Source: Rickettsiales bacterium
GTDB taxonomy: Bacteria > Pseudomonadota > Alphaproteobacteria > Rickettsiales > JALZUV01
NCBI GenBank assembly: GCA_029252805.1
Contig: JAQXAR010000032.1
Location: 1-52,254, forward strand
DNA: 52,254 bases
Direction: 5' to 3'
The first letter of the stretch is position 1. Each line of letters starts with the position of its first letter. The notes beneath the pieces are model-generated. The model was not told the DNA's origin. It saw only the letters and a program-made list of their open reading frames with translations, and did no database searches. Shown here piece after piece: positions 1 to 52,254 of the stretch. A program made the translations under genes and the position numbers.

Positions 1-76
1 CCGTAGAACCCGCAATGAAATATTTTATCAACTCTAACTGCTTATTTCTCGATAACTTACAATGCTTTATATACAT
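1..76 (-). CDS. IS1595/ISXO2-type transposase, 5' fragment
   Basis: The reverse strand opens at an ATG with AGGAG six bases upstream and reads 25 codons before leaving the window. The peptide (KLSRNKQLELIKYFIAGST) resembles the N-terminus of IS1595-family transposases, where a short basic helix precedes a zinc-ribbon region. Only the start is present, so catalytic residues cannot be checked. A 15-bp sequence at 101-115 lies between this start and the host DNA and recurs inverted at the right edge. Family assignment rests on a short peptide plus the matching 3' fragment at 52153-52254. Confidence 0.7.
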   Translation of the reverse strand, partial: MYIKHCKLSRNKQLELIKYFIAGST

Positions 77-100
77 CAATAACTCCTAACAATTTAAATG

Positions 101-115
101 TTAGGTGTCAGCCCC
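101..115. repeat. terminal inverted repeat of left IS copy
   Basis: TTAGGTGTCAGCCCC lies just upstream of the transposase start. Its exact reverse complement is at 52142-52156, next to the transposase stop of the right copy. This is what the two ends of one IS type should look like. The GGGG end is the outer edge; host DNA starts at 116. Confidence 0.75.
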
Positions 116-139
116 TTTAAAATTTATTAATCTATTGAA

Positions 140-733
140 TTAAGCAGTCTTCAAACCACGACTACCTGGCTTATAAGCCTCGGTACCTTGCAAATGCTCT
201 GGCAAGCTATCAGCTTCGTAAGAAACAACTTCCATCGCCAATAGCGGAACGAATGGTACACCTAAATCAACTTTCCCATTACTCCGATCGACCAAGGACA
301 CTTCCGCAACCACCTCGCCGCCTGCCTGCGCGATACAGTCAAACGCCTCGCGTGACGATAGGCCGGTCGTAACCACATCTTCTACTACGAGCACCTTCGC
401 ACCGGGCTTCATATCGAATCCACGACGGAAGGCGAATTTACCCTCTACACGTTCGCAGAAAATATAAGGCTTACCAAGTTGACGCGCCACTTCGCAACCG
501 ACGACTAGGCCGCCCATAGCGGGAGCTGCGACGATATCAATTACATCCACATCGATTGTGGCTTTCATTTTCTCGACCAAAGCTGCCACGAGTTTCGTCG
601 CACGAGTTGGCTCCATCAGCACACGCGCGCACTGCAAGTAAGTATCAGAGTGTCGGCCTGAGGAGAGAATAAAATGGCCATTTAAAATGGCTTCTGCCGC
701 TTCAAATTCTGCAATAATTTGGTCTTTATTCAT
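140..733 (-). CDS. pyrE: orotate phosphoribosyltransferase
   Basis: Converts orotate and PRPP to orotidine 5'-monophosphate in pyrimidine synthesis, in the cytosol. The PRPP-binding motif VLVVEDVVTTG is clear in the second half, and the N-terminal LNGHFILSSGRHSDTYLQ region is typical of the family. I start at the ATG at 733 (protein MNKDQII, 198 aa), the usual length; a longer reading only adds a tail inside panC. The start overlaps the 3' end of panC by 8 bp, so the two genes are probably co-transcribed and translationally coupled in the order panC-pyrE. The gene ends 24 bp from the IS end, and I see no terminator hairpin between them. Confidence 0.95.
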   Translation of the reverse strand: MNKDQIIAEFEAAEAILNGHFILSSGRHSDTYLQCARVLMEPTRATKLVAALVEKMKATIDVDVIDIVAAPAMGGLVVGCEVARQLGKPYIFCERVEGKFAFRRGFDMKPGAKVLVVEDVVTTGLSSREAFDCIAQAGGEVVAEVSLVDRSNGKVDLGVPFVPLLAMEVVSYEADSLPEHLQGTEAYKPGSRGLKTA

Positions 734-1580
734 GAGTAGGCTCCACGGCAATATTATCAATGAGGCGAGTCTTACCAAGCCAAACCGCCGCAAGCAAGCG
801 TGCAGAATCATTTAAGTCAGTGATCGGCTGCAAGCTCTGTGCATCCACCAGCTCCACATAATCGACGCTGCGGAAGCCTTGTGCAATAAGCGCCGCCTTG
901 GCTTGCCCGAGCACTTGGGTAACCGGCTTCGATTGAACTTCCGCCGCCACCTGCTGCAGCATTTGCTGGAGTCTGAGCGCGATAGCTCGATCTTCCTCAC
1001 TCAAATAGGCATTGCGTGACGATAGAGCTAAGCCACTCTCCTCACGAGCGATCGGCGCACCGACAATCTCAATCGGCAACGCTAAGTCTGCCACCATGCG
1101 CTTGATGACTTGAAGTTGCTGGTAATCCTTCTCGCCAAAAATAGCCGTATCTGGCTGCACTTGTGCGAATAGGCGCGAAACCACCGTCGCCACCCCATCG
1201 AAGAAACCCGGGCGATATTTGGCACATAGGTTTTGCGTCAAAGACGGCTCCCCCTTTATGCTAATCACCGCACCATTAGGATATAAGCTCTCAACAGTTG
1301 GTAGATAGATAATATCCACCCCCACCGCTTCCAGCTTAGCTGTATCGGCCTCTACGGTGCGCGGGTAGGTATCAAAATCTTCATCGGGCGCAAATTGCGT
1401 CGGGTTGACAAAGATACTCACGACGACTGTATCTGCATGGGCATGCGCTTTGCGCACCAGTGACAAATGCCCCTCATGCAATGCGCCCATTGTCGGCACA
1501 AAGCCGATAGACTCACCCGCCCTCTTGCGCTCACCCAGTTCGGCGCGTAAAGATTGAACATTATTAATGACCTTAACCAT
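726..1580 (-). CDS. panC: pantothenate synthetase
   Basis: ATP-dependent condensation of pantoate with beta-alanine, the last step of pantothenate (CoA precursor) synthesis. The 284-aa protein has the nucleotidyltransferase HxGH motif (TMGALHEGHLSLV), the FVNPTQF substrate segment, the IFGEKDYQQL motif and the ALSSRNAYL region, all in normal order and at normal length. It overlaps pyrE by 8 bp downstream. Its ATG lies only 5 bp from the start of the divergent zapE gene, so its promoter must sit inside the zapE coding region. No panB or panD is in the window. Confidence 0.96.
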   Translation of the reverse strand: MVKVINNVQSLRAELGERKRAGESIGFVPTMGALHEGHLSLVRKAHAHADTVVVSIFVNPTQFAPDEDFDTYPRTVEADTAKLEAVGVDIIYLPTVESLYPNGAVISIKGEPSLTQNLCAKYRPGFFDGVATVVSRLFAQVQPDTAIFGEKDYQQLQVIKRMVADLALPIEIVGAPIAREESGLALSSRNAYLSEEDRAIALRLQQMLQQVAAEVQSKPVTQVLGQAKAALIAQGFRSVDYVELVDAQSLQPITDLNDSARLLAAVWLGKTRLIDNIAVEPTHE

Positions 1581-1585
1581 ACCTT

Positions 1586-2698
1586 ATGGCTGATACGCAA
1601 AATCAATCTCTAACGCAAGCTTATGAAGCATTGCTAACCGTAGACGGTTGGCGAGATGACCTCGCACAACGCGAAATTATCGCGCATTTTGAAGAGCTTT
1701 TGTATGATTTGCAACATCGCCCTAAAACGCCCTTCTCCTTTATGGGCTGGCTCAATCGCGAAAATCACGAACGATTTATTAAAGGCATTTACCTATGGGG
1801 CGATGTCGGGCGCGGCAAATCCATGCTGATGGATTTGTTTTACGATCATGTTCCCAAGTCCATCCTCACACGTCGCATTCACTTCCATGCCTTCATGACG
1901 GAAATTCACGAAGCACTGTACGAATTCCGCGAATCAAACCCAGGCGAAGATGATCCCCTCCCCATTATCGCCGAAGATTTCGCCAGCACGTGCCAAGTGC
2001 TCTGCCTTGATGAGTTTCAGGTACATGACATTGCTGATGCGATGATCCTCTCACGCTTGTTTGAAGCACTGGTAGAGCAAGGGGTGATTACCGTTACCAC
2101 CAGCAACCGCCCACCCGATGGGCTTTATAAAGATGGTTTACAACGCGATTCCTTCTTGCCGTGTATTGCCTTACTTAAACAACGCTTCGAGATTCTCGCA
2201 CTGGATCACGATACGGATTATCGCCTAGAAAAACTGCGCGGAAGCGATGTTTACTTCCAACCTGCAAAAAACATTAAACCGATGGAGAAGCTATTCAACT
2301 CGCTAACGCAACACTCTGCACAAGCCAGCATTCTGCATGTTAAAGGGCGCGACATCATCTTAGCTAAAACGGCAGATGGCATGGCATGGGCGAGTTTCTC
2401 TGAACTTTGTGAAGCAGCCCTCGGCGCTGAAGATTACAACACACTCGCGTGTGAATTCCACACGATCTTCCTGACCGACATCCCTAAGATGACAACGGAC
2501 AACCGCAATGAAGCCAAACGATTCGTGCTACTGATTGATGCGATATACGAGCATAAAGCACGCTTTATCTGCAGTGCAGATGCGCCGGCGGAGGAGCTCT
2601 ACCCTTCGGGCGATGGCAGCTTTGAGTTCCAACGCACCGTCTCGCGATTGATGGAAATGCAATCTAGCGCCTATCTTGGTGCTTCTCATGAGACGTAA
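1586..2698 (+). CDS. zapE: cell division protein ZapE (AFG1-type ATPase)
   Basis: A 370-aa AFG1/LACE1-family P-loop ATPase. In E. coli, ZapE binds FtsZ and acts on the Z ring during late division; mitochondrial homologues act in protein quality control. The Walker A motif GDVGRGKSMLMD (about residues 72-83), the Walker B motif VLCLDEFQVHD and the downstream TTSNRPPDGLY segment are family hallmarks. The start is the ATG at 1586 with no clear Shine-Dalgarno sequence, 5 bp from the divergent panC start. It is followed after 20 bp by ispH. Confidence 0.93.
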   Translation: MADTQNQSLTQAYEALLTVDGWRDDLAQREIIAHFEELLYDLQHRPKTPFSFMGWLNRENHERFIKGIYLWGDVGRGKSMLMDLFYDHVPKSILTRRIHFHAFMTEIHEALYEFRESNPGEDDPLPIIAEDFASTCQVLCLDEFQVHDIADAMILSRLFEALVEQGVITVTTSNRPPDGLYKDGLQRDSFLPCIALLKQRFEILALDHDTDYRLEKLRGSDVYFQPAKNIKPMEKLFNSLTQHSAQASILHVKGRDIILAKTADGMAWASFSELCEAALGAEDYNTLACEFHTIFLTDIPKMTTDNRNEAKRFVLLIDAIYEHKARFICSADAPAEELYPSGDGSFEFQRTVSRLMEMQSSAYLGASHET

Positions 2699-2718
2699 CT
2701 CGTACTAGACTACGCCCC

Positions 2719-3696
2719 ATGATGAATAATGAACCTGTCACCCTCCTCCTCGCTCAACCGCGTGGATTTTGCGCCGGCGTTGTACGCGCTATCGACATTG
2801 TAGAAGAAGCCTTGAGGCTTTACGGCGCCCCTGTTTATGTGCGCCACGAGATCGTACATAATAAATGGGTCGTCGAAGATTTAAAATCCAAGGGCGTCAT
2901 TTTCGTAAAAGAGCTTGATCTAATACCCGATAATGCCATCACCGTTTTCAGCGCCCACGGCATCGCCCGCAAGGTAGAACTGGAGGCCGAACGCCGTAAT
3001 ATGCCTGCAATTGACGCGACCTGCCCGCTAGTCACGAAGGTGCATTACCAAGCGCGCCGCTATGAAGCAGAAGGCCATACGCTCATCCTTATCGGACATG
3101 AGGGACATCCTGAAGTCGTTGGTACCATGGGGCGCGTCGACAAACCGATGCACCTAGTCGATACGGTCGAAGCCGTTGCCAAGCTTGATATCCCTGAGGG
3201 TACGCCGCTTTCTTTCGTGACACAAACAACGCTGAGTGTCGATGATACAGCCGGCATCGTGACTGCCTTGCGCAAACGCTACCCGCATATTGATGGGCCG
3301 GATGTGGAAGACATTTGCTATGCGACACAAAACCGTCAGAACTCGGTTAAAGAGATGGTCGGCAGCGTAGACTTACTCCTCGTCATCGGCGCGGCGAATA
3401 GCTCAAACTCCAACCGCTTGCGTGACTTAGGCGAGGAAATGGGCATCCCGTCTCACCTGATAAATGACGCATCGGAATGTAAAAATGAGTGGCTCGAATC
3501 TCCTAAAATGATCGGCCTTACCGCCGGAGCCTCTGCGCCTGAAATTCTGATGGATGAGCTGATTGAACATATTAAGTCCAAACGCCCCGCAACCGTACAG
3601 CTGCAAAAGGGCGAAGCGGAAACGATGACGTTCAACTTGCCCAAACAAGTACGCAGCAAATTACCGGAATTCCCTGATAATCGTGCAAACGCATAA
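2719..3696 (+). CDS. ispH: 4-hydroxy-3-methylbut-2-enyl diphosphate reductase
   Basis: Last enzyme of the MEP isoprenoid pathway: reduces HMBPP to IPP and DMAPP using a [4Fe-4S] cluster. The three cluster cysteines sit in PRGFCAGVVRAI, DATCPLVTKVH and EDICYATQNRQ, and the ETMTFNLPKQVR tail is typical of proteobacterial IspH. At 325 aa the length is normal. Two ATGs lie in tandem at 2719 and 2722 and I cannot separate them. The 3' end overlaps the GTG start of mutY by 14 bp. IspG of the same pathway is at 12422. Confidence 0.96.
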   Translation: MMNNEPVTLLLAQPRGFCAGVVRAIDIVEEALRLYGAPVYVRHEIVHNKWVVEDLKSKGVIFVKELDLIPDNAITVFSAHGIARKVELEAERRNMPAIDATCPLVTKVHYQARRYEAEGHTLILIGHEGHPEVVGTMGRVDKPMHLVDTVEAVAKLDIPEGTPLSFVTQTTLSVDDTAGIVTALRKRYPHIDGPDVEDICYATQNRQNSVKEMVGSVDLLLVIGAANSSNSNRLRDLGEEMGIPSHLINDASECKNEWLESPKMIGLTAGASAPEILMDELIEHIKSKRPATVQLQKGEAETMTFNLPKQVRSKLPEFPDNRANA

Positions 3697-4717
3697 ATTC
3701 CATAAAGCGCTAGATGCCTGGTATCAGGCTAATGGCCGCCATGAACTACCCTGGCGTAAAACGGAAGATCCTTACGCCATTTGGTTAAGCGAGGTGATGC
3801 TTCAGCAAACTCAGGTGAAGACGGTTCTGGAGCGCTTCTACTTCCCCTTCCTAGAGCGCTTCCCCAGCATCCACACCCTCGCTGAAGCAGATTTACAGGA
3901 TGTGCTGCAACTGTGGCAGGGGCTTGGCTATTATAGCCGTGCGAAGAATTTCCACAAAGCAGCGCAACAAATCGCTGCCGCCGGACTCAACACCCTGCCA
4001 GCTGAACCAGATGCGCTTATCAAACTCCCCGGTATCGGACAAAACACCGCGCGTGCCGTGGCGGCTTTCGCCTTCCATCAGCCTGTCGCGATATTAGAGG
4101 CAAATGTGAAACGCGTAGTAGCCCGCATTTTCGCGCTTGAAACACCTAGCGATAAGGAGCTTTGGGCAAAAGCGGAAAGCCTGCTCAATGCGGAACATCC
4201 ATTCGATTATAATCAGGCGATGATGGATGTGGGTTCCACTATTTGCACTCCTAAAAATCCATCCTGTGATCGCTGCCCCGCCAATGTGATTTGCGAGGGG
4301 AAAAGCTCACCTAGAAGCTATCCGCAGAAGAAAATTAAGAAGGCGATACCCACCCGTCAAAAGAACATTTTATTATTACGCGATACGCAAAACCGTTACG
4401 CCATTCGTCCGCGGGAGACACGCTTTTTACATGGGTTATGGGAGTTTCCAGAAATTGAAAAATCTGAATTAAAGTATCAGTTTAATATTAAACTTCACTC
4501 CATTGATACAAATAATTTTATTGGGAAAATATCTCACGCCTATAGCCACTTTATTTTAGAGGCGAACATCCATCAATTTGATACTTCTGAGACCCATAAT
4601 GAATGGCAATGGAAGACGGCTGAGGAGATTTCCAGCCTCCCACTATCACGCACAGAGACGAAGATTCTCGCGCTTATTTCTCAATCAGAAACGTCGCCTG
4701 CTCAGCAAGCAAGTTAG
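3683..4717 (+). CDS. mutY: A/G-specific adenine DNA glycosylase
   Basis: Removes adenine mispaired with 8-oxoguanine (base-excision repair). The 344-aa protein has the PWRKTEDPYAIWLSEVMLQQT N-terminal region, the helix-hairpin-helix LPGIGQNTARAV with the following catalytic Asp environment (ANVKRVVAR), and the four-cysteine C-x6-C-x2-C-x5-C Fe-S loop (CTPKNPSCDRCPANVIC). The C-terminal half is a MutT-like 8-oxoG recognition domain (HGLWEFPE). The start is GTG at 3683, inside ispH. The last 44 bp overlap the 3' end of metW on the opposite strand, so the two genes converge and overlap. Confidence 0.94.
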   Translation: MQTHKFHKALDAWYQANGRHELPWRKTEDPYAIWLSEVMLQQTQVKTVLERFYFPFLERFPSIHTLAEADLQDVLQLWQGLGYYSRAKNFHKAAQQIAAAGLNTLPAEPDALIKLPGIGQNTARAVAAFAFHQPVAILEANVKRVVARIFALETPSDKELWAKAESLLNAEHPFDYNQAMMDVGSTICTPKNPSCDRCPANVICEGKSSPRSYPQKKIKKAIPTRQKNILLLRDTQNRYAIRPRETRFLHGLWEFPEIEKSELKYQFNIKLHSIDTNNFIGKISHAYSHFILEANIHQFDTSETHNEWQWKTAEEISSLPLSRTETKILALISQSETSPAQQAS

Positions 4718-5279
4718 CAAGCGGTACATTGCCGAAATACGACGCCTCTTTACCCGCTGAATTATGGAATACTTGGCGCTTAATGGTGATGTCCAATTGC
4801 GCGCAGAGTTCGATGAAATCACGAATCGTGCAAAAATGAATATTGGGCGTATCGTACCATTGATACCGTAACGTGCTGGTCACTGGCATATGGCCGGTTA
4901 GCCCTAAATGCACACGGTTGCGCCAATAGCCGAAATTGGGGATAGAAACGATTGCTTGCTTACCGACTCGTGTCACTTGTTTCAACACCTCCACCGGATC
5001 TTGCATCGCCTGTAAGGTCCGACTTAGAATACTGATATCAAAACCATTATCAGCAAAATATGGCAGTTCAATTTGCGCGTCTGCTTGAGTGACAGAGAGG
5101 CCATGAGCAATACACTCACTCACCTTATCCATCGCAAGCTCTAGCCCGCGTCCATCCACATTGCGTTGCGCGATCAGCCATGCGAGCAGCTCTCCCCCAC
5201 CACAACCGATATCCAACACAGTTGAACCTTCAGGCACGAGATTCGCCATCACTCGTAAATCGGCGCGGAGTTGGCTCAT
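4674..5279 (-). CDS. metW: methionine biosynthesis protein MetW
   Basis: A 201-aa class I SAM-dependent methyltransferase-fold protein. Its SAM-binding loop is VLDIGCGGGELLAWL near residue 20. MetW is found almost always next to MetX, and in several proteobacteria it activates or partners with the homoserine acyltransferase; its exact reaction is not settled. Here its ATG overlaps the metX stop (ATGA), so translation is coupled. The signature segments LSRTLQAM and VSIPNFGYWRNR are typical. The 3' end overlaps that of mutY. Confidence 0.93.
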   Translation of the reverse strand: MSQLRADLRVMANLVPEGSTVLDIGCGGGELLAWLIAQRNVDGRGLELAMDKVSECIAHGLSVTQADAQIELPYFADNGFDISILSRTLQAMQDPVEVLKQVTRVGKQAIVSIPNFGYWRNRVHLGLTGHMPVTSTLRYQWYDTPNIHFCTIRDFIELCAQLDITIKRQVFHNSAGKEASYFGNVPLANLLAEQATFLIEK

Positions 5280-6430
5280 AATTCGATTCCCTTCAAGAAA
5301 CCGGATACGGCATTTTCATAATCATCATTAGGCAACAAGAAGCCATCATGCCCTTTATCGGTTTCAATCTCCGCGAAGCTAACCGGCACTCCTGCGGCAT
5401 TCAAGCCACGCACCAAATCACGCATTTTTTCGGTCGGGAAGAGCCAATCGGTGGAAAAAGAAAGCAGCAAGAAACGCTTATCGCGGCAGGGCGCGAATAA
5501 CTCGCTGAGCTTTCCATATTGCGAGATATCAAAATAATCCATCGCACGAGTAATGTAGAAGTAACTGATCGGATCAAAACGATTGACGAAATTCTTCCCC
5601 TGATAACGCAGGTAACTTTCAATCTGGAAATCCGCATCGAAACCGTAGCTGACATCGTCTTTCTCTTGCAGGTCACGCCCGAACTTACTGTGCAGGCCGG
5701 CCTCCGAAAGATACGTCACATGCGCAGCCATACGTGCGACGGATAAGCCTTTCGATGGGAATGTCTCTTTATTGGCATAATCGCCTTCTTGCCAGCCTTC
5801 ATCAACCATAATGGCTTGGCGGCCAATCTCGTTAAAGGCAATTCCTTGCGGCGAAAGCGAGCCGCCCATAGCAATCCCTACAAAATGACGGAAGCGGCTT
5901 GGATAGAGCGCAGCCCACGCCAACGCCTGCATGCCGCCAATGGAACCACCAATCACCGCTGCGAGTGTTTCGATCTCTAAAATATCTAGCAACAACGCCT
6001 GTGACCGCGCCATATCACCCATGGTCACGACAGGGAAATTTAATCCTAACGGCTTACCGTTTTCATCTAGACTGCGCGGGCCATAGCTGCCCATGCAGCC
6101 GCCCAGTACATTTGCGCAAATCACGTAGAATTTATCTGTATCAATCGGTTTACCGGAGCCAATCATCAAATCCCACCAGCCTTCTTTGCCGGTGATAGGA
6201 TGCTCGCTCGCGACATATTGGTCTGCCGTCAGTCCGTGGCAAACCAAAATCGCATTCGATTTATCATCATTTAACTCGCCATAAGTTTGGAACGCGAGGG
6301 GAAAATTTGAAATTTCCTTACCACAATCGAGTTTTAATGGAGCATCCTGTGCCAGTATAGCAATACGCCCGACCTCGAACGGTTGCTGATCGGCACCAAA
6401 ATGCTGTGTTATTGTTTCTGTGATTGCCAT
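5276..6430 (-). CDS. metX: homoserine O-acetyltransferase (MetX family)
   Basis: Acylates homoserine at the start of methionine synthesis, allowing direct sulfhydrylation. The alpha/beta-hydrolase nucleophile elbow is GGSIGGMQALAWA; the Asp (STDWLFPT) and His (TDKGHDGFLL) of the triad follow in order. The oxyanion/substrate segment NAILVCHGLTADQY is also seen. I start at the ATG at 6430 (MAITETITQ, 384 aa), because the upstream extension would run into the divergent chorismate mutase gene. Whether the acyl donor is acetyl- or succinyl-CoA cannot be read safely from sequence alone. Confidence 0.93.
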   Translation of the reverse strand: MAITETITQHFGADQQPFEVGRIAILAQDAPLKLDCGKEISNFPLAFQTYGELNDDKSNAILVCHGLTADQYVASEHPITGKEGWWDLMIGSGKPIDTDKFYVICANVLGGCMGSYGPRSLDENGKPLGLNFPVVTMGDMARSQALLLDILEIETLAAVIGGSIGGMQALAWAALYPSRFRHFVGIAMGGSLSPQGIAFNEIGRQAIMVDEGWQEGDYANKETFPSKGLSVARMAAHVTYLSEAGLHSKFGRDLQEKDDVSYGFDADFQIESYLRYQGKNFVNRFDPISYFYITRAMDYFDISQYGKLSELFAPCRDKRFLLLSFSTDWLFPTEKMRDLVRGLNAAGVPVSFAEIETDKGHDGFLLPNDDYENAVSGFLKGIEL

Positions 6431-6461
6431 AAGGCTTGCAGATAGGCATATTCCCATAGAA

Positions 6462-7193
6462 ATGGCAACAGGCACCTTAACAGATGAAGCTCAAGAGAAG
6501 CTAAATGGATTCCGCGCAGAGATTGATGCGCTGGATAACGAGCTTATTGCTCGGCTCAAAAGACGAATCGAAATCGTAAGCGAAGTCGGAAAGCTTAAAC
6601 GCAGCGATGATACGCTACAATGTTTCATCCGCTCTGGCCGCGAGGCTGACATGCTGCGCGATATTTACAAGCAGTTTGAGGGATCAAAATTTCATCCCGA
6701 AGCCGCCGTGGCTATCTGGCGGCAAATTATTTCCGCCTCCACCCAACATGAATCGCAAATGCGTCTAATTACACCAGAAGAACGCCAGACGGTGGCCAAA
6801 ACCTATTTCGGACAATTCATGCCAATCAGCTATATTGATGATGCGCGGGATGCGCTTAAAATACTTGCTGATAACCCAACAGGCATTCTAATTATGCCAC
6901 CTTGGGAAGAAGATTCGTACTATTGGCAAATTTTCGCGCAGAAGGCACCGCCTACATTGAAGGTGTTTGGGATACTTCCGTTTATAGGCTCGGAGCGCCA
7001 AGCCTTTGCAGCAGCAAACCTGATGCCGGAACCTAGTCGAGACGATATTAGCCTATTTATTGATGATTCAGGCACCATTGAAGAAGTAGATGGCTATCAT
7101 ACGCACTATCCGGTTGCGGATGGCTCAATAAATAGCCATAAGCAATGGCTTGGAACTTACGGAAGACCAATTGGAGTATCAAAAGATGACTAA
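6462..7193 (+). CDS. chorismate mutase (AroQ type) with C-terminal extension
   Basis: Converts chorismate to prephenate for Tyr/Phe synthesis. The first 95 residues form an all-helical AroQ domain: FRAEIDALDNELIARLKRR, VGKLKR, a conserved RSGRE block and IWRQIISAS. A further 150 residues follow (PEERQTVAKTYFG onward), a C-terminal region seen in alphaproteobacterial chorismate mutases whose role I do not know. The ATG at 6462 is preferred over the GTG at 6420, which would overlap metX. It overlaps hisC by 8 bp and leads a chorismate mutase-hisC-tyrA operon. Confidence 0.85.
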   Translation: MATGTLTDEAQEKLNGFRAEIDALDNELIARLKRRIEIVSEVGKLKRSDDTLQCFIRSGREADMLRDIYKQFEGSKFHPEAAVAIWRQIISASTQHESQMRLITPEERQTVAKTYFGQFMPISYIDDARDALKILADNPTGILIMPPWEEDSYYWQIFAQKAPPTLKVFGILPFIGSERQAFAAANLMPEPSRDDISLFIDDSGTIEEVDGYHTHYPVADGSINSHKQWLGTYGRPIGVSKDD

Positions 7194-8262
7194 CCCAGCC
7201 CCTAAAGACAGTATTAATAAAATCCGCCCTTACGTGGCAGGCAAAACTGGGGGTGCTGGTGCGACGCGCATCATCAAGCTTTCATCCAATGAAAACCCAC
7301 TCGGCCCTAGCCCGAAAGCGATTGAAGCATTTACGGCGCAGAGCGACTCTCTCTTTCGCTACCCAGCGGGGCATAACGATTTACATAGCGCGATTGCTGA
7401 TGTTGAGAACCTACCCGCAGATCAACTCATTTGCGGCGCCGGTTCTGACGAACTCATCGGTATGCTAATTCAAGCTTACACAAATGCAGGCGACGAAGTA
7501 CTTTATCCAGAGCATGGTTTTCTCATGTATAAGATCTATGCCCTCAGCCACGGTGCGGTTCCACGTACTGCGCCAGAGGATAACTTTACGACCAGTGTAG
7601 ATGCGCTCCTCGCCGCGGTTACAGAGAAAACGAAAATCGTTTTCATCGCCAACCCAAATAACCCAACGGGCAGTTATATTTCGGCCTCTGAAGTGAAACG
7701 CCTGCGTGATGGATTAGCCGATCATATTATCCTCGCCATTGACGGCGCTTACGCCGAATATATGGAAGAAGAAGATTATACGGATGGCCGTGAATTGGTC
7801 GCAGTAAGCGAAAATACTATCACTCTGCATACCTTCTCTAAAGCCTATGGCCTACCCGCACTACGCCTTGGCTGGGCTTACGCACCGGCAAGTATGATCG
7901 ATATTCTCAACCGTATTCGTGGTCCGTTTAATGTGAACTCGGCAGCCCTTGCCGCCGCCATCGCCGCCATTCGCGACACGGAATATACACGGTACATTAT
8001 CGACGTAAACCGCACAGAGCGCACGCGTATTACCGAAGCCTTGCAAGATCGCTTTACGGTTCATCCGGGTTACGGCAACTTCCTGATGATCGGTTTCGGT
8101 TCTCCGGCACGCGCAACCGCTGCGAATAATCACCTAACCGAACGCGGCGTTATTATCCGCGAAATAGGGGCTTATGGTTTACCGCAATGCCTGCGCGCCT
8201 CTGTCGGCACACCCGAAGAAAATGATATTTTGCTCGAAGCTCTTGCGAGTTTTGGCGGATAA
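7186..8262 (+). CDS. hisC: histidinol-phosphate / aromatic aminotransferase
   Basis: A 358-aa PLP fold-type I class II aminotransferase. The PLP lysine is in TFSKAYGLPALRLGW, the ANPNNPTGS motif contacts substrate and cofactor, and SSNENPLGPSP is the HisC-type N-terminal motif. HisC makes histidinol phosphate. Its position between chorismate mutase and tyrA suggests it also, or mainly, transaminates prephenate or aromatic keto acids, a known dual role in alphaproteobacteria. The ATG at 7186 overlaps the previous stop. Its TAA overlaps the tyrA ATG by one base. Confidence 0.92.
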   Translation: MTNPAPKDSINKIRPYVAGKTGGAGATRIIKLSSNENPLGPSPKAIEAFTAQSDSLFRYPAGHNDLHSAIADVENLPADQLICGAGSDELIGMLIQAYTNAGDEVLYPEHGFLMYKIYALSHGAVPRTAPEDNFTTSVDALLAAVTEKTKIVFIANPNNPTGSYISASEVKRLRDGLADHIILAIDGAYAEYMEEEDYTDGRELVAVSENTITLHTFSKAYGLPALRLGWAYAPASMIDILNRIRGPFNVNSAALAAAIAAIRDTEYTRYIIDVNRTERTRITEALQDRFTVHPGYGNFLMIGFGSPARATAANNHLTERGVIIREIGAYGLPQCLRASVGTPEENDILLEALASFGG

Positions 8263-9428
8263 TGGACGCTCTCTTCTCTACTATTGGTATTATTGGTCTC
8301 GGCAATATTGGCGCGTCCCTCGCACTCGCGATTAAAGATGCTAACCTGTGCGTAACGCTCTATGGCACAGACATAAACGAGGAGGCACTACGCTATTGCC
8401 AAGCCGAAGAAATAATCGATGCCGTGGTGCCATTAGAGAAAATGGCTGCCGATTGCGATTTGATCATTCTTGCCGTCCCCCCGCATTGCGTGGGCGAAGT
8501 GGTCGAGCTATTAAAACCGAATTTACAAGACGATACCGTCCTCACCGATGTCGCCAGCGTGAAACTACCGGTACTCAATTACCTCGAAACCATTGCCGAT
8601 GAATCCATCAACTTCGTACCGGGCCACCCCATTGCAGGCGGCACAGGCTCTGGCCCTGAACATGCCCGCACGGATATGTTTACACGCAAGCTCGTGATGC
8701 TGACCCCGCCCATGGGTGTTGAAATTGACGATCCGGCCTTACAAATTGTTCAGGCTTTTTGGAACCACCTAGACACGGTGATTGAGCTAATGCCAGCCGA
8801 TTTCCATGATCTGGTTTATGCCTATGTTTCACACCTCCCGCATCTAGTCGCCTTTGCTGCTTCGGCCACATTAGCGACCGTCAATGGCTTGAGCGATGAA
8901 GATGGCGTACTGTCTCGGTTCACTCGTATCGGAGATTCGCACCCGCCGCTTTGGACAGATATTGTGCTTAACAATCAACCTAATGTCCTCGCGGCACTAA
9001 AAAACTACATCGCCATGATTAGCCATATTCGTGAAGAGCTGGGCGAAGGCAAAGAGCAACAGGAAGAAATGGCAGACACTGAAGATTGCGGCACGGCGGC
9101 GCGAGTTCTCTTCCCACGTATCGCCGCAAGTTGCTTGATTGCCACCGTCTCGATGCTAGAGCGTCAATCTGGCCAACGTTTTGCCCGTTATAGCGGCGCA
9201 GGTTTCGCTGATGTCGCCTCGCCCGCATCCGAAGCACCGGATGGGGATATGGAGCTAATTTCCAAACATTATGCGGCCGTCAATGCTCTACTCCTGCGCT
9301 ATGAGAAGCATTTAGATATGCTGGCCATTGCCATTGAAAGCAATCAACCAAAGCAACTCACCGAAGCACTGCATGAGATGCGTAACGCCCATACTGACCT
9401 AGCAGAAAAATTAACCACGGCGGCTTAG
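8262..9428 (+). CDS. tyrA: prephenate/arogenate dehydrogenase, extended C-terminus
   Basis: NAD(P)-dependent oxidative decarboxylation of prephenate (or arogenate) towards tyrosine. The Rossmann motif is GIIGLGNIGASLAL at residues 8-21; GHPIAGGTGSGPEHA is the active-site segment and SHLPHLVAFA begins the helical dimerisation domain. At 388 aa it is about 80 residues longer than usual. The extra part (roughly residues 285-350: PRIAASCLIATVSML, then YSGAGFADVASPAS) looks like a second copy of the C-terminal helical region, so this may be an internal duplication. Its stop overlaps that of the convergent M48 protease by 4 bp. Confidence 0.9.
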   Translation: MDALFSTIGIIGLGNIGASLALAIKDANLCVTLYGTDINEEALRYCQAEEIIDAVVPLEKMAADCDLIILAVPPHCVGEVVELLKPNLQDDTVLTDVASVKLPVLNYLETIADESINFVPGHPIAGGTGSGPEHARTDMFTRKLVMLTPPMGVEIDDPALQIVQAFWNHLDTVIELMPADFHDLVYAYVSHLPHLVAFAASATLATVNGLSDEDGVLSRFTRIGDSHPPLWTDIVLNNQPNVLAALKNYIAMISHIREELGEGKEQQEEMADTEDCGTAARVLFPRIAASCLIATVSMLERQSGQRFARYSGAGFADVASPASEAPDGDMELISKHYAAVNALLLRYEKHLDMLAIAIESNQPKQLTEALHEMRNAHTDLAEKLTTAA

Positions 9429-10186
9429 CGGCGATATTTCGCGATCTCTTCTTTGATCTTCTCAATACGATTTTCAGGATTCGGGTGAGTGCTAAAGAAC
9501 TCAGGCTGCCGGCTAGTACCACCCGAAGCTTCTGCCAGAATTTCCATCACACGAATCAGCGCGACAGGGTTATACCCCGCCTCCACCATGAAACGTACGC
9601 CGAGCTTATCGGATTCCAGCTCATCGGCGCGACCGTATTTCATATTCACCATCTGGCCGATCATTTGAGCCATACGCCCCATACCTTCGCTACCAGCGGC
9701 GACCGTCGCCGCACCCGTCAAACCTTGGGTGAGCTGCTGTTTCGCCATATGTTCCGCGCCATGGCGCGCAATCACATGGCCTATTTCATGCCCGAGCACG
9801 CCAGCCACCTGATCGTCGCTCTCTAAACGTTTATAAAGCGCCGCCGTCATAAAGACCTGCCCCCCGGGGAGCGCAAACGCATTCACCGTGTCAGAATCGC
9901 GCAGCAGATGGAACTCCCAGTTCCAGCCAGTATCACGCGCAACACTGCGCTTCACCAAACGCCTGCCAATTCCATCAACATGCGCCCGTGCTCGCGGATC
10001 GGGATGGACACCGCCATGCTGTTGCGCCATGTGCGGTGCCGATTGCAATCCGAGCGCTATCTCTTGATCGGGAGACATCGCCACACGCTGCGTCTCACCC
10101 GTAATCTCATTATATTCGGACGAGCCCAAATAGGAAAATACGGCCCAGCCAGCGAGTGCCAAACCAATCAACAAGCGCATTTTCAT
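9425..10186 (-). CDS. M48 family zinc metalloprotease
   Basis: A 253-aa exported or membrane-anchored peptidase of the HtpX/BepA superfamily. It begins with a single hydrophobic segment (MKMRLLIGLALAGWAVFSY), consistent with a signal or anchor. The zinc motif HEIGH lies in VLGHEIGHVIARHGAEHMA, and the third ligand Glu is in ADELESDKLGV; HPNPENRIEKI near the end is the usual HP-x-x-x-R box. Homologues act in periplasmic or outer-membrane protein quality control. I start at the ATG at 10186; upstream in-frame ATGs would prefix a non-secretory tail. Confidence 0.88.
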   Translation of the reverse strand: MKMRLLIGLALAGWAVFSYLGSSEYNEITGETQRVAMSPDQEIALGLQSAPHMAQQHGGVHPDPRARAHVDGIGRRLVKRSVARDTGWNWEFHLLRDSDTVNAFALPGGQVFMTAALYKRLESDDQVAGVLGHEIGHVIARHGAEHMAKQQLTQGLTGAATVAAGSEGMGRMAQMIGQMVNMKYGRADELESDKLGVRFMVEAGYNPVALIRVMEILAEASGGTSRQPEFFSTHPNPENRIEKIKEEIAKYRR

Positions 10187-10321
10187 GCCGCCGCGCCCGA
10201 TAGAGCGACCATGCTGTCTGTAGTTATTTCTATACATGCCAACAAGTTTAACGGTAATTATGCACAACGTGTAGCCCTATTTTCCATTTTAAAAAGAAGC
10301 TTGGATGAATTAGGTTAAATT

Positions 10322-10630
10322 ATGAATTTTTCAAAAATAAATCTGATAACATTTATCACCTTCATTCTGTGCTTCAGTCTGTTTCAAATATTACGTTATA
10401 TGAATGTTCAAATGGACGGAGGACTCGCCAACCTCGTTCCTCTCAGCACTTTGATAGCAGGAATTGCAGCATGTTTTGTGAGTATGACCCATTTTTTTAC
10501 CTGCATAATAGCAGTTTTCACCAGTAAAGATTGCAATGCACATAAATGCTTGTATTCACTAGTGACAGGAATTCTTTGCTGGATGTGCTTCGGTATTTTG
10601 ATAGTCACCTTTGCTTCTGGCGCTAGTTAA
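10322..10630 (+). CDS. small three-helix membrane protein, unknown
   Basis: I do not recognise this 102-aa protein. It has three hydrophobic stretches (about residues 7-25, 38-68 and 80-98) separated by short polar loops, one with two cysteines (DCNAHKC). It starts at an ATG with AGG seven bases upstream, 54 bp after the divergent start region of the protease gene, and overlaps nothing essential until the next start at 10647. It is AT-richer than its neighbours. It could form a short operon with the flavoenzyme gene 16 bp downstream. Confidence 0.6.
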   Translation: MNFSKINLITFITFILCFSLFQILRYMNVQMDGGLANLVPLSTLIAGIAACFVSMTHFFTCIIAVFTSKDCNAHKCLYSLVTGILCWMCFGILIVTFASGAS

Positions 10631-10646
10631 AAGGCATAATTTTGAT

Positions 10647-11639
10647 ATGAAAAACTTAGAGATGCTCATGAAGCGCGGCACGGACTTTTTAGGCAGCAAA
10701 TACGCCATTATGGGCGGCGCAATGAGCTGGGTCTCAGAACGCAACTTAGTGGCTGCCATGAGCAACTGTGGCGCCTTTGGTGTGATCGCTTGTGGCTCTA
10801 TGCCTCCTGAACTTTTGAAAAAAGAAATCGCAGCGACGCAAGCGCTGACGGATAAACCTTTTGGCGTCAACCTTATCACCATGCACCCACAGCTGGATGA
10901 ACTCGTGCAAGTCTGTCTTGACGCGAAAGTCACGCATGTAGTTCTGGCAGGCGGGTTGCCTAGAGGCAGTACGATCAAGGCGATTAAAGAAGGCGGCGCG
11001 AAAGTGATTTGCTTCGCCCCTGCCCTTGTCATTGCCAAAAAACTCATACGCTCTGGTACGGATGCACTTGTGATTGAAGGCATGGAAGCAGGCGGCCATA
11101 TTGGCCCTGTTGCGACCAGCATCCTTGCGCAAGAGATCCTACCGCATATTGATCAAGTCCCCGTTTTTGTTGCAGGCGGCATTGGCCGTGGCGAAGCGAT
11201 CGTGGAATATTTACGTCTGGGTGCAAGCGGCGTTCAACTTGGCACACGCTTTGTCTGTGCCGAAGAATGCATCGCGCATGATAATTTCAAACAAGCCTTC
11301 ATTAAAGGCAATGCCCGCAACGCAACGCCATCGGTTCAAGTGGATCCTGACTTCCCGGTGATTCCGGTTCGTGCACTTGAAAATAAGGCAACCGACGCCT
11401 TCACCCGCATGCAGCTCGACACCATCAAACGCCACGAATCGGGCGAATTAGACAAAATGGAAGCGCAATTAGAGATCGAACATTTCTGGGCTGGCGCTCT
11501 GCGCAAAGCCGTCATCGATGGCGATGTCGAACATGGCTCCGTTATGGCCGGTCAATCCGTTGGCATGGTCAAAGCAATCCAACCCATGCAAGAGATTGTC
11601 GATGAACTGGTAGAGCAAGCGAATAGCTTCCTTGGCTAA
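10647..11639 (+). CDS. nitronate monooxygenase / FabK-like flavoprotein
   Basis: A 330-aa FMN-binding TIM-barrel enzyme of the 2-nitropropane dioxygenase family, which includes nitronate monooxygenases and the enoyl-ACP reductase FabK. Visible motifs are PIMGGAMSW-like YAIMGGAMSWVSE at the N-terminus, GGLPRGSTIKAIKEGG, EGMEAGGHIG (phosphate and flavin contact) and PVFVAGGIGRGEAIVEYLRLGASGVQLG. The substrate cannot be told from sequence. I use the ATG at 10647 with AGG upstream; a longer in-frame reading reaches back into the preceding gene. An 83-bp palindromic element follows the stop. Confidence 0.85.
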   Translation: MKNLEMLMKRGTDFLGSKYAIMGGAMSWVSERNLVAAMSNCGAFGVIACGSMPPELLKKEIAATQALTDKPFGVNLITMHPQLDELVQVCLDAKVTHVVLAGGLPRGSTIKAIKEGGAKVICFAPALVIAKKLIRSGTDALVIEGMEAGGHIGPVATSILAQEILPHIDQVPVFVAGGIGRGEAIVEYLRLGASGVQLGTRFVCAEECIAHDNFKQAFIKGNARNATPSVQVDPDFPVIPVRALENKATDAFTRMQLDTIKRHESGELDKMEAQLEIEHFWAGALRKAVIDGDVEHGSVMAGQSVGMVKAIQPMQEIVDELVEQANSFLG

Positions 11640-11667
11640 TATCTAATTGTCATTATGTCGTTCCTGC

Positions 11668-11750
11668 TGTCACCCCGTCGAATGACGGAGTCTGGAAACA
11701 AACCGAGAGCTCTCAATTAATTCCGAATGCCGGCATTCGACGGCATGACA
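11668..11750. repeat. palindromic intergenic element with 17-bp terminal repeats
   Basis: The ends TGTCACCCCGTCGAATG (11668-11684) and CATTCGACGGCATGACA (11734-11750) are inverted copies with 15 of 17 bases matching. Inside are a perfect 14-bp palindrome, GAATGCCGGCATTC, and a CCGTC-GAAT-GACGG hairpin. This resembles the small MITE/REP-like elements found between alphaproteobacterial genes. It may also act as a hairpin terminator for the gene ending at 11639. Confidence 0.7.
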
Positions 11751-11780
11751 AAACCGACTAACTCTGCTAGGCTCCTCGCT

Positions 11781-12428
11781 ATGTCCGTCGCTTATCAAAC
11801 GCTCGATAACCCTTTATCAAACACCTCGCCTTTTGCGCGGGTGGAGGATTTGTCTCAGCTTGGTAAAATGCTGCGCGATGTGCGGGTCGCGTATAAAATC
11901 GAGTTAGCGCAAGTCGCAACAGACTTACATTTAAAATCTGAGTTTTTAGAAGCGATTGAATCCGGAAGCTGGTCAAAACTTCCGAGTGATACTTATGGGC
12001 GCGGTTATTTGCGCCAATATGCTGAATATCTAAAACTCTCGCCAGAGGAAGCAACAGCCTGCTGCCAGCGTATTCAGGGCAAGGTCGATTCTAAACTGCA
12101 CTATCTCGATATTGTCTCAACACAGGAAACGCCTGCGCGCGGCACTTTATGGCTTTCTGTCTTTGCGCTGATGATTGTATTCGCGGTTTGGGGCTGGTAT
12201 CGCACCAGTTCGATTCCGGAACCTATCGAGGCAGCCGCAACAAATATTCCTGCCCCCGAAATGCGCATCTCTAAAATCACGGCAGCACCGGTGCAACATA
12301 ATGTGGAAGCAACCTGCTTGAACATTCCCTCAAAAACATTAGCTCCCTGCTTTGCAAACCCTACCACACTGCCCTCATTCCTCTTGAAAAGCGCGACATT
12401 TTACCCCATTTGGAGAACATCATGGTAA
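11781..12428 (+). CDS. RodZ-like helix-turn-helix membrane protein, short
   Basis: A 215-aa protein with an N-terminal Cro/CI-like helix-turn-helix of the RodZ type ([20 protein letters not shown], then [19 protein letters not shown]) and one transmembrane helix ([19 protein letters not shown], about residues 122-140). RodZ links the MreB cytoskeleton to the cell wall. The region after the membrane is only about 70 residues and lacks the periplasmic beta-domain of full-length RodZ (over 300 aa). Overlap with the ispG start is 7 bp. The start at 11781 avoids reading through the palindromic repeat. Position before ispG matches rodZ-ispG order in other proteobacteria. Confidence 0.75.
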
Positions 12429-13633
12429 CTTATTCAGTCAAAGTGGGCGATATCGCCGTGGGGGGCGGAGCTCCTGTCGTCGTGCAATCGATGACCAATA
12501 CCGATACAGCTGACCCAAAATCCACCATCCAACAATGCATCGAATTGGCTGAGGCGGGCTCTGAACTTATCCGCATCACGGTTGATCGCGCTGAATCCGC
12601 CGCCGCCGTGCCCGAGATTGTCGAAGCCTTGCGCAAACACGGGGTCGATAATCCGATTATTGGTGACTTCCACTATAATGGCCATCGCTTGCTCGCCGAT
12701 TATCCAGAGATGGCAAAGGCGCTAAGCAAATACCGTATCAATCCCGGTAATGTCGGCTTTAAAGGTAAGCGCGACACGCAATTTCAGCAGATGATTGAAG
12801 CGGCGATCCATTACGATAAGCCGGTACGCATCGGCGTAAACTGGGGCAGCCTAGATCAACAAATGCTCGCGGCCGTAATGGATGAGAATAAAGCCGCCGG
12901 CAATCCGAAGAGTAACGACGAGGTCATGCGCGAGGCGCTAGTTCGTTCCGCAACAGAAAGCGCACGGATGGCAGAAGCAATCGGCTTACCATCTGATAAG
13001 ATTATCCTTTCCGCTAAAATCAGCAAGGTGCAAGAGCTCATCGCCACCAATCGCGCATTAGCTAAAGCCGGAAAATGGCCAATCCACCTCGGACTGACTG
13101 AAGCCGGTATGGGCGTTAAAGGCGTCACCGCCACAAGCGCCGCGCTGGGCATTCTGTTGCAAGAAGGCATTGGCGATACCATTCGCGCCTCACTCACACC
13201 GGAGCCGGGCGGCGATCGTACGACCGAAGTACTCCTCTGTCAGGAATTACTGCAAGCGCTGGGTTTACGTGCCTTCACGCCACAAGTGACTGCCTGCCCG
13301 GGCTGCGGTCGCACGACGAGCACTTTCTTCCAGTCTCTGGCCGATGATATTCAAAGCTGGTTACGCGAACAGATGCCGCTCTGGCGCGACGAATATGAAG
13401 GCGTTGAGACCATGCAGGTCGCCGTGATGGGCTGTATCGTCAATGGCCCGGGCGAGAGCAAACATGCTAATATCGGCATTAGCTTACCCGGCACAGATGA
13501 GTCGCCTGCAGCGCCGGTTTTCGTCGATGGCGCAAAGACTGCCACGTTGCGTGGTGATAATATTGCGAAGGATTTCCAAGCCATGGTCGTAGAATATATA
13601 GATAAAACCTACGGAGCAAAAAATGCGGCTTAG
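12422..13633 (+). CDS. ispG: 4-hydroxy-3-methylbut-2-enyl diphosphate synthase
   Basis: MEP pathway enzyme, which converts the cyclic diphosphate MEcPP to HMBPP with a [4Fe-4S] cluster. The 403-aa protein shows the [18 protein letters not shown] start, [29 protein letters not shown] and the cluster motifs ACPGCGRTT and GCIVNGPGE. The ATG at 12422 gives a short N-terminus. The frame is open upstream to about 12300, and a TTG at 12410 preceded by CCCCATT is possible. It overlaps rodZ and lolA, so three genes form one coupled unit. Confidence 0.95.
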
Positions 13634-14258
13634 CTTATTTTTACTGATTTCCCTGTTCGCCTTTAACACGCAAGCCTCTGTCGCGGCGGTAGAGACATAC
13701 CTCACCGAGCTAAAAACCATGGTCGCCGATTTCAAACAGCTGGCACCGGATGGCACGATCTCTACCGGTAAATTCCAGCTCAAGCGCCCAAAGCAAATGC
13801 GCTGGCAGTATAACCCGCCCACCCCCATCCTTATGGTCACACGTGACGATTACCTCACCTATTATGACTATGAGCTAAACCAAGTGAGCGATATTCCACT
13901 GGATGATACGCTACTGGGCATTCTCTCGCGCCAAGATATTGATTTTGAAAATTCGAATATCATTGTATCCGAGCATTTTGAAGAAGAGGGCTTTATCACC
14001 GTCACGCTTGAACAGAAAGATTCACCAGAGCAAGGCAGCCTTGGCATGGTATTTAAGACCGATCCGATGCAGTTAACGCATCTCGTCGTGACAGACACAA
14101 CCCAACTAGTCACACAGATTACCTTAAGTAACATCGAACAAGGCGTTACGCTGGAAGATGCCGTGTTTAATTTTTCAGACCCGCGCATCGGCGGGAAGAA
14201 CAAAAAATCTGATCGCTTTGGTTCAGAATCCATCCAAGAAAAAACCCCCGAAGAATAA
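13623..14258 (+). CDS. lolA: outer-membrane lipoprotein carrier protein LolA
   Basis: Periplasmic chaperone that carries lipoproteins from LolCDE to the outer membrane. The 211-aa protein has a Sec signal ([21 protein letters not shown]), then the LolA fold: [34 protein letters not shown], and the late NFSDPRI segment. GGAG lies six bases before the ATG. It overlaps the ispG 3' end by 11 bp. The last codons form the left arm of a hairpin terminator. LolCDE is not in the window. Confidence 0.9.
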
Positions 14259-14273
14259 TCTCCGAGGGTTTTT
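14239..14273. terminator. bidirectional intrinsic terminator
   Basis: AAAAACCCCCG and CGAGGGTTTTT pair around a short AATAATC loop. A T-run follows on the plus strand and an A-run precedes it, which becomes a T-run on the minus strand. It can therefore stop both lolA and the convergent cold-shock gene. Confidence 0.8.
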
Positions 14274-14294
14274 AATCTCTAAAAGAAGAAAGGC

Positions 14295-14510
14295 TTATGC
14301 AGCCGCTTCGATCAGTTGAAGTTCAGTCGCTGCTTCTTTGCCGCGATTTTCTTCTACTTCAAATGTGATTTTTTGTCCTTCATCGAGAGCACGTAGGCCC
14401 GCTTTTTCAACAGCGCTGATGTGAACAAACACATCGTTCCCACCTGAATCTGGAGTGATGAAACCGTAACCCTTAGTAGGGTTGAACCATTTTACTGTAC
14501 CCGTAGCCAT
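14295..14510 (-). CDS. cold-shock domain protein (CspA family)
   Basis: A 71-aa single-domain RNA/ssDNA-binding protein. RNP1 (KGYGFITP) and RNP2 (DVFVHISAV) are intact, and the start [17 protein letters not shown] is canonical. Such proteins melt RNA secondary structure at low temperature or in stationary phase. AAGGA sits eight bases before the ATG. The 182-bp gap upstream, shared with the divergent OmpA-like gene, leaves room for the long 5' leader typical of csp mRNAs. Which Csp paralogue this is cannot be decided. Confidence 0.93.
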
Positions 14511-14692
14511 ATTATAATATCCTTATACTGCGGTAGTTATAGTCACGGGTAATCCGCAAACTTGGAGTACCTCTTAGCGCAATTTTTCTCTTCACGCAAA
14601 GAAAAGAATTTCACGAAAGCATTATGCATTGTTAAACGACTATGTTAACAAACTGAAAAGATGATGTTTAATAATAAGATAGGAATGGATAA
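14511..14692. promoter_or_regulatory. divergent csp / OmpA-like intergenic region
   Basis: No gene is seen here. It must hold promoters for both flanking genes. Two near-identical 10-11 base words, TTCACGCAAAG (14591) and TTCACGAAAG (14610), stand 19 bp apart as direct repeats inside the likely csp leader. I could not fix a convincing -35/-10 pair. Confidence 0.4.
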
Positions 14693-15430
14693 ATGAGCAG
14701 AGCACTAATCCTATTTTTTGGCATTATAGTGGCTGTTATCCTCGCTTATTTCTGCGTACAAACGCATATTCAAACCATCCCAACAGACATTCAAACACGC
14801 ACAGAGGCCGCTCTTTCCAGCCAGAAACTCGAGGCTATTGGCACCACAATTGATGGTCGCGACATTACCTTAACCGGCATCGTTGAAACGCAAAAAGCAC
14901 AATTACATGCCGAAGAGATCGCCCGTTCGGTTGAGGGTATCCGCTCCGTGAAAAACCAAATTATGGTAGCACCCCCCACCCTACCAGAACCGGAAGCTAT
15001 CGTAGAAGATGAGATTGCAGATGCAATCGCGGCTCCCGAAATCACGGTTGAAGAAATAAATAAGCAATGCGAAGAAGACCTTGCTTACGTAATGAAAGAA
15101 AAAACCATCCTCTTCGCCTCTGGCAGCTCCACGGTTGATGCAACCAGCCTTGCACTGCTCGAAGAGATCGCGACAACGGCAAGAAACTGCCCTCAATCAC
15201 GCATTATCGTGAACGGCCATACGGATAATATCGGCTCTGAAGCCATCAATAAACGTGTCAGCCAAGAACGAGCGAATGCGGTTGCTGATTACTTGCGCAA
15301 CACGGCGCAGCTACCGCAAACAATTGAGGCGGTGGGTCATGGCCCATCGACACCGATTGCATCCAATGACACACCCCAGGGGCGCTCTCAGAACCGCCGC
15401 ATCGAATTTAATGTTCTAGCGATAGAATAA
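14693..15430 (+). CDS. OmpA-family protein with BON domain
   Basis: A 245-aa envelope protein. Order: one N-terminal transmembrane or signal anchor (ALILFFGIIVAVILAYFCV), a BON-like domain (about residues 30-90, with GRDITLTGIVETQ and VEGIRSVKNQI), an acidic linker, and a C-terminal OmpA peptidoglycan-binding domain (FASGSSTVDATS, NGHTDNIGSEAINKRVSQERA, GRSQNRRIEF). The D and R that bind diaminopimelate are in HTDN and the NRRIEF region. It likely tethers the envelope to the wall. AGGA lies eight bases before the ATG. The next gene starts 10 bp downstream. Confidence 0.88.
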   Translation: MSRALILFFGIIVAVILAYFCVQTHIQTIPTDIQTRTEAALSSQKLEAIGTTIDGRDITLTGIVETQKAQLHAEEIARSVEGIRSVKNQIMVAPPTLPEPEAIVEDEIADAIAAPEITVEEINKQCEEDLAYVMKEKTILFASGSSTVDATSLALLEEIATTARNCPQSRIIVNGHTDNIGSEAINKRVSQERANAVADYLRNTAQLPQTIEAVGHGPSTPIASNDTPQGRSQNRRIEFNVLAIE

Positions 15431-15440
15431 AAGGATACTT

Positions 15441-16205
15441 ATGACTTACTTGATTTTACAAATTCTATTCTGCCTATTCATTGCCTTATCACTTGGCCTT
15501 CTGCTGGGTTGGTTATTAGGCGGATGCGGCAAATGTCAGCAATGCAACAACAAAACGGCACCCCTGGCAGCACCTGTTAAAACGGTAAGTGCGACTCCCC
15601 CTCCTCCAATAATGCCATCAAACTCTTCAAGTAGTTTTGCAGCTGCTACGACGGCAACACCGCCGCCTCCGCCACCGCCGCCTATGGCAACAAAAAACCG
15701 TATCGTCGCTCCACCACCCCCAAAGCCGATTCGTTCGACCAAAGCAACCAGTGGTGATATTGACCTCGATAGTGCCGTTAACCTAGGTGGGAGCGGTTAT
15801 GAAATTGAAACACTTGAAGGCGTCGGCCCCAAAACAGGCGTGGCGTTGCGTGACATTGGCATTACCACCATTGCCGGCTTCCTAACGAATGCCTATCTCG
15901 CCTCTCAACGCTCAGATATTGCAGCAAAAATCGCTGTCCGCCCGAAAATGGTTGATAGTTGGGCGAGCATGTCTGATCTCTTGCGTGTTGATGGTGTTGA
16001 CCACCAAGCCGCTGAACTGATGCATAAAAGCGGCTTGAAAAATGTTGCGGACCTAGCGAAGCAAGATAGCGCCAGCTTCATTACAAAGATGGAAGAAGTG
16101 AATACGGCGGGTAAACGATCTATCGCTCCTGAGGTTCCCTCTAACGACAGTGTAAGTAGCTGGGTTACTCAAGCTAAAAGCATGAAGACAGTGGTTAAGG
16201 CGTAA
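15441..16205 (+). CDS. membrane-anchored Pro-rich protein with DUF4332-like domain
   Basis: A 254-aa protein: one N-terminal transmembrane helix (residues 3-26), a CGKCQQC cysteine cluster just after it, a Pro/Ala-rich linker with runs of eight and four prolines, and a C-terminal helix-hairpin-helix region (LEGVGPKTGVALRDIGITT, then LLRVDGVDHQAAELMHKSG) resembling DUF4332. The HhH pair suggests nucleic-acid or protein contact on whichever face it occupies. It has a good AGGAT ribosome site and follows the OmpA/BON gene closely, so the two are probably co-expressed. Function unknown. Confidence 0.75.
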   Translation: MTYLILQILFCLFIALSLGLLLGWLLGGCGKCQQCNNKTAPLAAPVKTVSATPPPPIMPSNSSSSFAAATTATPPPPPPPPMATKNRIVAPPPPKPIRSTKATSGDIDLDSAVNLGGSGYEIETLEGVGPKTGVALRDIGITTIAGFLTNAYLASQRSDIAAKIAVRPKMVDSWASMSDLLRVDGVDHQAAELMHKSGLKNVADLAKQDSASFITKMEEVNTAGKRSIAPEVPSNDSVSSWVTQAKSMKTVVKA

Positions 16206-16227
16206 TAAACCTAGGCGCGAGCTTTAC

Positions 16228-16425
16228 TTAGGCCATACGCTTCCAAAACTCATCTTTAAGTTTTTCGCAGGTTTGTTCTGTTTCTTCGCTACGAGAACGA
16301 ACCCCGTCTAAAAGCAAGAGTTCACGGGGCTGTGGCAAATATAGTTTATCATTCATATACCCTCCCAATTCATGTGCGATGAGAGTCTGATGCATTAAGA
16401 GTCGGTTAAAAGACAGGTGTTCCAT
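16228..16425 (-). CDS. small hypothetical protein next to repressor
   Basis: A 65-aa reading frame, unrecognised, charged at the C-terminus (KLKDEFWKRMA). An inner ATG at 16356 follows GGGAGGG by three bases and would give 42 aa (MNDKLYLPQPREL...); I cannot tell which start is used. Two overlapping palindromes at 16435-16464 lie directly upstream and share the word TAGATACT with the repressor promoter region. The gene may therefore be a target of that regulator. Confidence 0.5.
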   Translation of the reverse strand: MEHLSFNRLLMHQTLIAHELGGYMNDKLYLPQPRELLLLDGVRSRSEETEQTCEKLKDEFWKRMA

Positions 16426-16434
16426 GCAACCTAT

Positions 16435-16464
16435 AGTATCTATAATAGATACTTATGCAAGTAT
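16435..16464. promoter_or_regulatory. overlapping palindromes, candidate repressor operator
   Basis: AGTATCTA-TAA-TAGATACT (16435-16453) is a perfect 8+8 palindrome, and ATACTT-ATGC-AAGTAT (16449-16464) a perfect 6+6 one that overlaps it. They sit between the repressor stop and the small gene. The half-site TAGATACT also occurs at 17128 upstream of the repressor. Confidence 0.55.
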
Positions 16465-17081
16465 TATTCTGCAGGCTTAAAGAAAATAATCTTCGCACAC
16501 CAATTTAATGTCGCATCACTCATCAGTGCACCACTTGGTTTCAACAGGTTATAATTTCCGAAACTATAGCCGGGCTGTAAACGCGCAACATGTACGTCAC
16601 CATTACTCAACTCGCAGACAACAAGAAGGCCAATATAAGCATTAAAATCTTGCGTGAGTCGCTCAGAATAATAGACGAGACTTCCGGTAGAAAGCAGCGG
16701 CTCCAACGCATCATCGGTTACCCTTAGCGCCATCGCTTCACGGTATTCACCCTCTGGCGGACGCGGGGCTTTTTGCATTTTATCCCAGTAAGTTGGATCA
16801 GGCTCAGCAGCACCCATCTCAGGTAAATCACAGAAAAACTTTACGATACTTTTATCACCTACTTCACCGATAATGGGCACTTCTGCTGGCCACTCACTTG
16901 CAATGAGATCCTCTGGTTTACACTGCAATGGCACGGACAACCGCTTCATCCAATTTTCGGTTAATTGCATGTCGCCTTTTTCAAGCTTCATAACGGTTGC
17001 TTTGGTCGTATTGGCTGCATCCGCAATCTTTTGCTGCGTTAATTTCAAATACTTACGACGTGCTTTAATATGATTAGACAT
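16464..17081 (-). CDS. phage-repressor-like regulator (HTH + S24-like domain)
   Basis: A 205-aa protein with an N-terminal Cro/CI helix-turn-helix (KYLKLTQQKIADAANTTKAT, residues 11-30) and a C-terminal LexA/CI-like region (VPIIGEVGD, ALRVTDDALEPLLSTGSLVYY, GLLVVCELSNGDVHVARL). In autocleaving S24 proteins the nucleophile is Ser in a GDSM-type motif; here the matching residues are TDDAL (122-126), so self-cleavage looks lost. Homologues of this layout occur widely in alphaproteobacterial chromosomes. Palindromes before it and after it suggest self-regulation. Confidence 0.8.
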   Translation of the reverse strand: MSNHIKARRKYLKLTQQKIADAANTTKATVMKLEKGDMQLTENWMKRLSVPLQCKPEDLIASEWPAEVPIIGEVGDKSIVKFFCDLPEMGAAEPDPTYWDKMQKAPRPPEGEYREAMALRVTDDALEPLLSTGSLVYYSERLTQDFNAYIGLLVVCELSNGDVHVARLQPGYSFGNYNLLKPSGALMSDATLNWCAKIIFFKPAE

Positions 17082-17127
17082 AGACTGGATAGTTCCAGTT
17101 CGGAAACCATAAAGCTAGTACCCGAAT

Positions 17128-17141
17128 TAGATACTTATCTA
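17128..17141. promoter_or_regulatory. palindrome upstream of repressor gene
   Basis: TAGATA-CT-TATCTA is a perfect 6+6 palindrome 46 bp upstream of the repressor start, at the very end of the M20 peptidase gene. It shares TAGATACT with the palindromes at 16435-16464, which supports an operator for one protein. Confidence 0.5.
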
Positions 17142-18347
17142 CTGTTTCCACCCTACTTCAGCAAGCTTCATCAACACTAAGAGCGAAAGCTTTGCACGCT
17201 CGGTGAGCGAGCCTACCAGCAGAAATTCTTCGTCACTGTGAATCGCACCACCGCGCACACCGAGTGTGTCAACATTAGGTAATCCAGCCGCCGCCATGTT
17301 ATTGCCATCACAACAACCTCCGGTTGCTTTCCATCGTATCTGTTGCCCCAACTCCACACCACAATCACGCACTAGCTCAAACAAACGCGTATTCTCTTCT
17401 GAGAGCGGCTTTGGTGGGCGGGTGAAGGCGCCATGCAAGCCGACACTGAATCCTTCACGACTTGAGAATTTCTCGACAATCTTATCGAATTCCGACTGTA
17501 ACCACACCTGATCTTCAGGCTCCGGCATGCGCACATTAAAACGCAAAATCGCCGTGTCAGGCACCACATTCGTAGGCCCTCCCCCTTCGATTTTACCGGG
17601 ATTTAGGGTAACGTCATCGCGCCGACCATTAATCTCGTAAAGCGCAGTGATGATTTCGGCCAATAAGGCAATCGCGTTACGGCCTTTATCGAATTCACGC
17701 CCGGCATGTGCAGCTTTACCTTTAACAACGAACACGAAATTACCGCTGCCTTTACGGGCGCCGGCCAAGGTACCATCCGCTAAAGAGGGTTCATAAATCA
17801 TACCTACATCATTGCGCTGCGCCGCTTCCACTAAGTAAGGACTAGAGCCTTGCGAGCCAATTTCTTCATCCGGGTTGAGGAGTATCTCCCACCCGATTTG
17901 ATCCGCAAATTCGCTTTGCTCCAAAGCCTCCAACGCCACTAGCATACAAACAAGGCCGCCCTTCAGGTCAGTTACGCCAGGGCCGTTAATGGTATTATCA
18001 TCGAGCCATACCGGCTCCTGAAAATCGCAATCCTTAGGAAAGACCGTATCCATATGGCCAGACAGCACGATTTTCATCGGTGCATCAGGGCGCTTACGAA
18101 TGCGCAGCGCTTCGGCTAGAGGGATTTCATCCACTTCACCGGAAGCATTGACGGTTTGCAATGGTGCGATAGGCAAAATTTCTGCTTCGCCGCCTAACGG
18201 GGAAAACGCCTCGGCCAAAACCTCGCGCATAGCACGCACACCTTCAACATTAAAAGAGCCACTATTGATACGCGACCATGCGAGCACCGTTTCCACCATG
18301 CGATCATGCTGGCTATCAATCCATGTAAGAAGTTCTACTTTATCCAT
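17139..18347 (-). CDS. M20 family metallopeptidase (glutamate carboxypeptidase-like)
   Basis: A 402-aa di-zinc amidohydrolase of the M20 family. Metal-binding motifs are SGHMDTVFP (His, Asp), GPGVTDLKGGLV (bridging Asp), LNPDEEIGSQGS (catalytic and ligand Glu pair), a later Asp/Glu in MIYEPS and a late HSDEEF His. A dimerisation lid domain lies between (KAAHAGREFDKGRNAI). The family cleaves N-acyl or C-terminal amino acid bonds; it resembles CPG2-type carboxypeptidases but the substrate is open. Its ATG directly abuts the addB stop (TAAATG), so the two are cotranslated. Confidence 0.87.
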   Translation of the reverse strand: MDKVELLTWIDSQHDRMVETVLAWSRINSGSFNVEGVRAMREVLAEAFSPLGGEAEILPIAPLQTVNASGEVDEIPLAEALRIRKRPDAPMKIVLSGHMDTVFPKDCDFQEPVWLDDNTINGPGVTDLKGGLVCMLVALEALEQSEFADQIGWEILLNPDEEIGSQGSSPYLVEAAQRNDVGMIYEPSLADGTLAGARKGSGNFVFVVKGKAAHAGREFDKGRNAIALLAEIITALYEINGRRDDVTLNPGKIEGGGPTNVVPDTAILRFNVRMPEPEDQVWLQSEFDKIVEKFSSREGFSVGLHGAFTRPPKPLSEENTRLFELVRDCGVELGQQIRWKATGGCCDGNNMAAAGLPNVDTLGVRGGAIHSDEEFLLVGSLTERAKLSLLVLMKLAEVGWKQ

Positions 18348-21209
18348 TTAATCCAACCATTCCTGTATGCGAGCGAGGTGTTCGTAATCATTATAACGCG
18401 GTTTGAAACGATATTCGGGAATCGATTCATAGGCTTTTTCTTGCTTATCGTAAGCGGCGATGACTTTGGGTAAAGCTTCATAGGCCTGCGCCACCGCATC
18501 TTCGATAGATTCTTCCTTCTCTGTGGCAAAGGCTTTGATCTCGCCACCTTGCTTGCCGCCGAGTTTCCAATATTCTAGCGCCTCGGTTGGCTTACCCTGC
18601 AGGTGTACACCAAAGCCACCATGCCCAGCGATCACTGCAGCGAGGGTTAATTGACTGGCAATCCCTTGACGCATCCATTCTGCAGCTGGGGCGGCTCCGG
18701 TTTTATAATCGATAATACTGAAGCCAGTGGCCGATTCTTCCAATCTATCGACACGAGCCGTAAGCGTGAACTCGCCTGCAGGTGCAGAGAACTTCCACTC
18801 GCCTTTAACCTCGCATTGCATGGAGAGCGGCACCGGCTGACCCTTTACCCACAAGGCGATACGCTTAAAGCGTGGCCACCAGAGCGAATCGGCGATATAG
18901 CCTAAATCGGCCTCGGCAAACACTTGCTCCGCACACTCCATAATGGGTTGCTTCGTGGTAAAATGCCTCTCCAACACATCATGAACGAGACTACCAAATT
19001 CGCGATGCGAGGGTTCAGGATCAAGCATATCAAGTTTTTTGAGGCGCAAAATCTTTTGCGCGTAAATGCTATACGGATCTTGCATCAGGCGTTCAACACG
19101 TGTGAAGGAAAGTTCACGCGGGCGCGCCTCAACCGGCGGCTTCGGTGCCGGACGGGTTGCTGGCGGCGAACTTACCGGATTTAGCAATAATTGCACCCAA
19201 GCTTGCACGGGGTAGTTACGCCACGCGGTATCGCCAGTCGTTTCCATCAACACTTCAATGCGCTGGATAAAACGGCTAGGCACGGTTTCTGCCCCGCCAG
19301 ATTTCACTGTCCGAAGCATCAGCACTTCGCCGCCTGCCGCTTGCTGGATGAAATCATGTGCTTGCTGACCGATCCGTTTATCAGGCGAAGGCAGCCCTAA
19401 CTTATGACGCATTTCGCGATTCATCCACGGGTCTGCATCGGGAATTTCGGGCCAACCGCCTTCATTCATATCGGCTAAAATCACGCGATCATAACGCTGA
19501 AAACGCGCTTCCATCGGCGAAAGAATCTGCAAGCGCGGGTGGGTTCCGTAATGCGAGCGCACGACCTCGCCACGCATTAAAGCACGTAACATGCCGGGTA
19601 ATTCTTCGGCAGAAATATCGGAAACTGCCTCCACCGCTGTGATTTTACTAAAGAAACCCGAGAGAATTGTAGCGCCCTCTCCGTGCCAGAGCTGACTTTC
19701 ACCCTCGTTATCTTGGGTGAGCGCTTCTGCCGTTTCAATCACCCGCGCAATTAAGTCTTGGAAACTATGGCTCTGCGTATCTGCAAAGGCTTTCAATAAA
19801 GGCGCGAGCTTTTCTTCCAACTCTTCCAATAGCGGCAAATACTCAGGCAGCTCCTTAGCGGTTTCTTGCTTCACTTTTGGCCAATGCGGCGATGGCATAC
19901 CGCGCAGGACTTTCACTTCCCACTCGCGCACCGCCTGATAGATTTTAGCTTTTGCATGCCCCATAAAGAAAAGCGGATGCTTCATCAGCGATAACAGCGA
20001 GACAGGCTTCACCCCATAACGTACGGCTTCTAATAACAAGAAGAGAAATACCGCTTGCGGTATCTGCGCCAAAGGTTGCCCAGCTGAATCATCCGCTGCA
20101 ATTTCCCAACGCGCCAATCGGGCCGCGACAGCACGCGCCAGCTGCCTATCCGGTGTAATAAAGGCCGCAGTTTTGTGGCTCTCTTCCAATGATTCTCGCA
20201 TGAGCAATGCCGCCGCTAAAGCCGATTCCTGCATATTTTCCATTTCGAGATAATAGAATGACTCTGGCGGTGTCACTTGAGCTTGCCGCCAATTTAGCGT
20301 CCTTTCGACGGGTGCCATCGCGAGCGATAGTAAATCATGACGCTGCAGTTGCGCTCGAATCGACTCTCCGGGAAGTTCTTGCACCTCATGCGGCGCGACT
20401 TCCGATTCAATCAGCAGTTCTTGCATCCCTGCCTGCGGATGGGTTGAGGGAAGCGAGCCCTCCAGCAAATCTGGATCAAACCCAGGCAGGACAACGCTCC
20501 CTTTCGGCAATTGATGGATGGTCGTCAATAATTGCGCGACCGCAGCGATCGAACCGGTCGTACCGGCGGCAATCACATGATGTTGCGGTGGATTATCGCC
20601 CCAGCACTCGACTAACAGCTTCAAGAGCGCATTACGGCGCTCCCACGGTCGCATCCATCCCTGCTCGGCCTCAAGTTGCGGCCAATATTCACGAATAATT
20701 TTGAGAAATTCTAGCGTCTGCTGCCAATGTTCGGCGAAATCTGCTGGCACGAGCGTATCCAGCTTTGCCCAATCGCCATATTCACGGTCCATCTCATCCA
20801 TCAACTCGGCAAGATTCACCGCTAAATCCAGCGCCGCCTCGCGATCATGCAAACGCGGGATCATTTTTTGTCCATGCTCCCACACCAGCTCTTGCAGCAT
20901 AAGCAGTCGCTCCATCGCTGGAGGTGCCGGTAATAACGCCGCCATCGCCTCAATGACCTGAGTCGTAGGCTTCGCGTGACGTAGAATTAGAGTTTCATCA
21001 ACATCACCGGTCGCTACAAGTTGCGGTAATAGAAGGGCCTTGCCTTCCCCTACACGCAAAAATGCCTCCTTCATCGTACGAATCGCACGACGTGACGGCA
21101 AAAAGATCAAAACCTCCGCTAGGTTTTGCGGATTATTGGCATATTGCATCAATAACCAGCTAGCTAACCGCTCGGCAAGGGGGTCTGAAGGAGGTACGGT
21201 GTAGAACAT
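18348..21209 (-). CDS. addB: double-strand break repair protein AddB
   Basis: A 953-aa subunit of the AddAB helicase-nuclease that resects broken ends for RecA. The N-terminus is an inactivated helicase-like region (VLIFLPSRRAIRTMKEAF), the middle has the ILSPMEARFQRYDRVILADMNEGGWPE motif, and the C-terminus a RecB-type nuclease with FGSLVHDVLERHF and IIDYKTGAAP (catalytic Asp and Lys). I see no four-cysteine Fe-S pattern. The start at 21209 (MFYTVPPSD) matches the usual N-terminus. The expected partner addA is not downstream; an M20 peptidase gene is there instead. Confidence 0.9.
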   Translation of the reverse strand: MFYTVPPSDPLAERLASWLLMQYANNPQNLAEVLIFLPSRRAIRTMKEAFLRVGEGKALLLPQLVATGDVDETLILRHAKPTTQVIEAMAALLPAPPAMERLLMLQELVWEHGQKMIPRLHDREAALDLAVNLAELMDEMDREYGDWAKLDTLVPADFAEHWQQTLEFLKIIREYWPQLEAEQGWMRPWERRNALLKLLVECWGDNPPQHHVIAAGTTGSIAAVAQLLTTIHQLPKGSVVLPGFDPDLLEGSLPSTHPQAGMQELLIESEVAPHEVQELPGESIRAQLQRHDLLSLAMAPVERTLNWRQAQVTPPESFYYLEMENMQESALAAALLMRESLEESHKTAAFITPDRQLARAVAARLARWEIAADDSAGQPLAQIPQAVFLFLLLEAVRYGVKPVSLLSLMKHPLFFMGHAKAKIYQAVREWEVKVLRGMPSPHWPKVKQETAKELPEYLPLLEELEEKLAPLLKAFADTQSHSFQDLIARVIETAEALTQDNEGESQLWHGEGATILSGFFSKITAVEAVSDISAEELPGMLRALMRGEVVRSHYGTHPRLQILSPMEARFQRYDRVILADMNEGGWPEIPDADPWMNREMRHKLGLPSPDKRIGQQAHDFIQQAAGGEVLMLRTVKSGGAETVPSRFIQRIEVLMETTGDTAWRNYPVQAWVQLLLNPVSSPPATRPAPKPPVEARPRELSFTRVERLMQDPYSIYAQKILRLKKLDMLDPEPSHREFGSLVHDVLERHFTTKQPIMECAEQVFAEADLGYIADSLWWPRFKRIALWVKGQPVPLSMQCEVKGEWKFSAPAGEFTLTARVDRLEESATGFSIIDYKTGAAPAAEWMRQGIASQLTLAAVIAGHGGFGVHLQGKPTEALEYWKLGGKQGGEIKAFATEKEESIEDAVAQAYEALPKVIAAYDKQEKAYESIPEYRFKPRYNDYEHLARIQEWLD

Positions 21210-21211
21210 AA

Positions 21212-21256
21212 GTGACAAACTAGAATTACTAGGCTTTACGTTCAACGTTTTGTCAC
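21212..21256. promoter_or_regulatory. inverted repeat between divergent addB and ATPase genes
   Basis: GTGACAAA (21212-21219) and TTTGTCAC (21249-21256) are exact inverted copies 29 bp apart, one near each divergent gene start. A TATACT hexamer at 21288-21293 is a possible -10 for the ATPase gene, but no clear -35 is seen. A regulatory role is only inferred. Confidence 0.35.
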
Positions 21257-21302
21257 ATCTTTACTGTAAGCTGCGCTTTCTTCACTATATACTTGAGACA
21301 AT

Positions 21303-22973
21303 ATGACCTATTTTACCGATGAAATATTTGACCGCATTAGCAACGAGCTCAAAATTATTTGGGCGGCGCATAAAAATGTCGGCCTAAGCGGCAAGATGTG
21401 TCTTTATACTCAGCCAGAGCAAGACCCTTGGCGTGCGCTTAACCCAACTCTAAAATTCTGGTTTGGCGATTCTGACAAAGAAATTATGGATATGGTTCGC
21501 GAAATTCGCGCCAGCTATAATGATGGGCACTTGCCTAACTCTCCACTCCTGCTTAACCCGCTTGTCCACCAGATTAATGAGACAGGTAGTTACGAAGCGG
21601 TCGGTTCGGGTATGATGTGGACCACCGCCTTTACCCTTGGGATTGACCGTTTAGATGAAGATTCCGTCACACGCTTAAAAGATCTTGGCGCTTTTGTCGG
21701 CACCTATGTACGCGGCGAAAATAAGAAGGCAGGCATAAAGGTTATTGCCTTTGCCAATGCGAGGCTGCCCGTTATTCCTGGCACACACGTCATTGACGGG
21801 AATGAACCCCTCTACGAAATCGCCGATACCGAAAGCGAGGCTTACCATAAAGCTTATCCGCTATCTGATTTAGAATATCTCACAAAGAACGGTTCATTCC
21901 AACACACTAGCTTTATCTCTATGTTACCGGAAAATTTCAAAATTGAAGACATTGCCAATCACACGATTGCGGCCAAAAAGATCGAAGAAGCAGCCATCTG
22001 CTGGAACGCATATGATCGCCATCAGTTGCTTTACGATAAGTTCGGCATCGATCCTAAAAAGATTGACCATAATATGCGCTTCTTCCGCATGGTGGCACAT
22101 GACATCACCCTCTTTGAAGCGACAGGCTCTGACCGTAAAGATAAAGAAGACAACTTCGAATTCCTCGTCGAAGGCTGGATTCCTAAAGCGTCCGTTACGG
22201 TCGTGGGCGCGACAGGCGGAACCGGAAAAAGCTCGGTTTCCCATAGACTTGCAATTCAATGCTCGATTGATTGGGAAGAGCACGAACAACCCATGTGGCT
22301 CGGCCAACCCATTAATAAAGAATATGCTAAAGGCCTTGTGATCTATTTCTCAGGTGAGGATAGTGCGGCGATCGTCAATGCACGCGCCAACTTGATGGAC
22401 CCTGAAGGTCGTTCATCTCGCTTAATGCTGCAACGCAGTGGCTTTGGCACAAATGAAGATGGTAGTAAATCTAATCTCGGAGACTTCCTTAACCGATTGC
22501 ATAAATTACCGGATGTTTCATTGGTGGTCATTGACCCGGCACGTAAGTATCTCACCGGCGATGAGGATAATTCTGAGGTCGTGAGTGAGTTTTTTGAAGC
22601 CATCGAAGAATTTGCTATCACCAAAAATTGCGGCATGGTGGTGGTTCATCACCTCGTGAAGAACGCCCACCCGAAGGACACACGCGATATTTACGATCTA
22701 TTACGTGGTTCTCAAGTGTTTATTGATCGTCCGCGTGCCGTACTCGGCATGATGCGCGAAGGGCCTTATACGGTCATTGGGTTATCGAAGAATAACATCC
22801 CCCCTAACCTTGGTTCCATACAAGGCGAACGCCTATTTGTGCGCGACCCAGACCGCCTTGATCTAGTTCAACTGCCTGCTCCTGAAGGCGTCCGCACTTG
22901 GGAGGCTTCTGCCGATGAATTACGCGAAATTCGTGAAACGATCGAAAATGACACAAAAAGTAAGGCCGAATAG
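21303..22973 (+). CDS. RepA-like AAA_25 ATPase with unassigned N-terminal region
   Basis: A 556-aa protein. Residues about 285-500 are a RecA/RepA-type (AAA_25) ATPase: Walker A GATGGTGKSS (302-311), YFSGEDSAAIV (GED at 351-353), Walker B LVVIDPARKYL (407-417), and VVVHHLVKNA (HH at 449-450), all as in plasmid RepA-like helicases. The first 280 residues are unassigned; NARLPVIPGTHVIDGNEP weakly recalls the late motif of primase-polymerases, but the catalytic Asp motifs are not seen. It may be a remnant of a replication module or a stand-alone DNA motor. It lies 116 bp upstream of the unusual four-gene operon. Confidence 0.75.
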   Translation: MTYFTDEIFDRISNELKIIWAAHKNVGLSGKMCLYTQPEQDPWRALNPTLKFWFGDSDKEIMDMVREIRASYNDGHLPNSPLLLNPLVHQINETGSYEAVGSGMMWTTAFTLGIDRLDEDSVTRLKDLGAFVGTYVRGENKKAGIKVIAFANARLPVIPGTHVIDGNEPLYEIADTESEAYHKAYPLSDLEYLTKNGSFQHTSFISMLPENFKIEDIANHTIAAKKIEEAAICWNAYDRHQLLYDKFGIDPKKIDHNMRFFRMVAHDITLFEATGSDRKDKEDNFEFLVEGWIPKASVTVVGATGGTGKSSVSHRLAIQCSIDWEEHEQPMWLGQPINKEYAKGLVIYFSGEDSAAIVNARANLMDPEGRSSRLMLQRSGFGTNEDGSKSNLGDFLNRLHKLPDVSLVVIDPARKYLTGDEDNSEVVSEFFEAIEEFAITKNCGMVVVHHLVKNAHPKDTRDIYDLLRGSQVFIDRPRAVLGMMREGPYTVIGLSKNNIPPNLGSIQGERLFVRDPDRLDLVQLPAPEGVRTWEASADELREIRETIENDTKSKAE

Positions 22974-23014
22974 GCACTTAAGTAATTGTGACAGTTTGAA
23001 GTCGTCACACAACC

Positions 23015-23047
23015 TTAACACTCCCCCCCCCTTGTTTCTGCTATATT
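23015..23047 (+). promoter_or_regulatory. candidate promoter with C9 tract
   Basis: TTAACA (23015-23020) and TATATT (23042-23047) flank a spacer of 21 bp that contains nine C in a row (23023-23031). A spacer near 17 bp is usual, so loss of three or four C would make a better promoter. AGGA eight bases before the ATG at 23090 gives a normal ribosome site. Confidence 0.45.
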
Positions 23048-23089
23048 AACCCTAATGAGACAGATACATTTTGTTTCAGGACTTAAATT

Positions 23090-24406
23090 ATGGTAGAAAA
23101 AATAGATAACATAACCCCACAAGCCAAGGCGAAAAATGCAGCGCAAGGCGACGATTGGGCTGCTTCGACTAAAAATAAGTCTAAAGAAGTGCGTACAAGT
23201 GGCTGGTGGTTGTTTGATACACTCGTGCATGGCGGCATCAACGGTGTCGGCAACATCGCCGCTTCCTTAGCAATGGTAAGAGACCGTTCCAACTATAAGG
23301 TCAACCAGCTCATTGATGCGAAAAAAAACGGCACAAAGGTGACTGATAGCGGTGTTTTCACCAGTAAATTGAACGTTTCAGAGAAAGATCGCAGAAAATC
23401 TTATCTATCTGACATCAATATTCCATTCTTAGGGGTTAAAAAATTCAACTTCTATGAATTCAGCAATAAAATTGATACAAAATCAGTCGCCTTCTTTGAC
23501 TATCTCGGTGAAAAAGGACTGAACAAAGTACCGGTGGTTAAAAACCTCTTAGAACCACTTGGAAAATATACTGGCGGCATCTTATTCCTTGCTTGGGGTG
23601 GACATGTCACCAACAGTATCATGTGGTTGCTCGAAAGCCCTAACATTAAGCCTAAACTCGTGCGTGCATTTGATAAATTGATCGATGGCTTCAATAGCCT
23701 CAGAGGTCAAAAACCAACCGAAGAAGAACTCAGCAAACGCGCAGAGATTTACAAAAAACTTGACTCTGATCTGGCAGGTAAATCAGTTAAAGGGGTTTGG
23801 GGCGCTCGCTTTGCAGGCATCTTAAGCGTCATCGGCGTCGCCTCAGTGGCAGAAGCAATTGATGTTGCAGCTACTAACGCAGACCCATCAAAACAAAAAA
23901 CAGGTATCCTACGTGGTAGTCAGGCTTTCTTTAAAGGCGCTCAGTATCACCAAGGAGGTGCTCGTGCCCTAGGCTATAAAGCGGATTATGGAATGCTCAG
24001 TCAGGACAAAACTTCCGTGGCAGCCGCACGCGCTAATTATTTTGCCGACCAAACCGTCACAGAAATTCTAGGTACAGGCCTCACAACAAGCGTACAGTAC
24101 GCTTACCTCATGATGCGTGAATTCCTAGGCATTGGGCCTAAAACTAACGTTGGCGATGAAGATAAAAATTCTACGAAATCAAAGGCAGCCCCTAAAGCTC
24201 CTGTCACAGCACAGAGCAAGGCAAATACCAGCCCAGCACCGAAAGCGTCTGTCGAAAAAGAAACACAACCTAAAACAACTAAAGCATCTACAGATACAGA
24301 ATTGAAAAAGACTGCCGGTTACCGTGAAAAGAACCAACCTACCGGCGAAAACTATCAAGATAAAACCAGCACATCGCAGGACGTCGTCGCGGAGCAAATG
24401 ATCTAA
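23090..24406 (+). CDS. unknown membrane-associated protein, operon member 1
   Basis: Not recognised. 438 aa: a polar N-terminus with WAAST (23-27), hydrophobic segments at about 41-63, 161-181, 237-261 and 321-347, then a Lys/Ala/Thr/Pro-rich tail (355-438, with AAPKAP) that should be disordered. The second segment carries GGH (170-172) followed by a charged stretch ending in AFDKLIDGF; the third begins GARFAGIL. The same order and several identical residues occur in the protein encoded at 25493, and more weakly at 24406, so I infer a paralogous family. No signal peptide or catalytic motif is seen. Its TAA overlaps the next ATG by one base. Confidence 0.8.
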   Translation: MVEKIDNITPQAKAKNAAQGDDWAASTKNKSKEVRTSGWWLFDTLVHGGINGVGNIAASLAMVRDRSNYKVNQLIDAKKNGTKVTDSGVFTSKLNVSEKDRRKSYLSDINIPFLGVKKFNFYEFSNKIDTKSVAFFDYLGEKGLNKVPVVKNLLEPLGKYTGGILFLAWGGHVTNSIMWLLESPNIKPKLVRAFDKLIDGFNSLRGQKPTEEELSKRAEIYKKLDSDLAGKSVKGVWGARFAGILSVIGVASVAEAIDVAATNADPSKQKTGILRGSQAFFKGAQYHQGGARALGYKADYGMLSQDKTSVAAARANYFADQTVTEILGTGLTTSVQYAYLMMREFLGIGPKTNVGDEDKNSTKSKAAPKAPVTAQSKANTSPAPKASVEKETQPKTTKASTDTELKKTAGYREKNQPTGENYQDKTSTSQDVVAEQMI

Positions 24407-25488
24407 TGGTAGATGCCCCACAAAATATAACGCCTAAAACCGATGCGGATAAAAAGCCTGAATGGGCTGTTAAAGCCGAAGATGCGGGCTATACACCTAA
24501 GAAAACTATTGGTGAAAAAATCTTTGACCGCATCGCCTATATCGGCATTGGCGATGTATTAGTATTCATTGCCAGCGTTGGTCTAGCTTATGGCTTAAAA
24601 TATAGTAGCAGAAAAATTCCTGGCATGAAGGATACCACATGGGCTCAAGGTTGGGAAAATGTAGGTGCTAAAATTACCAACTTCTTTAAATTAGACACCC
24701 AAATTAACAAAAAAACGGGGAAACAGAACCGTGTTAATGGAAACGTCGAAAATGCCTTGATGACTACCGCGCTCATGATGCCCGGCAACCTTGCTCTTGC
24801 ACCGATCCGCTGGATGGAAAGACGTAAGACAGGACTCGTTAAGAACTATAATGAGAAGTATGGAGCACCTGCAAAAGGGGAAACCCCTTCCGATACAGAA
24901 ATAGGTGAATGGAATACAAAAAGCGAAGCAATGCAAAGCTGGAGTAGCTTGCTAAAAGGACGTGTTGTGGCATGGTTGGTCGTGTTTAGCAGCTTAACCA
25001 CGCTAGATAAGCTTCGTCCTAAAGCATTGCCTAACTTCATGAACAAGACAGGTATCCTATTTGAAGATGCTGCCGCAAAGTTAAATCTTGCAGACAAACC
25101 CAAACCTGGCGTCGATCGTGGGCCCGACGCCACACGCAGTAAGAACAATAAGCGTGCCTATTTTTTTGGTGAAATCGCTTCAATTGATTTCTTTGCTGAT
25201 ATTGCTGCCATCGCTATTCTTTATGTCGGAAGTAAATTTTTTGCTAAAAGAAGTGCAGAAAATACCTCCCCCTCCCCGAAAGCTACACCGTCGCACATTT
25301 CAGATGACGTGCAAGCGCCCGCCGCTTCCGTTGAGGTGAAAACTGCAGTCAAAGCCGAGGCGAACATTATGCCGCGCAAACCGCATAGTGATAACGTTCA
25401 ACCACGTGAAGCAAGTTATGCCGAAGAAAATACCAAGCGCATAGTCGCCGCTGAAGAATCGTTAACCCCTACACAAGTAGGCGGATAA
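24406..25488 (+). CDS. unknown membrane-associated protein, operon member 2
   Basis: Not recognised. 360 aa, with the family layout: EWAVKA near the N-terminus (19-24), GEKIFD (36-41) leading into a hydrophobic segment (42-64), a second at about 114-137 followed by IRWMERRKTGLVK, a third starting LLKGRVVAWLVVF (182-195), and a fourth at about 252-279. A polar Ala/Pro/Lys-rich tail covers 280-360. It lacks the GGH of its two paralogues and is the most diverged of the three. It starts at an ATG overlapping the previous stop and ends 4 bp before the next gene. Confidence 0.78.
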   Translation: MVDAPQNITPKTDADKKPEWAVKAEDAGYTPKKTIGEKIFDRIAYIGIGDVLVFIASVGLAYGLKYSSRKIPGMKDTTWAQGWENVGAKITNFFKLDTQINKKTGKQNRVNGNVENALMTTALMMPGNLALAPIRWMERRKTGLVKNYNEKYGAPAKGETPSDTEIGEWNTKSEAMQSWSSLLKGRVVAWLVVFSSLTTLDKLRPKALPNFMNKTGILFEDAAAKLNLADKPKPGVDRGPDATRSKNNKRAYFFGEIASIDFFADIAAIAILYVGSKFFAKRSAENTSPSPKATPSHISDDVQAPAASVEVKTAVKAEANIMPRKPHSDNVQPREASYAEENTKRIVAAEESLTPTQVGG

Positions 25489-25492
25489 AGCG

Positions 25493-26539
25493 ATGGTCGA
25501 AGAAGGAACCAAAACCACACAAGAATGGGCGGCGAGCACTCTTACGGCTAAGGAGCCGACGCGCGGTGAGCGCCTGTTTGATTTCATTACGTACAAAGCC
25601 CTCAACTTTGCCGGAAATTTAGGCCTATCTCTTGCCATTGTTGATTTATTTCTAGGCAGCACGCCGGATAAGAAAAATCCTAATAAGCCTACCAGTTACT
25701 TTGCTGAAAAAATCAACAAACCGTGGGCGACAAAAAGTTCTGACTGGTTACGCAAAACACAAGAATCATTAGATAACACCTTTGGCAAAACCGCAGGCGC
25801 CGTTGCCACCCTTAATCTCGGCGGACATATCGCCGCAATTTTTGTCAAAAAACTTGAAAATAATCGCGCAAGCTTAAGCAAACGCTTCGATGGCTGGATC
25901 GATGCCTTCACCGGCACAAAAGCCGATCGAGCTGAAATTGATCGCCGTGAAGCACGTTACGAAATAGTCAAAAATTCTCCCATCAAAACATGGACTGAAG
26001 TCATTGCAGGGCGTGTCTCTGGTATGGTGGCCAGTATGGCCCTCAACCAAATCCCAGAAACGATTGATGAAAGAATGGGGAACGCCCCGACCCAAGGCCG
26101 ATATGGCTTCCGCCGTATAACCGGCGCTGCAGGTAATTACGTCGCCAACGGCATCACTGACAGAAAAAATGCAGCACTTAAAGCCCAAGGCAAACCAGCC
26201 ATGTCTGATATGGCGGCAAAGCGAACTAACTATTGGACAGAGTTAATCATGTTTGACACATGGTGTACGGCGATTACGTCTACCGTAATGGAAAAGGTGA
26301 TTAAATGGAGTGATAAAAAAGATCACACCCTTGCAGAAACACCTATCGCCGCCAATACTACTGGCAATGCAGCACCTAAGGGTGAGGTCACGGCAACTAC
26401 AGAAAGCATTGCCCCTAAAGATGAAGCCGCTGCTAGCGGTGCTACTCGTTTTTACGATGAGCAAGAAACAGCGGAAGATAAGAAGCGCTGGGGCGACCGC
26501 AATTATGACCCTGTTGATGAAGTCGGGGTACCTCTGTGA
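25493..26539 (+). CDS. unknown membrane-associated protein, operon member 3
   Basis: Not recognised. 348 aa. EWAAST (11-16) and GERLFDFITY (25-34) open the protein; hydrophobic segments lie at about 31-54, 100-121, 174-192 and 247-268. The second holds LNLGGHIAAIFVKKLE and is followed by KRFDGWIDAF; the third starts AGRVSGMVA. These match the first operon protein segment by segment. The tail from 275 on is Ala/Thr/Glu-rich with NAAPKGEVTA, then a charged end (EDKKRWGDRNYDP). The TGA overlaps the GTG start of the fourth gene by 4 bp. Confidence 0.8.
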   Translation: MVEEGTKTTQEWAASTLTAKEPTRGERLFDFITYKALNFAGNLGLSLAIVDLFLGSTPDKKNPNKPTSYFAEKINKPWATKSSDWLRKTQESLDNTFGKTAGAVATLNLGGHIAAIFVKKLENNRASLSKRFDGWIDAFTGTKADRAEIDRREARYEIVKNSPIKTWTEVIAGRVSGMVASMALNQIPETIDERMGNAPTQGRYGFRRITGAAGNYVANGITDRKNAALKAQGKPAMSDMAAKRTNYWTELIMFDTWCTAITSTVMEKVIKWSDKKDHTLAETPIAANTTGNAAPKGEVTATTESIAPKDEAAASGATRFYDEQETAEDKKRWGDRNYDPVDEVGVPL

Positions 26540-28389
26540 AATACCAATGGAATCAACCCGATTCACTTGTTGAAGAAGTTCGCTTCACGCCCGCTAAAAA
26601 AGGGCGCGCGGCTGAGGCTGTTATTGTTTTACGCCCACAAGAAGACATTAAGACAACCACACTTGATACCGCATTGGTCGATCAAGGCTTTTCCCTCAGC
26701 TATGACCTGATTGATGGGCAATCTGTCTTACGCATAGGCAATTTCAAACATGAAAAAGAAGTCCTAGCCACCTTACAAAAAACCGAAGCGGTCAAAGGCG
26801 AAAGCCAAAAATCAGCGAGCGGTCAAGAAATCGAACCCACGATGTTGCAAAAAGTTCGTGCGAACAGCCTTGTACTCTCTGCCGTATTTTACCAACTCGG
26901 AAACGTTGCAACTGCATTAAGTGGTTGGTTCCGTCGCGATAATGATGAATTACGCAGCGGTTTGGCCTTCTCGGTTGGGGACACTGCCATGCTTATGTTT
27001 GGTAAACGTAGCGACAAAGAAAAACACGATGCCGTGATGCAAGGCTTTGGTGATAGTTTAAAACAAAATGGTATTGCTCCTTCTTTTGGCAGTGCATTCA
27101 CGACAGGATTACATAGCAGCAAAGGTGGATGGCAAGGCGTTCGTAACTTTATGCATAATAAAGTCATCGCCATTAAATCTGCCTCTGAAGTCACCGCAGG
27201 AATATCCCTCGCCATCGCAGGACAAAAGCAAAGCAACCCTTACAAAAAAGCAGCCGGTATCTTAGTCAGCTCTGGCTTTGCCTTAGGTGCGAGTATTCCA
27301 GAAAAAAGTTCTTCTGAAATTCGTGAAGATTTAGGTGTTACCACCCCAGCCGAGGCAAAAGAGGCTCTCGCAAATTTATCTCTATGGAAACGCCTCAGTT
27401 ATAAAGTGCAGCAAATGCCACTCCTTATTTCTGGCTTTTTCGCTGGCCTAAATAACGTTTCTTCGATTATAGGCGCATTTGATGAGCGCAAACATCGCTG
27501 GCAGAAGCACAGTATTGCGAACAAAATCGGCAATAAAACCGATGGCTTAAACGGAGAGCCTAAAAAGATGAACGAAACTATCACCAGTGATGCTGGGCAA
27601 GTCAACAAACTCAAAAATATAAATGAGACGGCTTACTCGAAAGTAAACCGTCTCTCCCAGCAGTTGGACACAGCGACTGCACCAAGCAAAGCCGTTGGGC
27701 TTTCTGAAGAGCTAAGAGAGGCTCAACACGAACTCACGAAACTCAAAGGCGAACAAGATTCCGTTCTGAAAGGACGCTATGATAATAAAAGCGCAGCGAG
27801 TAAATTCTGGATATTTAACCTTGCTCAAGGCTTACTCTTCCTCGTTGCAAACACACTTTACGGCATCAGTTCCAAATCTGGCCGCAGCAACAGTGAAGAA
27901 CTTCTCGGTAAACAGTTTATCTCTGCCGTTGCCAGCGAAGTGCTGATCACACCACCGCAAGACCGTGCGGAGATCATCAACATTGCATCACATTATGCCG
28001 GAAGCCTAGACGAGCTTGATTTCACAAGTGCCGAAATACGCACGATGCTAGAAGCAAAGCTTACGGAGCTTGAATCCCATGCACTCTTCGCGCTAAAGGA
28101 AGGCGAAACTGAAGTAACGAGCAAAGACAATAAGCCGCTAGAGGTTATCATTAAAGTCCAACCTGACACTCAAAAAGACGCAGAGGTCCTAGTTTCAGCA
28201 GACCATCAAACGGATCAAAACGCGGCGCCTAAAGCCAGTGCTGCCCCGACCGAAACAGCGCGCCCCAAAGAAGCCAAAGTTGCAAAAAGGTTTCTCGATA
28301 ATCTACCCGCCGGTAAAGACGGTAAGATTAAACCAGAGGATTTCTTAGCAAATGATGAAGTCACTCCTAAAGGCGCCACTATCCACTAA
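26536..28389 (+). CDS. unknown large membrane-associated protein, operon member 4
   Basis: Not recognised. 617 aa from a GTG start. An N-terminal soluble domain (1-85) is followed by about six hydrophobic segments (near 111-131, 142-155, 217-228, 238-253, 293-315, 424-446), with a predicted coiled coil at about 353-411 (QVNKLKNINETAYSKVNRL onward) before the last one. A soluble region with ITPPQDRAEIINIASHYAG and an acidic helix follows, then a tail with NAAPKASAAP like the tails of members 1 and 3. It does not share the four-segment layout of the other three, so it may be the structural partner. The gene ends 3 bp from the convergent redoxin gene. Confidence 0.8.
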   Translation: MKYQWNQPDSLVEEVRFTPAKKGRAAEAVIVLRPQEDIKTTTLDTALVDQGFSLSYDLIDGQSVLRIGNFKHEKEVLATLQKTEAVKGESQKSASGQEIEPTMLQKVRANSLVLSAVFYQLGNVATALSGWFRRDNDELRSGLAFSVGDTAMLMFGKRSDKEKHDAVMQGFGDSLKQNGIAPSFGSAFTTGLHSSKGGWQGVRNFMHNKVIAIKSASEVTAGISLAIAGQKQSNPYKKAAGILVSSGFALGASIPEKSSSEIREDLGVTTPAEAKEALANLSLWKRLSYKVQQMPLLISGFFAGLNNVSSIIGAFDERKHRWQKHSIANKIGNKTDGLNGEPKKMNETITSDAGQVNKLKNINETAYSKVNRLSQQLDTATAPSKAVGLSEELREAQHELTKLKGEQDSVLKGRYDNKSAASKFWIFNLAQGLLFLVANTLYGISSKSGRSNSEELLGKQFISAVASEVLITPPQDRAEIINIASHYAGSLDELDFTSAEIRTMLEAKLTELESHALFALKEGETEVTSKDNKPLEVIIKVQPDTQKDAEVLVSADHQTDQNAAPKASAAPTETARPKEAKVAKRFLDNLPAGKDGKIKPEDFLANDEVTPKGATIH

Positions 28390-28392
28390 TCT

Positions 28393-28992
28393 CTAATATT
28401 TAACCGAACAGCCATAAGGTTGGCTTGATGTCACTTGCACGGTATTGCCCGCGAGTAAATCATTCAACGCATTCTTCAAATGCGGCGTCGCCTCGGCAAT
28501 TTTCTCAGCACTTGGCGAACGAATATCATCCATTGCGCCTTGATAGGCCACATTACCCGCTTTATCGATCACAAACATATGCGGCGTCGTTTTGGCACCG
28601 AATAGGCGGCCAATCTCACCGGACTCATCACGGATCGTATGGGTCGCGGCAGCGCCCTGCTCTTTCGCAATTTCATTGGCCTGCATATCCGTCACATGAC
28701 CTTGCTTACCGACAGCCGATGAAATGATACGCACCCATTTCACGCCTTTGGCGGTATAGTCTTTTTGCGTCGCTTGCATATCGCCTTGGCTGTAAAACTT
28801 TTTCACAAACGGGCAACCATGGTTCGTCCATTCCAGCACAACAATCTCATCTTTCAATTCAGAAAGAGTGACTTTCGCGCCATTCGTATCTACCGCACTG
28901 AAATCAGGGGAGGCTTTACCGATTTCTACCTCTGCAAAAGCGACAAAGGGAATCAATGCGAAAGTCGCAACTAGGTTCAATAGAGTTTTCAT
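28393..28992 (-). CDS. exported redoxin (thioredoxin/AhpC-like)
   Basis: A 199-aa periplasmic protein with a cleavable signal (MKTLLNLVATFALIPFVAFA) and a thioredoxin-like fold of the redoxin/peroxiredoxin type. The active Cys is in WTNHGCPFVKKFY, a peroxiredoxin-like single-Cys site, and a second Cys is in the C-terminal PYGCSVKY. The conserved cis-Pro is in AKTTPHMFVID. It lies 1 bp after the dsbD-like gene, so it is a probable redox client or partner of that membrane electron carrier. The exact substrate is unknown. Confidence 0.85.
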   Translation of the reverse strand: MKTLLNLVATFALIPFVAFAEVEIGKASPDFSAVDTNGAKVTLSELKDEIVVLEWTNHGCPFVKKFYSQGDMQATQKDYTAKGVKWVRIISSAVGKQGHVTDMQANEIAKEQGAAATHTIRDESGEIGRLFGAKTTPHMFVIDKAGNVAYQGAMDDIRSPSAEKIAEATPHLKNALNDLLAGNTVQVTSSQPYGCSVKY

Positions 28993-28993
28993 T

Positions 28994-31000
28994 TTAGTTC
29001 TCCTTAATAATGTCGAGTATGGTTGAGGTCGTTAGCAGTTGCGGCAGCACAATTTCTTGCACCCCATCTGCTGGATAATAAACATAAAGCGGCACACCGG
29101 AGCGACCGTAACGGGTCAGCCAATCCGTAATCGCATCATCACGATTCGTCCAGTCAGCGACCAAATAGGTAATGCCTTGCGCCTTAAAACTTTCCGCAAT
29201 TTTAGGGTCGCGAAGCGCCACCCGCTCATTCACTTTACAGGTGATACACCATGCTGCCGTTGCATTAACGAATACCGGCTTACCGGTCGCACGCAGCTCG
29301 CTCAAACGCTGAGGCGTAAAAGGCTCGGATAAGTTTTTGTAACTGTCAACATTACTACTGCAGCTAGCGCAATAGGTTGAATATAAGGTAAAACCAACGA
29401 GCAATAACGCGAGTAGCTTCGCCCATGCTTTACCAATCCAAATAAGAAAAGCGAGCCCTACCAAAGCAAATAATATAACCGCCAGAATATCGAGTGATAC
29501 TTGCTGTGCCAGAACCCAAAGCAACCATGCGGCCGATGCGAACATCGGGAATGCCATAAATTCTTTAAAGCTGTTCATCCATGCGCCCGGCTTTGGTAGA
29601 CGCTTATGCAACACAGGAAACCATGCCAGTAGCAGATAAGGCAAGGCTAGGCCCACACCGAGCAGCACCATAATCAATAGCGTAATAGTCGTGGGTTGTG
29701 CAAAGGCATATCCCACTGCCGGTGCCATGAAGGGCACTGCACACGGAGTCGCCACTAACACCGCAAGCCCCCCTGTTAGGAAGCTGCCTTTTGTGCTTTC
29801 TTTTTGTTCCGCATCTTGCGCGGCATTACCCATCAATACGGGCAGATGGAACATCCCCACGAGCGATAGGCCAAGCAGAAAGAATATAAACAACATCGCC
29901 GTGACAAAAACCGGTGATTGCAGTTGGAAGCCCCAGCCCAGGGTGTGTCCTGCCGTTTTGAGAGCAATCATTACACCCCCTAAAACAAGGAATGAAACGA
30001 CAACCCCAACCAAATAAGCCAGTCCTTGCTTACGCACTTCTGTCGTTGCCGTTTGCGCTTTACGCGAAATGGAAAGCGCCTTGAGCGATAAGACCGGGAA
30101 GACGCATGGCATGGCATTGAGCAGCACCCCACCAAGTAACGCAAAAAGTAATGCCGTCACCAGAGATAAGCTTTCCACCGGCGCTGCCGCTTGGGGAACC
30201 ACGACCATGCCCGGCTCGGCTTGCACCGCAAAGCGATCTGCCGCCGCGACTAATACGCCGCCCAGATTGCCATCAATTTCGTGCATCCCTTTGCTGAGTT
30301 TGAGTACACTTACGCCCTCACCCTTCAATAAAGTTTGCGGTTCAACATGTTCAATCACGCCGCCCACTTCAGGATAGAAATACGCGCCTTCTTTGACTTC
30401 ATAAGGCAACTGCAAATAAATGGCATCGTCTTTTTGCTCGAAATAAGCGGTATCAGATAGCGGCGCTGGCAGCATGGCAAGGCGCGCATCAAAACTGCCT
30501 TCATTGACCAAAGACTTCGTAGAGATTGGCAATGTTAGCGAAACTTCGGCACTTTCCGGGATACAAATTTCTTTACAAATAAGCCATTCCAGCTTGGCGG
30601 TTAGGATAACTTCATTACCCTCTTGGCTAAAGGCTTCCCCCTCTAATCCGTTCGGAGGTATCATGCGTTGGATGAGGCTCGGGCTGCCCTCATAGCCGTA
30701 ATTCATCAAGCCTTCAACGGCAATTTTCTCAGGGGTTGGCCATTGTAGCGAGCCTACAGCAAAGCCGCTCGGCAGCTCCCAATGGACGGTGGCAGCAAGA
30801 CCGGAATCGCCCGGATTTTTCCAGTAAATATGCCAGTGATCTTCGAGTTCGAAATCGAAAGCGACATTAAAAGGCTGACCGGGCGTGATAGCCGCTGCTT
30901 CACTCACTAACGTGACCTTCGCATGTTCGGTCATCGCAGACGGTGCTGCTTGTAACGAGACACTAAATAACGTGAATATAAGGGCGAATAAAACCGGCAT
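28994..31000 (-). CDS. DsbD/ScsB-type thiol:disulfide interchange protein
   Basis: A 668-aa inner-membrane electron carrier that moves reducing power from cytosolic thioredoxin to periplasmic thiol proteins. Order: signal peptide (1-18), an N-terminal periplasmic domain (about 25-270, with CKEICIPES), an eight-helix transmembrane domain with two functional cysteines (MPCVFPVLSLKAL and ATPCAVPFMAP), and a C-terminal thioredoxin domain (TAAWCITCKVNE). The long N-terminal domain fits ScsB better than classic E. coli DsbD. It is upstream of the redoxin gene and 5 bp after rdgB in the rph-rdgB operon. Confidence 0.88.
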   Translation of the reverse strand: MPVLFALIFTLFSVSLQAAPSAMTEHAKVTLVSEAAAITPGQPFNVAFDFELEDHWHIYWKNPGDSGLAATVHWELPSGFAVGSLQWPTPEKIAVEGLMNYGYEGSPSLIQRMIPPNGLEGEAFSQEGNEVILTAKLEWLICKEICIPESAEVSLTLPISTKSLVNEGSFDARLAMLPAPLSDTAYFEQKDDAIYLQLPYEVKEGAYFYPEVGGVIEHVEPQTLLKGEGVSVLKLSKGMHEIDGNLGGVLVAAADRFAVQAEPGMVVVPQAAAPVESLSLVTALLFALLGGVLLNAMPCVFPVLSLKALSISRKAQTATTEVRKQGLAYLVGVVVSFLVLGGVMIALKTAGHTLGWGFQLQSPVFVTAMLFIFFLLGLSLVGMFHLPVLMGNAAQDAEQKESTKGSFLTGGLAVLVATPCAVPFMAPAVGYAFAQPTTITLLIMVLLGVGLALPYLLLAWFPVLHKRLPKPGAWMNSFKEFMAFPMFASAAWLLWVLAQQVSLDILAVILFALVGLAFLIWIGKAWAKLLALLLVGFTLYSTYCASCSSNVDSYKNLSEPFTPQRLSELRATGKPVFVNATAAWCITCKVNERVALRDPKIAESFKAQGITYLVADWTNRDDAITDWLTRYGRSGVPLYVYYPADGVQEIVLPQLLTTSTILDIIKEN

Positions 31001-31005
31001 AATAA

Positions 31006-31602
31006 TTACTTCGTTGGAGCCTCTATGAATGTTACAAATTTTTCAAATGCCAGCGAACGATGGCTTATACTCTGCTTCGCCTGCGCATCCATTTCGGCAA
31101 ACGTTGTGTCATAACCTTGCGGCACAAACACCGGATCATAACCGAAGCCTTTTTCGCCGCGCATTGGGAAAGTAAGCGTGCCATCGACCCGCCCCTCAAA
31201 CACCACATCTTGCGCATCTGGCTGACTTAGAGCCAGCACACAGATAAAATAAGCTGGAGTTCCCGTTTCGCAGCCTTGCGTCTGCAAGCGCTTCATAGCC
31301 ACATCAAAATCTTTATTCGGCCCGGCCCAACGTGCGGAATAAATACCTGGCGCGCCATCCAGCATCGGCACGGCCAAACCAGAATCATCCGCCAGAGATG
31401 CCAGACCGCTCTTACCGCAAGCGGATTGCGATTTGATGAGCGCATTCGCCGCGAACGTATCGCCATCTTCCACCGGCTCAGGTAAATCGAGTTCAGCGGC
31501 AGACTTAACCTGCACTCCCATTGGCGCGAGTAAAGCATCGATCTCACGCACTTTGCCAGCATTATGGCTAGCGATAACGAGTTGTTCGAACGGCGCTGTC
31601 AT
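31006..31602 (-). CDS. rdgB: XTP/dITP diphosphatase (HAM1 family)
   Basis: A 198-aa house-cleaning enzyme that hydrolyses dITP/XTP to keep them out of DNA. The phosphate-binding SHNAGKVREI at residues 12-21, the metal site SLADDSGL and the late FGYDPVFVPQGYD plus SHRSLAFEKF are family hallmarks. The ATG abuts the rph stop (TAAATG), the usual rph-rdgB pairing. It is followed 5 bp later by the DsbD-like gene. Confidence 0.95.
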   Translation of the reverse strand: MTAPFEQLVIASHNAGKVREIDALLAPMGVQVKSAAELDLPEPVEDGDTFAANALIKSQSACGKSGLASLADDSGLAVPMLDGAPGIYSARWAGPNKDFDVAMKRLQTQGCETGTPAYFICVLALSQPDAQDVVFEGRVDGTLTFPMRGEKGFGYDPVFVPQGYDTTFAEMDAQAKQSISHRSLAFEKFVTFIEAPTK

Positions 31603-32340
31603 TTACGCCGCTAAACTTTGCGCTTCGAGTGCTTTTTCTTGCAAAACAGCAAGTTCCTTCACGCCTTTTTCTGCGAGATCCAGCAATGTATCGAACTGTG
31701 CGCGGGTAAACGGATCTTGTTCCGCGGTTCCCTGCACTTCGATAAGCTTTCCAGAAGCGGTCATCACAAAGTTAGCATCTGCTTCAGCGATTGAATCTTC
31801 GGAATATTCTAAATCCAGAATGCATTCACCGTTTAAGATACCGCAAGAAATAGCGGCCACAGGCTCACGCAATGGCATCGTCTTCAGATCACCTTGCTTT
31901 ACGAGAAGTGCAAGCGCTTGGTAAAGCGCGACATAAGCACCGGTGATAGAAGCAGTACGCGTGCCGCCATCTGCCTCGATCACATCGCAATCAACTACGA
32001 TTTGACGCTCGCCAAGTGCTTCCATATCGACGACAGCACGCAAGCTACGGCCAATAAGACGTTGAATTTCTTGAGTACGCCCCGATTGTTTACCGCGAGC
32101 AGCTTCACGCCCCATACGGGTATGGGTTGAGCGTGGTAGCATGCCATACTCAGCCGTCACCCAGCCCTTACCTTTACCACGCATCCAGCCAGGGACATTC
32201 TCGTCAACACTGGCTGTACAGCGCACTACGGTATGCCCACAACGGATTTCGCATGAACCTTCTGCATAGCGACTAATATCAGAAATAATGGTAATTTCGC
32301 GCATCGAATCATTGGTGCGACCTGAAGGACGTGTAGACAT
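31603..32340 (-). CDS. rph: ribonuclease PH
   Basis: A phosphorolytic 3'-5' exoribonuclease that trims tRNA 3' ends. The 245-aa protein begins [13 protein letters not shown], with [24 protein letters not shown] and [19 protein letters not shown], which include the phosphate-binding arginines, and the metal-binding [23 protein letters not shown] segment. I start at the ATG at 32340; an upstream ATG adds five residues. It leads the rph-rdgB-dsbD-redoxin operon and is divergent from grpE. Confidence 0.95.
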
Positions 32341-32398
32341 AAAAAGCTCTCTCATGATTATTTGCCACTAGCTATACGCAATTTTATCCATCGGTGCA

Positions 32399-32428
32399 CT
32401 TGAAACTTGGGCGAATATCACGATATTG
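32399..32428 (+). promoter_or_regulatory. candidate heat-shock (RpoH) promoter of grpE
   Basis: CTTGAAA (32399-32405) matches the sigma-32 -35 box exactly. The -10 candidate CGATATT (32421-32427) is at a fitting distance but is a partial match. It lies about 35 bp before the grpE ATG, where a heat-shock promoter is expected. Confidence 0.45.
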
Positions 32429-32461
32429 TCAGTAACGTAAAAATCACGAGCGGTACAGATC

Positions 32462-33199
32462 ATGAATAATCCAGAAGAAACCCCTGAAATGCCTGAAGAT
32501 GATTCGGCAGAACCTTCCATTAGCAACGATCCCCTCTCGGCGGAAATGCATGCAGCACTGCATGCGGCCAAGGAAGAAGATCAGGCGAACCAATCTGAAG
32601 CACCTACAGTAGAGGAAGGAACACCTCCTTCGCCTGAAGAAATCGCGGATGTACAAGAAGCGATCGCTGCAGCACTCGCTGGAGCAGGTGAAGAAACCCT
32701 CGAAGCGGTGCCTAAGGCAGAAGATGAAACCGCAATGATGAAAGATCAGCTTATCCGCGCGATGGCTGAAATGGAAAACCTCCGTAAACGTACTGACCGC
32801 GAATTGGCTGATGCACGTAAATATGCAGTTACCGGCTTTGCACGTGACATGGTGAATATCGTTGAAAATCTTCAGCTCGCCTTACAGAGTATCTCTGAGG
32901 AAGATCGCAAATCTGACGATAAGCTCAATAACCTTGCGCAAGGCGTGGAGATGACCTTCAATGAGTTGATCCGCATCTTCCAAGGCAATGGCATTGTGCG
33001 TATTGACCCAGTGGGTGAGAAATTCAACCACAACCACCATCAAGCCGTAGCACAAGTAGAAGATGCCGAGGCTGAACCCGGCACCGTAACACAAGTACTG
33101 CAAGCCGGTTACATCATCCATGATCGCCTGTTGCGGCCTGCGATGGTGACGGTGGCTAAAGGTGGAAATAAAGCTGAATCCATTTCAACGGAAGCGTAA
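32462..33199 (+). CDS. grpE: DnaK nucleotide exchange factor GrpE
   Basis: Co-chaperone that releases ADP from DnaK. The 245-aa protein has a long acidic, Glu/Ala/Pro-rich N-terminus (about 1-85, likely disordered), the coiled-coil MKDQLIRAMAEMENLRKRTDRE, and the C-terminal beta domain (VRIDPVGEKFNHNHHQAV, GYIIHDRLLRPAMVTV). It is longer than the usual 190-210 aa because of the acidic N-terminus. hrcA, often its neighbour in alphaproteobacteria, is not here. Confidence 0.93.
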   Translation: MNNPEETPEMPEDDSAEPSISNDPLSAEMHAALHAAKEEDQANQSEAPTVEEGTPPSPEEIADVQEAIAAALAGAGEETLEAVPKAEDETAMMKDQLIRAMAEMENLRKRTDRELADARKYAVTGFARDMVNIVENLQLALQSISEEDRKSDDKLNNLAQGVEMTFNELIRIFQGNGIVRIDPVGEKFNHNHHQAVAQVEDAEAEPGTVTQVLQAGYIIHDRLLRPAMVTVAKGGNKAESISTEA

Positions 33200-33205
33200 A
33201 AGTAC

Positions 33206-34108
33206 ATGGCTTCCACCACACGCCAAATACGCCGGTTTATCGCGCCTCGGCTCGATATCTCCTTCTCGCGTGATGATGCGAATCGCTACTTGCCGTACTT
33301 CATCGCTTTGATGATTTTTCTCGCCGCCTTCTTTTTAGCAGGTGGAATTACGGTGGGCACCTTGTTGGAAGATAAAAAACAAGATTTCTCCGAATGGCTG
33401 ACCGTGCAAATCCCAGCAGATATAAGCGATAAGAAATACGAGTCCCTTGAACGGCTCATCAAAAAGACCGGCGGCGTGAGCGAAACTCGATTACTCGCAA
33501 CCGAAGATGTTGCAGAAATGATCTCGCCTTGGTTTGGCAATGATACGGCATTAGTTGAAACCTTGAATATCCCTAAAGTGCTGGAAGTAAAGTTAGAGGA
33601 TCGCAGTCGCTTTAACATTGACGAGCTCACAAAATCTCTCAAAAAACCCTTCCCCAATGTGCAAATTGATACACACGAGCAATGGCTAGAACATTATCTA
33701 AACTTTATCCGTATTTTAGAGATCGGCGCTTATTTACTGGCGCTATTAGTGGTTGCCGCGACCACAGTGATTATTATATTCACCTCTAAAACTGCACTCA
33801 AACTACATACGAAGGCGATTCAACTGTTACACTCAGTGGGCGCGGAAGATGATTATATCGCACGACAATTCCAGTTTAATGCCTTTCTGTTAGGCATGCG
33901 TGGAGGGCTGGTGGGAGTCGCGATTGCCGCTATGCTGTTCTTTCTTGTTGGCCTATCCATCAATGAAATAAACACCAGCCTCTTACCCAATTTCCCTATT
34001 ACCCTTATGCACCTAGTCGTGTGGCTTTTACTCCCCCCCCTGACCGGATTGCTCGCTTTGTTCGTTGCACGTAAAACGGTACTAGCAATGCTAAGGCAAA
34101 TGGCTTAA
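33206..34108 (+). CDS. ftsX: FtsX-like cell division permease
   Basis: A 300-aa membrane subunit of the FtsEX ABC complex, which controls peptidoglycan hydrolases at the septum. It has one transmembrane helix near residues 30-51 (FIALMIFLAAFFLAGGITV), an extracytoplasmic domain, and three helices in the C-terminal half (near 171-191, 225-250, 265-285), as in FtsX. It begins 6 bp after grpE. The ATPase gene ftsE, normally just upstream, is absent here. The gene contains a run of eight C at 34033-34040, in LLPPL codons. Confidence 0.82.
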   Translation: MASTTRQIRRFIAPRLDISFSRDDANRYLPYFIALMIFLAAFFLAGGITVGTLLEDKKQDFSEWLTVQIPADISDKKYESLERLIKKTGGVSETRLLATEDVAEMISPWFGNDTALVETLNIPKVLEVKLEDRSRFNIDELTKSLKKPFPNVQIDTHEQWLEHYLNFIRILEIGAYLLALLVVAATTVIIIFTSKTALKLHTKAIQLLHSVGAEDDYIARQFQFNAFLLGMRGGLVGVAIAAMLFFLVGLSINEINTSLLPNFPITLMHLVVWLLLPPLTGLLALFVARKTVLAMLRQMA

Positions 34109-34118
34109 GCCTGTTCTC

Positions 34119-34769
34119 ATGAGACGCCTTTTTTCTCTTCTAATGATACTATCATTACTCGCTGCTACGCTTTGGGTGGTTGGCTTTGTATCGTTTATCG
34201 GACAAGTTCCGAAACAAACACTCGGCACTCCTATTTCACAAGACAAAGCCTCATTAGGCGTTGTACTCACCGGTGGACAAGGACGTATCATTCACGGCTT
34301 AATCAAGCTTTATGAGGGGCGCGTACCGCAGCTTTTAATTACGGGTGTGAACGAGAATACCAGCAATAAGCAACTCTTCGCCAATACCGGAAACCCACTC
34401 GGGTCACGCCTCTATGAGCGCTTCCAAAAAAGAATCCACATCGGACGCAAAGCACGAAGCACCCGTGGCAATGCATTGGAAGTAAAGGAATTTCTAAAAG
34501 GAAAACCTCGCACCAAATCCATCATGCTTATTACGACCAACTACCATATGCCACGTAGTTTGCACGAGTTCCGTCGCGTTTTACCGGATAGTTATCGCAT
34601 CATTGCTGAGCCTGCCTTCTCTCCCAAATTCCCAGCAGATTGGTGGCGCAATAAAGATAGCGCCCTATTACTCGTCAGTGAATATCATAAATTAGCCATC
34701 AGCTACGTGATGAAATTGGTCGCACAGGAGACAAAGTTAAGTGAAATTCTTGCGGACAATCCTCTTTAA
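34119..34769 (+). CDS. YdcF/ElyC-family (DUF218) membrane protein
   Basis: A 216-aa protein with one N-terminal transmembrane helix (LFSLLMILSLLAATLWVVGF) and a DUF218 domain: GVVLTGGQGRI, PQLLITGVNE, ARSTRGNALEV and MLITTNYHMPRSLHEFRR, the last two with the conserved polar residues of the fold. E. coli ElyC affects envelope integrity and lipid-carrier use. It sits 10 bp after ftsX and overlaps plsC, a gene order common in alphaproteobacteria, consistent with an envelope role. Confidence 0.85.
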   Translation: MRRLFSLLMILSLLAATLWVVGFVSFIGQVPKQTLGTPISQDKASLGVVLTGGQGRIIHGLIKLYEGRVPQLLITGVNENTSNKQLFANTGNPLGSRLYERFQKRIHIGRKARSTRGNALEVKEFLKGKPRTKSIMLITTNYHMPRSLHEFRRVLPDSYRIIAEPAFSPKFPADWWRNKDSALLLVSEYHKLAISYVMKLVAQETKLSEILADNPL

Positions 34770-35445
34770 TCTACTCTTCTATCCTGGAAGCATCCTCTAC
34801 GCGACGCTTATGCTTCCGTGCCTATTGACAGTGCGTAGCACGCATTGGGGCATCCACCGCTGGGTCTATATGTATCTATGGGTGATGCGTGTGGTACTTG
34901 GGTTGGATTATCAGGTAACCCTCAAAAGCAAACTCCCGCAAGAAGCGGCTATCTATGCCAGCAAACATCAATCTGCATGGGAAACGATTGCGCTCTGGGT
35001 GCTCGTACCCAACGCACTCTTTGTGATGAAAAAAGAACTTTATTGGCTGCCGGTGATCGGCTGGTGGATATGGCGTGCGGGTAATATCGGCATTGATCGT
35101 AGTGGCGGCGCTTCCACTGTGAAGAAGCTGATTAAAGAATCAAAAGCACGCATGGCAGAAGGCTATAACCTGATTATCTTTCCTGAAGGCACGCGGATGG
35201 CTCCGGGGGAGACGAAAGATTACCTGCCCGGTGTCGCCGCACTCGCCAAATTCCTTAAATGTCCGGTCGTGCCGATTGCGTTAAACTCAGGCACTTACTG
35301 GCAGCGCAACGCTTTCACCAAACAAGCGGGTATCATTAAGCTTGTGATGTTAGAAGCCATTGCCGTGGGCACCCTAAAACCCGGTGAGTTTCTGCCTAAG
35401 CTCCAAACACTGATTGAAACCGAGAGCCGTGCCTTATCCACGTAG
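34741..35445 (+). CDS. plsC: 1-acyl-sn-glycerol-3-phosphate acyltransferase
   Basis: Adds the second acyl chain to make phosphatidic acid. The 234-aa protein has an N-terminal membrane segment, the catalytic block SKHQSAWET (HX4E in place of HX4D, usual in alphaproteobacterial members), the GNIGIDRS block, the FPEGTRMAPGE acceptor motif and VPIALNSG. The start is GTG at 34741, 29 bp inside the ydcF gene. The end overlaps the next gene. Confidence 0.9.
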   Translation: MKFLRTILFNLLFYPGSILYATLMLPCLLTVRSTHWGIHRWVYMYLWVMRVVLGLDYQVTLKSKLPQEAAIYASKHQSAWETIALWVLVPNALFVMKKELYWLPVIGWWIWRAGNIGIDRSGGASTVKKLIKESKARMAEGYNLIIFPEGTRMAPGETKDYLPGVAALAKFLKCPVVPIALNSGTYWQRNAFTKQAGIIKLVMLEAIAVGTLKPGEFLPKLQTLIETESRALST

Positions 35446-37087
35446 CATCTTTTGTTGTATCGTCCTTCTCAGCCTTGTCTTTACCGCTGGCCGTAGCGGG
35501 TTTGATATTAATACTGTCGCCGATATTATTGGCACGGATAGTTACCTTCGTTTTCTAACGCTCGATAAGCTGCTGCAAGGGGCTAACTGGTATGACCACC
35601 TGATTGAACGTACCAATTGGCCCCATGGGTTAAAGCATCATTGGACGCGCCCAGTTGACCTCCTCATGTTACCTTTCGCGAGTATCATGCCGATGCTCAA
35701 AGCCAGTATTATCTATCAATTCACCTTGCTTCTAGCCTTCACATGGGCAATGGCGCTCACCACTGTAAGACTCGGCGGAACATTGCAAAACCTTGTACTG
35801 CCTTGCATTTTGCTCGCCATTTATTGCAACCCTTACATCCTCTCCTATTTCGCGCCTGGGCGCGTCGACCATCATGCGCTGCTCGCCACCTTATGCATCT
35901 GGGTACTTTATAACCTGCTGACGGAGCGTATTCGAACGGCGGGCATATTGGCAGGCCTTGGAGTCTGGGTAAGCATCGAGTTCTTCGCTCCCCTCTTCTT
36001 TGCCAGCCTATGGCTGGGAGTATGCTGGTTACAACACCCAGAGCACTATCACAAAGTTCCACGACGTTTCTTTACCCTGATGCTATGCAGCATGGCGCTT
36101 GGAATTTTAATGGAACGCCCCGCTCTCCAATTCACGAGCGTTATTATTGACAGCCTCTCATGGCCCCATTTCGTCATGATTACACTCACCTGCATTGCTG
36201 CAACCTTACTTTCACTGCAAGCAGCATGGCAATGTAGCTTACTCTGGCGCGGCATTAAGGCAGGCCTTCTCGCTGTCGCAATCTTCTTGCTCACCTTCCT
36301 TGGCTTCCCTGAATTGCTAGAACTCAGCCTTGTCACCATGACCGACCCGCTCTTGGTTGAACATTTTGGCAATAATATTGGTGAACTCAAATCTCCTATC
36401 GAAGCGGGGTATAACATCTCGCCTTTTATTCCCTTACTGCTCGCATTGCCGCTCGCTTTCATGCGTATGAGAAAAGAGCATTGGCCCTTAGCACCTCTCT
36501 CACTTATCTTCATGACTATCGGAATGCATGTGCTATTTTTCGATGCACTTCGTTGGGCCTATTACGCTGTCCCGTCCGCATTACTGCTCCTCGCTTATGG
36601 CTTAAGTGACACAAAATGGGAAGACCGGCGCATTGGCCGAATGCTAATTATTTTCGCGGTTATCATTCTTCCACTCGCCCTAATCACCGCCAAAGGCACA
36701 GAAGAAAAAAAACGCCGCGCACACCCTTGCAATACAGAAATGACCGCCCTCATCCGGGATAATTTACTCGGAGATAAACCACTCACTCTGGCCATTAATG
36801 CAAATCGTGGTTACGAGGTTTTATTCTTCACCCCTCACCGGATTCTATCAGCAAATAATCATCGTAATGTAGATGGGTTGGGTGATTTACTCCGTATTTT
36901 TTATAGCAACAATCCAGCACTCGCCAAAGAAATTATCCGAAAACGTAAGATTGATAGGGTCATCGCCTGCCCGAATTACATCCGCAAGAATAGCTACCTG
37001 AATAACGCACATTCATGGCTCTCCCCTCACCCGCTAGGCGAGGCGATACAAACCATCAAAGTCTGGGATGTTAAATTCCCGGAATAA
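35429..37087 (+). CDS. polytopic GT-C-like membrane protein
   Basis: A 552-aa inner-membrane protein with about 10-12 hydrophobic segments. Near the N-terminus come GTDSYLRFLTLDKLL, WYDHLIERTNWPHG and HHWTRPVDLL, then FAPGRVDHHALLA: the spacing of acidic and aromatic residues and the DHH motif recall GT-C-fold glycosyltransferases and related alphaproteobacterial proteins. The last 150 residues look extracytoplasmic. The sugar and acceptor are unknown. I start at GTG 35429; a TTG at 35414 is possible. It overlaps the plsC 3' end and its own last 17 bp overlap the small lipoprotein gene on the other strand. Confidence 0.72.
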   Translation: MPYPRSIFCCIVLLSLVFTAGRSGFDINTVADIIGTDSYLRFLTLDKLLQGANWYDHLIERTNWPHGLKHHWTRPVDLLMLPFASIMPMLKASIIYQFTLLLAFTWAMALTTVRLGGTLQNLVLPCILLAIYCNPYILSYFAPGRVDHHALLATLCIWVLYNLLTERIRTAGILAGLGVWVSIEFFAPLFFASLWLGVCWLQHPEHYHKVPRRFFTLMLCSMALGILMERPALQFTSVIIDSLSWPHFVMITLTCIAATLLSLQAAWQCSLLWRGIKAGLLAVAIFLLTFLGFPELLELSLVTMTDPLLVEHFGNNIGELKSPIEAGYNISPFIPLLLALPLAFMRMRKEHWPLAPLSLIFMTIGMHVLFFDALRWAYYAVPSALLLLAYGLSDTKWEDRRIGRMLIIFAVIILPLALITAKGTEEKKRRAHPCNTEMTALIRDNLLGDKPLTLAINANRGYEVLFFTPHRILSANNHRNVDGLGDLLRIFYSNNPALAKEIIRKRKIDRVIACPNYIRKNSYLNNAHSWLSPHPLGEAIQTIKVWDVKFPE

Positions 37088-37148
37088 AGGGCACATCGCA
37101 AGCCGCGAGCAAAATAGCTGTCAGCACAAGTAAGGCAGTCATTTTCAT
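37071..37148 (-). CDS. 25-aa small lipoprotein
   Basis: The reverse strand reads MKMTALLVLTAILLAAC then DVPFIPGI and stops. It is a full lipoprotein signal: Met-Lys start, hydrophobic core, LLAAC lipobox, and only eight mature residues, rich in Pro and hydrophobics. It starts 4 bp after the putA stop, so it is likely in the putA transcript. The ribosome site is weak. Size and layout recall entericidin- or LptM-like micro-lipoproteins, but I cannot assign it. Confidence 0.55.
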   Translation of the reverse strand: MKMTALLVLTAILLAACDVPFIPGI

Positions 37149-37152
37149 AGTA

Positions 37153-40100
37153 TCAGCTCAATAAATCAAGGTTGCCGCCAATTGCAGCGGTATTGATTGT
37201 GATCGTACGCTCTGTCATGAAACGATGCAAGTAATGCGGTCCACCCGCTTTCGGCCCCGTTCCAGATAACCCTTCTCCGCCGAAAGGTTGCACTCCAACA
37301 ACCGCACCTGTCATATTACGGTTAATGTAAAGATTTCCGGCATGAATCGTATTCTGCACATGCTCCCAATGGTCTTCGATACGACTATGCAAACCGAATG
37401 TCAGACCAAAGCCTGTCGCATTGATACGCTCAGAAAGTTTTTCAAAATCTTTCCCTTTAAAGCGAATAACATGCAAAATCGGGCCGAAATGTTCCTTCTC
37501 TAACTGATCGATACTATCGAGCTTAATCAGGTGTGGCGGTACAAAGCTGCCGCCCAGCCCAGGCGCTTCTAGCTTCTTGATGACTCTGCCTTGCTTTTCC
37601 ATTTCCGCACAATGCGCCAACAAACCTTCACGCGCCCGGACGTCGATAACCGGTCCAACATCGGTTGCAGGGTTTAGCGGATTGCCGATTTTCAGCTCAT
37701 CCATTGCCTGTTCGAGCATGCCTTGTAATTCGTCGGCAATCGAATCTTGTACCATTAACACGCGAAGCGCCGAGCAACGCTGCCCTGCACTGCCGAACGC
37801 AGATAAGATAATATCATCCACCGCTTGCTCCAAAAGTGCGGTCGAATCGACAATCATGCAATTTTGTCCGCCAGTTTCGGCGATCAAGGGGATGATGGCA
37901 CCAGTGCGAGCGGCAAGCGTTTGATTGATCCCTTGCGCTACAGGAACGGAACCGGTGAAACACACACCTGCAATATCAGGATGTTCGATCATCGCTTGGC
38001 CAATGACGCTGCCTTTACCAATTTGCAATTGCAGCACATCTTTCGGGATGCCCGCTTCATGCATGAGCTCGACTGCGCGTAATGCAATGAGCGGTGTTTG
38101 CTCGGCGGGCTTTGCAACGACCGCATTACCGGCGACGAGTGCTGCAGCCACCTGCCCCGTAAAGATCGCGAGGGGGAAATTCCAAGGGCTAATGCACACG
38201 AATGTACCCCGGCCGAAGAAATGCAGTTCATTACTCTCACCCGTTGGCCCTGGCAATAATTGCGGCACCATTTGGCTACGAGATTGATTTGCGTAATAAC
38301 GGCAGAAATCGACCGCTTCGCGCAGCTCTGAAATTGCATCAAGTTGCGTTTTTCCGGCCTCATATACGCAAAGCGAAAGCAACTCCGCCTCATTCTCCAG
38401 CATCAATTCTGCTGCTTTATCGAGCACCATCGCGCGCTCATTGACAGGAGTTTTATTCCAATCAACTTGCGCTTTATTGGCACTCTCTATCGCTTTTGCA
38501 ACACCCTTAGCATCCGTGTAACTAAGCTTCGCAAGCTCTGCACCAGTGGTTGGGTTAGTCGCCGGCTTATCGCCTAAATCTTTCGGTTGAGGCGGTTGGA
38601 TCGCTTCCTTAAGATATTCCAAATGCGCTACATTCCCTAGATCATAGCCTTTAGGGTTTTGACGATCCGCGTAAATGTCTTTCGGCAAAACAATATCAGG
38701 GTGTGAGCCAAATTGACGATTCCGGATTTTCTCTAGCGGATCACCCAATAACACTTCCAGCGGAAAAGTATCATCCATCAGTTGATTTACGAAGGAGGAG
38801 TTTGCACCATTTTCTAACAAACGACGGATCAGATAGGCCAACAAATCTTTATGACGACCAACCGGCGCATAAACACGGCACGGAATATCACCAATAAGCT
38901 GATCGTAAAGCTTCTCGCCCATACCATGCAGGCGTTGGAATTCGAATTCTCCAGTCTTCCAACCGGCATCTGAGGCCATCTCGCGTACGGCAACCAAGGT
39001 ATGCGCATTATGAGTCGCAAATTGTGGATAGAATGCCTGCTTATCGTTCAACATGGCCTCCGCGCAGGCAAGATAGGAAAGATCCGTATTCGCTTTACGC
39101 GTGAATACGGGGTAATTTTCTAACCCGCCCTGTTGCGAGAGTTTAATTTCTGTATCCCAATAGGCGCCCTTAACAAGGCGAACGGGGATACGACTTCCAC
39201 TGCGCTTTGCGAGATTCTGTAACCACTCCACTACCATCAGAGCACGTTTTTGATACGCCTGCAGTACAAAGCCTATGCAATTGGAGCCTTTAAACTCTTC
39301 ATCCATCACCAGAGCTTCAAATAGCTTCATATGAATATCGAGGCGCGCAGCTTCTTCCGCATCGAGCGAAATCATAACACCTGATTTTTTTGCTTGCGCA
39401 CAAAGCACCTTCAGCTTCGGCAAGAGTTCCGCTTCAAGGCGCTCATATTTCACCGTGTAATATTTAGGATGTAGCGCCGAGAGTTTAATCGAAAGCGACG
39501 GCTGGATTGCCCCGCCGCCTTTTGCACTGGCAATCGCCGTTAGCGCACCCGTATAGGCTTCGTAATAGCTCTGAGCTTGCTTGGCGGTACGCGCGCCCTC
39601 GCCTAAGATGTCGTAAGACATCATATAGCCCCTTTTATGCGCCGACTTTGCCCGTGCCATCGCTTCTTTAATGGTCGTACCCATCACAAATTGCGTTCCG
39701 ATAAAGCGCACCGCTTGACGCAGAGATTCGCGCACCGTTGACTCACCCAAGCGCCCAACAAGTTTGCGTAGCATCAAACTTGATTTTTGGCCTTCAGGGC
39801 TACCGAATTCCAATACTTTACCCGTTAGCAACAAGCCCCAGCTAGAGGCATTGACGAGAATAGATTCACTCTGCCCAAGATGCTTATCCCACTCGCGGCC
39901 ATCGAACTTATCACGAATCAAATCATCTGCCGTGTGGCTATCAGGAATACGTAGCAACGCTTCTGCCAACGACATAATGGCGATACCCTCTTTGGTATTG
40001 AGGCCATATTCCTGCAAGAAGGCTTCAACACCGTGACCAGCGCCTTCTTTGCGCAACTTCTCGACGATCTTCTCAGCCCCTTGTATCACGCGTGGTACGA

Positions 40101-40212
40101 GCTTCTCATAGCGCGGGAGGCTATCGGAAAGTTTACGTAAAATATCAGACTCATCTGCAAAGGCTGCTTGGCTGATGGCTCTATGTTCAGGGGTCAGAAT
40201 AATTGTTGTCAT
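37153..40212 (-). CDS. putA: bifunctional proline dehydrogenase / P5C dehydrogenase
   Basis: Oxidises proline to glutamate in two steps (FAD-dependent proline dehydrogenase, then NAD-dependent aldehyde dehydrogenase). The 1019-aa protein has the proline dehydrogenase barrel (YDILGEGARTA, PSLSIKLSALHPKY, RLVKGAYWDTEI, ATHNAHT) in the first half and the aldehyde dehydrogenase in the second (PWNFPLAIF, GSAGQRCSALRVL with the catalytic Cys, AETGGQN with the Glu). It lacks the N-terminal ribbon-helix-helix domain of E. coli PutA, so it is not self-repressing. A palindrome and a promoter lie just upstream. Confidence 0.95.
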   Translation of the reverse strand: MTTIILTPEHRAISQAAFADESDILRKLSDSLPRYEKLVPRVIQGAEKIVEKLRKEGAGHGVEAFLQEYGLNTKEGIAIMSLAEALLRIPDSHTADDLIRDKFDGREWDKHLGQSESILVNASSWGLLLTGKVLEFGSPEGQKSSLMLRKLVGRLGESTVRESLRQAVRFIGTQFVMGTTIKEAMARAKSAHKRGYMMSYDILGEGARTAKQAQSYYEAYTGALTAIASAKGGGAIQPSLSIKLSALHPKYYTVKYERLEAELLPKLKVLCAQAKKSGVMISLDAEEAARLDIHMKLFEALVMDEEFKGSNCIGFVLQAYQKRALMVVEWLQNLAKRSGSRIPVRLVKGAYWDTEIKLSQQGGLENYPVFTRKANTDLSYLACAEAMLNDKQAFYPQFATHNAHTLVAVREMASDAGWKTGEFEFQRLHGMGEKLYDQLIGDIPCRVYAPVGRHKDLLAYLIRRLLENGANSSFVNQLMDDTFPLEVLLGDPLEKIRNRQFGSHPDIVLPKDIYADRQNPKGYDLGNVAHLEYLKEAIQPPQPKDLGDKPATNPTTGAELAKLSYTDAKGVAKAIESANKAQVDWNKTPVNERAMVLDKAAELMLENEAELLSLCVYEAGKTQLDAISELREAVDFCRYYANQSRSQMVPQLLPGPTGESNELHFFGRGTFVCISPWNFPLAIFTGQVAAALVAGNAVVAKPAEQTPLIALRAVELMHEAGIPKDVLQLQIGKGSVIGQAMIEHPDIAGVCFTGSVPVAQGINQTLAARTGAIIPLIAETGGQNCMIVDSTALLEQAVDDIILSAFGSAGQRCSALRVLMVQDSIADELQGMLEQAMDELKIGNPLNPATDVGPVIDVRAREGLLAHCAEMEKQGRVIKKLEAPGLGGSFVPPHLIKLDSIDQLEKEHFGPILHVIRFKGKDFEKLSERINATGFGLTFGLHSRIEDHWEHVQNTIHAGNLYINRNMTGAVVGVQPFGGEGLSGTGPKAGGPHYLHRFMTERTITINTAAIGGNLDLLS

Positions 40213-40218
40213 AAACGG

Positions 40219-40247
40219 CTAATGCCACCCGTGTGACAAACTGTCAA
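40219..40247 (-). promoter_or_regulatory. candidate putA promoter with palindrome
   Basis: On the minus strand TTGACA (40247-40242) and CATTAG (40224-40219) are 17 bp apart. The start point would fall at about the putA ATG, suggesting a leaderless mRNA. The -35 lies inside the palindrome TGACA-AAC-TGTCA (40234-40246), which could be an operator. Confidence 0.4.
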
Positions 40248-40262
40248 GCGAAGTCGAAGACC

Positions 40263-41087
40263 CTAGTGATTCGGCTTATAGAATCCTTTAAATTCAGGAA
40301 CGGGTGAAAAATAATCTCCAAGCCCCATTACCGTCTCTGGTGCGCCCAAAACAAGATAGCCTTTCGGTGCAATAATTCGATGCATTTTTTCCAAGATACG
40401 CGTCTTGGTTGCTACATCAAAATAGATAAGCACGTTACGCAGCATGATCACATCAAACGGCCCACCTGCGTAAAAGTCACGAATGAGATTTCCGGCTTTA
40501 TATTCGATGTGGCGTTTTAAAGTATCCCGAATCTTCCACCCTTGGGGCACCTTTTCAAAATAGGACGCAATTTGCACATCGGTAAGCCCGCGATTCACCT
40601 CGAAATCATTATAGATTCCCGCTTTTGCCTTTGCGATAATCTCGGTCGAGATATCGGTCGCCAGCATTTTATAGTTAATGGGTTTCACCTCTTTTGAAAT
40701 CTTCTCCATCACCATAGCGAAGGAATAAGGCTCTTGCCCGCTTGAGCATGCAGCAGACCAAAAATTCAATGTCGTACGCTCTTGCTGTTTGATAAAAACC
40801 TCAGAGACCACTCTTTCAAACACCTCAAAGGGAGATTTATCGCGAAAGAAAAAAGTCTCATTAATCGTCATCGCATCGATCACATCCTGCTTGAGGATAT
40901 GAGTTGGGAGCGTATGCAGGCGATTCGCCAATTCAGTCACGCTAGGAATATCGTGATGTTCCAAAACAGGTTCGAGCTTACTATCCAACAAATATTTCTT
41001 TTCTTCTGTCAGCACATAGCCCGACTGTTGAAAAAGGAAATCGCGATAGAAGTTATAAGTTCCAGTATTTATGGTAGCAGTTAGCAT
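40263..41087 (-). CDS. cheR: chemotaxis protein methyltransferase CheR
   Basis: A 274-aa SAM-dependent methyltransferase that methylates glutamates on chemoreceptors. It has the N-terminal helical domain and the catalytic domain with FWSAACSSGQEPYSFAM (SAM site), MLATDIS, and PFDVIMLRNVLIYFD, the standard CheR motifs. It ends the operon cheA-cheW-cheB-cheR, 7 bp after cheB. Confidence 0.94.
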   Translation of the reverse strand: MLTATINTGTYNFYRDFLFQQSGYVLTEEKKYLLDSKLEPVLEHHDIPSVTELANRLHTLPTHILKQDVIDAMTINETFFFRDKSPFEVFERVVSEVFIKQQERTTLNFWSAACSSGQEPYSFAMVMEKISKEVKPINYKMLATDISTEIIAKAKAGIYNDFEVNRGLTDVQIASYFEKVPQGWKIRDTLKRHIEYKAGNLIRDFYAGGPFDVIMLRNVLIYFDVATKTRILEKMHRIIAPKGYLVLGAPETVMGLGDYFSPVPEFKGFYKPNH

Positions 41088-41094
41088 AATGTTA

Positions 41095-41706
41095 TTATTG
41101 CCCTAAAATGGTTAAAATTTTGTGAGGAATTTGCCCTAAAGGCAAAATTTCATGCGATAATCCTGCTTCAGCGACGGCCGCTGGCATACCCCATACCGCG
41201 CTTGTCTCTTTATCTTGCGAAAGTAGTATATTGCTATTGCTCTCTTCAACAATTTGGCGCGCCCCCTCTAAACCATCCTGCCCCATCCCTGTCAGGATCA
41301 CCGCCAAGGTGTTATGGGGATAGATACCGCCAATCGATTCAAACATAGGGTCTACGGCTGGACGACAATAATTGACAGGAGGATCCTGATTCAATCTCAC
41401 CTGCACATCCTTATTCAGCATCTGCTTAAAGCACATGTGGTAATCACCTGGCGCCAAATAGACTTTTCCTATTTCAAGCGCTTGTCCGTCTTTCGCTTCA
41501 AAAGATTCGAACCTAGTTTCTTCTTCTATTTGGCTGGCAAATATACCAGTAAAAGAAGCGGGCATGTGCTGGGTAATAATAATGGGGACATGGCACTTTC
41601 CATATAACGGTTTCAGCACTTTCATCAATGCTTGTGGTCCTCCCGTCGAACTCCCAATCGCCAGAACTTTAGGTAATAATGATAGTTTGGGATAGGGGCG
41701 CGTCAT
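41095..41706 (-). CDS. cheB: CheB methylesterase domain without receiver
   Basis: A 203-aa protein holding only the C-terminal esterase/deamidase domain of CheB. The catalytic triad is seen: Ser in AIGSSTGGPQAL, His in ITQHMP, Asp in LTGMGQDGL; the PGDYHM loop is also present. The N-terminal receiver domain and linker that normally inhibit the esterase until phosphorylated are missing, and the 89-bp gap upstream is too short to hold them. A TTG one codon upstream (41709) has a better spaced AGAGGA site. Activity is probably constitutive or controlled in some other way. Confidence 0.88.
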   Translation of the reverse strand: MTRPYPKLSLLPKVLAIGSSTGGPQALMKVLKPLYGKCHVPIIITQHMPASFTGIFASQIEEETRFESFEAKDGQALEIGKVYLAPGDYHMCFKQMLNKDVQVRLNQDPPVNYCRPAVDPMFESIGGIYPHNTLAVILTGMGQDGLEGARQIVEESNSNILLSQDKETSAVWGMPAAVAEAGLSHEILPLGQIPHKILTILGQ

Positions 41707-41798
41707 CAATGGAATATCCTCTTACAGCCGGTTAAACTGTTTCGGCTGCAACCCTAAGGCTAACAGCGTACGAGGTTTTTGAGAGCACATCACATACA

Positions 41799-42296
41799 TT
41801 AAGTTTCAACTTCCTCTGCGAGTGGCTTCACCATATGAAATAATTTCGGCACATCAAGGCAGACAATTAGCTCGTTATCACGCTTAATCACACCATTAGC
41901 AACCTCACGCAATTTGCCTTCCAAAATGGAAGGGTTTGTGTCCATCTCATCTGGCATAAACGTAAATACATCACGCACACCATCCACAATAATACTGTAG
42001 AGTTCCTCTTCGAATTCGACCACAACACTTAAATCTTCAACCTCATCGGAAAGAGGCACACCCAAAGTAACACGCGCATCAATCGCGGTCACAATATGCC
42101 CGCGAAGATTCATGACCCCTGCGATACCTTCTTCAGACAAAGGCACATGGGTAAGTTTCTGCAAACGCAACACATCTCGCACCTGCGCGACATGAATACA
42201 AAAGGCCTGATTCCCTAAGTGGAAAATAAGATAATCATTGATGATACCATCCTTATCTTCCGCATAACCATCTTCATGAACTACAAGATCATTCAT
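41799..42296 (-). CDS. cheW: chemotaxis coupling protein CheW
   Basis: A 165-aa CheW-domain adaptor joining chemoreceptors to CheA. Typical segments: YLIFHLGNQAFCIHVAQVRDV, LRGHIVTAIDARVTLGVP, VVEFEEELYSIIVDGVRDV and the late LDVPKLF. An N-terminal extension of about 15 residues is acidic. The ATG overlaps the cheA 3' end by 8 bp, so translation is coupled. Confidence 0.94.
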   Translation of the reverse strand: MNDLVVHEDGYAEDKDGIINDYLIFHLGNQAFCIHVAQVRDVLRLQKLTHVPLSEEGIAGVMNLRGHIVTAIDARVTLGVPLSDEVEDLSVVVEFEEELYSIIVDGVRDVFTFMPDEMDTNPSILEGKLREVANGVIKRDNELIVCLDVPKLFHMVKPLAEEVET

Positions 42297-45192
42297 CGGA
42301 AACCGCCTCCTTGGGTCTTAGTTTAAGCGCATCGTAAAGCGCTTTTTTGAAGCTAACGGCATCAAATTTTTCCAGATAGAAATCAAAGCCCTGGCTTAAG
42401 CCATATTCAACATCCTCAGGCGTATCATGCGATGAGACGGCGATAAGGGGAATACGCTTCAACTGTTCATCCTTTTTGATGATTTTGGCAAATTCATATC
42501 CATTAATTTCCGGCATTTCGATATCGCTCACGATAATGTCATAAGGCTCTTCTGCGCTGAAGCATTTCAACGCCTCGCCCGCCCCATTCGCCGCGGTCAC
42601 TTCAAAACCGGCGCCTTCCATAATGGGTAACATCAAGCCACGGAAGAAGGCACTATCATCGACAATCATCGCTCGCGGTTTTACATTTTTGATCTCTTCA
42701 GTGCTGTAAGCACCTACTTTTTCTGACTTTTCACGTGAAATCGCTTCCTTATAAGGCAATTGCGAATCACTGCGACCAAACCAGTCACCTCCCGCTTTCT
42801 TCATATAAAAAGCCGTATCGAGCACATCAACAGCTTTACCTGTGATAATGGCACTTCCCAAGAATCCGTCTTTTACGCCCTCGGTTTCCAAATTAAGGTG
42901 ATCATTCACGATATCCACAATCTCTTCTACCACGATTCCCAGATCATTTTTAGAGCGATCATCACTGAACACGACAACATTCACGTATTTATCCCCCGCC
43001 TTACCTGGGTTCACTGCCGTATCGCCACTCACCTCCATCAGAGTCATGAGAGAATCACGATATTGGACCACCGCTCCGCCTTGCGTGTGCTCAATATCTT
43101 CAACTTTGAACTTCTCAAGACGACTTACGAGAGCCAGTGGCACTGCAATTTCCTGATCAGCTGAACTGCGCATGACAAGCAAGGCAGTTTTCTCACCCGT
43201 ACGGCGAACCGCATCATTCTTCACGGCCTCCGCTGCTTTTCTGTTTCCTCTGGCCATCGCACTCTTATTCGAGATTCGGACAAGCCCTTGCGGGTCAAGA
43301 ATCATAATCACACTCCCGTCACCCAAAATGGTATTTCCAGAAAAGATACTGATATCCTTGAGCATTGGCGAGGTGGGCTTGATGACGATCTCTTCCGTAT
43401 CAAACACCACATCTACCAGCAGACCAAAAGCAGACGAACCGACCGTGATCACCACAACATAGGCGCTATCATATTGGTTCTTAATTTCTTCATCCGTTTG
43501 CGTAACATGCTTAGCATCCGGAGCAGATTCACTTTGCTCGCCTGTGAGGATTTTCCCTAAATCCAGAACCGGCAATAACTCATCACGCAAGCGCAATACC
43601 GGCACCCCATTCATGGTTTCGATACGGTTTGCATGGTTTTTCGCCACCCGTACCAATTCCTGAATTGCCACTTGAGGAATCGCGAAACGCTGATGCGCGC
43701 TTTCAACAATCAATGCAGAGACAATCGCCAAGGTCAGCGGGATTTTAATTTGGAAAACACTACCCTCACCTGGCGTTGAGTTCAGTTCAATACTCCCACC
43801 AATTTTTTCGATGTTAGAGCGCACCACATCCATCCCCACGCCACGGCCCGATACAGCTGTCACCGCTTCTGCCGTTGAAAAACCCGGCTTAAAGATAAAC
43901 ATATAAATTTGCTGATCCGAAAACGCTTCAAGCTCAGCTTCTGTCGCCAAACCTCTGTCTAAAATACGATTCACAATCGCATCTTTATTTAAGCCCTTAC
44001 CATCATCCGAAATCTCAATCACGATTTGTCCGCCTTCATGAAAGGCATTGAGATGAATCGTCCCTGTCTCTAGCTTCCCCGCCGCTGCACGCTCCGCAGG
44101 CGCTTCAATTCCATGATCACACGAGTTGCGCACCATATGCGTCAGAGGATCTTTAATCAGTTCGAGAACCTGACGATCAAGCTCTGTATCTTCGCCTTCC
44201 ATCACCAATTCGATTTTCTTACCGAGTTCGTGCGAAATATCACGAACAATACGCGGCAATTTCGCCCAAGCATTTCCGACGGGTTGCATGCGTGTTTTCA
44301 TCACCGCTTCTTGCAAGTCAGAGACGACGTAATTGAGTTGCTGAATCGGCCCAACCATCTCGCCATCGACACGACCACGAGACACTTGTAATAGTTGATT
44401 ACGCGTTAACACCAACTCGGAAACCAACGTCATCAAATCTTCTAATACATTGACGTTTACACGCAGGCTTTGCACCGGTACGGGAGGTTTCTTCGCAGGA
44501 GCCTTCTTCGCTAGCGCTATTTCCTTTTTAGCAACAACCGTTGCAGCTATTTTCTGCTCTGCGGCTTCTCTCTCAGCTTCTGCCGCTTCTAGGGCTGCAA
44601 TCTCAGCCTCGATCTGATCGTAAACATCTTGCCCGATCGTACCGTCATCTTCTCTTTCTGCTTCTAGCGCAACTTCCGCAGCCGCTTCTGCCGCTTCTGC
44701 CGCTTCTAACGCCGCAATTTCAGCTTCGATCTGATCGTAAACATCTTGTCCGACCGTACCGTCTTCTTCGGTCGCTGGCTCTTCGCTCGCAGACGGAGCA
44801 CCTGTCGTCGGAGCGACACCAATAACATTGGCATTTAATTCATCAATAAGCGCGGAATAATCCGCATCAGGTTCTTCCCCGGTTCCTGCGACACTGTCGA
44901 GAATATCGCGCACGACATCAATCGATTTAAAAATAACATCGACTTGTGCTTTTGTGGGCACAACATCATCTTCGCGCAAACCATCCATAATATTTTCAGC
45001 CGCATGCGCGACTTTTTCAAGCTTAGAAAGACTCAAAAACCCTGAGGTTCCTTTCGCCGTATGCATCAACCTAAAGATGTTATTGATGATTGTTTTATCA
45101 CCCGTACCTTTTTCCAGATCCACTAATTGCGTATCAATGATCGCAAGACTCTCCTGCGTTTCATCGATAAATTCCTGAATCAAGTCATCCAT
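42289..45192 (-). CDS. cheA: hybrid chemotaxis kinase CheA with C-terminal receiver
   Basis: A 967-aa histidine kinase. Order: HPt domain with phospho-His 44 (FRLMHTAKGTSG), a Glu/Ala-rich linker with a 39-residue tandem repeat (about 144-206), a Lys/Pro-rich stretch, the dimerisation domain (RVNVNVLEDLMTLVSELVL), the ATPase with the N-box NSCDHGIE, a CheW-like domain, a second CheW-like domain (about 690-830), and a receiver domain (DIIVSDIEMPEINGY, Asp 890). No P2 CheY-docking domain is obvious. The built-in receiver could act as a phosphate sink, or stand in for the receiver missing from CheB. Confidence 0.92.
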   Translation of the reverse strand: MDDLIQEFIDETQESLAIIDTQLVDLEKGTGDKTIINNIFRLMHTAKGTSGFLSLSKLEKVAHAAENIMDGLREDDVVPTKAQVDVIFKSIDVVRDILDSVAGTGEEPDADYSALIDELNANVIGVAPTTGAPSASEEPATEEDGTVGQDVYDQIEAEIAALEAAEAAEAAAEVALEAEREDDGTIGQDVYDQIEAEIAALEAAEAEREAAEQKIAATVVAKKEIALAKKAPAKKPPVPVQSLRVNVNVLEDLMTLVSELVLTRNQLLQVSRGRVDGEMVGPIQQLNYVVSDLQEAVMKTRMQPVGNAWAKLPRIVRDISHELGKKIELVMEGEDTELDRQVLELIKDPLTHMVRNSCDHGIEAPAERAAAGKLETGTIHLNAFHEGGQIVIEISDDGKGLNKDAIVNRILDRGLATEAELEAFSDQQIYMFIFKPGFSTAEAVTAVSGRGVGMDVVRSNIEKIGGSIELNSTPGEGSVFQIKIPLTLAIVSALIVESAHQRFAIPQVAIQELVRVAKNHANRIETMNGVPVLRLRDELLPVLDLGKILTGEQSESAPDAKHVTQTDEEIKNQYDSAYVVVITVGSSAFGLLVDVVFDTEEIVIKPTSPMLKDISIFSGNTILGDGSVIMILDPQGLVRISNKSAMARGNRKAAEAVKNDAVRRTGEKTALLVMRSSADQEIAVPLALVSRLEKFKVEDIEHTQGGAVVQYRDSLMTLMEVSGDTAVNPGKAGDKYVNVVVFSDDRSKNDLGIVVEEIVDIVNDHLNLETEGVKDGFLGSAIITGKAVDVLDTAFYMKKAGGDWFGRSDSQLPYKEAISREKSEKVGAYSTEEIKNVKPRAMIVDDSAFFRGLMLPIMEGAGFEVTAANGAGEALKCFSAEEPYDIIVSDIEMPEINGYEFAKIIKKDEQLKRIPLIAVSSHDTPEDVEYGLSQGFDFYLEKFDAVSFKKALYDALKLRPKEAVSDE
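44575..44763 (-). repeat. 39-codon tandem repeat inside cheA
   Basis: The protein segment DGTVGQDVYDQIEAEIAAL (from residue 144) recurs 39 residues later as DGTIGQDVYDQIEAEIAAL, and the DNA word GATCTGATCGTAAACATCTTG recurs 117 bp apart. The DNA match is strong, so the duplication is recent or under gene conversion. Copy number may vary between strains. Confidence 0.85.
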
Positions 45193-45341
45193 TGTACTTT
45201 TCCCTTAATAAAGGCGCTGTCGTTTGTAGATTGTTAACCTTTATCATCTATGCCTTAGATAAGAGATTTAATCATCATCAGGTTAATATTCCGTTAGCCT
45301 GACAAACAAAAAGCGCCCCACTCGCGTGAAAGGAGCAACAT

Positions 45342-45734
45342 ATGGCATTCAGCAAGAATATGCACATTCTGGTTGTAGACGACTATAAGACAGTCATCCG
45401 TATTATTAAGAATTTATTGGGCCAGATCGGCTTCACTAACCTGCATGAAGCCATGGATGGAACTCAGGCTCTTGAAATCCTCAACACTCAAAAAATTGAT
45501 TTTGTGATTTCAGATTGGAATATGGAACCTATGTCTGGCTACGAACTTCTCAAAAAAATTCGCAACTCCGATAAATATTATAAAGATATCCCCTTCATGA
45601 TGGTCACGGCTGAAACCAAAGCCGAAAATGTGGTGATGGCGAAAAAGGCCGGCGTAAATAACTATATTATTAAGCCATTCAATCTTGAAACCATGAAATT
45701 AAAAATTGGCGCGGTTTTCAACGTACAACTTTAG
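45342..45734 (+). CDS. cheY: chemotaxis response regulator CheY
   Basis: A 130-aa single receiver domain that is phosphorylated by CheA and acts on the flagellar motor switch. The acidic pocket is VVDDYKTV, the phospho-Asp is in FVISDWNMEPMSGYE, the Thr/Ser is in MMVTAE and the Lys in YIIKPFN. AGGAG lies six bases before the ATG. It is divergent from cheA across 149 bp and lies 10 bp before cheZ. Confidence 0.95.
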   Translation: MAFSKNMHILVVDDYKTVIRIIKNLLGQIGFTNLHEAMDGTQALEILNTQKIDFVISDWNMEPMSGYELLKKIRNSDKYYKDIPFMMVTAETKAENVVMAKKAGVNNYIIKPFNLETMKLKIGAVFNVQL

Positions 45735-45743
45735 GAGATCTCC

Positions 45744-46292
45744 ATGAGCATCGAAAAGTCTAAAGAGTATCAAGAGCTACAAGCGGCGCTAGCGAGCGTC
45801 GGCAGCTTTATTAAATCCGGGCGCAGGAATCTCGCCTCAAGCAACCCAAATGAGATTGTTGAAACGCTCATTCCTGACTCAACATTAGAGTTGAATGCCA
45901 TTATTTCCGCATCGGAAGATGCTAGCAACGAGATTATGGATGCGTGCGACGCCATCGAAAAGGCGGTTGCAGGCTTAGATGAGGTGGCAAAACAAGCCGT
46001 GCTTGCCGAAACGGCCAAGATTTTCTCTTCCTGCGGTTTCCAAGACATCACCGGTCAGCGCGCGACGAAGGTAATCTCTTACCTCGCCCAAGTAGAGGAG
46101 AAAACACTCGTGCTTATTAAAAGCCTCAAAGGGTTTTTCGATAAAGAAGGCACCCCCGCACAAGAGGATACACCAAAGGGCAAGGTCGACGAAGACCACG
46201 AATTGACCGATGAAGAACTAAAGAACGGCCCTCAACTCGAAGGCAAAGGCCTAAGCCAAGCAGAAGTCGATGCCATGCTGAATGATTTTTAA
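45744..46292 (+). CDS. cheZ: protein phosphatase CheZ
   Basis: A 182-aa helical phosphatase that dephosphorylates CheY-P. The hallmark FQDITGQR (about residues 97-104) carries the catalytic Gln; long helices before and after it are as expected. The C-terminal ELTDEELKNGPQLEG, then QAEVDAMLNDF, is the typical CheY-binding end. CheZ in an alphaproteobacterium is less common than in gamma- and betaproteobacteria. AGGAGATCTCC precedes the ATG. Confidence 0.92.
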   Translation: MSIEKSKEYQELQAALASVGSFIKSGRRNLASSNPNEIVETLIPDSTLELNAIISASEDASNEIMDACDAIEKAVAGLDEVAKQAVLAETAKIFSSCGFQDITGQRATKVISYLAQVEEKTLVLIKSLKGFFDKEGTPAQEDTPKGKVDEDHELTDEELKNGPQLEGKGLSQAEVDAMLNDF

Positions 46293-46315
46293 TTAACAAT
46301 AAATACTTGTTAATT
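46291..46315. promoter_or_regulatory. inverted repeat between cheZ and cysI
   Basis: AATTAACAA-TAAATAC-TTGTTAATT is a perfect 9+9 inverted repeat that starts within the cheZ stop. The AT-only stem makes a poor terminator, so an operator for the cys genes is at least as likely. It is about 22 bp upstream of the promoter candidate. Confidence 0.5.
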
Positions 46316-46336
46316 GTTTAAATTCACACAATTCTA

Positions 46337-46365
46337 TTGCTTTATTAGCCTAAACTTACTATATC
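46337..46365 (+). promoter_or_regulatory. candidate cysI promoter, leaderless
   Basis: TTGCTT (46337-46342) and TATATC (46360-46365) are 17 bp apart. The start point would be at about the cysI ATG at 46372, and no Shine-Dalgarno sequence precedes that ATG, which suggests a leaderless transcript. Confidence 0.4.
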
Positions 46366-46371
46366 CTGCCT

Positions 46372-48102
46372 ATGAGTGAGAGTAAACAAGAAGGCTATAA
46401 ACGCGAAAGTCTCGGCTTACGTGGCAATATCGCGAGTGAACTGGATGACACTTCATCGGGTTTTGTATCGGATGAATCCTACGAACTCCTCAAGTTTTTC
46501 GGCAGCTATCAAGGCTATGACCGCGATACCGCCACCCCACGTAAGAAGCAAGGACTGGAGAAGGAATGGGAGTTCATGCTCCGCCTCAAAATGCCTGCGG
46601 GACGTTTGACGGCGAAGCAATATCTCGCACTCGATAAATATTGTGATGCACGTGCGAATGGTTCGCTCCGCATCACCACGCGTCAGACATTCCAATTCCA
46701 CCAGATTCTCAAAGGTGATTTAAAACCATTCATCAAAGAGATTAGTGCAGAGCTTCTCTCTACTATGGGTGGCTGCGGCGATGTGGTGCGTAATATCACC
46801 GCCTGCCCCGCGCCGATTAAAGACGGATTGCATGAAGAAATGCTAACGCTCGCTCTCCAGCTTGCCAAACATCTCGCTCCACGCACAGATGCTTATTGGG
46901 ATATGTTTGTCGATGGCCAGAAGCAAAATTATCCGTTTAACCCAGAAACTGATTCAACGACTGAAGATATTTACGGCGACACTTACATGCCGCGTAAGTT
47001 TAAAATCTCGGTGATTGATCCGCGTGATAATTGCACGGACGCACTCACTAACGATCTCGCTTTCATTGCCGATATCGAGCGTGAGAAAATCATCGGCTAT
47101 CACGTTGTGATTGGCGGCGGCATGGGGATGAAGCATAACACTCCCGCCACTTACCCGCGCCTTGCTACGCCGATTACTTACATCGCACCACAAGATGCGC
47201 AGGCGATGGCCGAGGCCGTAGTGAAGCTACAACGCGATTATGGTGATCGCGAAAATCGTCAACATGCGCGCCTCAAATATGTCGTAGCGGAAAATGGCAA
47301 TGACTGGGTTCGCAAGAAATTAGCGGATTATTTCGAGGGTGAGATCTTACCCATACGCCCATTGCCTAAATTATCCATCTGCGATCATATGGGCTGGCAT
47401 TCTCAAAATGACGGCAACTATTTCCTCGGGATACCGATCCCTTCGGGGCGTATCATTGATATTGAATCCGGCGAATATGCAGGCGCGAAATATCGTACGG
47501 GCTTACATGCGGTAATCTCCAAATATCAAATGAATCTGACCCTTACGGCAGATCAAAACATCATCCTGACCGATATCAAAGCCTCCGATAAACTGACGAT
47601 TGAACACATATTGCGCGATCACGGTATCCGCTTGAATGAAGACATCACTCACATCGCCCGCCATTTCCACGCTTGCGTGTCGCTCCCCACGTGCGGCAAA
47701 GGTTTGGCAGAATCCGAACGTGTTGAGATTCCACTGGTGAAGCAGTTGGAAAAGCTTTTCGACAAACACGGGCTGATACATGAAGAAATCGCGATTCGCA
47801 TCGCCGGTTGCCCTAATGGCTGCTCGCGCCCTTATGGTGGCGAGATCGGTATTGTTGGCCGCATGCCTGGGAAATACCTACTCTATCTTGGCGGCGAATA
47901 TAACGGCACCCGCCTAGGCACCGCCGCTTTCGATAAAGTACCGCTCGAGCAAATCACCGATGCGCTAGACCCCATCCTCGCACGCTTCGTTGTGGAGCGC
48001 TCCGAAGGTGAAAAATTTGGCGACTTCTGTCACCGCATTGGCTGGGATGATCTGAAGGCGCAAGCATTGCCACACTTAACCGACTATAAGTGGGCAGCCT
48101 AA
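46372..48102 (+). CDS. cysI: assimilatory sulfite reductase hemoprotein
   Basis: Six-electron reduction of sulfite to sulfide using siroheme and a [4Fe-4S] cluster. The 576-aa protein has the duplicated nitrite/sulfite reductase layout: RLTAKQYLALDKY, GSLRITTRQTFQFHQI, and the cluster cysteines in CVSLPTCGKGLAESE and AGCPNGCSRPYGGEIG. Resemblance to E. coli CysI is good; the flavoprotein CysJ is not in the window, so the electron donor is not identified. The stop overlaps the next ATG by one base. It leads the five-gene cys operon. Confidence 0.93.
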   Translation: MSESKQEGYKRESLGLRGNIASELDDTSSGFVSDESYELLKFFGSYQGYDRDTATPRKKQGLEKEWEFMLRLKMPAGRLTAKQYLALDKYCDARANGSLRITTRQTFQFHQILKGDLKPFIKEISAELLSTMGGCGDVVRNITACPAPIKDGLHEEMLTLALQLAKHLAPRTDAYWDMFVDGQKQNYPFNPETDSTTEDIYGDTYMPRKFKISVIDPRDNCTDALTNDLAFIADIEREKIIGYHVVIGGGMGMKHNTPATYPRLATPITYIAPQDAQAMAEAVVKLQRDYGDRENRQHARLKYVVAENGNDWVRKKLADYFEGEILPIRPLPKLSICDHMGWHSQNDGNYFLGIPIPSGRIIDIESGEYAGAKYRTGLHAVISKYQMNLTLTADQNIILTDIKASDKLTIEHILRDHGIRLNEDITHIARHFHACVSLPTCGKGLAESERVEIPLVKQLEKLFDKHGLIHEEIAIRIAGCPNGCSRPYGGEIGIVGRMPGKYLLYLGGEYNGTRLGTAAFDKVPLEQITDALDPILARFVVERSEGEKFGDFCHRIGWDDLKAQALPHLTDYKWAA

Positions 48103-48650
48103 TGTTCCCAATTATCCTAAACCCAGAGAAAACCGATATTCTCGTCATCGGCGAAGGCGCCGCCACTACACGCCGCATCGAATTACTCGAAGCGGCGTGT
48201 ACGAGTTTTGAACATATCGAAGATGACGATATCGCCCAAAGCACCTTTTCGCGTGCAGGCGTGGTCTTCATCGCTGACTTTGACGATTTCACCTCAGGCA
48301 CGTTATACGATCAAGCCAAGTTGGCTGGCTGCCTCGTCAATGTGGAAGATAAAAAACACTATTGTGACTTCCACGTGCCCGCCATGGTACGCCGGGGTGA
48401 ATTATTGCTGACCGTATCTACGGGCGGCGGTAGCCCTCGCCTCGCTCGCCGTTTGCGGATGATGCTAGAACAGCTCTTCCCCGCAAGCTGGGCAGAGAAT
48501 TTGCAAACCATCTCCACCAAGCGCGATGAGTGGAAAGCGAACGGCGCAAGCTTCACCGAACTGGCTGAGAACACCGATAAGCTGCTTGATGACGAAGGCT
48601 GGCTAGATGTTAGCTGCCCATGTTTTGAGAAAGCGGAACGTAATGTCTAA
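48102..48650 (+). CDS. siroheme synthase N-domain (precorrin-2 dehydrogenase)
   Basis: A 182-aa NAD-dependent precorrin-2 dehydrogenase, probably also a ferrochelatase, that makes siroheme for CysI. It matches the N-terminal part of CysG or yeast Met8: FPIILNPEKTDILVIGEGAATTR at the start, NVEDKKHYCDFHVPAMVRRGE, LLTVSTGGGSPRLARRLR. The nucleotide loop is GEGAAT instead of the usual GGGxVA. The methyltransferase domain of CysG is absent. It overlaps cysH by 8 bp. Confidence 0.9.
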   Translation: MFPIILNPEKTDILVIGEGAATTRRIELLEAACTSFEHIEDDDIAQSTFSRAGVVFIADFDDFTSGTLYDQAKLAGCLVNVEDKKHYCDFHVPAMVRRGELLLTVSTGGGSPRLARRLRMMLEQLFPASWAENLQTISTKRDEWKANGASFTELAENTDKLLDDEGWLDVSCPCFEKAERNV

Positions 48651-49371
48651 ATCCCTATCCCGCCTACAAGCCTTCTACCAAGATCTCTCAGCCCAAGCAC
48701 TTTTGCGTGTGATGGCGAATAAGGAATTTGAGGGAAAGATTGCCTCGCTCACCTCTTTCGGGGCGGATTCTGCTGTCCTGCTGGCACTGATTGCTGATGT
48801 GAAGCCCGACCTGCCTATCTTCTTTTTAGACACCGGCAAACATTTTCCCGCCACACTCGACTTTGCGCGCGAGTTAACGGAACAACTCAAGCTCACCAAT
48901 GTCATATGGCTCAAACCGGATGAAACGCTACTCGGCAATATCGATAAAGACGGAACGCTTTGGAAAGACCAACCTAACCGCTGCTGCTGGTTGCGTAAGG
49001 TAGAACCGCTAGAGCGCGCAATGGAAGACTATAAAATCGAAGCCATGATTACGGGGCGAAAACGTTACCAAACCGCTCAACGTGCCAATATGGAAACGAT
49101 TGAACAAGATGAAAAAGACGTATTCCGCATCAACCCGCTTAGCCATTGGGGCAAAGGGCAATTGGAGGAATTCACTGAGCGCCGTGGTCTACCAACCCAT
49201 CCACTTATCGCCGAGGGCTTCCTATCCATCGGTTGCGAACCCTGCACATCCATTGTAAAAGAGGGGCAAGATGAACGCGCTGGCCGTTGGATGCACACCT
49301 TTGACGGCGATGATAAGAAAACCGAATGCGGCTTGCACGTGGCGGCTAATAACACAAACTGGTCGGTATAG
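48643..49371 (+). CDS. cysH: adenylyl-sulfate (APS) reductase, CysH family
   Basis: A 242-aa thioredoxin-dependent reductase that makes sulfite from APS. The pyrophosphate loop is SLTSFGADSAVLLAL, the substrate region FLDTGKHFPATLDF, and the C-terminal ECGLH carries the catalytic Cys. It has both CC (PNRCCWLRKVEPL) and CxxC (GCEPCTSIV), the four-Cys [4Fe-4S] signature of APS reductases that PAPS reductases lack. This fits the absence of an APS kinase (cysC) here. The ATG at 48643 overlaps the previous gene. Confidence 0.93.
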   Translation: MSKSLSRLQAFYQDLSAQALLRVMANKEFEGKIASLTSFGADSAVLLALIADVKPDLPIFFLDTGKHFPATLDFARELTEQLKLTNVIWLKPDETLLGNIDKDGTLWKDQPNRCCWLRKVEPLERAMEDYKIEAMITGRKRYQTAQRANMETIEQDEKDVFRINPLSHWGKGQLEEFTERRGLPTHPLIAEGFLSIGCEPCTSIVKEGQDERAGRWMHTFDGDDKKTECGLHVAANNTNWSV

Positions 49372-49383
49372 AGAGACAATCAA

Positions 49384-49623
49384 ATGATGATTTTATTAGT
49401 AAGAATTTGGTCGGTCGTTTTAATTATTTTCGCCGCATTGTTGTTTAAACCATTTCACGAAGAAACATTGAACACACCCGACCTAGATTTGTTTTTAATG
49501 ATTGTATTTTATTCAATATTCCCCGTATTCATATTTTGCGGGATTTACGGATTATTAAAGCCACAGAAAATGTTGAACGCTTACTTACGGATGATAGGAA
49601 TCACCCCAAATGACAACTCCTAA
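49384..49623 (+). CDS. small two-helix membrane protein in cys operon
   Basis: A 79-aa protein, not recognised, with two hydrophobic segments (about 4-22 and 36-57) around a short polar loop (HEETLNTPDLD) and a short basic tail. It lies 12 bp after cysH and overlaps the cysD start by 14 bp, so it belongs to the operon. It could be a sulfate or sulfite transport accessory or a regulator, but nothing in the sequence proves this. Confidence 0.65.
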   Translation: MMILLVRIWSVVLIIFAALLFKPFHEETLNTPDLDLFLMIVFYSIFPVFIFCGIYGLLKPQKMLNAYLRMIGITPNDNS

Positions 49624-50467
49624 CCACTCAACAACTCAACACTTAGACTCCCTCGAGTCCCAATCCCTCTACATCTTCCGTGAGGCGTTCAACAAGATCG
49701 ATAATATGGCGATGTTATGGAGCTTTGGCAAAGATTCGAACGTGATGATCCACCTCGCGCGTAAGGCGTTTTTTGGCAAAATTCCGTTCCCATTAGTGCA
49801 TTGTGATACCGAATTGGAAATGCCGGAGGTTTACGCGTTTCGCGATAAATATGTAAAGGAATGGGACGTCAATTTCCTTTCTCCAACCTGCCCACCGCTC
49901 GAGGAAACCGATGAGTCTCTTCCGCATTCCGCTCGCATCGCCGCGCGTAAAACGCTGGGGCTAGCAGCGGTGATCAAAGAGCATAAATTTAACGGCATCG
50001 TCACCGGTATCCGCCGTGATGAGGAAGGCACCCGCGCCAAAGAACGCTATTTTAGCCCACGCGGCCTGAGCGGCGAATGGGATGTCAAAGACCAGCCACC
50101 TGAATTCTGGGATCAGTTTAAAACCGACTTCCCACCCGGCACGCATATCCGCGTCCACCCACTCCTACATTGGACGGAACTGGATGTTTGGCTCTATATC
50201 AAACGCGAAGGCATTCCGATTGTGCCGCTCTATTACGCAAAGAAATACGATGAATTTGAAGGCAAAGACTTTGGCGGGAAAAGCATGCGCTTCCGTAGCT
50301 TAGGCGAGCGCGGCATCACTTGGCCGTTAGAATCTGAGGCCGACACGATCGATAAAATCATCGCAGAACTCCGCACAACCAAAGTGAGTGAGAGATCTGG
50401 CCGCCCGATGGGTGCTGACGAAGATGAAAGTAGCTTTGAAAGATTGCGCGCTGCTGGATATATGTAG
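49610..50467 (+). CDS. cysD: sulfate adenylyltransferase subunit 2
   Basis: Small catalytic subunit of ATP sulfurylase, making APS from sulfate. The 285-aa protein has the PP-loop MLWSFGKDSNVMIHLARKAF, GIRRDEEGTRAKERYFSPRG, the FPLVHCDTELEMPEVY segment, and the C-terminal RSLGERGITWPLESEADTI with SGRPMGADED, all characteristic. The GTPase partner CysN, normally directly downstream, is missing in this window; a convergent gene of unknown function lies there instead. It is the last gene of the cys operon. Confidence 0.95.
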   Translation: MTTPNHSTTQHLDSLESQSLYIFREAFNKIDNMAMLWSFGKDSNVMIHLARKAFFGKIPFPLVHCDTELEMPEVYAFRDKYVKEWDVNFLSPTCPPLEETDESLPHSARIAARKTLGLAAVIKEHKFNGIVTGIRRDEEGTRAKERYFSPRGLSGEWDVKDQPPEFWDQFKTDFPPGTHIRVHPLLHWTELDVWLYIKREGIPIVPLYYAKKYDEFEGKDFGGKSMRFRSLGERGITWPLESEADTIDKIIAELRTTKVSERSGRPMGADEDESSFERLRAAGYM

Positions 50468-50517
50468 TTCCTATCACTTCACAAAGATGCTTTTAGCAGC
50501 CTAAAGTTCGTTGAGCT

Positions 50518-51321
50518 CTAAGCTTCAGTTCTAAAAGAGACACGTGTTTGGGTTTGCACTTGCATTGACATCGAGTAGGCAATGAAGCTCTTATCATCCC
50601 TCCGATAATTTTCCGCTATGACCCCTGTAGATTCTCGCATTTCCGAACGCTCACTCCAATAAAGTGACTCCATTTGCCCCATAAGCATAACGGAGAAATC
50701 TTCCGTCTCAGGAGTGATTTGCTCCATTAGCGGAACAATGAGGATAACGCTACGCATCAAATGATCATGAGCCGCTGTTTTTACAAACTCATCAATCATC
50801 GCAATCATGCTAATAAGCGCTTCTTTATCGCGGTCTGAAATACTTGCATTGCCAACCGTGCTAAGCGCCTGCTGTGTTAACGTAGGGAGCTGAGGCTCAG
50901 GCACCTCAACCGGAATAAGAATTGTCACTTCAATTGACAAGCTGACTCTAAGTTCAAAGTAACTTTCTTTAGCAGCAGCCACGTCAAAATGGAACTGAGC
51001 CATATCTCCCGATTCAAAAAGCTCTTTCGCTTTGGAAAAAACATCTTCGAATAGTTGAAAAACTTGACTCTCAAACCCTGCATAAGCATCCAAAATAGCC
51101 TGATCATTCACTGTGGCCTCAGCATCACTTGATATCTCTAAATTTTGAGATGATCGCGATTGCTGAAACAAATCCGAGCTAATATCGATAATATCTTCAA
51201 CGGTACTGCCCGTAAACTCATTCATTTGCGCTGTTTCAAATACACCATTCTTAAGAGCATTTAAGCCCTGCAATATGGTACTTAGCCCCGAAAACTGGGG
51301 TATGGAAGACACTACTTGCAT
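50518..51321 (-). CDS. hypothetical protein, 267 aa
   Basis: Not recognised. A mostly helical, acidic protein with no signal peptide, no transmembrane segment and no catalytic motif that I can see. A short proline-rich stretch (IPVEVPEPQLPTLTQ) about the middle separates an N-terminal half, rich in Gln/Ser/Phe, from a C-terminal helical half. A very strong ribosome site (AGGAGGTTGAG) and a good promoter stand before it, so it is probably well expressed. It is convergent with cysD with 50 bp between. Confidence 0.7.
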   Translation of the reverse strand: MQVVSSIPQFSGLSTILQGLNALKNGVFETAQMNEFTGSTVEDIIDISSDLFQQSRSSQNLEISSDAEATVNDQAILDAYAGFESQVFQLFEDVFSKAKELFESGDMAQFHFDVAAAKESYFELRVSLSIEVTILIPVEVPEPQLPTLTQQALSTVGNASISDRDKEALISMIAMIDEFVKTAAHDHLMRSVILIVPLMEQITPETEDFSVMLMGQMESLYWSERSEMRESTGVIAENYRRDDKSFIAYSMSMQVQTQTRVSFRTEA

Positions 51322-51358
51322 CTCAACCTCCTACATAACTATCTGTTATTTAAACGCT

Positions 51359-51387
51359 ATTATAGCATTTTTTCCACTCGTTTGAAA
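51359..51387 (-). promoter_or_regulatory. promoter of the 267-aa protein gene
   Basis: On the minus strand TTTCAA (51387-51382) and a perfect TATAAT (51364-51359) are 17 bp apart, about 38 bp before the start codon, followed by an AGGAGG ribosome site. Confidence 0.6.
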
Positions 51388-51415
51388 GCGCCTCAAAAAT
51401 TTGTTACAAAACTCT

Positions 51416-51904
51416 ATGACCTTCCGCATCATCACCCGCGCTGAGTTTCCGAAAGTGCAATACATGTTAGAGCACATTATTGCGGCAGAGGAATTCCTCA
51501 CCCTGCCTTGGGATGCGCATAAAAGTGAAATGGAAGATTACCTATTTGGTGATTCCACTTACGAAGTTTGGGCGCTGGAAGAAGAGGGTGAAATTTTGGG
51601 CTGTTATCATCAACGGCCAAATCAAAAAGGCTTGGGAGATCATATCGCCAATGGCGGGTATGTTGTCTCACCAGATGTGCGCGGCAAAGGCGTGGGACGG
51701 CATTTGGGCGAACATTCTATCGCACGCGCCAAAGAACAAGGCTACCACGGCATTCAGTTTAATTTTGTGGTCAGCACCAACATGATTGCGATCAAACTTT
51801 GGCAGTCTCTCGGCTTTGAAATTATCGGTACCATTCATAAAGCCTATCACCGACAGCAGGTGGAATATGTGGATGCTCATATTATGTTTAAATCGCTATT
51901 GTAA
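51416..51904 (+). CDS. GNAT family N-acetyltransferase
   Basis: A 162-aa acyltransferase of the Gcn5-related fold. The acetyl-CoA binding segment is VSPDVRGKGVGRHLGEHSIARAK (V, then RGKGVG as the Q/RxxGxG/A motif), preceded by the beta strand GGYVV and followed by FNFVVSTNMIAIKLWQSLGFE with its typical N-x-x-A-x-x-L-W-x-x-x-G-F pattern. The substrate is unknown. I start at the ATG at 51416; a further ATG upstream adds five residues. No ribosome site is seen. Confidence 0.85.
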   Translation: MTFRIITRAEFPKVQYMLEHIIAAEEFLTLPWDAHKSEMEDYLFGDSTYEVWALEEEGEILGCYHQRPNQKGLGDHIANGGYVVSPDVRGKGVGRHLGEHSIARAKEQGYHGIQFNFVVSTNMIAIKLWQSLGFEIIGTIHKAYHRQQVEYVDAHIMFKSLL

Positions 51905-51916
51905 TCATTCTGTAAC

Positions 51917-51945
51917 ATGACTTTTTCACCGCTTGCGGCTATAAT
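51917..51945 (+). promoter_or_regulatory. orphan promoter-like signal near right IS
   Basis: ATGACT (51917-51922) and a perfect TATAAT (51940-51945) are 17 bp apart in a 237-bp stretch without a gene that ends at the IS. Nothing downstream on the plus strand is clearly coding. It may belong to a small RNA or to a gene cut off by the IS insertion. Confidence 0.3.
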
Positions 51946-52141
51946 CCTCTCAATTATCTTGGTCTTTTATTCTTCATAAACCCGATTTTTAGCTGCAACT
52001 ATGTAGCTCTCCTAAATATATTCGCCGTAAAGCGCGTATTGGAAAAATTATGAAGATGGTCACACTGCACTAGGTACCAAATCCTAACTTTTATCTCATT
52101 TTAATGTGATGGAAGCAGTTCTTTTTATTTTTATTATTTTT

Positions 52142-52156
52142 GGGGCTGACACCTAA
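52142..52156. repeat. terminal inverted repeat of right IS copy
   Basis: GGGGCTGACACCTAA is the exact reverse complement of 101-115. It overlaps the transposase stop codon, and the outer GGGG end marks the junction with host DNA at 52141. Confidence 0.75.
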
Positions 52157-52254
52157 TAATATTCTTTGAGCAACTTTTTCAGGTCTGCCAGTAAGTCACT
52201 TGGTGTGCCCATATTAAACCTCCACTCACATTCTTTCAAGAACAGATTAAAATG
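52153..52254 (-). CDS. IS1595/ISXO2-type transposase, 3' fragment
   Basis: The last 33 codons plus a TAG stop of a transposase entering from the right. The segment HFNLFLKECEWRFN matches the C-terminal block of ISXO2/IS1595-type DDE transposases, which end with an ECE-x-RFN motif; a short tail (SDLLADLKKLLKEYY) follows. The stop lies in the 15-bp terminal repeat. Together with the 5' fragment at the left edge it shows two copies of one IS type in the same orientation. Confidence 0.75.
   Translation of the reverse strand, partial: HFNLFLKECEWRFNMGTPSDLLADLKKLLKEYY

What the first reader, a model, noticed from the sequence alone, without database searches (positions are those of the whole stretch)
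23090..28389. Four-gene operon of unrecognised membrane-associated proteins, three of them diverged paralogues
Genes at 23090, 24406, 25493 and 26536 overlap or lie within 4 nt of each other, so they are almost surely made together. Proteins 1-3 share a WA motif near the N-terminus, FD before the first hydrophobic segment, four hydrophobic segments in the same order, GGH in segment two (proteins 1 and 3), FD..ID after it, and G-x-R or GR at the start of segment three. Protein 4 adds six hydrophobic segments and a coiled coil. I recognise no family. This looks like a tandem-duplicated hetero-oligomeric membrane complex, a candidate for an undescribed system.
Basis: partly seen in the sequence, partly recalled or inferred. 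Interest (0 to 1): 0.78.

Follow-up and report, generated by a model that had tools for sequence, protein, structure and literature searches.

The report
Two unknown protein families sharing tails
A four-gene cluster in an environmental relative of rickettsias encodes two unrelated, previously undescribed families of weakly hydrophobic helical proteins that occur together across one set of these bacteria and carry a similar short motif in their tails, which suggests, but does not prove, that they dock on the same unknown partner.

Summary
Four co-directional ORFs overlap or lie 4 nt apart. P1, P2 and P3 are true diverged paralogues: iterated profile searches from each converge on the same 22 proteins. 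P4 belongs to a second, unrelated family. Neither family matches Pfam, NCBIfam, PHROGs, PADLOC or PDB sequences. The genome is a Rickettsiales bacterium of about 2.2 Mb. Both families occur only in eight of 29 GTDB families of that order (46 and 50 of 263 genomes; 45 shared); family A was absent from other Alphaproteobacteria sampled. The four-gene operon is local: the trio recurs in the sister species and one other family, but P4 lies elsewhere there. In four other families family-A genes sit directly downstream of groEL, often followed by a dCache histidine kinase. The hydrophobic segments are marginal, so membrane insertion is not secure. A short motif in the disordered tails, learnt on family A alone, is enriched in P4 tails (0 of 200 shuffles) but not in other disordered tails. 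Best reading: two families working in one pathway through a common docking partner, probably as a membrane-associated assembly. [quoted passage not shown] Function is not shown.

The parts
23090..24406 (+). P1, family A protein (438 aa)
   Evidence: ORF; family A by iterated HMM; 59% identical orthologue in G001
24406..25488 (+). P2, family A protein (360 aa), old paralogue type shared with other Rickettsiales families
25493..26539 (+). P3, family A protein (348 aa), sister of P1
26536..28389 (+). P4, member of a second, unrelated family (617 aa, GTG start)
26536..26814 (+). P4 N-terminal small alpha/beta domain (aa 1-93)
   Evidence: AlphaFold model, pLDDT mostly 65-84 there; no significant fold match
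27889..28074 (+). P4 C-terminal helical domain (aa 452-513)
   Evidence: AlphaFold pLDDT mostly 72-85
28090..28389 (+). P4 disordered C-terminal tail; residues 585-590 RFLDNL are a degenerate form of the tail motif
   Evidence: pLDDT under 50; tail listings
23222..23278 (+). P1 hydrophobic segment 1 (aa 45-63)
   Evidence: mean hydropathy 1.26
23576..23632 (+). P1 hydrophobic segment 2 with GGH (aa 163-181)
   Evidence: mean hydropathy 1.25
23810..23866 (+). P1 hydrophobic segment 3 (aa 241-259)
   Evidence: mean hydropathy 1.83
22974..23089 (.). 116-nt upstream gap with an inverted repeat and an AACCTTAACAC element present also upstream of P1 in G001
   Evidence: compared by eye

Best explanation
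P1-P3 (family A) and P4 belong to two unrelated families, found only in one set of Rickettsiales, that work in one pathway. Shown: paralogy of P1-P3, restriction of both families to the same eight GTDB families of the order, conserved tandem coupling of family-A genes, and a similar short tail motif in both families. Inferred: the proteins associate with the inner membrane through weakly hydrophobic helices, family-A paralogues of different types form a mixed assembly, and the disordered tails dock a common partner in the cytosol, so the assembly acts as a membrane-associated scaffold. The partner is unknown.
For: All three seeds converge on one family. Family A in 46 and P4 family in 50 of 263 order genomes, 45 shared, none in the other 21 families of the order; family A absent from the non-order genomes among 289 sampled of the class. 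Trio with 1-nt overlaps or gaps of a few nt in G000, G001 and G026. Old subunit types kept across families. Family-A gene directly downstream of groEL on the same strand in 18 genomes, counted by hand; a dCache histidine kinase follows by 28-87 bp in six of the loci read and by 189 bp in a seventh. Motif learnt on family-A tails is enriched in P4 tails of the same lineage group, 0 of 200 shuffles, twice, and not in 294 other disordered tails (z 0.9 and -1.0). A homologous TPR protein lies next to family A in f1 and next to P4 in f23.
Against: Segments are below usual transmembrane strength and charge does not fix a topology. The reverse motif tests, P4 to A, are not significant (z 1.3 and -0.1), and lineage matching is only suggestive (permutation p 0.078). 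The eight families may be one clade, so co-occurrence may be shared inheritance (GroEL tree unresolved). P4 is next to family A only in this genome. The window's own tails carry only degenerate motifs.
Confidence: 0.38

Rival explanations
1. [quoted passage not shown] The disordered C-terminal tail is the signal read by the coupling protein, and the weak hydrophobic helices insert into a target membrane after export, having avoided the cell's own membrane-targeting pathway.
For: Two VirB4 homologues, as expected for rvh, are in G000 and in most genomes with both families. Two unrelated families share a C-terminal tail motif. Hydrophobicity is marginal, as published for type III and type IVB exported membrane proteins (PMC6110835). 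RARP-2 and RalF of Rickettsia bind RvhD4 through C-terminal tails (PMC11077975). The N-termini look hydrophilic, with no obvious signal peptide (by eye). Copies are several per genome and diverge fast.
Against: Every sampled genome of the eight families has one family or the other, with old conserved types and places next to groEL and other housekeeping genes; exported effectors are usually patchy. No other clear set of proteins with the same tail was found. Nearly all Rickettsiales have VirB4, so its presence does not discriminate.
Confidence: 0.22
2. Family A is an accessory module of the dCache histidine kinase that follows it, for example a membrane partner that tunes the sensor, with groEL as an old neighbour.
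For: Homologous kinase near family-A genes in 11 genomes of 3 GTDB families, on the same strand and close in the loci read.
Against: In this genome the best kinase match is on another contig, C41, with no family-A match there; weaker matches occur in families without A, such as f4 and f27; P4 is not explained.
Confidence: 0.15
3. Two fast-evolving, unconnected families that happen to be inherited together in one clade; the tail similarity is convergent composition.
For: Single origin of the set is not excluded; label permutation for lineage matching gives p 0.078; reverse motif tests fail.
Against: Within-tail shuffles control for composition and still give 0 of 200 for A to P4 in both lineage groups; other disordered tails show no enrichment.
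Confidence: 0.2

Closest known systems
rvh T4SS effectors of Rickettsia (RalF, RARP-2, cREMs)
   Same: Same order; C-terminal tails as the presumed recognition element (PMC11077975)
   Different: Not compared by sequence here; those have enzyme or repeat domains and patchy occurrence; no export shown here
Membrane-inserting type III and type IVB effectors
   Same: Weak hydrophobic helices, no obvious signal peptide (PMC6110835)
   Different: No homology shown; the present families are fixed in their group of bacteria and often sit by housekeeping genes
Conserved neighbours of groEL: the dCache histidine kinases next to family A in related genomes
   Same: Shared gene neighbourhood in f13, f23 and f29 genomes
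   Different: A neighbour, not a relative: family A itself has no named relative in Pfam or NCBIfam

Membership tests
rvh type IV secretion substrate | Secretion machine present in the genome | tested here: met
   Two VirB4 matches in G000, but nearly all order genomes have them; other rvh parts not searched
rvh type IV secretion substrate | Tail binds the coupling protein RvhD4 | not testable with these tools
   Needs a binding assay
rvh type IV secretion substrate | Shared C-terminal signal among unrelated proteins | tested here: inconclusive
   A to P4 enrichment 0 of 200; reverse tests not significant; no third family found with confidence
rvh type IV secretion substrate | Helices below the strength needed for inner-membrane targeting | tested here: inconclusive
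   Weak by simple hydropathy; the published delta-G predictor was not run
Integral polytopic inner-membrane protein | Several strongly hydrophobic helices | tested here: inconclusive
   Hydropathy 0.9-2.1, below in-window controls
One paralogous family (P1-P3) | Significant profile similarity among all three | tested here: met
One paralogous family (P4 included) | Profile similarity of P4 to P1-P3 | tested here: not met
   hhalign probability 0.2%
Known Pfam, NCBIfam, PHROGs or PADLOC family | Match above curated cut-off or clearly significant | tested here: not met
Known fold in the PDB | Clear structural match of a reliable model | tested here: inconclusive
   P4 model pLDDT 60, best Foldseek E 0.057, best Z 7.6; P3 model unusable

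The most novel reading that the evidence does not exclude
Probability: 0.18. Interest if true: 0.85.

Novelty: categorically new. Interest (0 to 1): 0.58.

Why it matters
Two protein families without any recognised relative are fixed in a set of large-genome Rickettsiales and were not found in the sampled members of 21 other families of the order, including the Ehrlichia-like one. They are therefore candidates for a trait lost or never gained by the host-dependent lineages. Schon et al. (PMC9352585) could assign no verified Rickettsiales effectors to the ancestral rvh system; if these are substrates, that question becomes testable. If they are a resident assembly, they are a clade-specific cell structure to be found. 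The rating categorically new is at family level: the kind of system is unresolved and folds could not be compared reliably.

Tried and rejected
Scans of viral contigs, plasmids and phages found no relative with the queries used, so no sign of a mobile or phage origin, but these are not proofs. Broad alignments were too diverged for back-translated scans. Fold searches with the P4 model gave nothing significant; small-domain likenesses to eIF1 and ACT-like domains are at background level. PADLOC gave no defence match for P1-P4. Fib_alpha, SH3_and_anchor and similar weak hits to P4 cover its predicted helical stretch and were dismissed as coiled-coil noise. A joint P1-P4 family was rejected. Positive-inside analysis did not fix a topology. 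Two literature searches found no description of these families, which is weak evidence.

Full report
Observation. A 116-nt gap separates them from an AAA_25 ATPase gene upstream, and a DsbE-like gene on the other strand ends 4 nt after P4. The gap holds an inverted repeat and an AACCTTAACAC element that is also present upstream of P1 in the sister species (compared by eye).

Paralogy. P1, P2 and P3 belong to one family, here called A. Direct and profile comparisons are significant, and iterated HMM searches from each seed end on the same 22 proteins. A tree of 67 members puts P2 in an old type with members from f26, f23 and f29 (12 rows, 99/96), and P1 with P3 as a later duplication in this genus (97/83); many branches are long and some forks open. 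P4 is a second family, unrelated by profile comparison. Its model has a small alpha/beta N-terminal domain, weak hydrophobic helices, a helical C-terminal domain and a disordered tail.

Taxonomy. The order is inferred to be Rickettsiales: one family in it carries 13 to 22 Surface_Ag_2 matches in arrays, as in Ehrlichia, and G001 is titled Rickettsiales bacterium. Large genomes fit the basal Rickettsiales of Castelli et al. (PMC10847448), but which of their families this is was not determined, and lifestyle is unknown.

Distribution. Family A was found in 46 and the P4 family in 50 of 263 genomes of the order; 45 have both, 51 have either, and all 51 belong to eight GTDB families. Family A was found in no genome outside the order among 289 of the class. 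P4 was not searched in the class. A GroEL tree does not settle whether the eight families are one clade, so co-occurrence may reflect common descent.

Neighbourhoods. The trio recurs in G001 and G026 with 1-nt overlaps or gaps of a few nt. P4 is beside it only in the window. By comparing coordinates by hand I counted 18 genomes, in f5, f13, f23 and f29, where a family-A gene lies directly downstream of groEL on the same strand; contig ends hide some cases. A dCache histidine kinase near family A recurs in 11 genomes, and gaps of 28-87 bp were measured in six loci and 189 bp in a seventh. Homologues of P4 lie near an amino-acid permease in seven genomes of f17 and f23. A homologous TPR protein neighbours family A in f1 and P4 in f23. 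No single functional partner follows from this.

Hydrophobicity. Averaged over the alignment, family A shows four hydrophobic segments and P4 six. In the window proteins they are weak, 0.9-2.1, while most helices of DsbD-like and FtsX controls are 1.7-2.9. The delta-G values in that call come from a simplified weighting and are only comparative.

Tail motif. This part was exploratory. I first saw similar short stretches in the tails by eye. A first regex test gave 22 of 44 family-A tails outside f29 against 3.5 expected. EM found different motifs in f29 and non-f29 family-A tails. A first test in P4 tails was weak (p 0.096); with tails cut by core HMMs it was 7 against 1.7 expected (p 0.002). 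I then fetched more tails and learnt motifs on family A only. In this cross-family test (twelve pairings) the two lineage-matched A to P4 pairings reached z 3.9 with 0 of 200 shuffles, the mismatched ones z 1.3 and 1.4; the lineage-matched P4 to A pairings were not significant. The split at f29 was chosen after viewing the tails, and the motif model was refitted on the enlarged set. A label permutation for lineage matching gave p 0.078. Other disordered tails from the same loci show no enrichment. So sharing of a motif is moderately supported, and parallel switching between lineages is only suggestive.

Interpretation. A common docking partner for both tails is the simplest reading, with a membrane-associated assembly as the likeliest role given fixed presence, old subunit types and coupled genes. 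Export by the rvh system explains tails and weak helices, and VirB4 homologues are present, but fixed presence and housekeeping neighbours speak against it. Schon et al. and Lehman et al. leave the substrates of rvh in basal lineages open (PMC9352585, PMC11077975). Nothing here shows function.

Noticed in passing
window 23023-23031: A run of nine C lies 58 nt upstream of the P1 start codon; the sister species has a shorter C-rich stretch there. Could affect expression if variable.
   Followed up: partly
window 21303-22973: AAA_25 ATPase similar to phage primase/helicase proteins, just upstream of P1 on the same strand and kept there in G001.
   Followed up: partly
L073 6883-7467 and L069 12870-13457: 194-195 aa proteins with a Gly/Ala-rich hydrophobic stretch near the N-terminus, whose tails look like those of family A (SFASRV ... 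SPQVG in L073). Possible third family with the tail.
   Followed up: no
L055, L069, L073: A family-A gene (G042, G023) or a P4-family gene (G052) lies directly upstream of an mraZ-like gene at the start of a cell-wall cluster.
   Followed up: no
L046 and L053: P4-family genes lie near alpha-glucosidase and transporter genes in two different GTDB families.
   Followed up: no
L057 1137-2006: A 289 aa protein just upstream of a P4-family gene in G035 carries RFADKL near its end, like the family-A tail motif.
   Followed up: no
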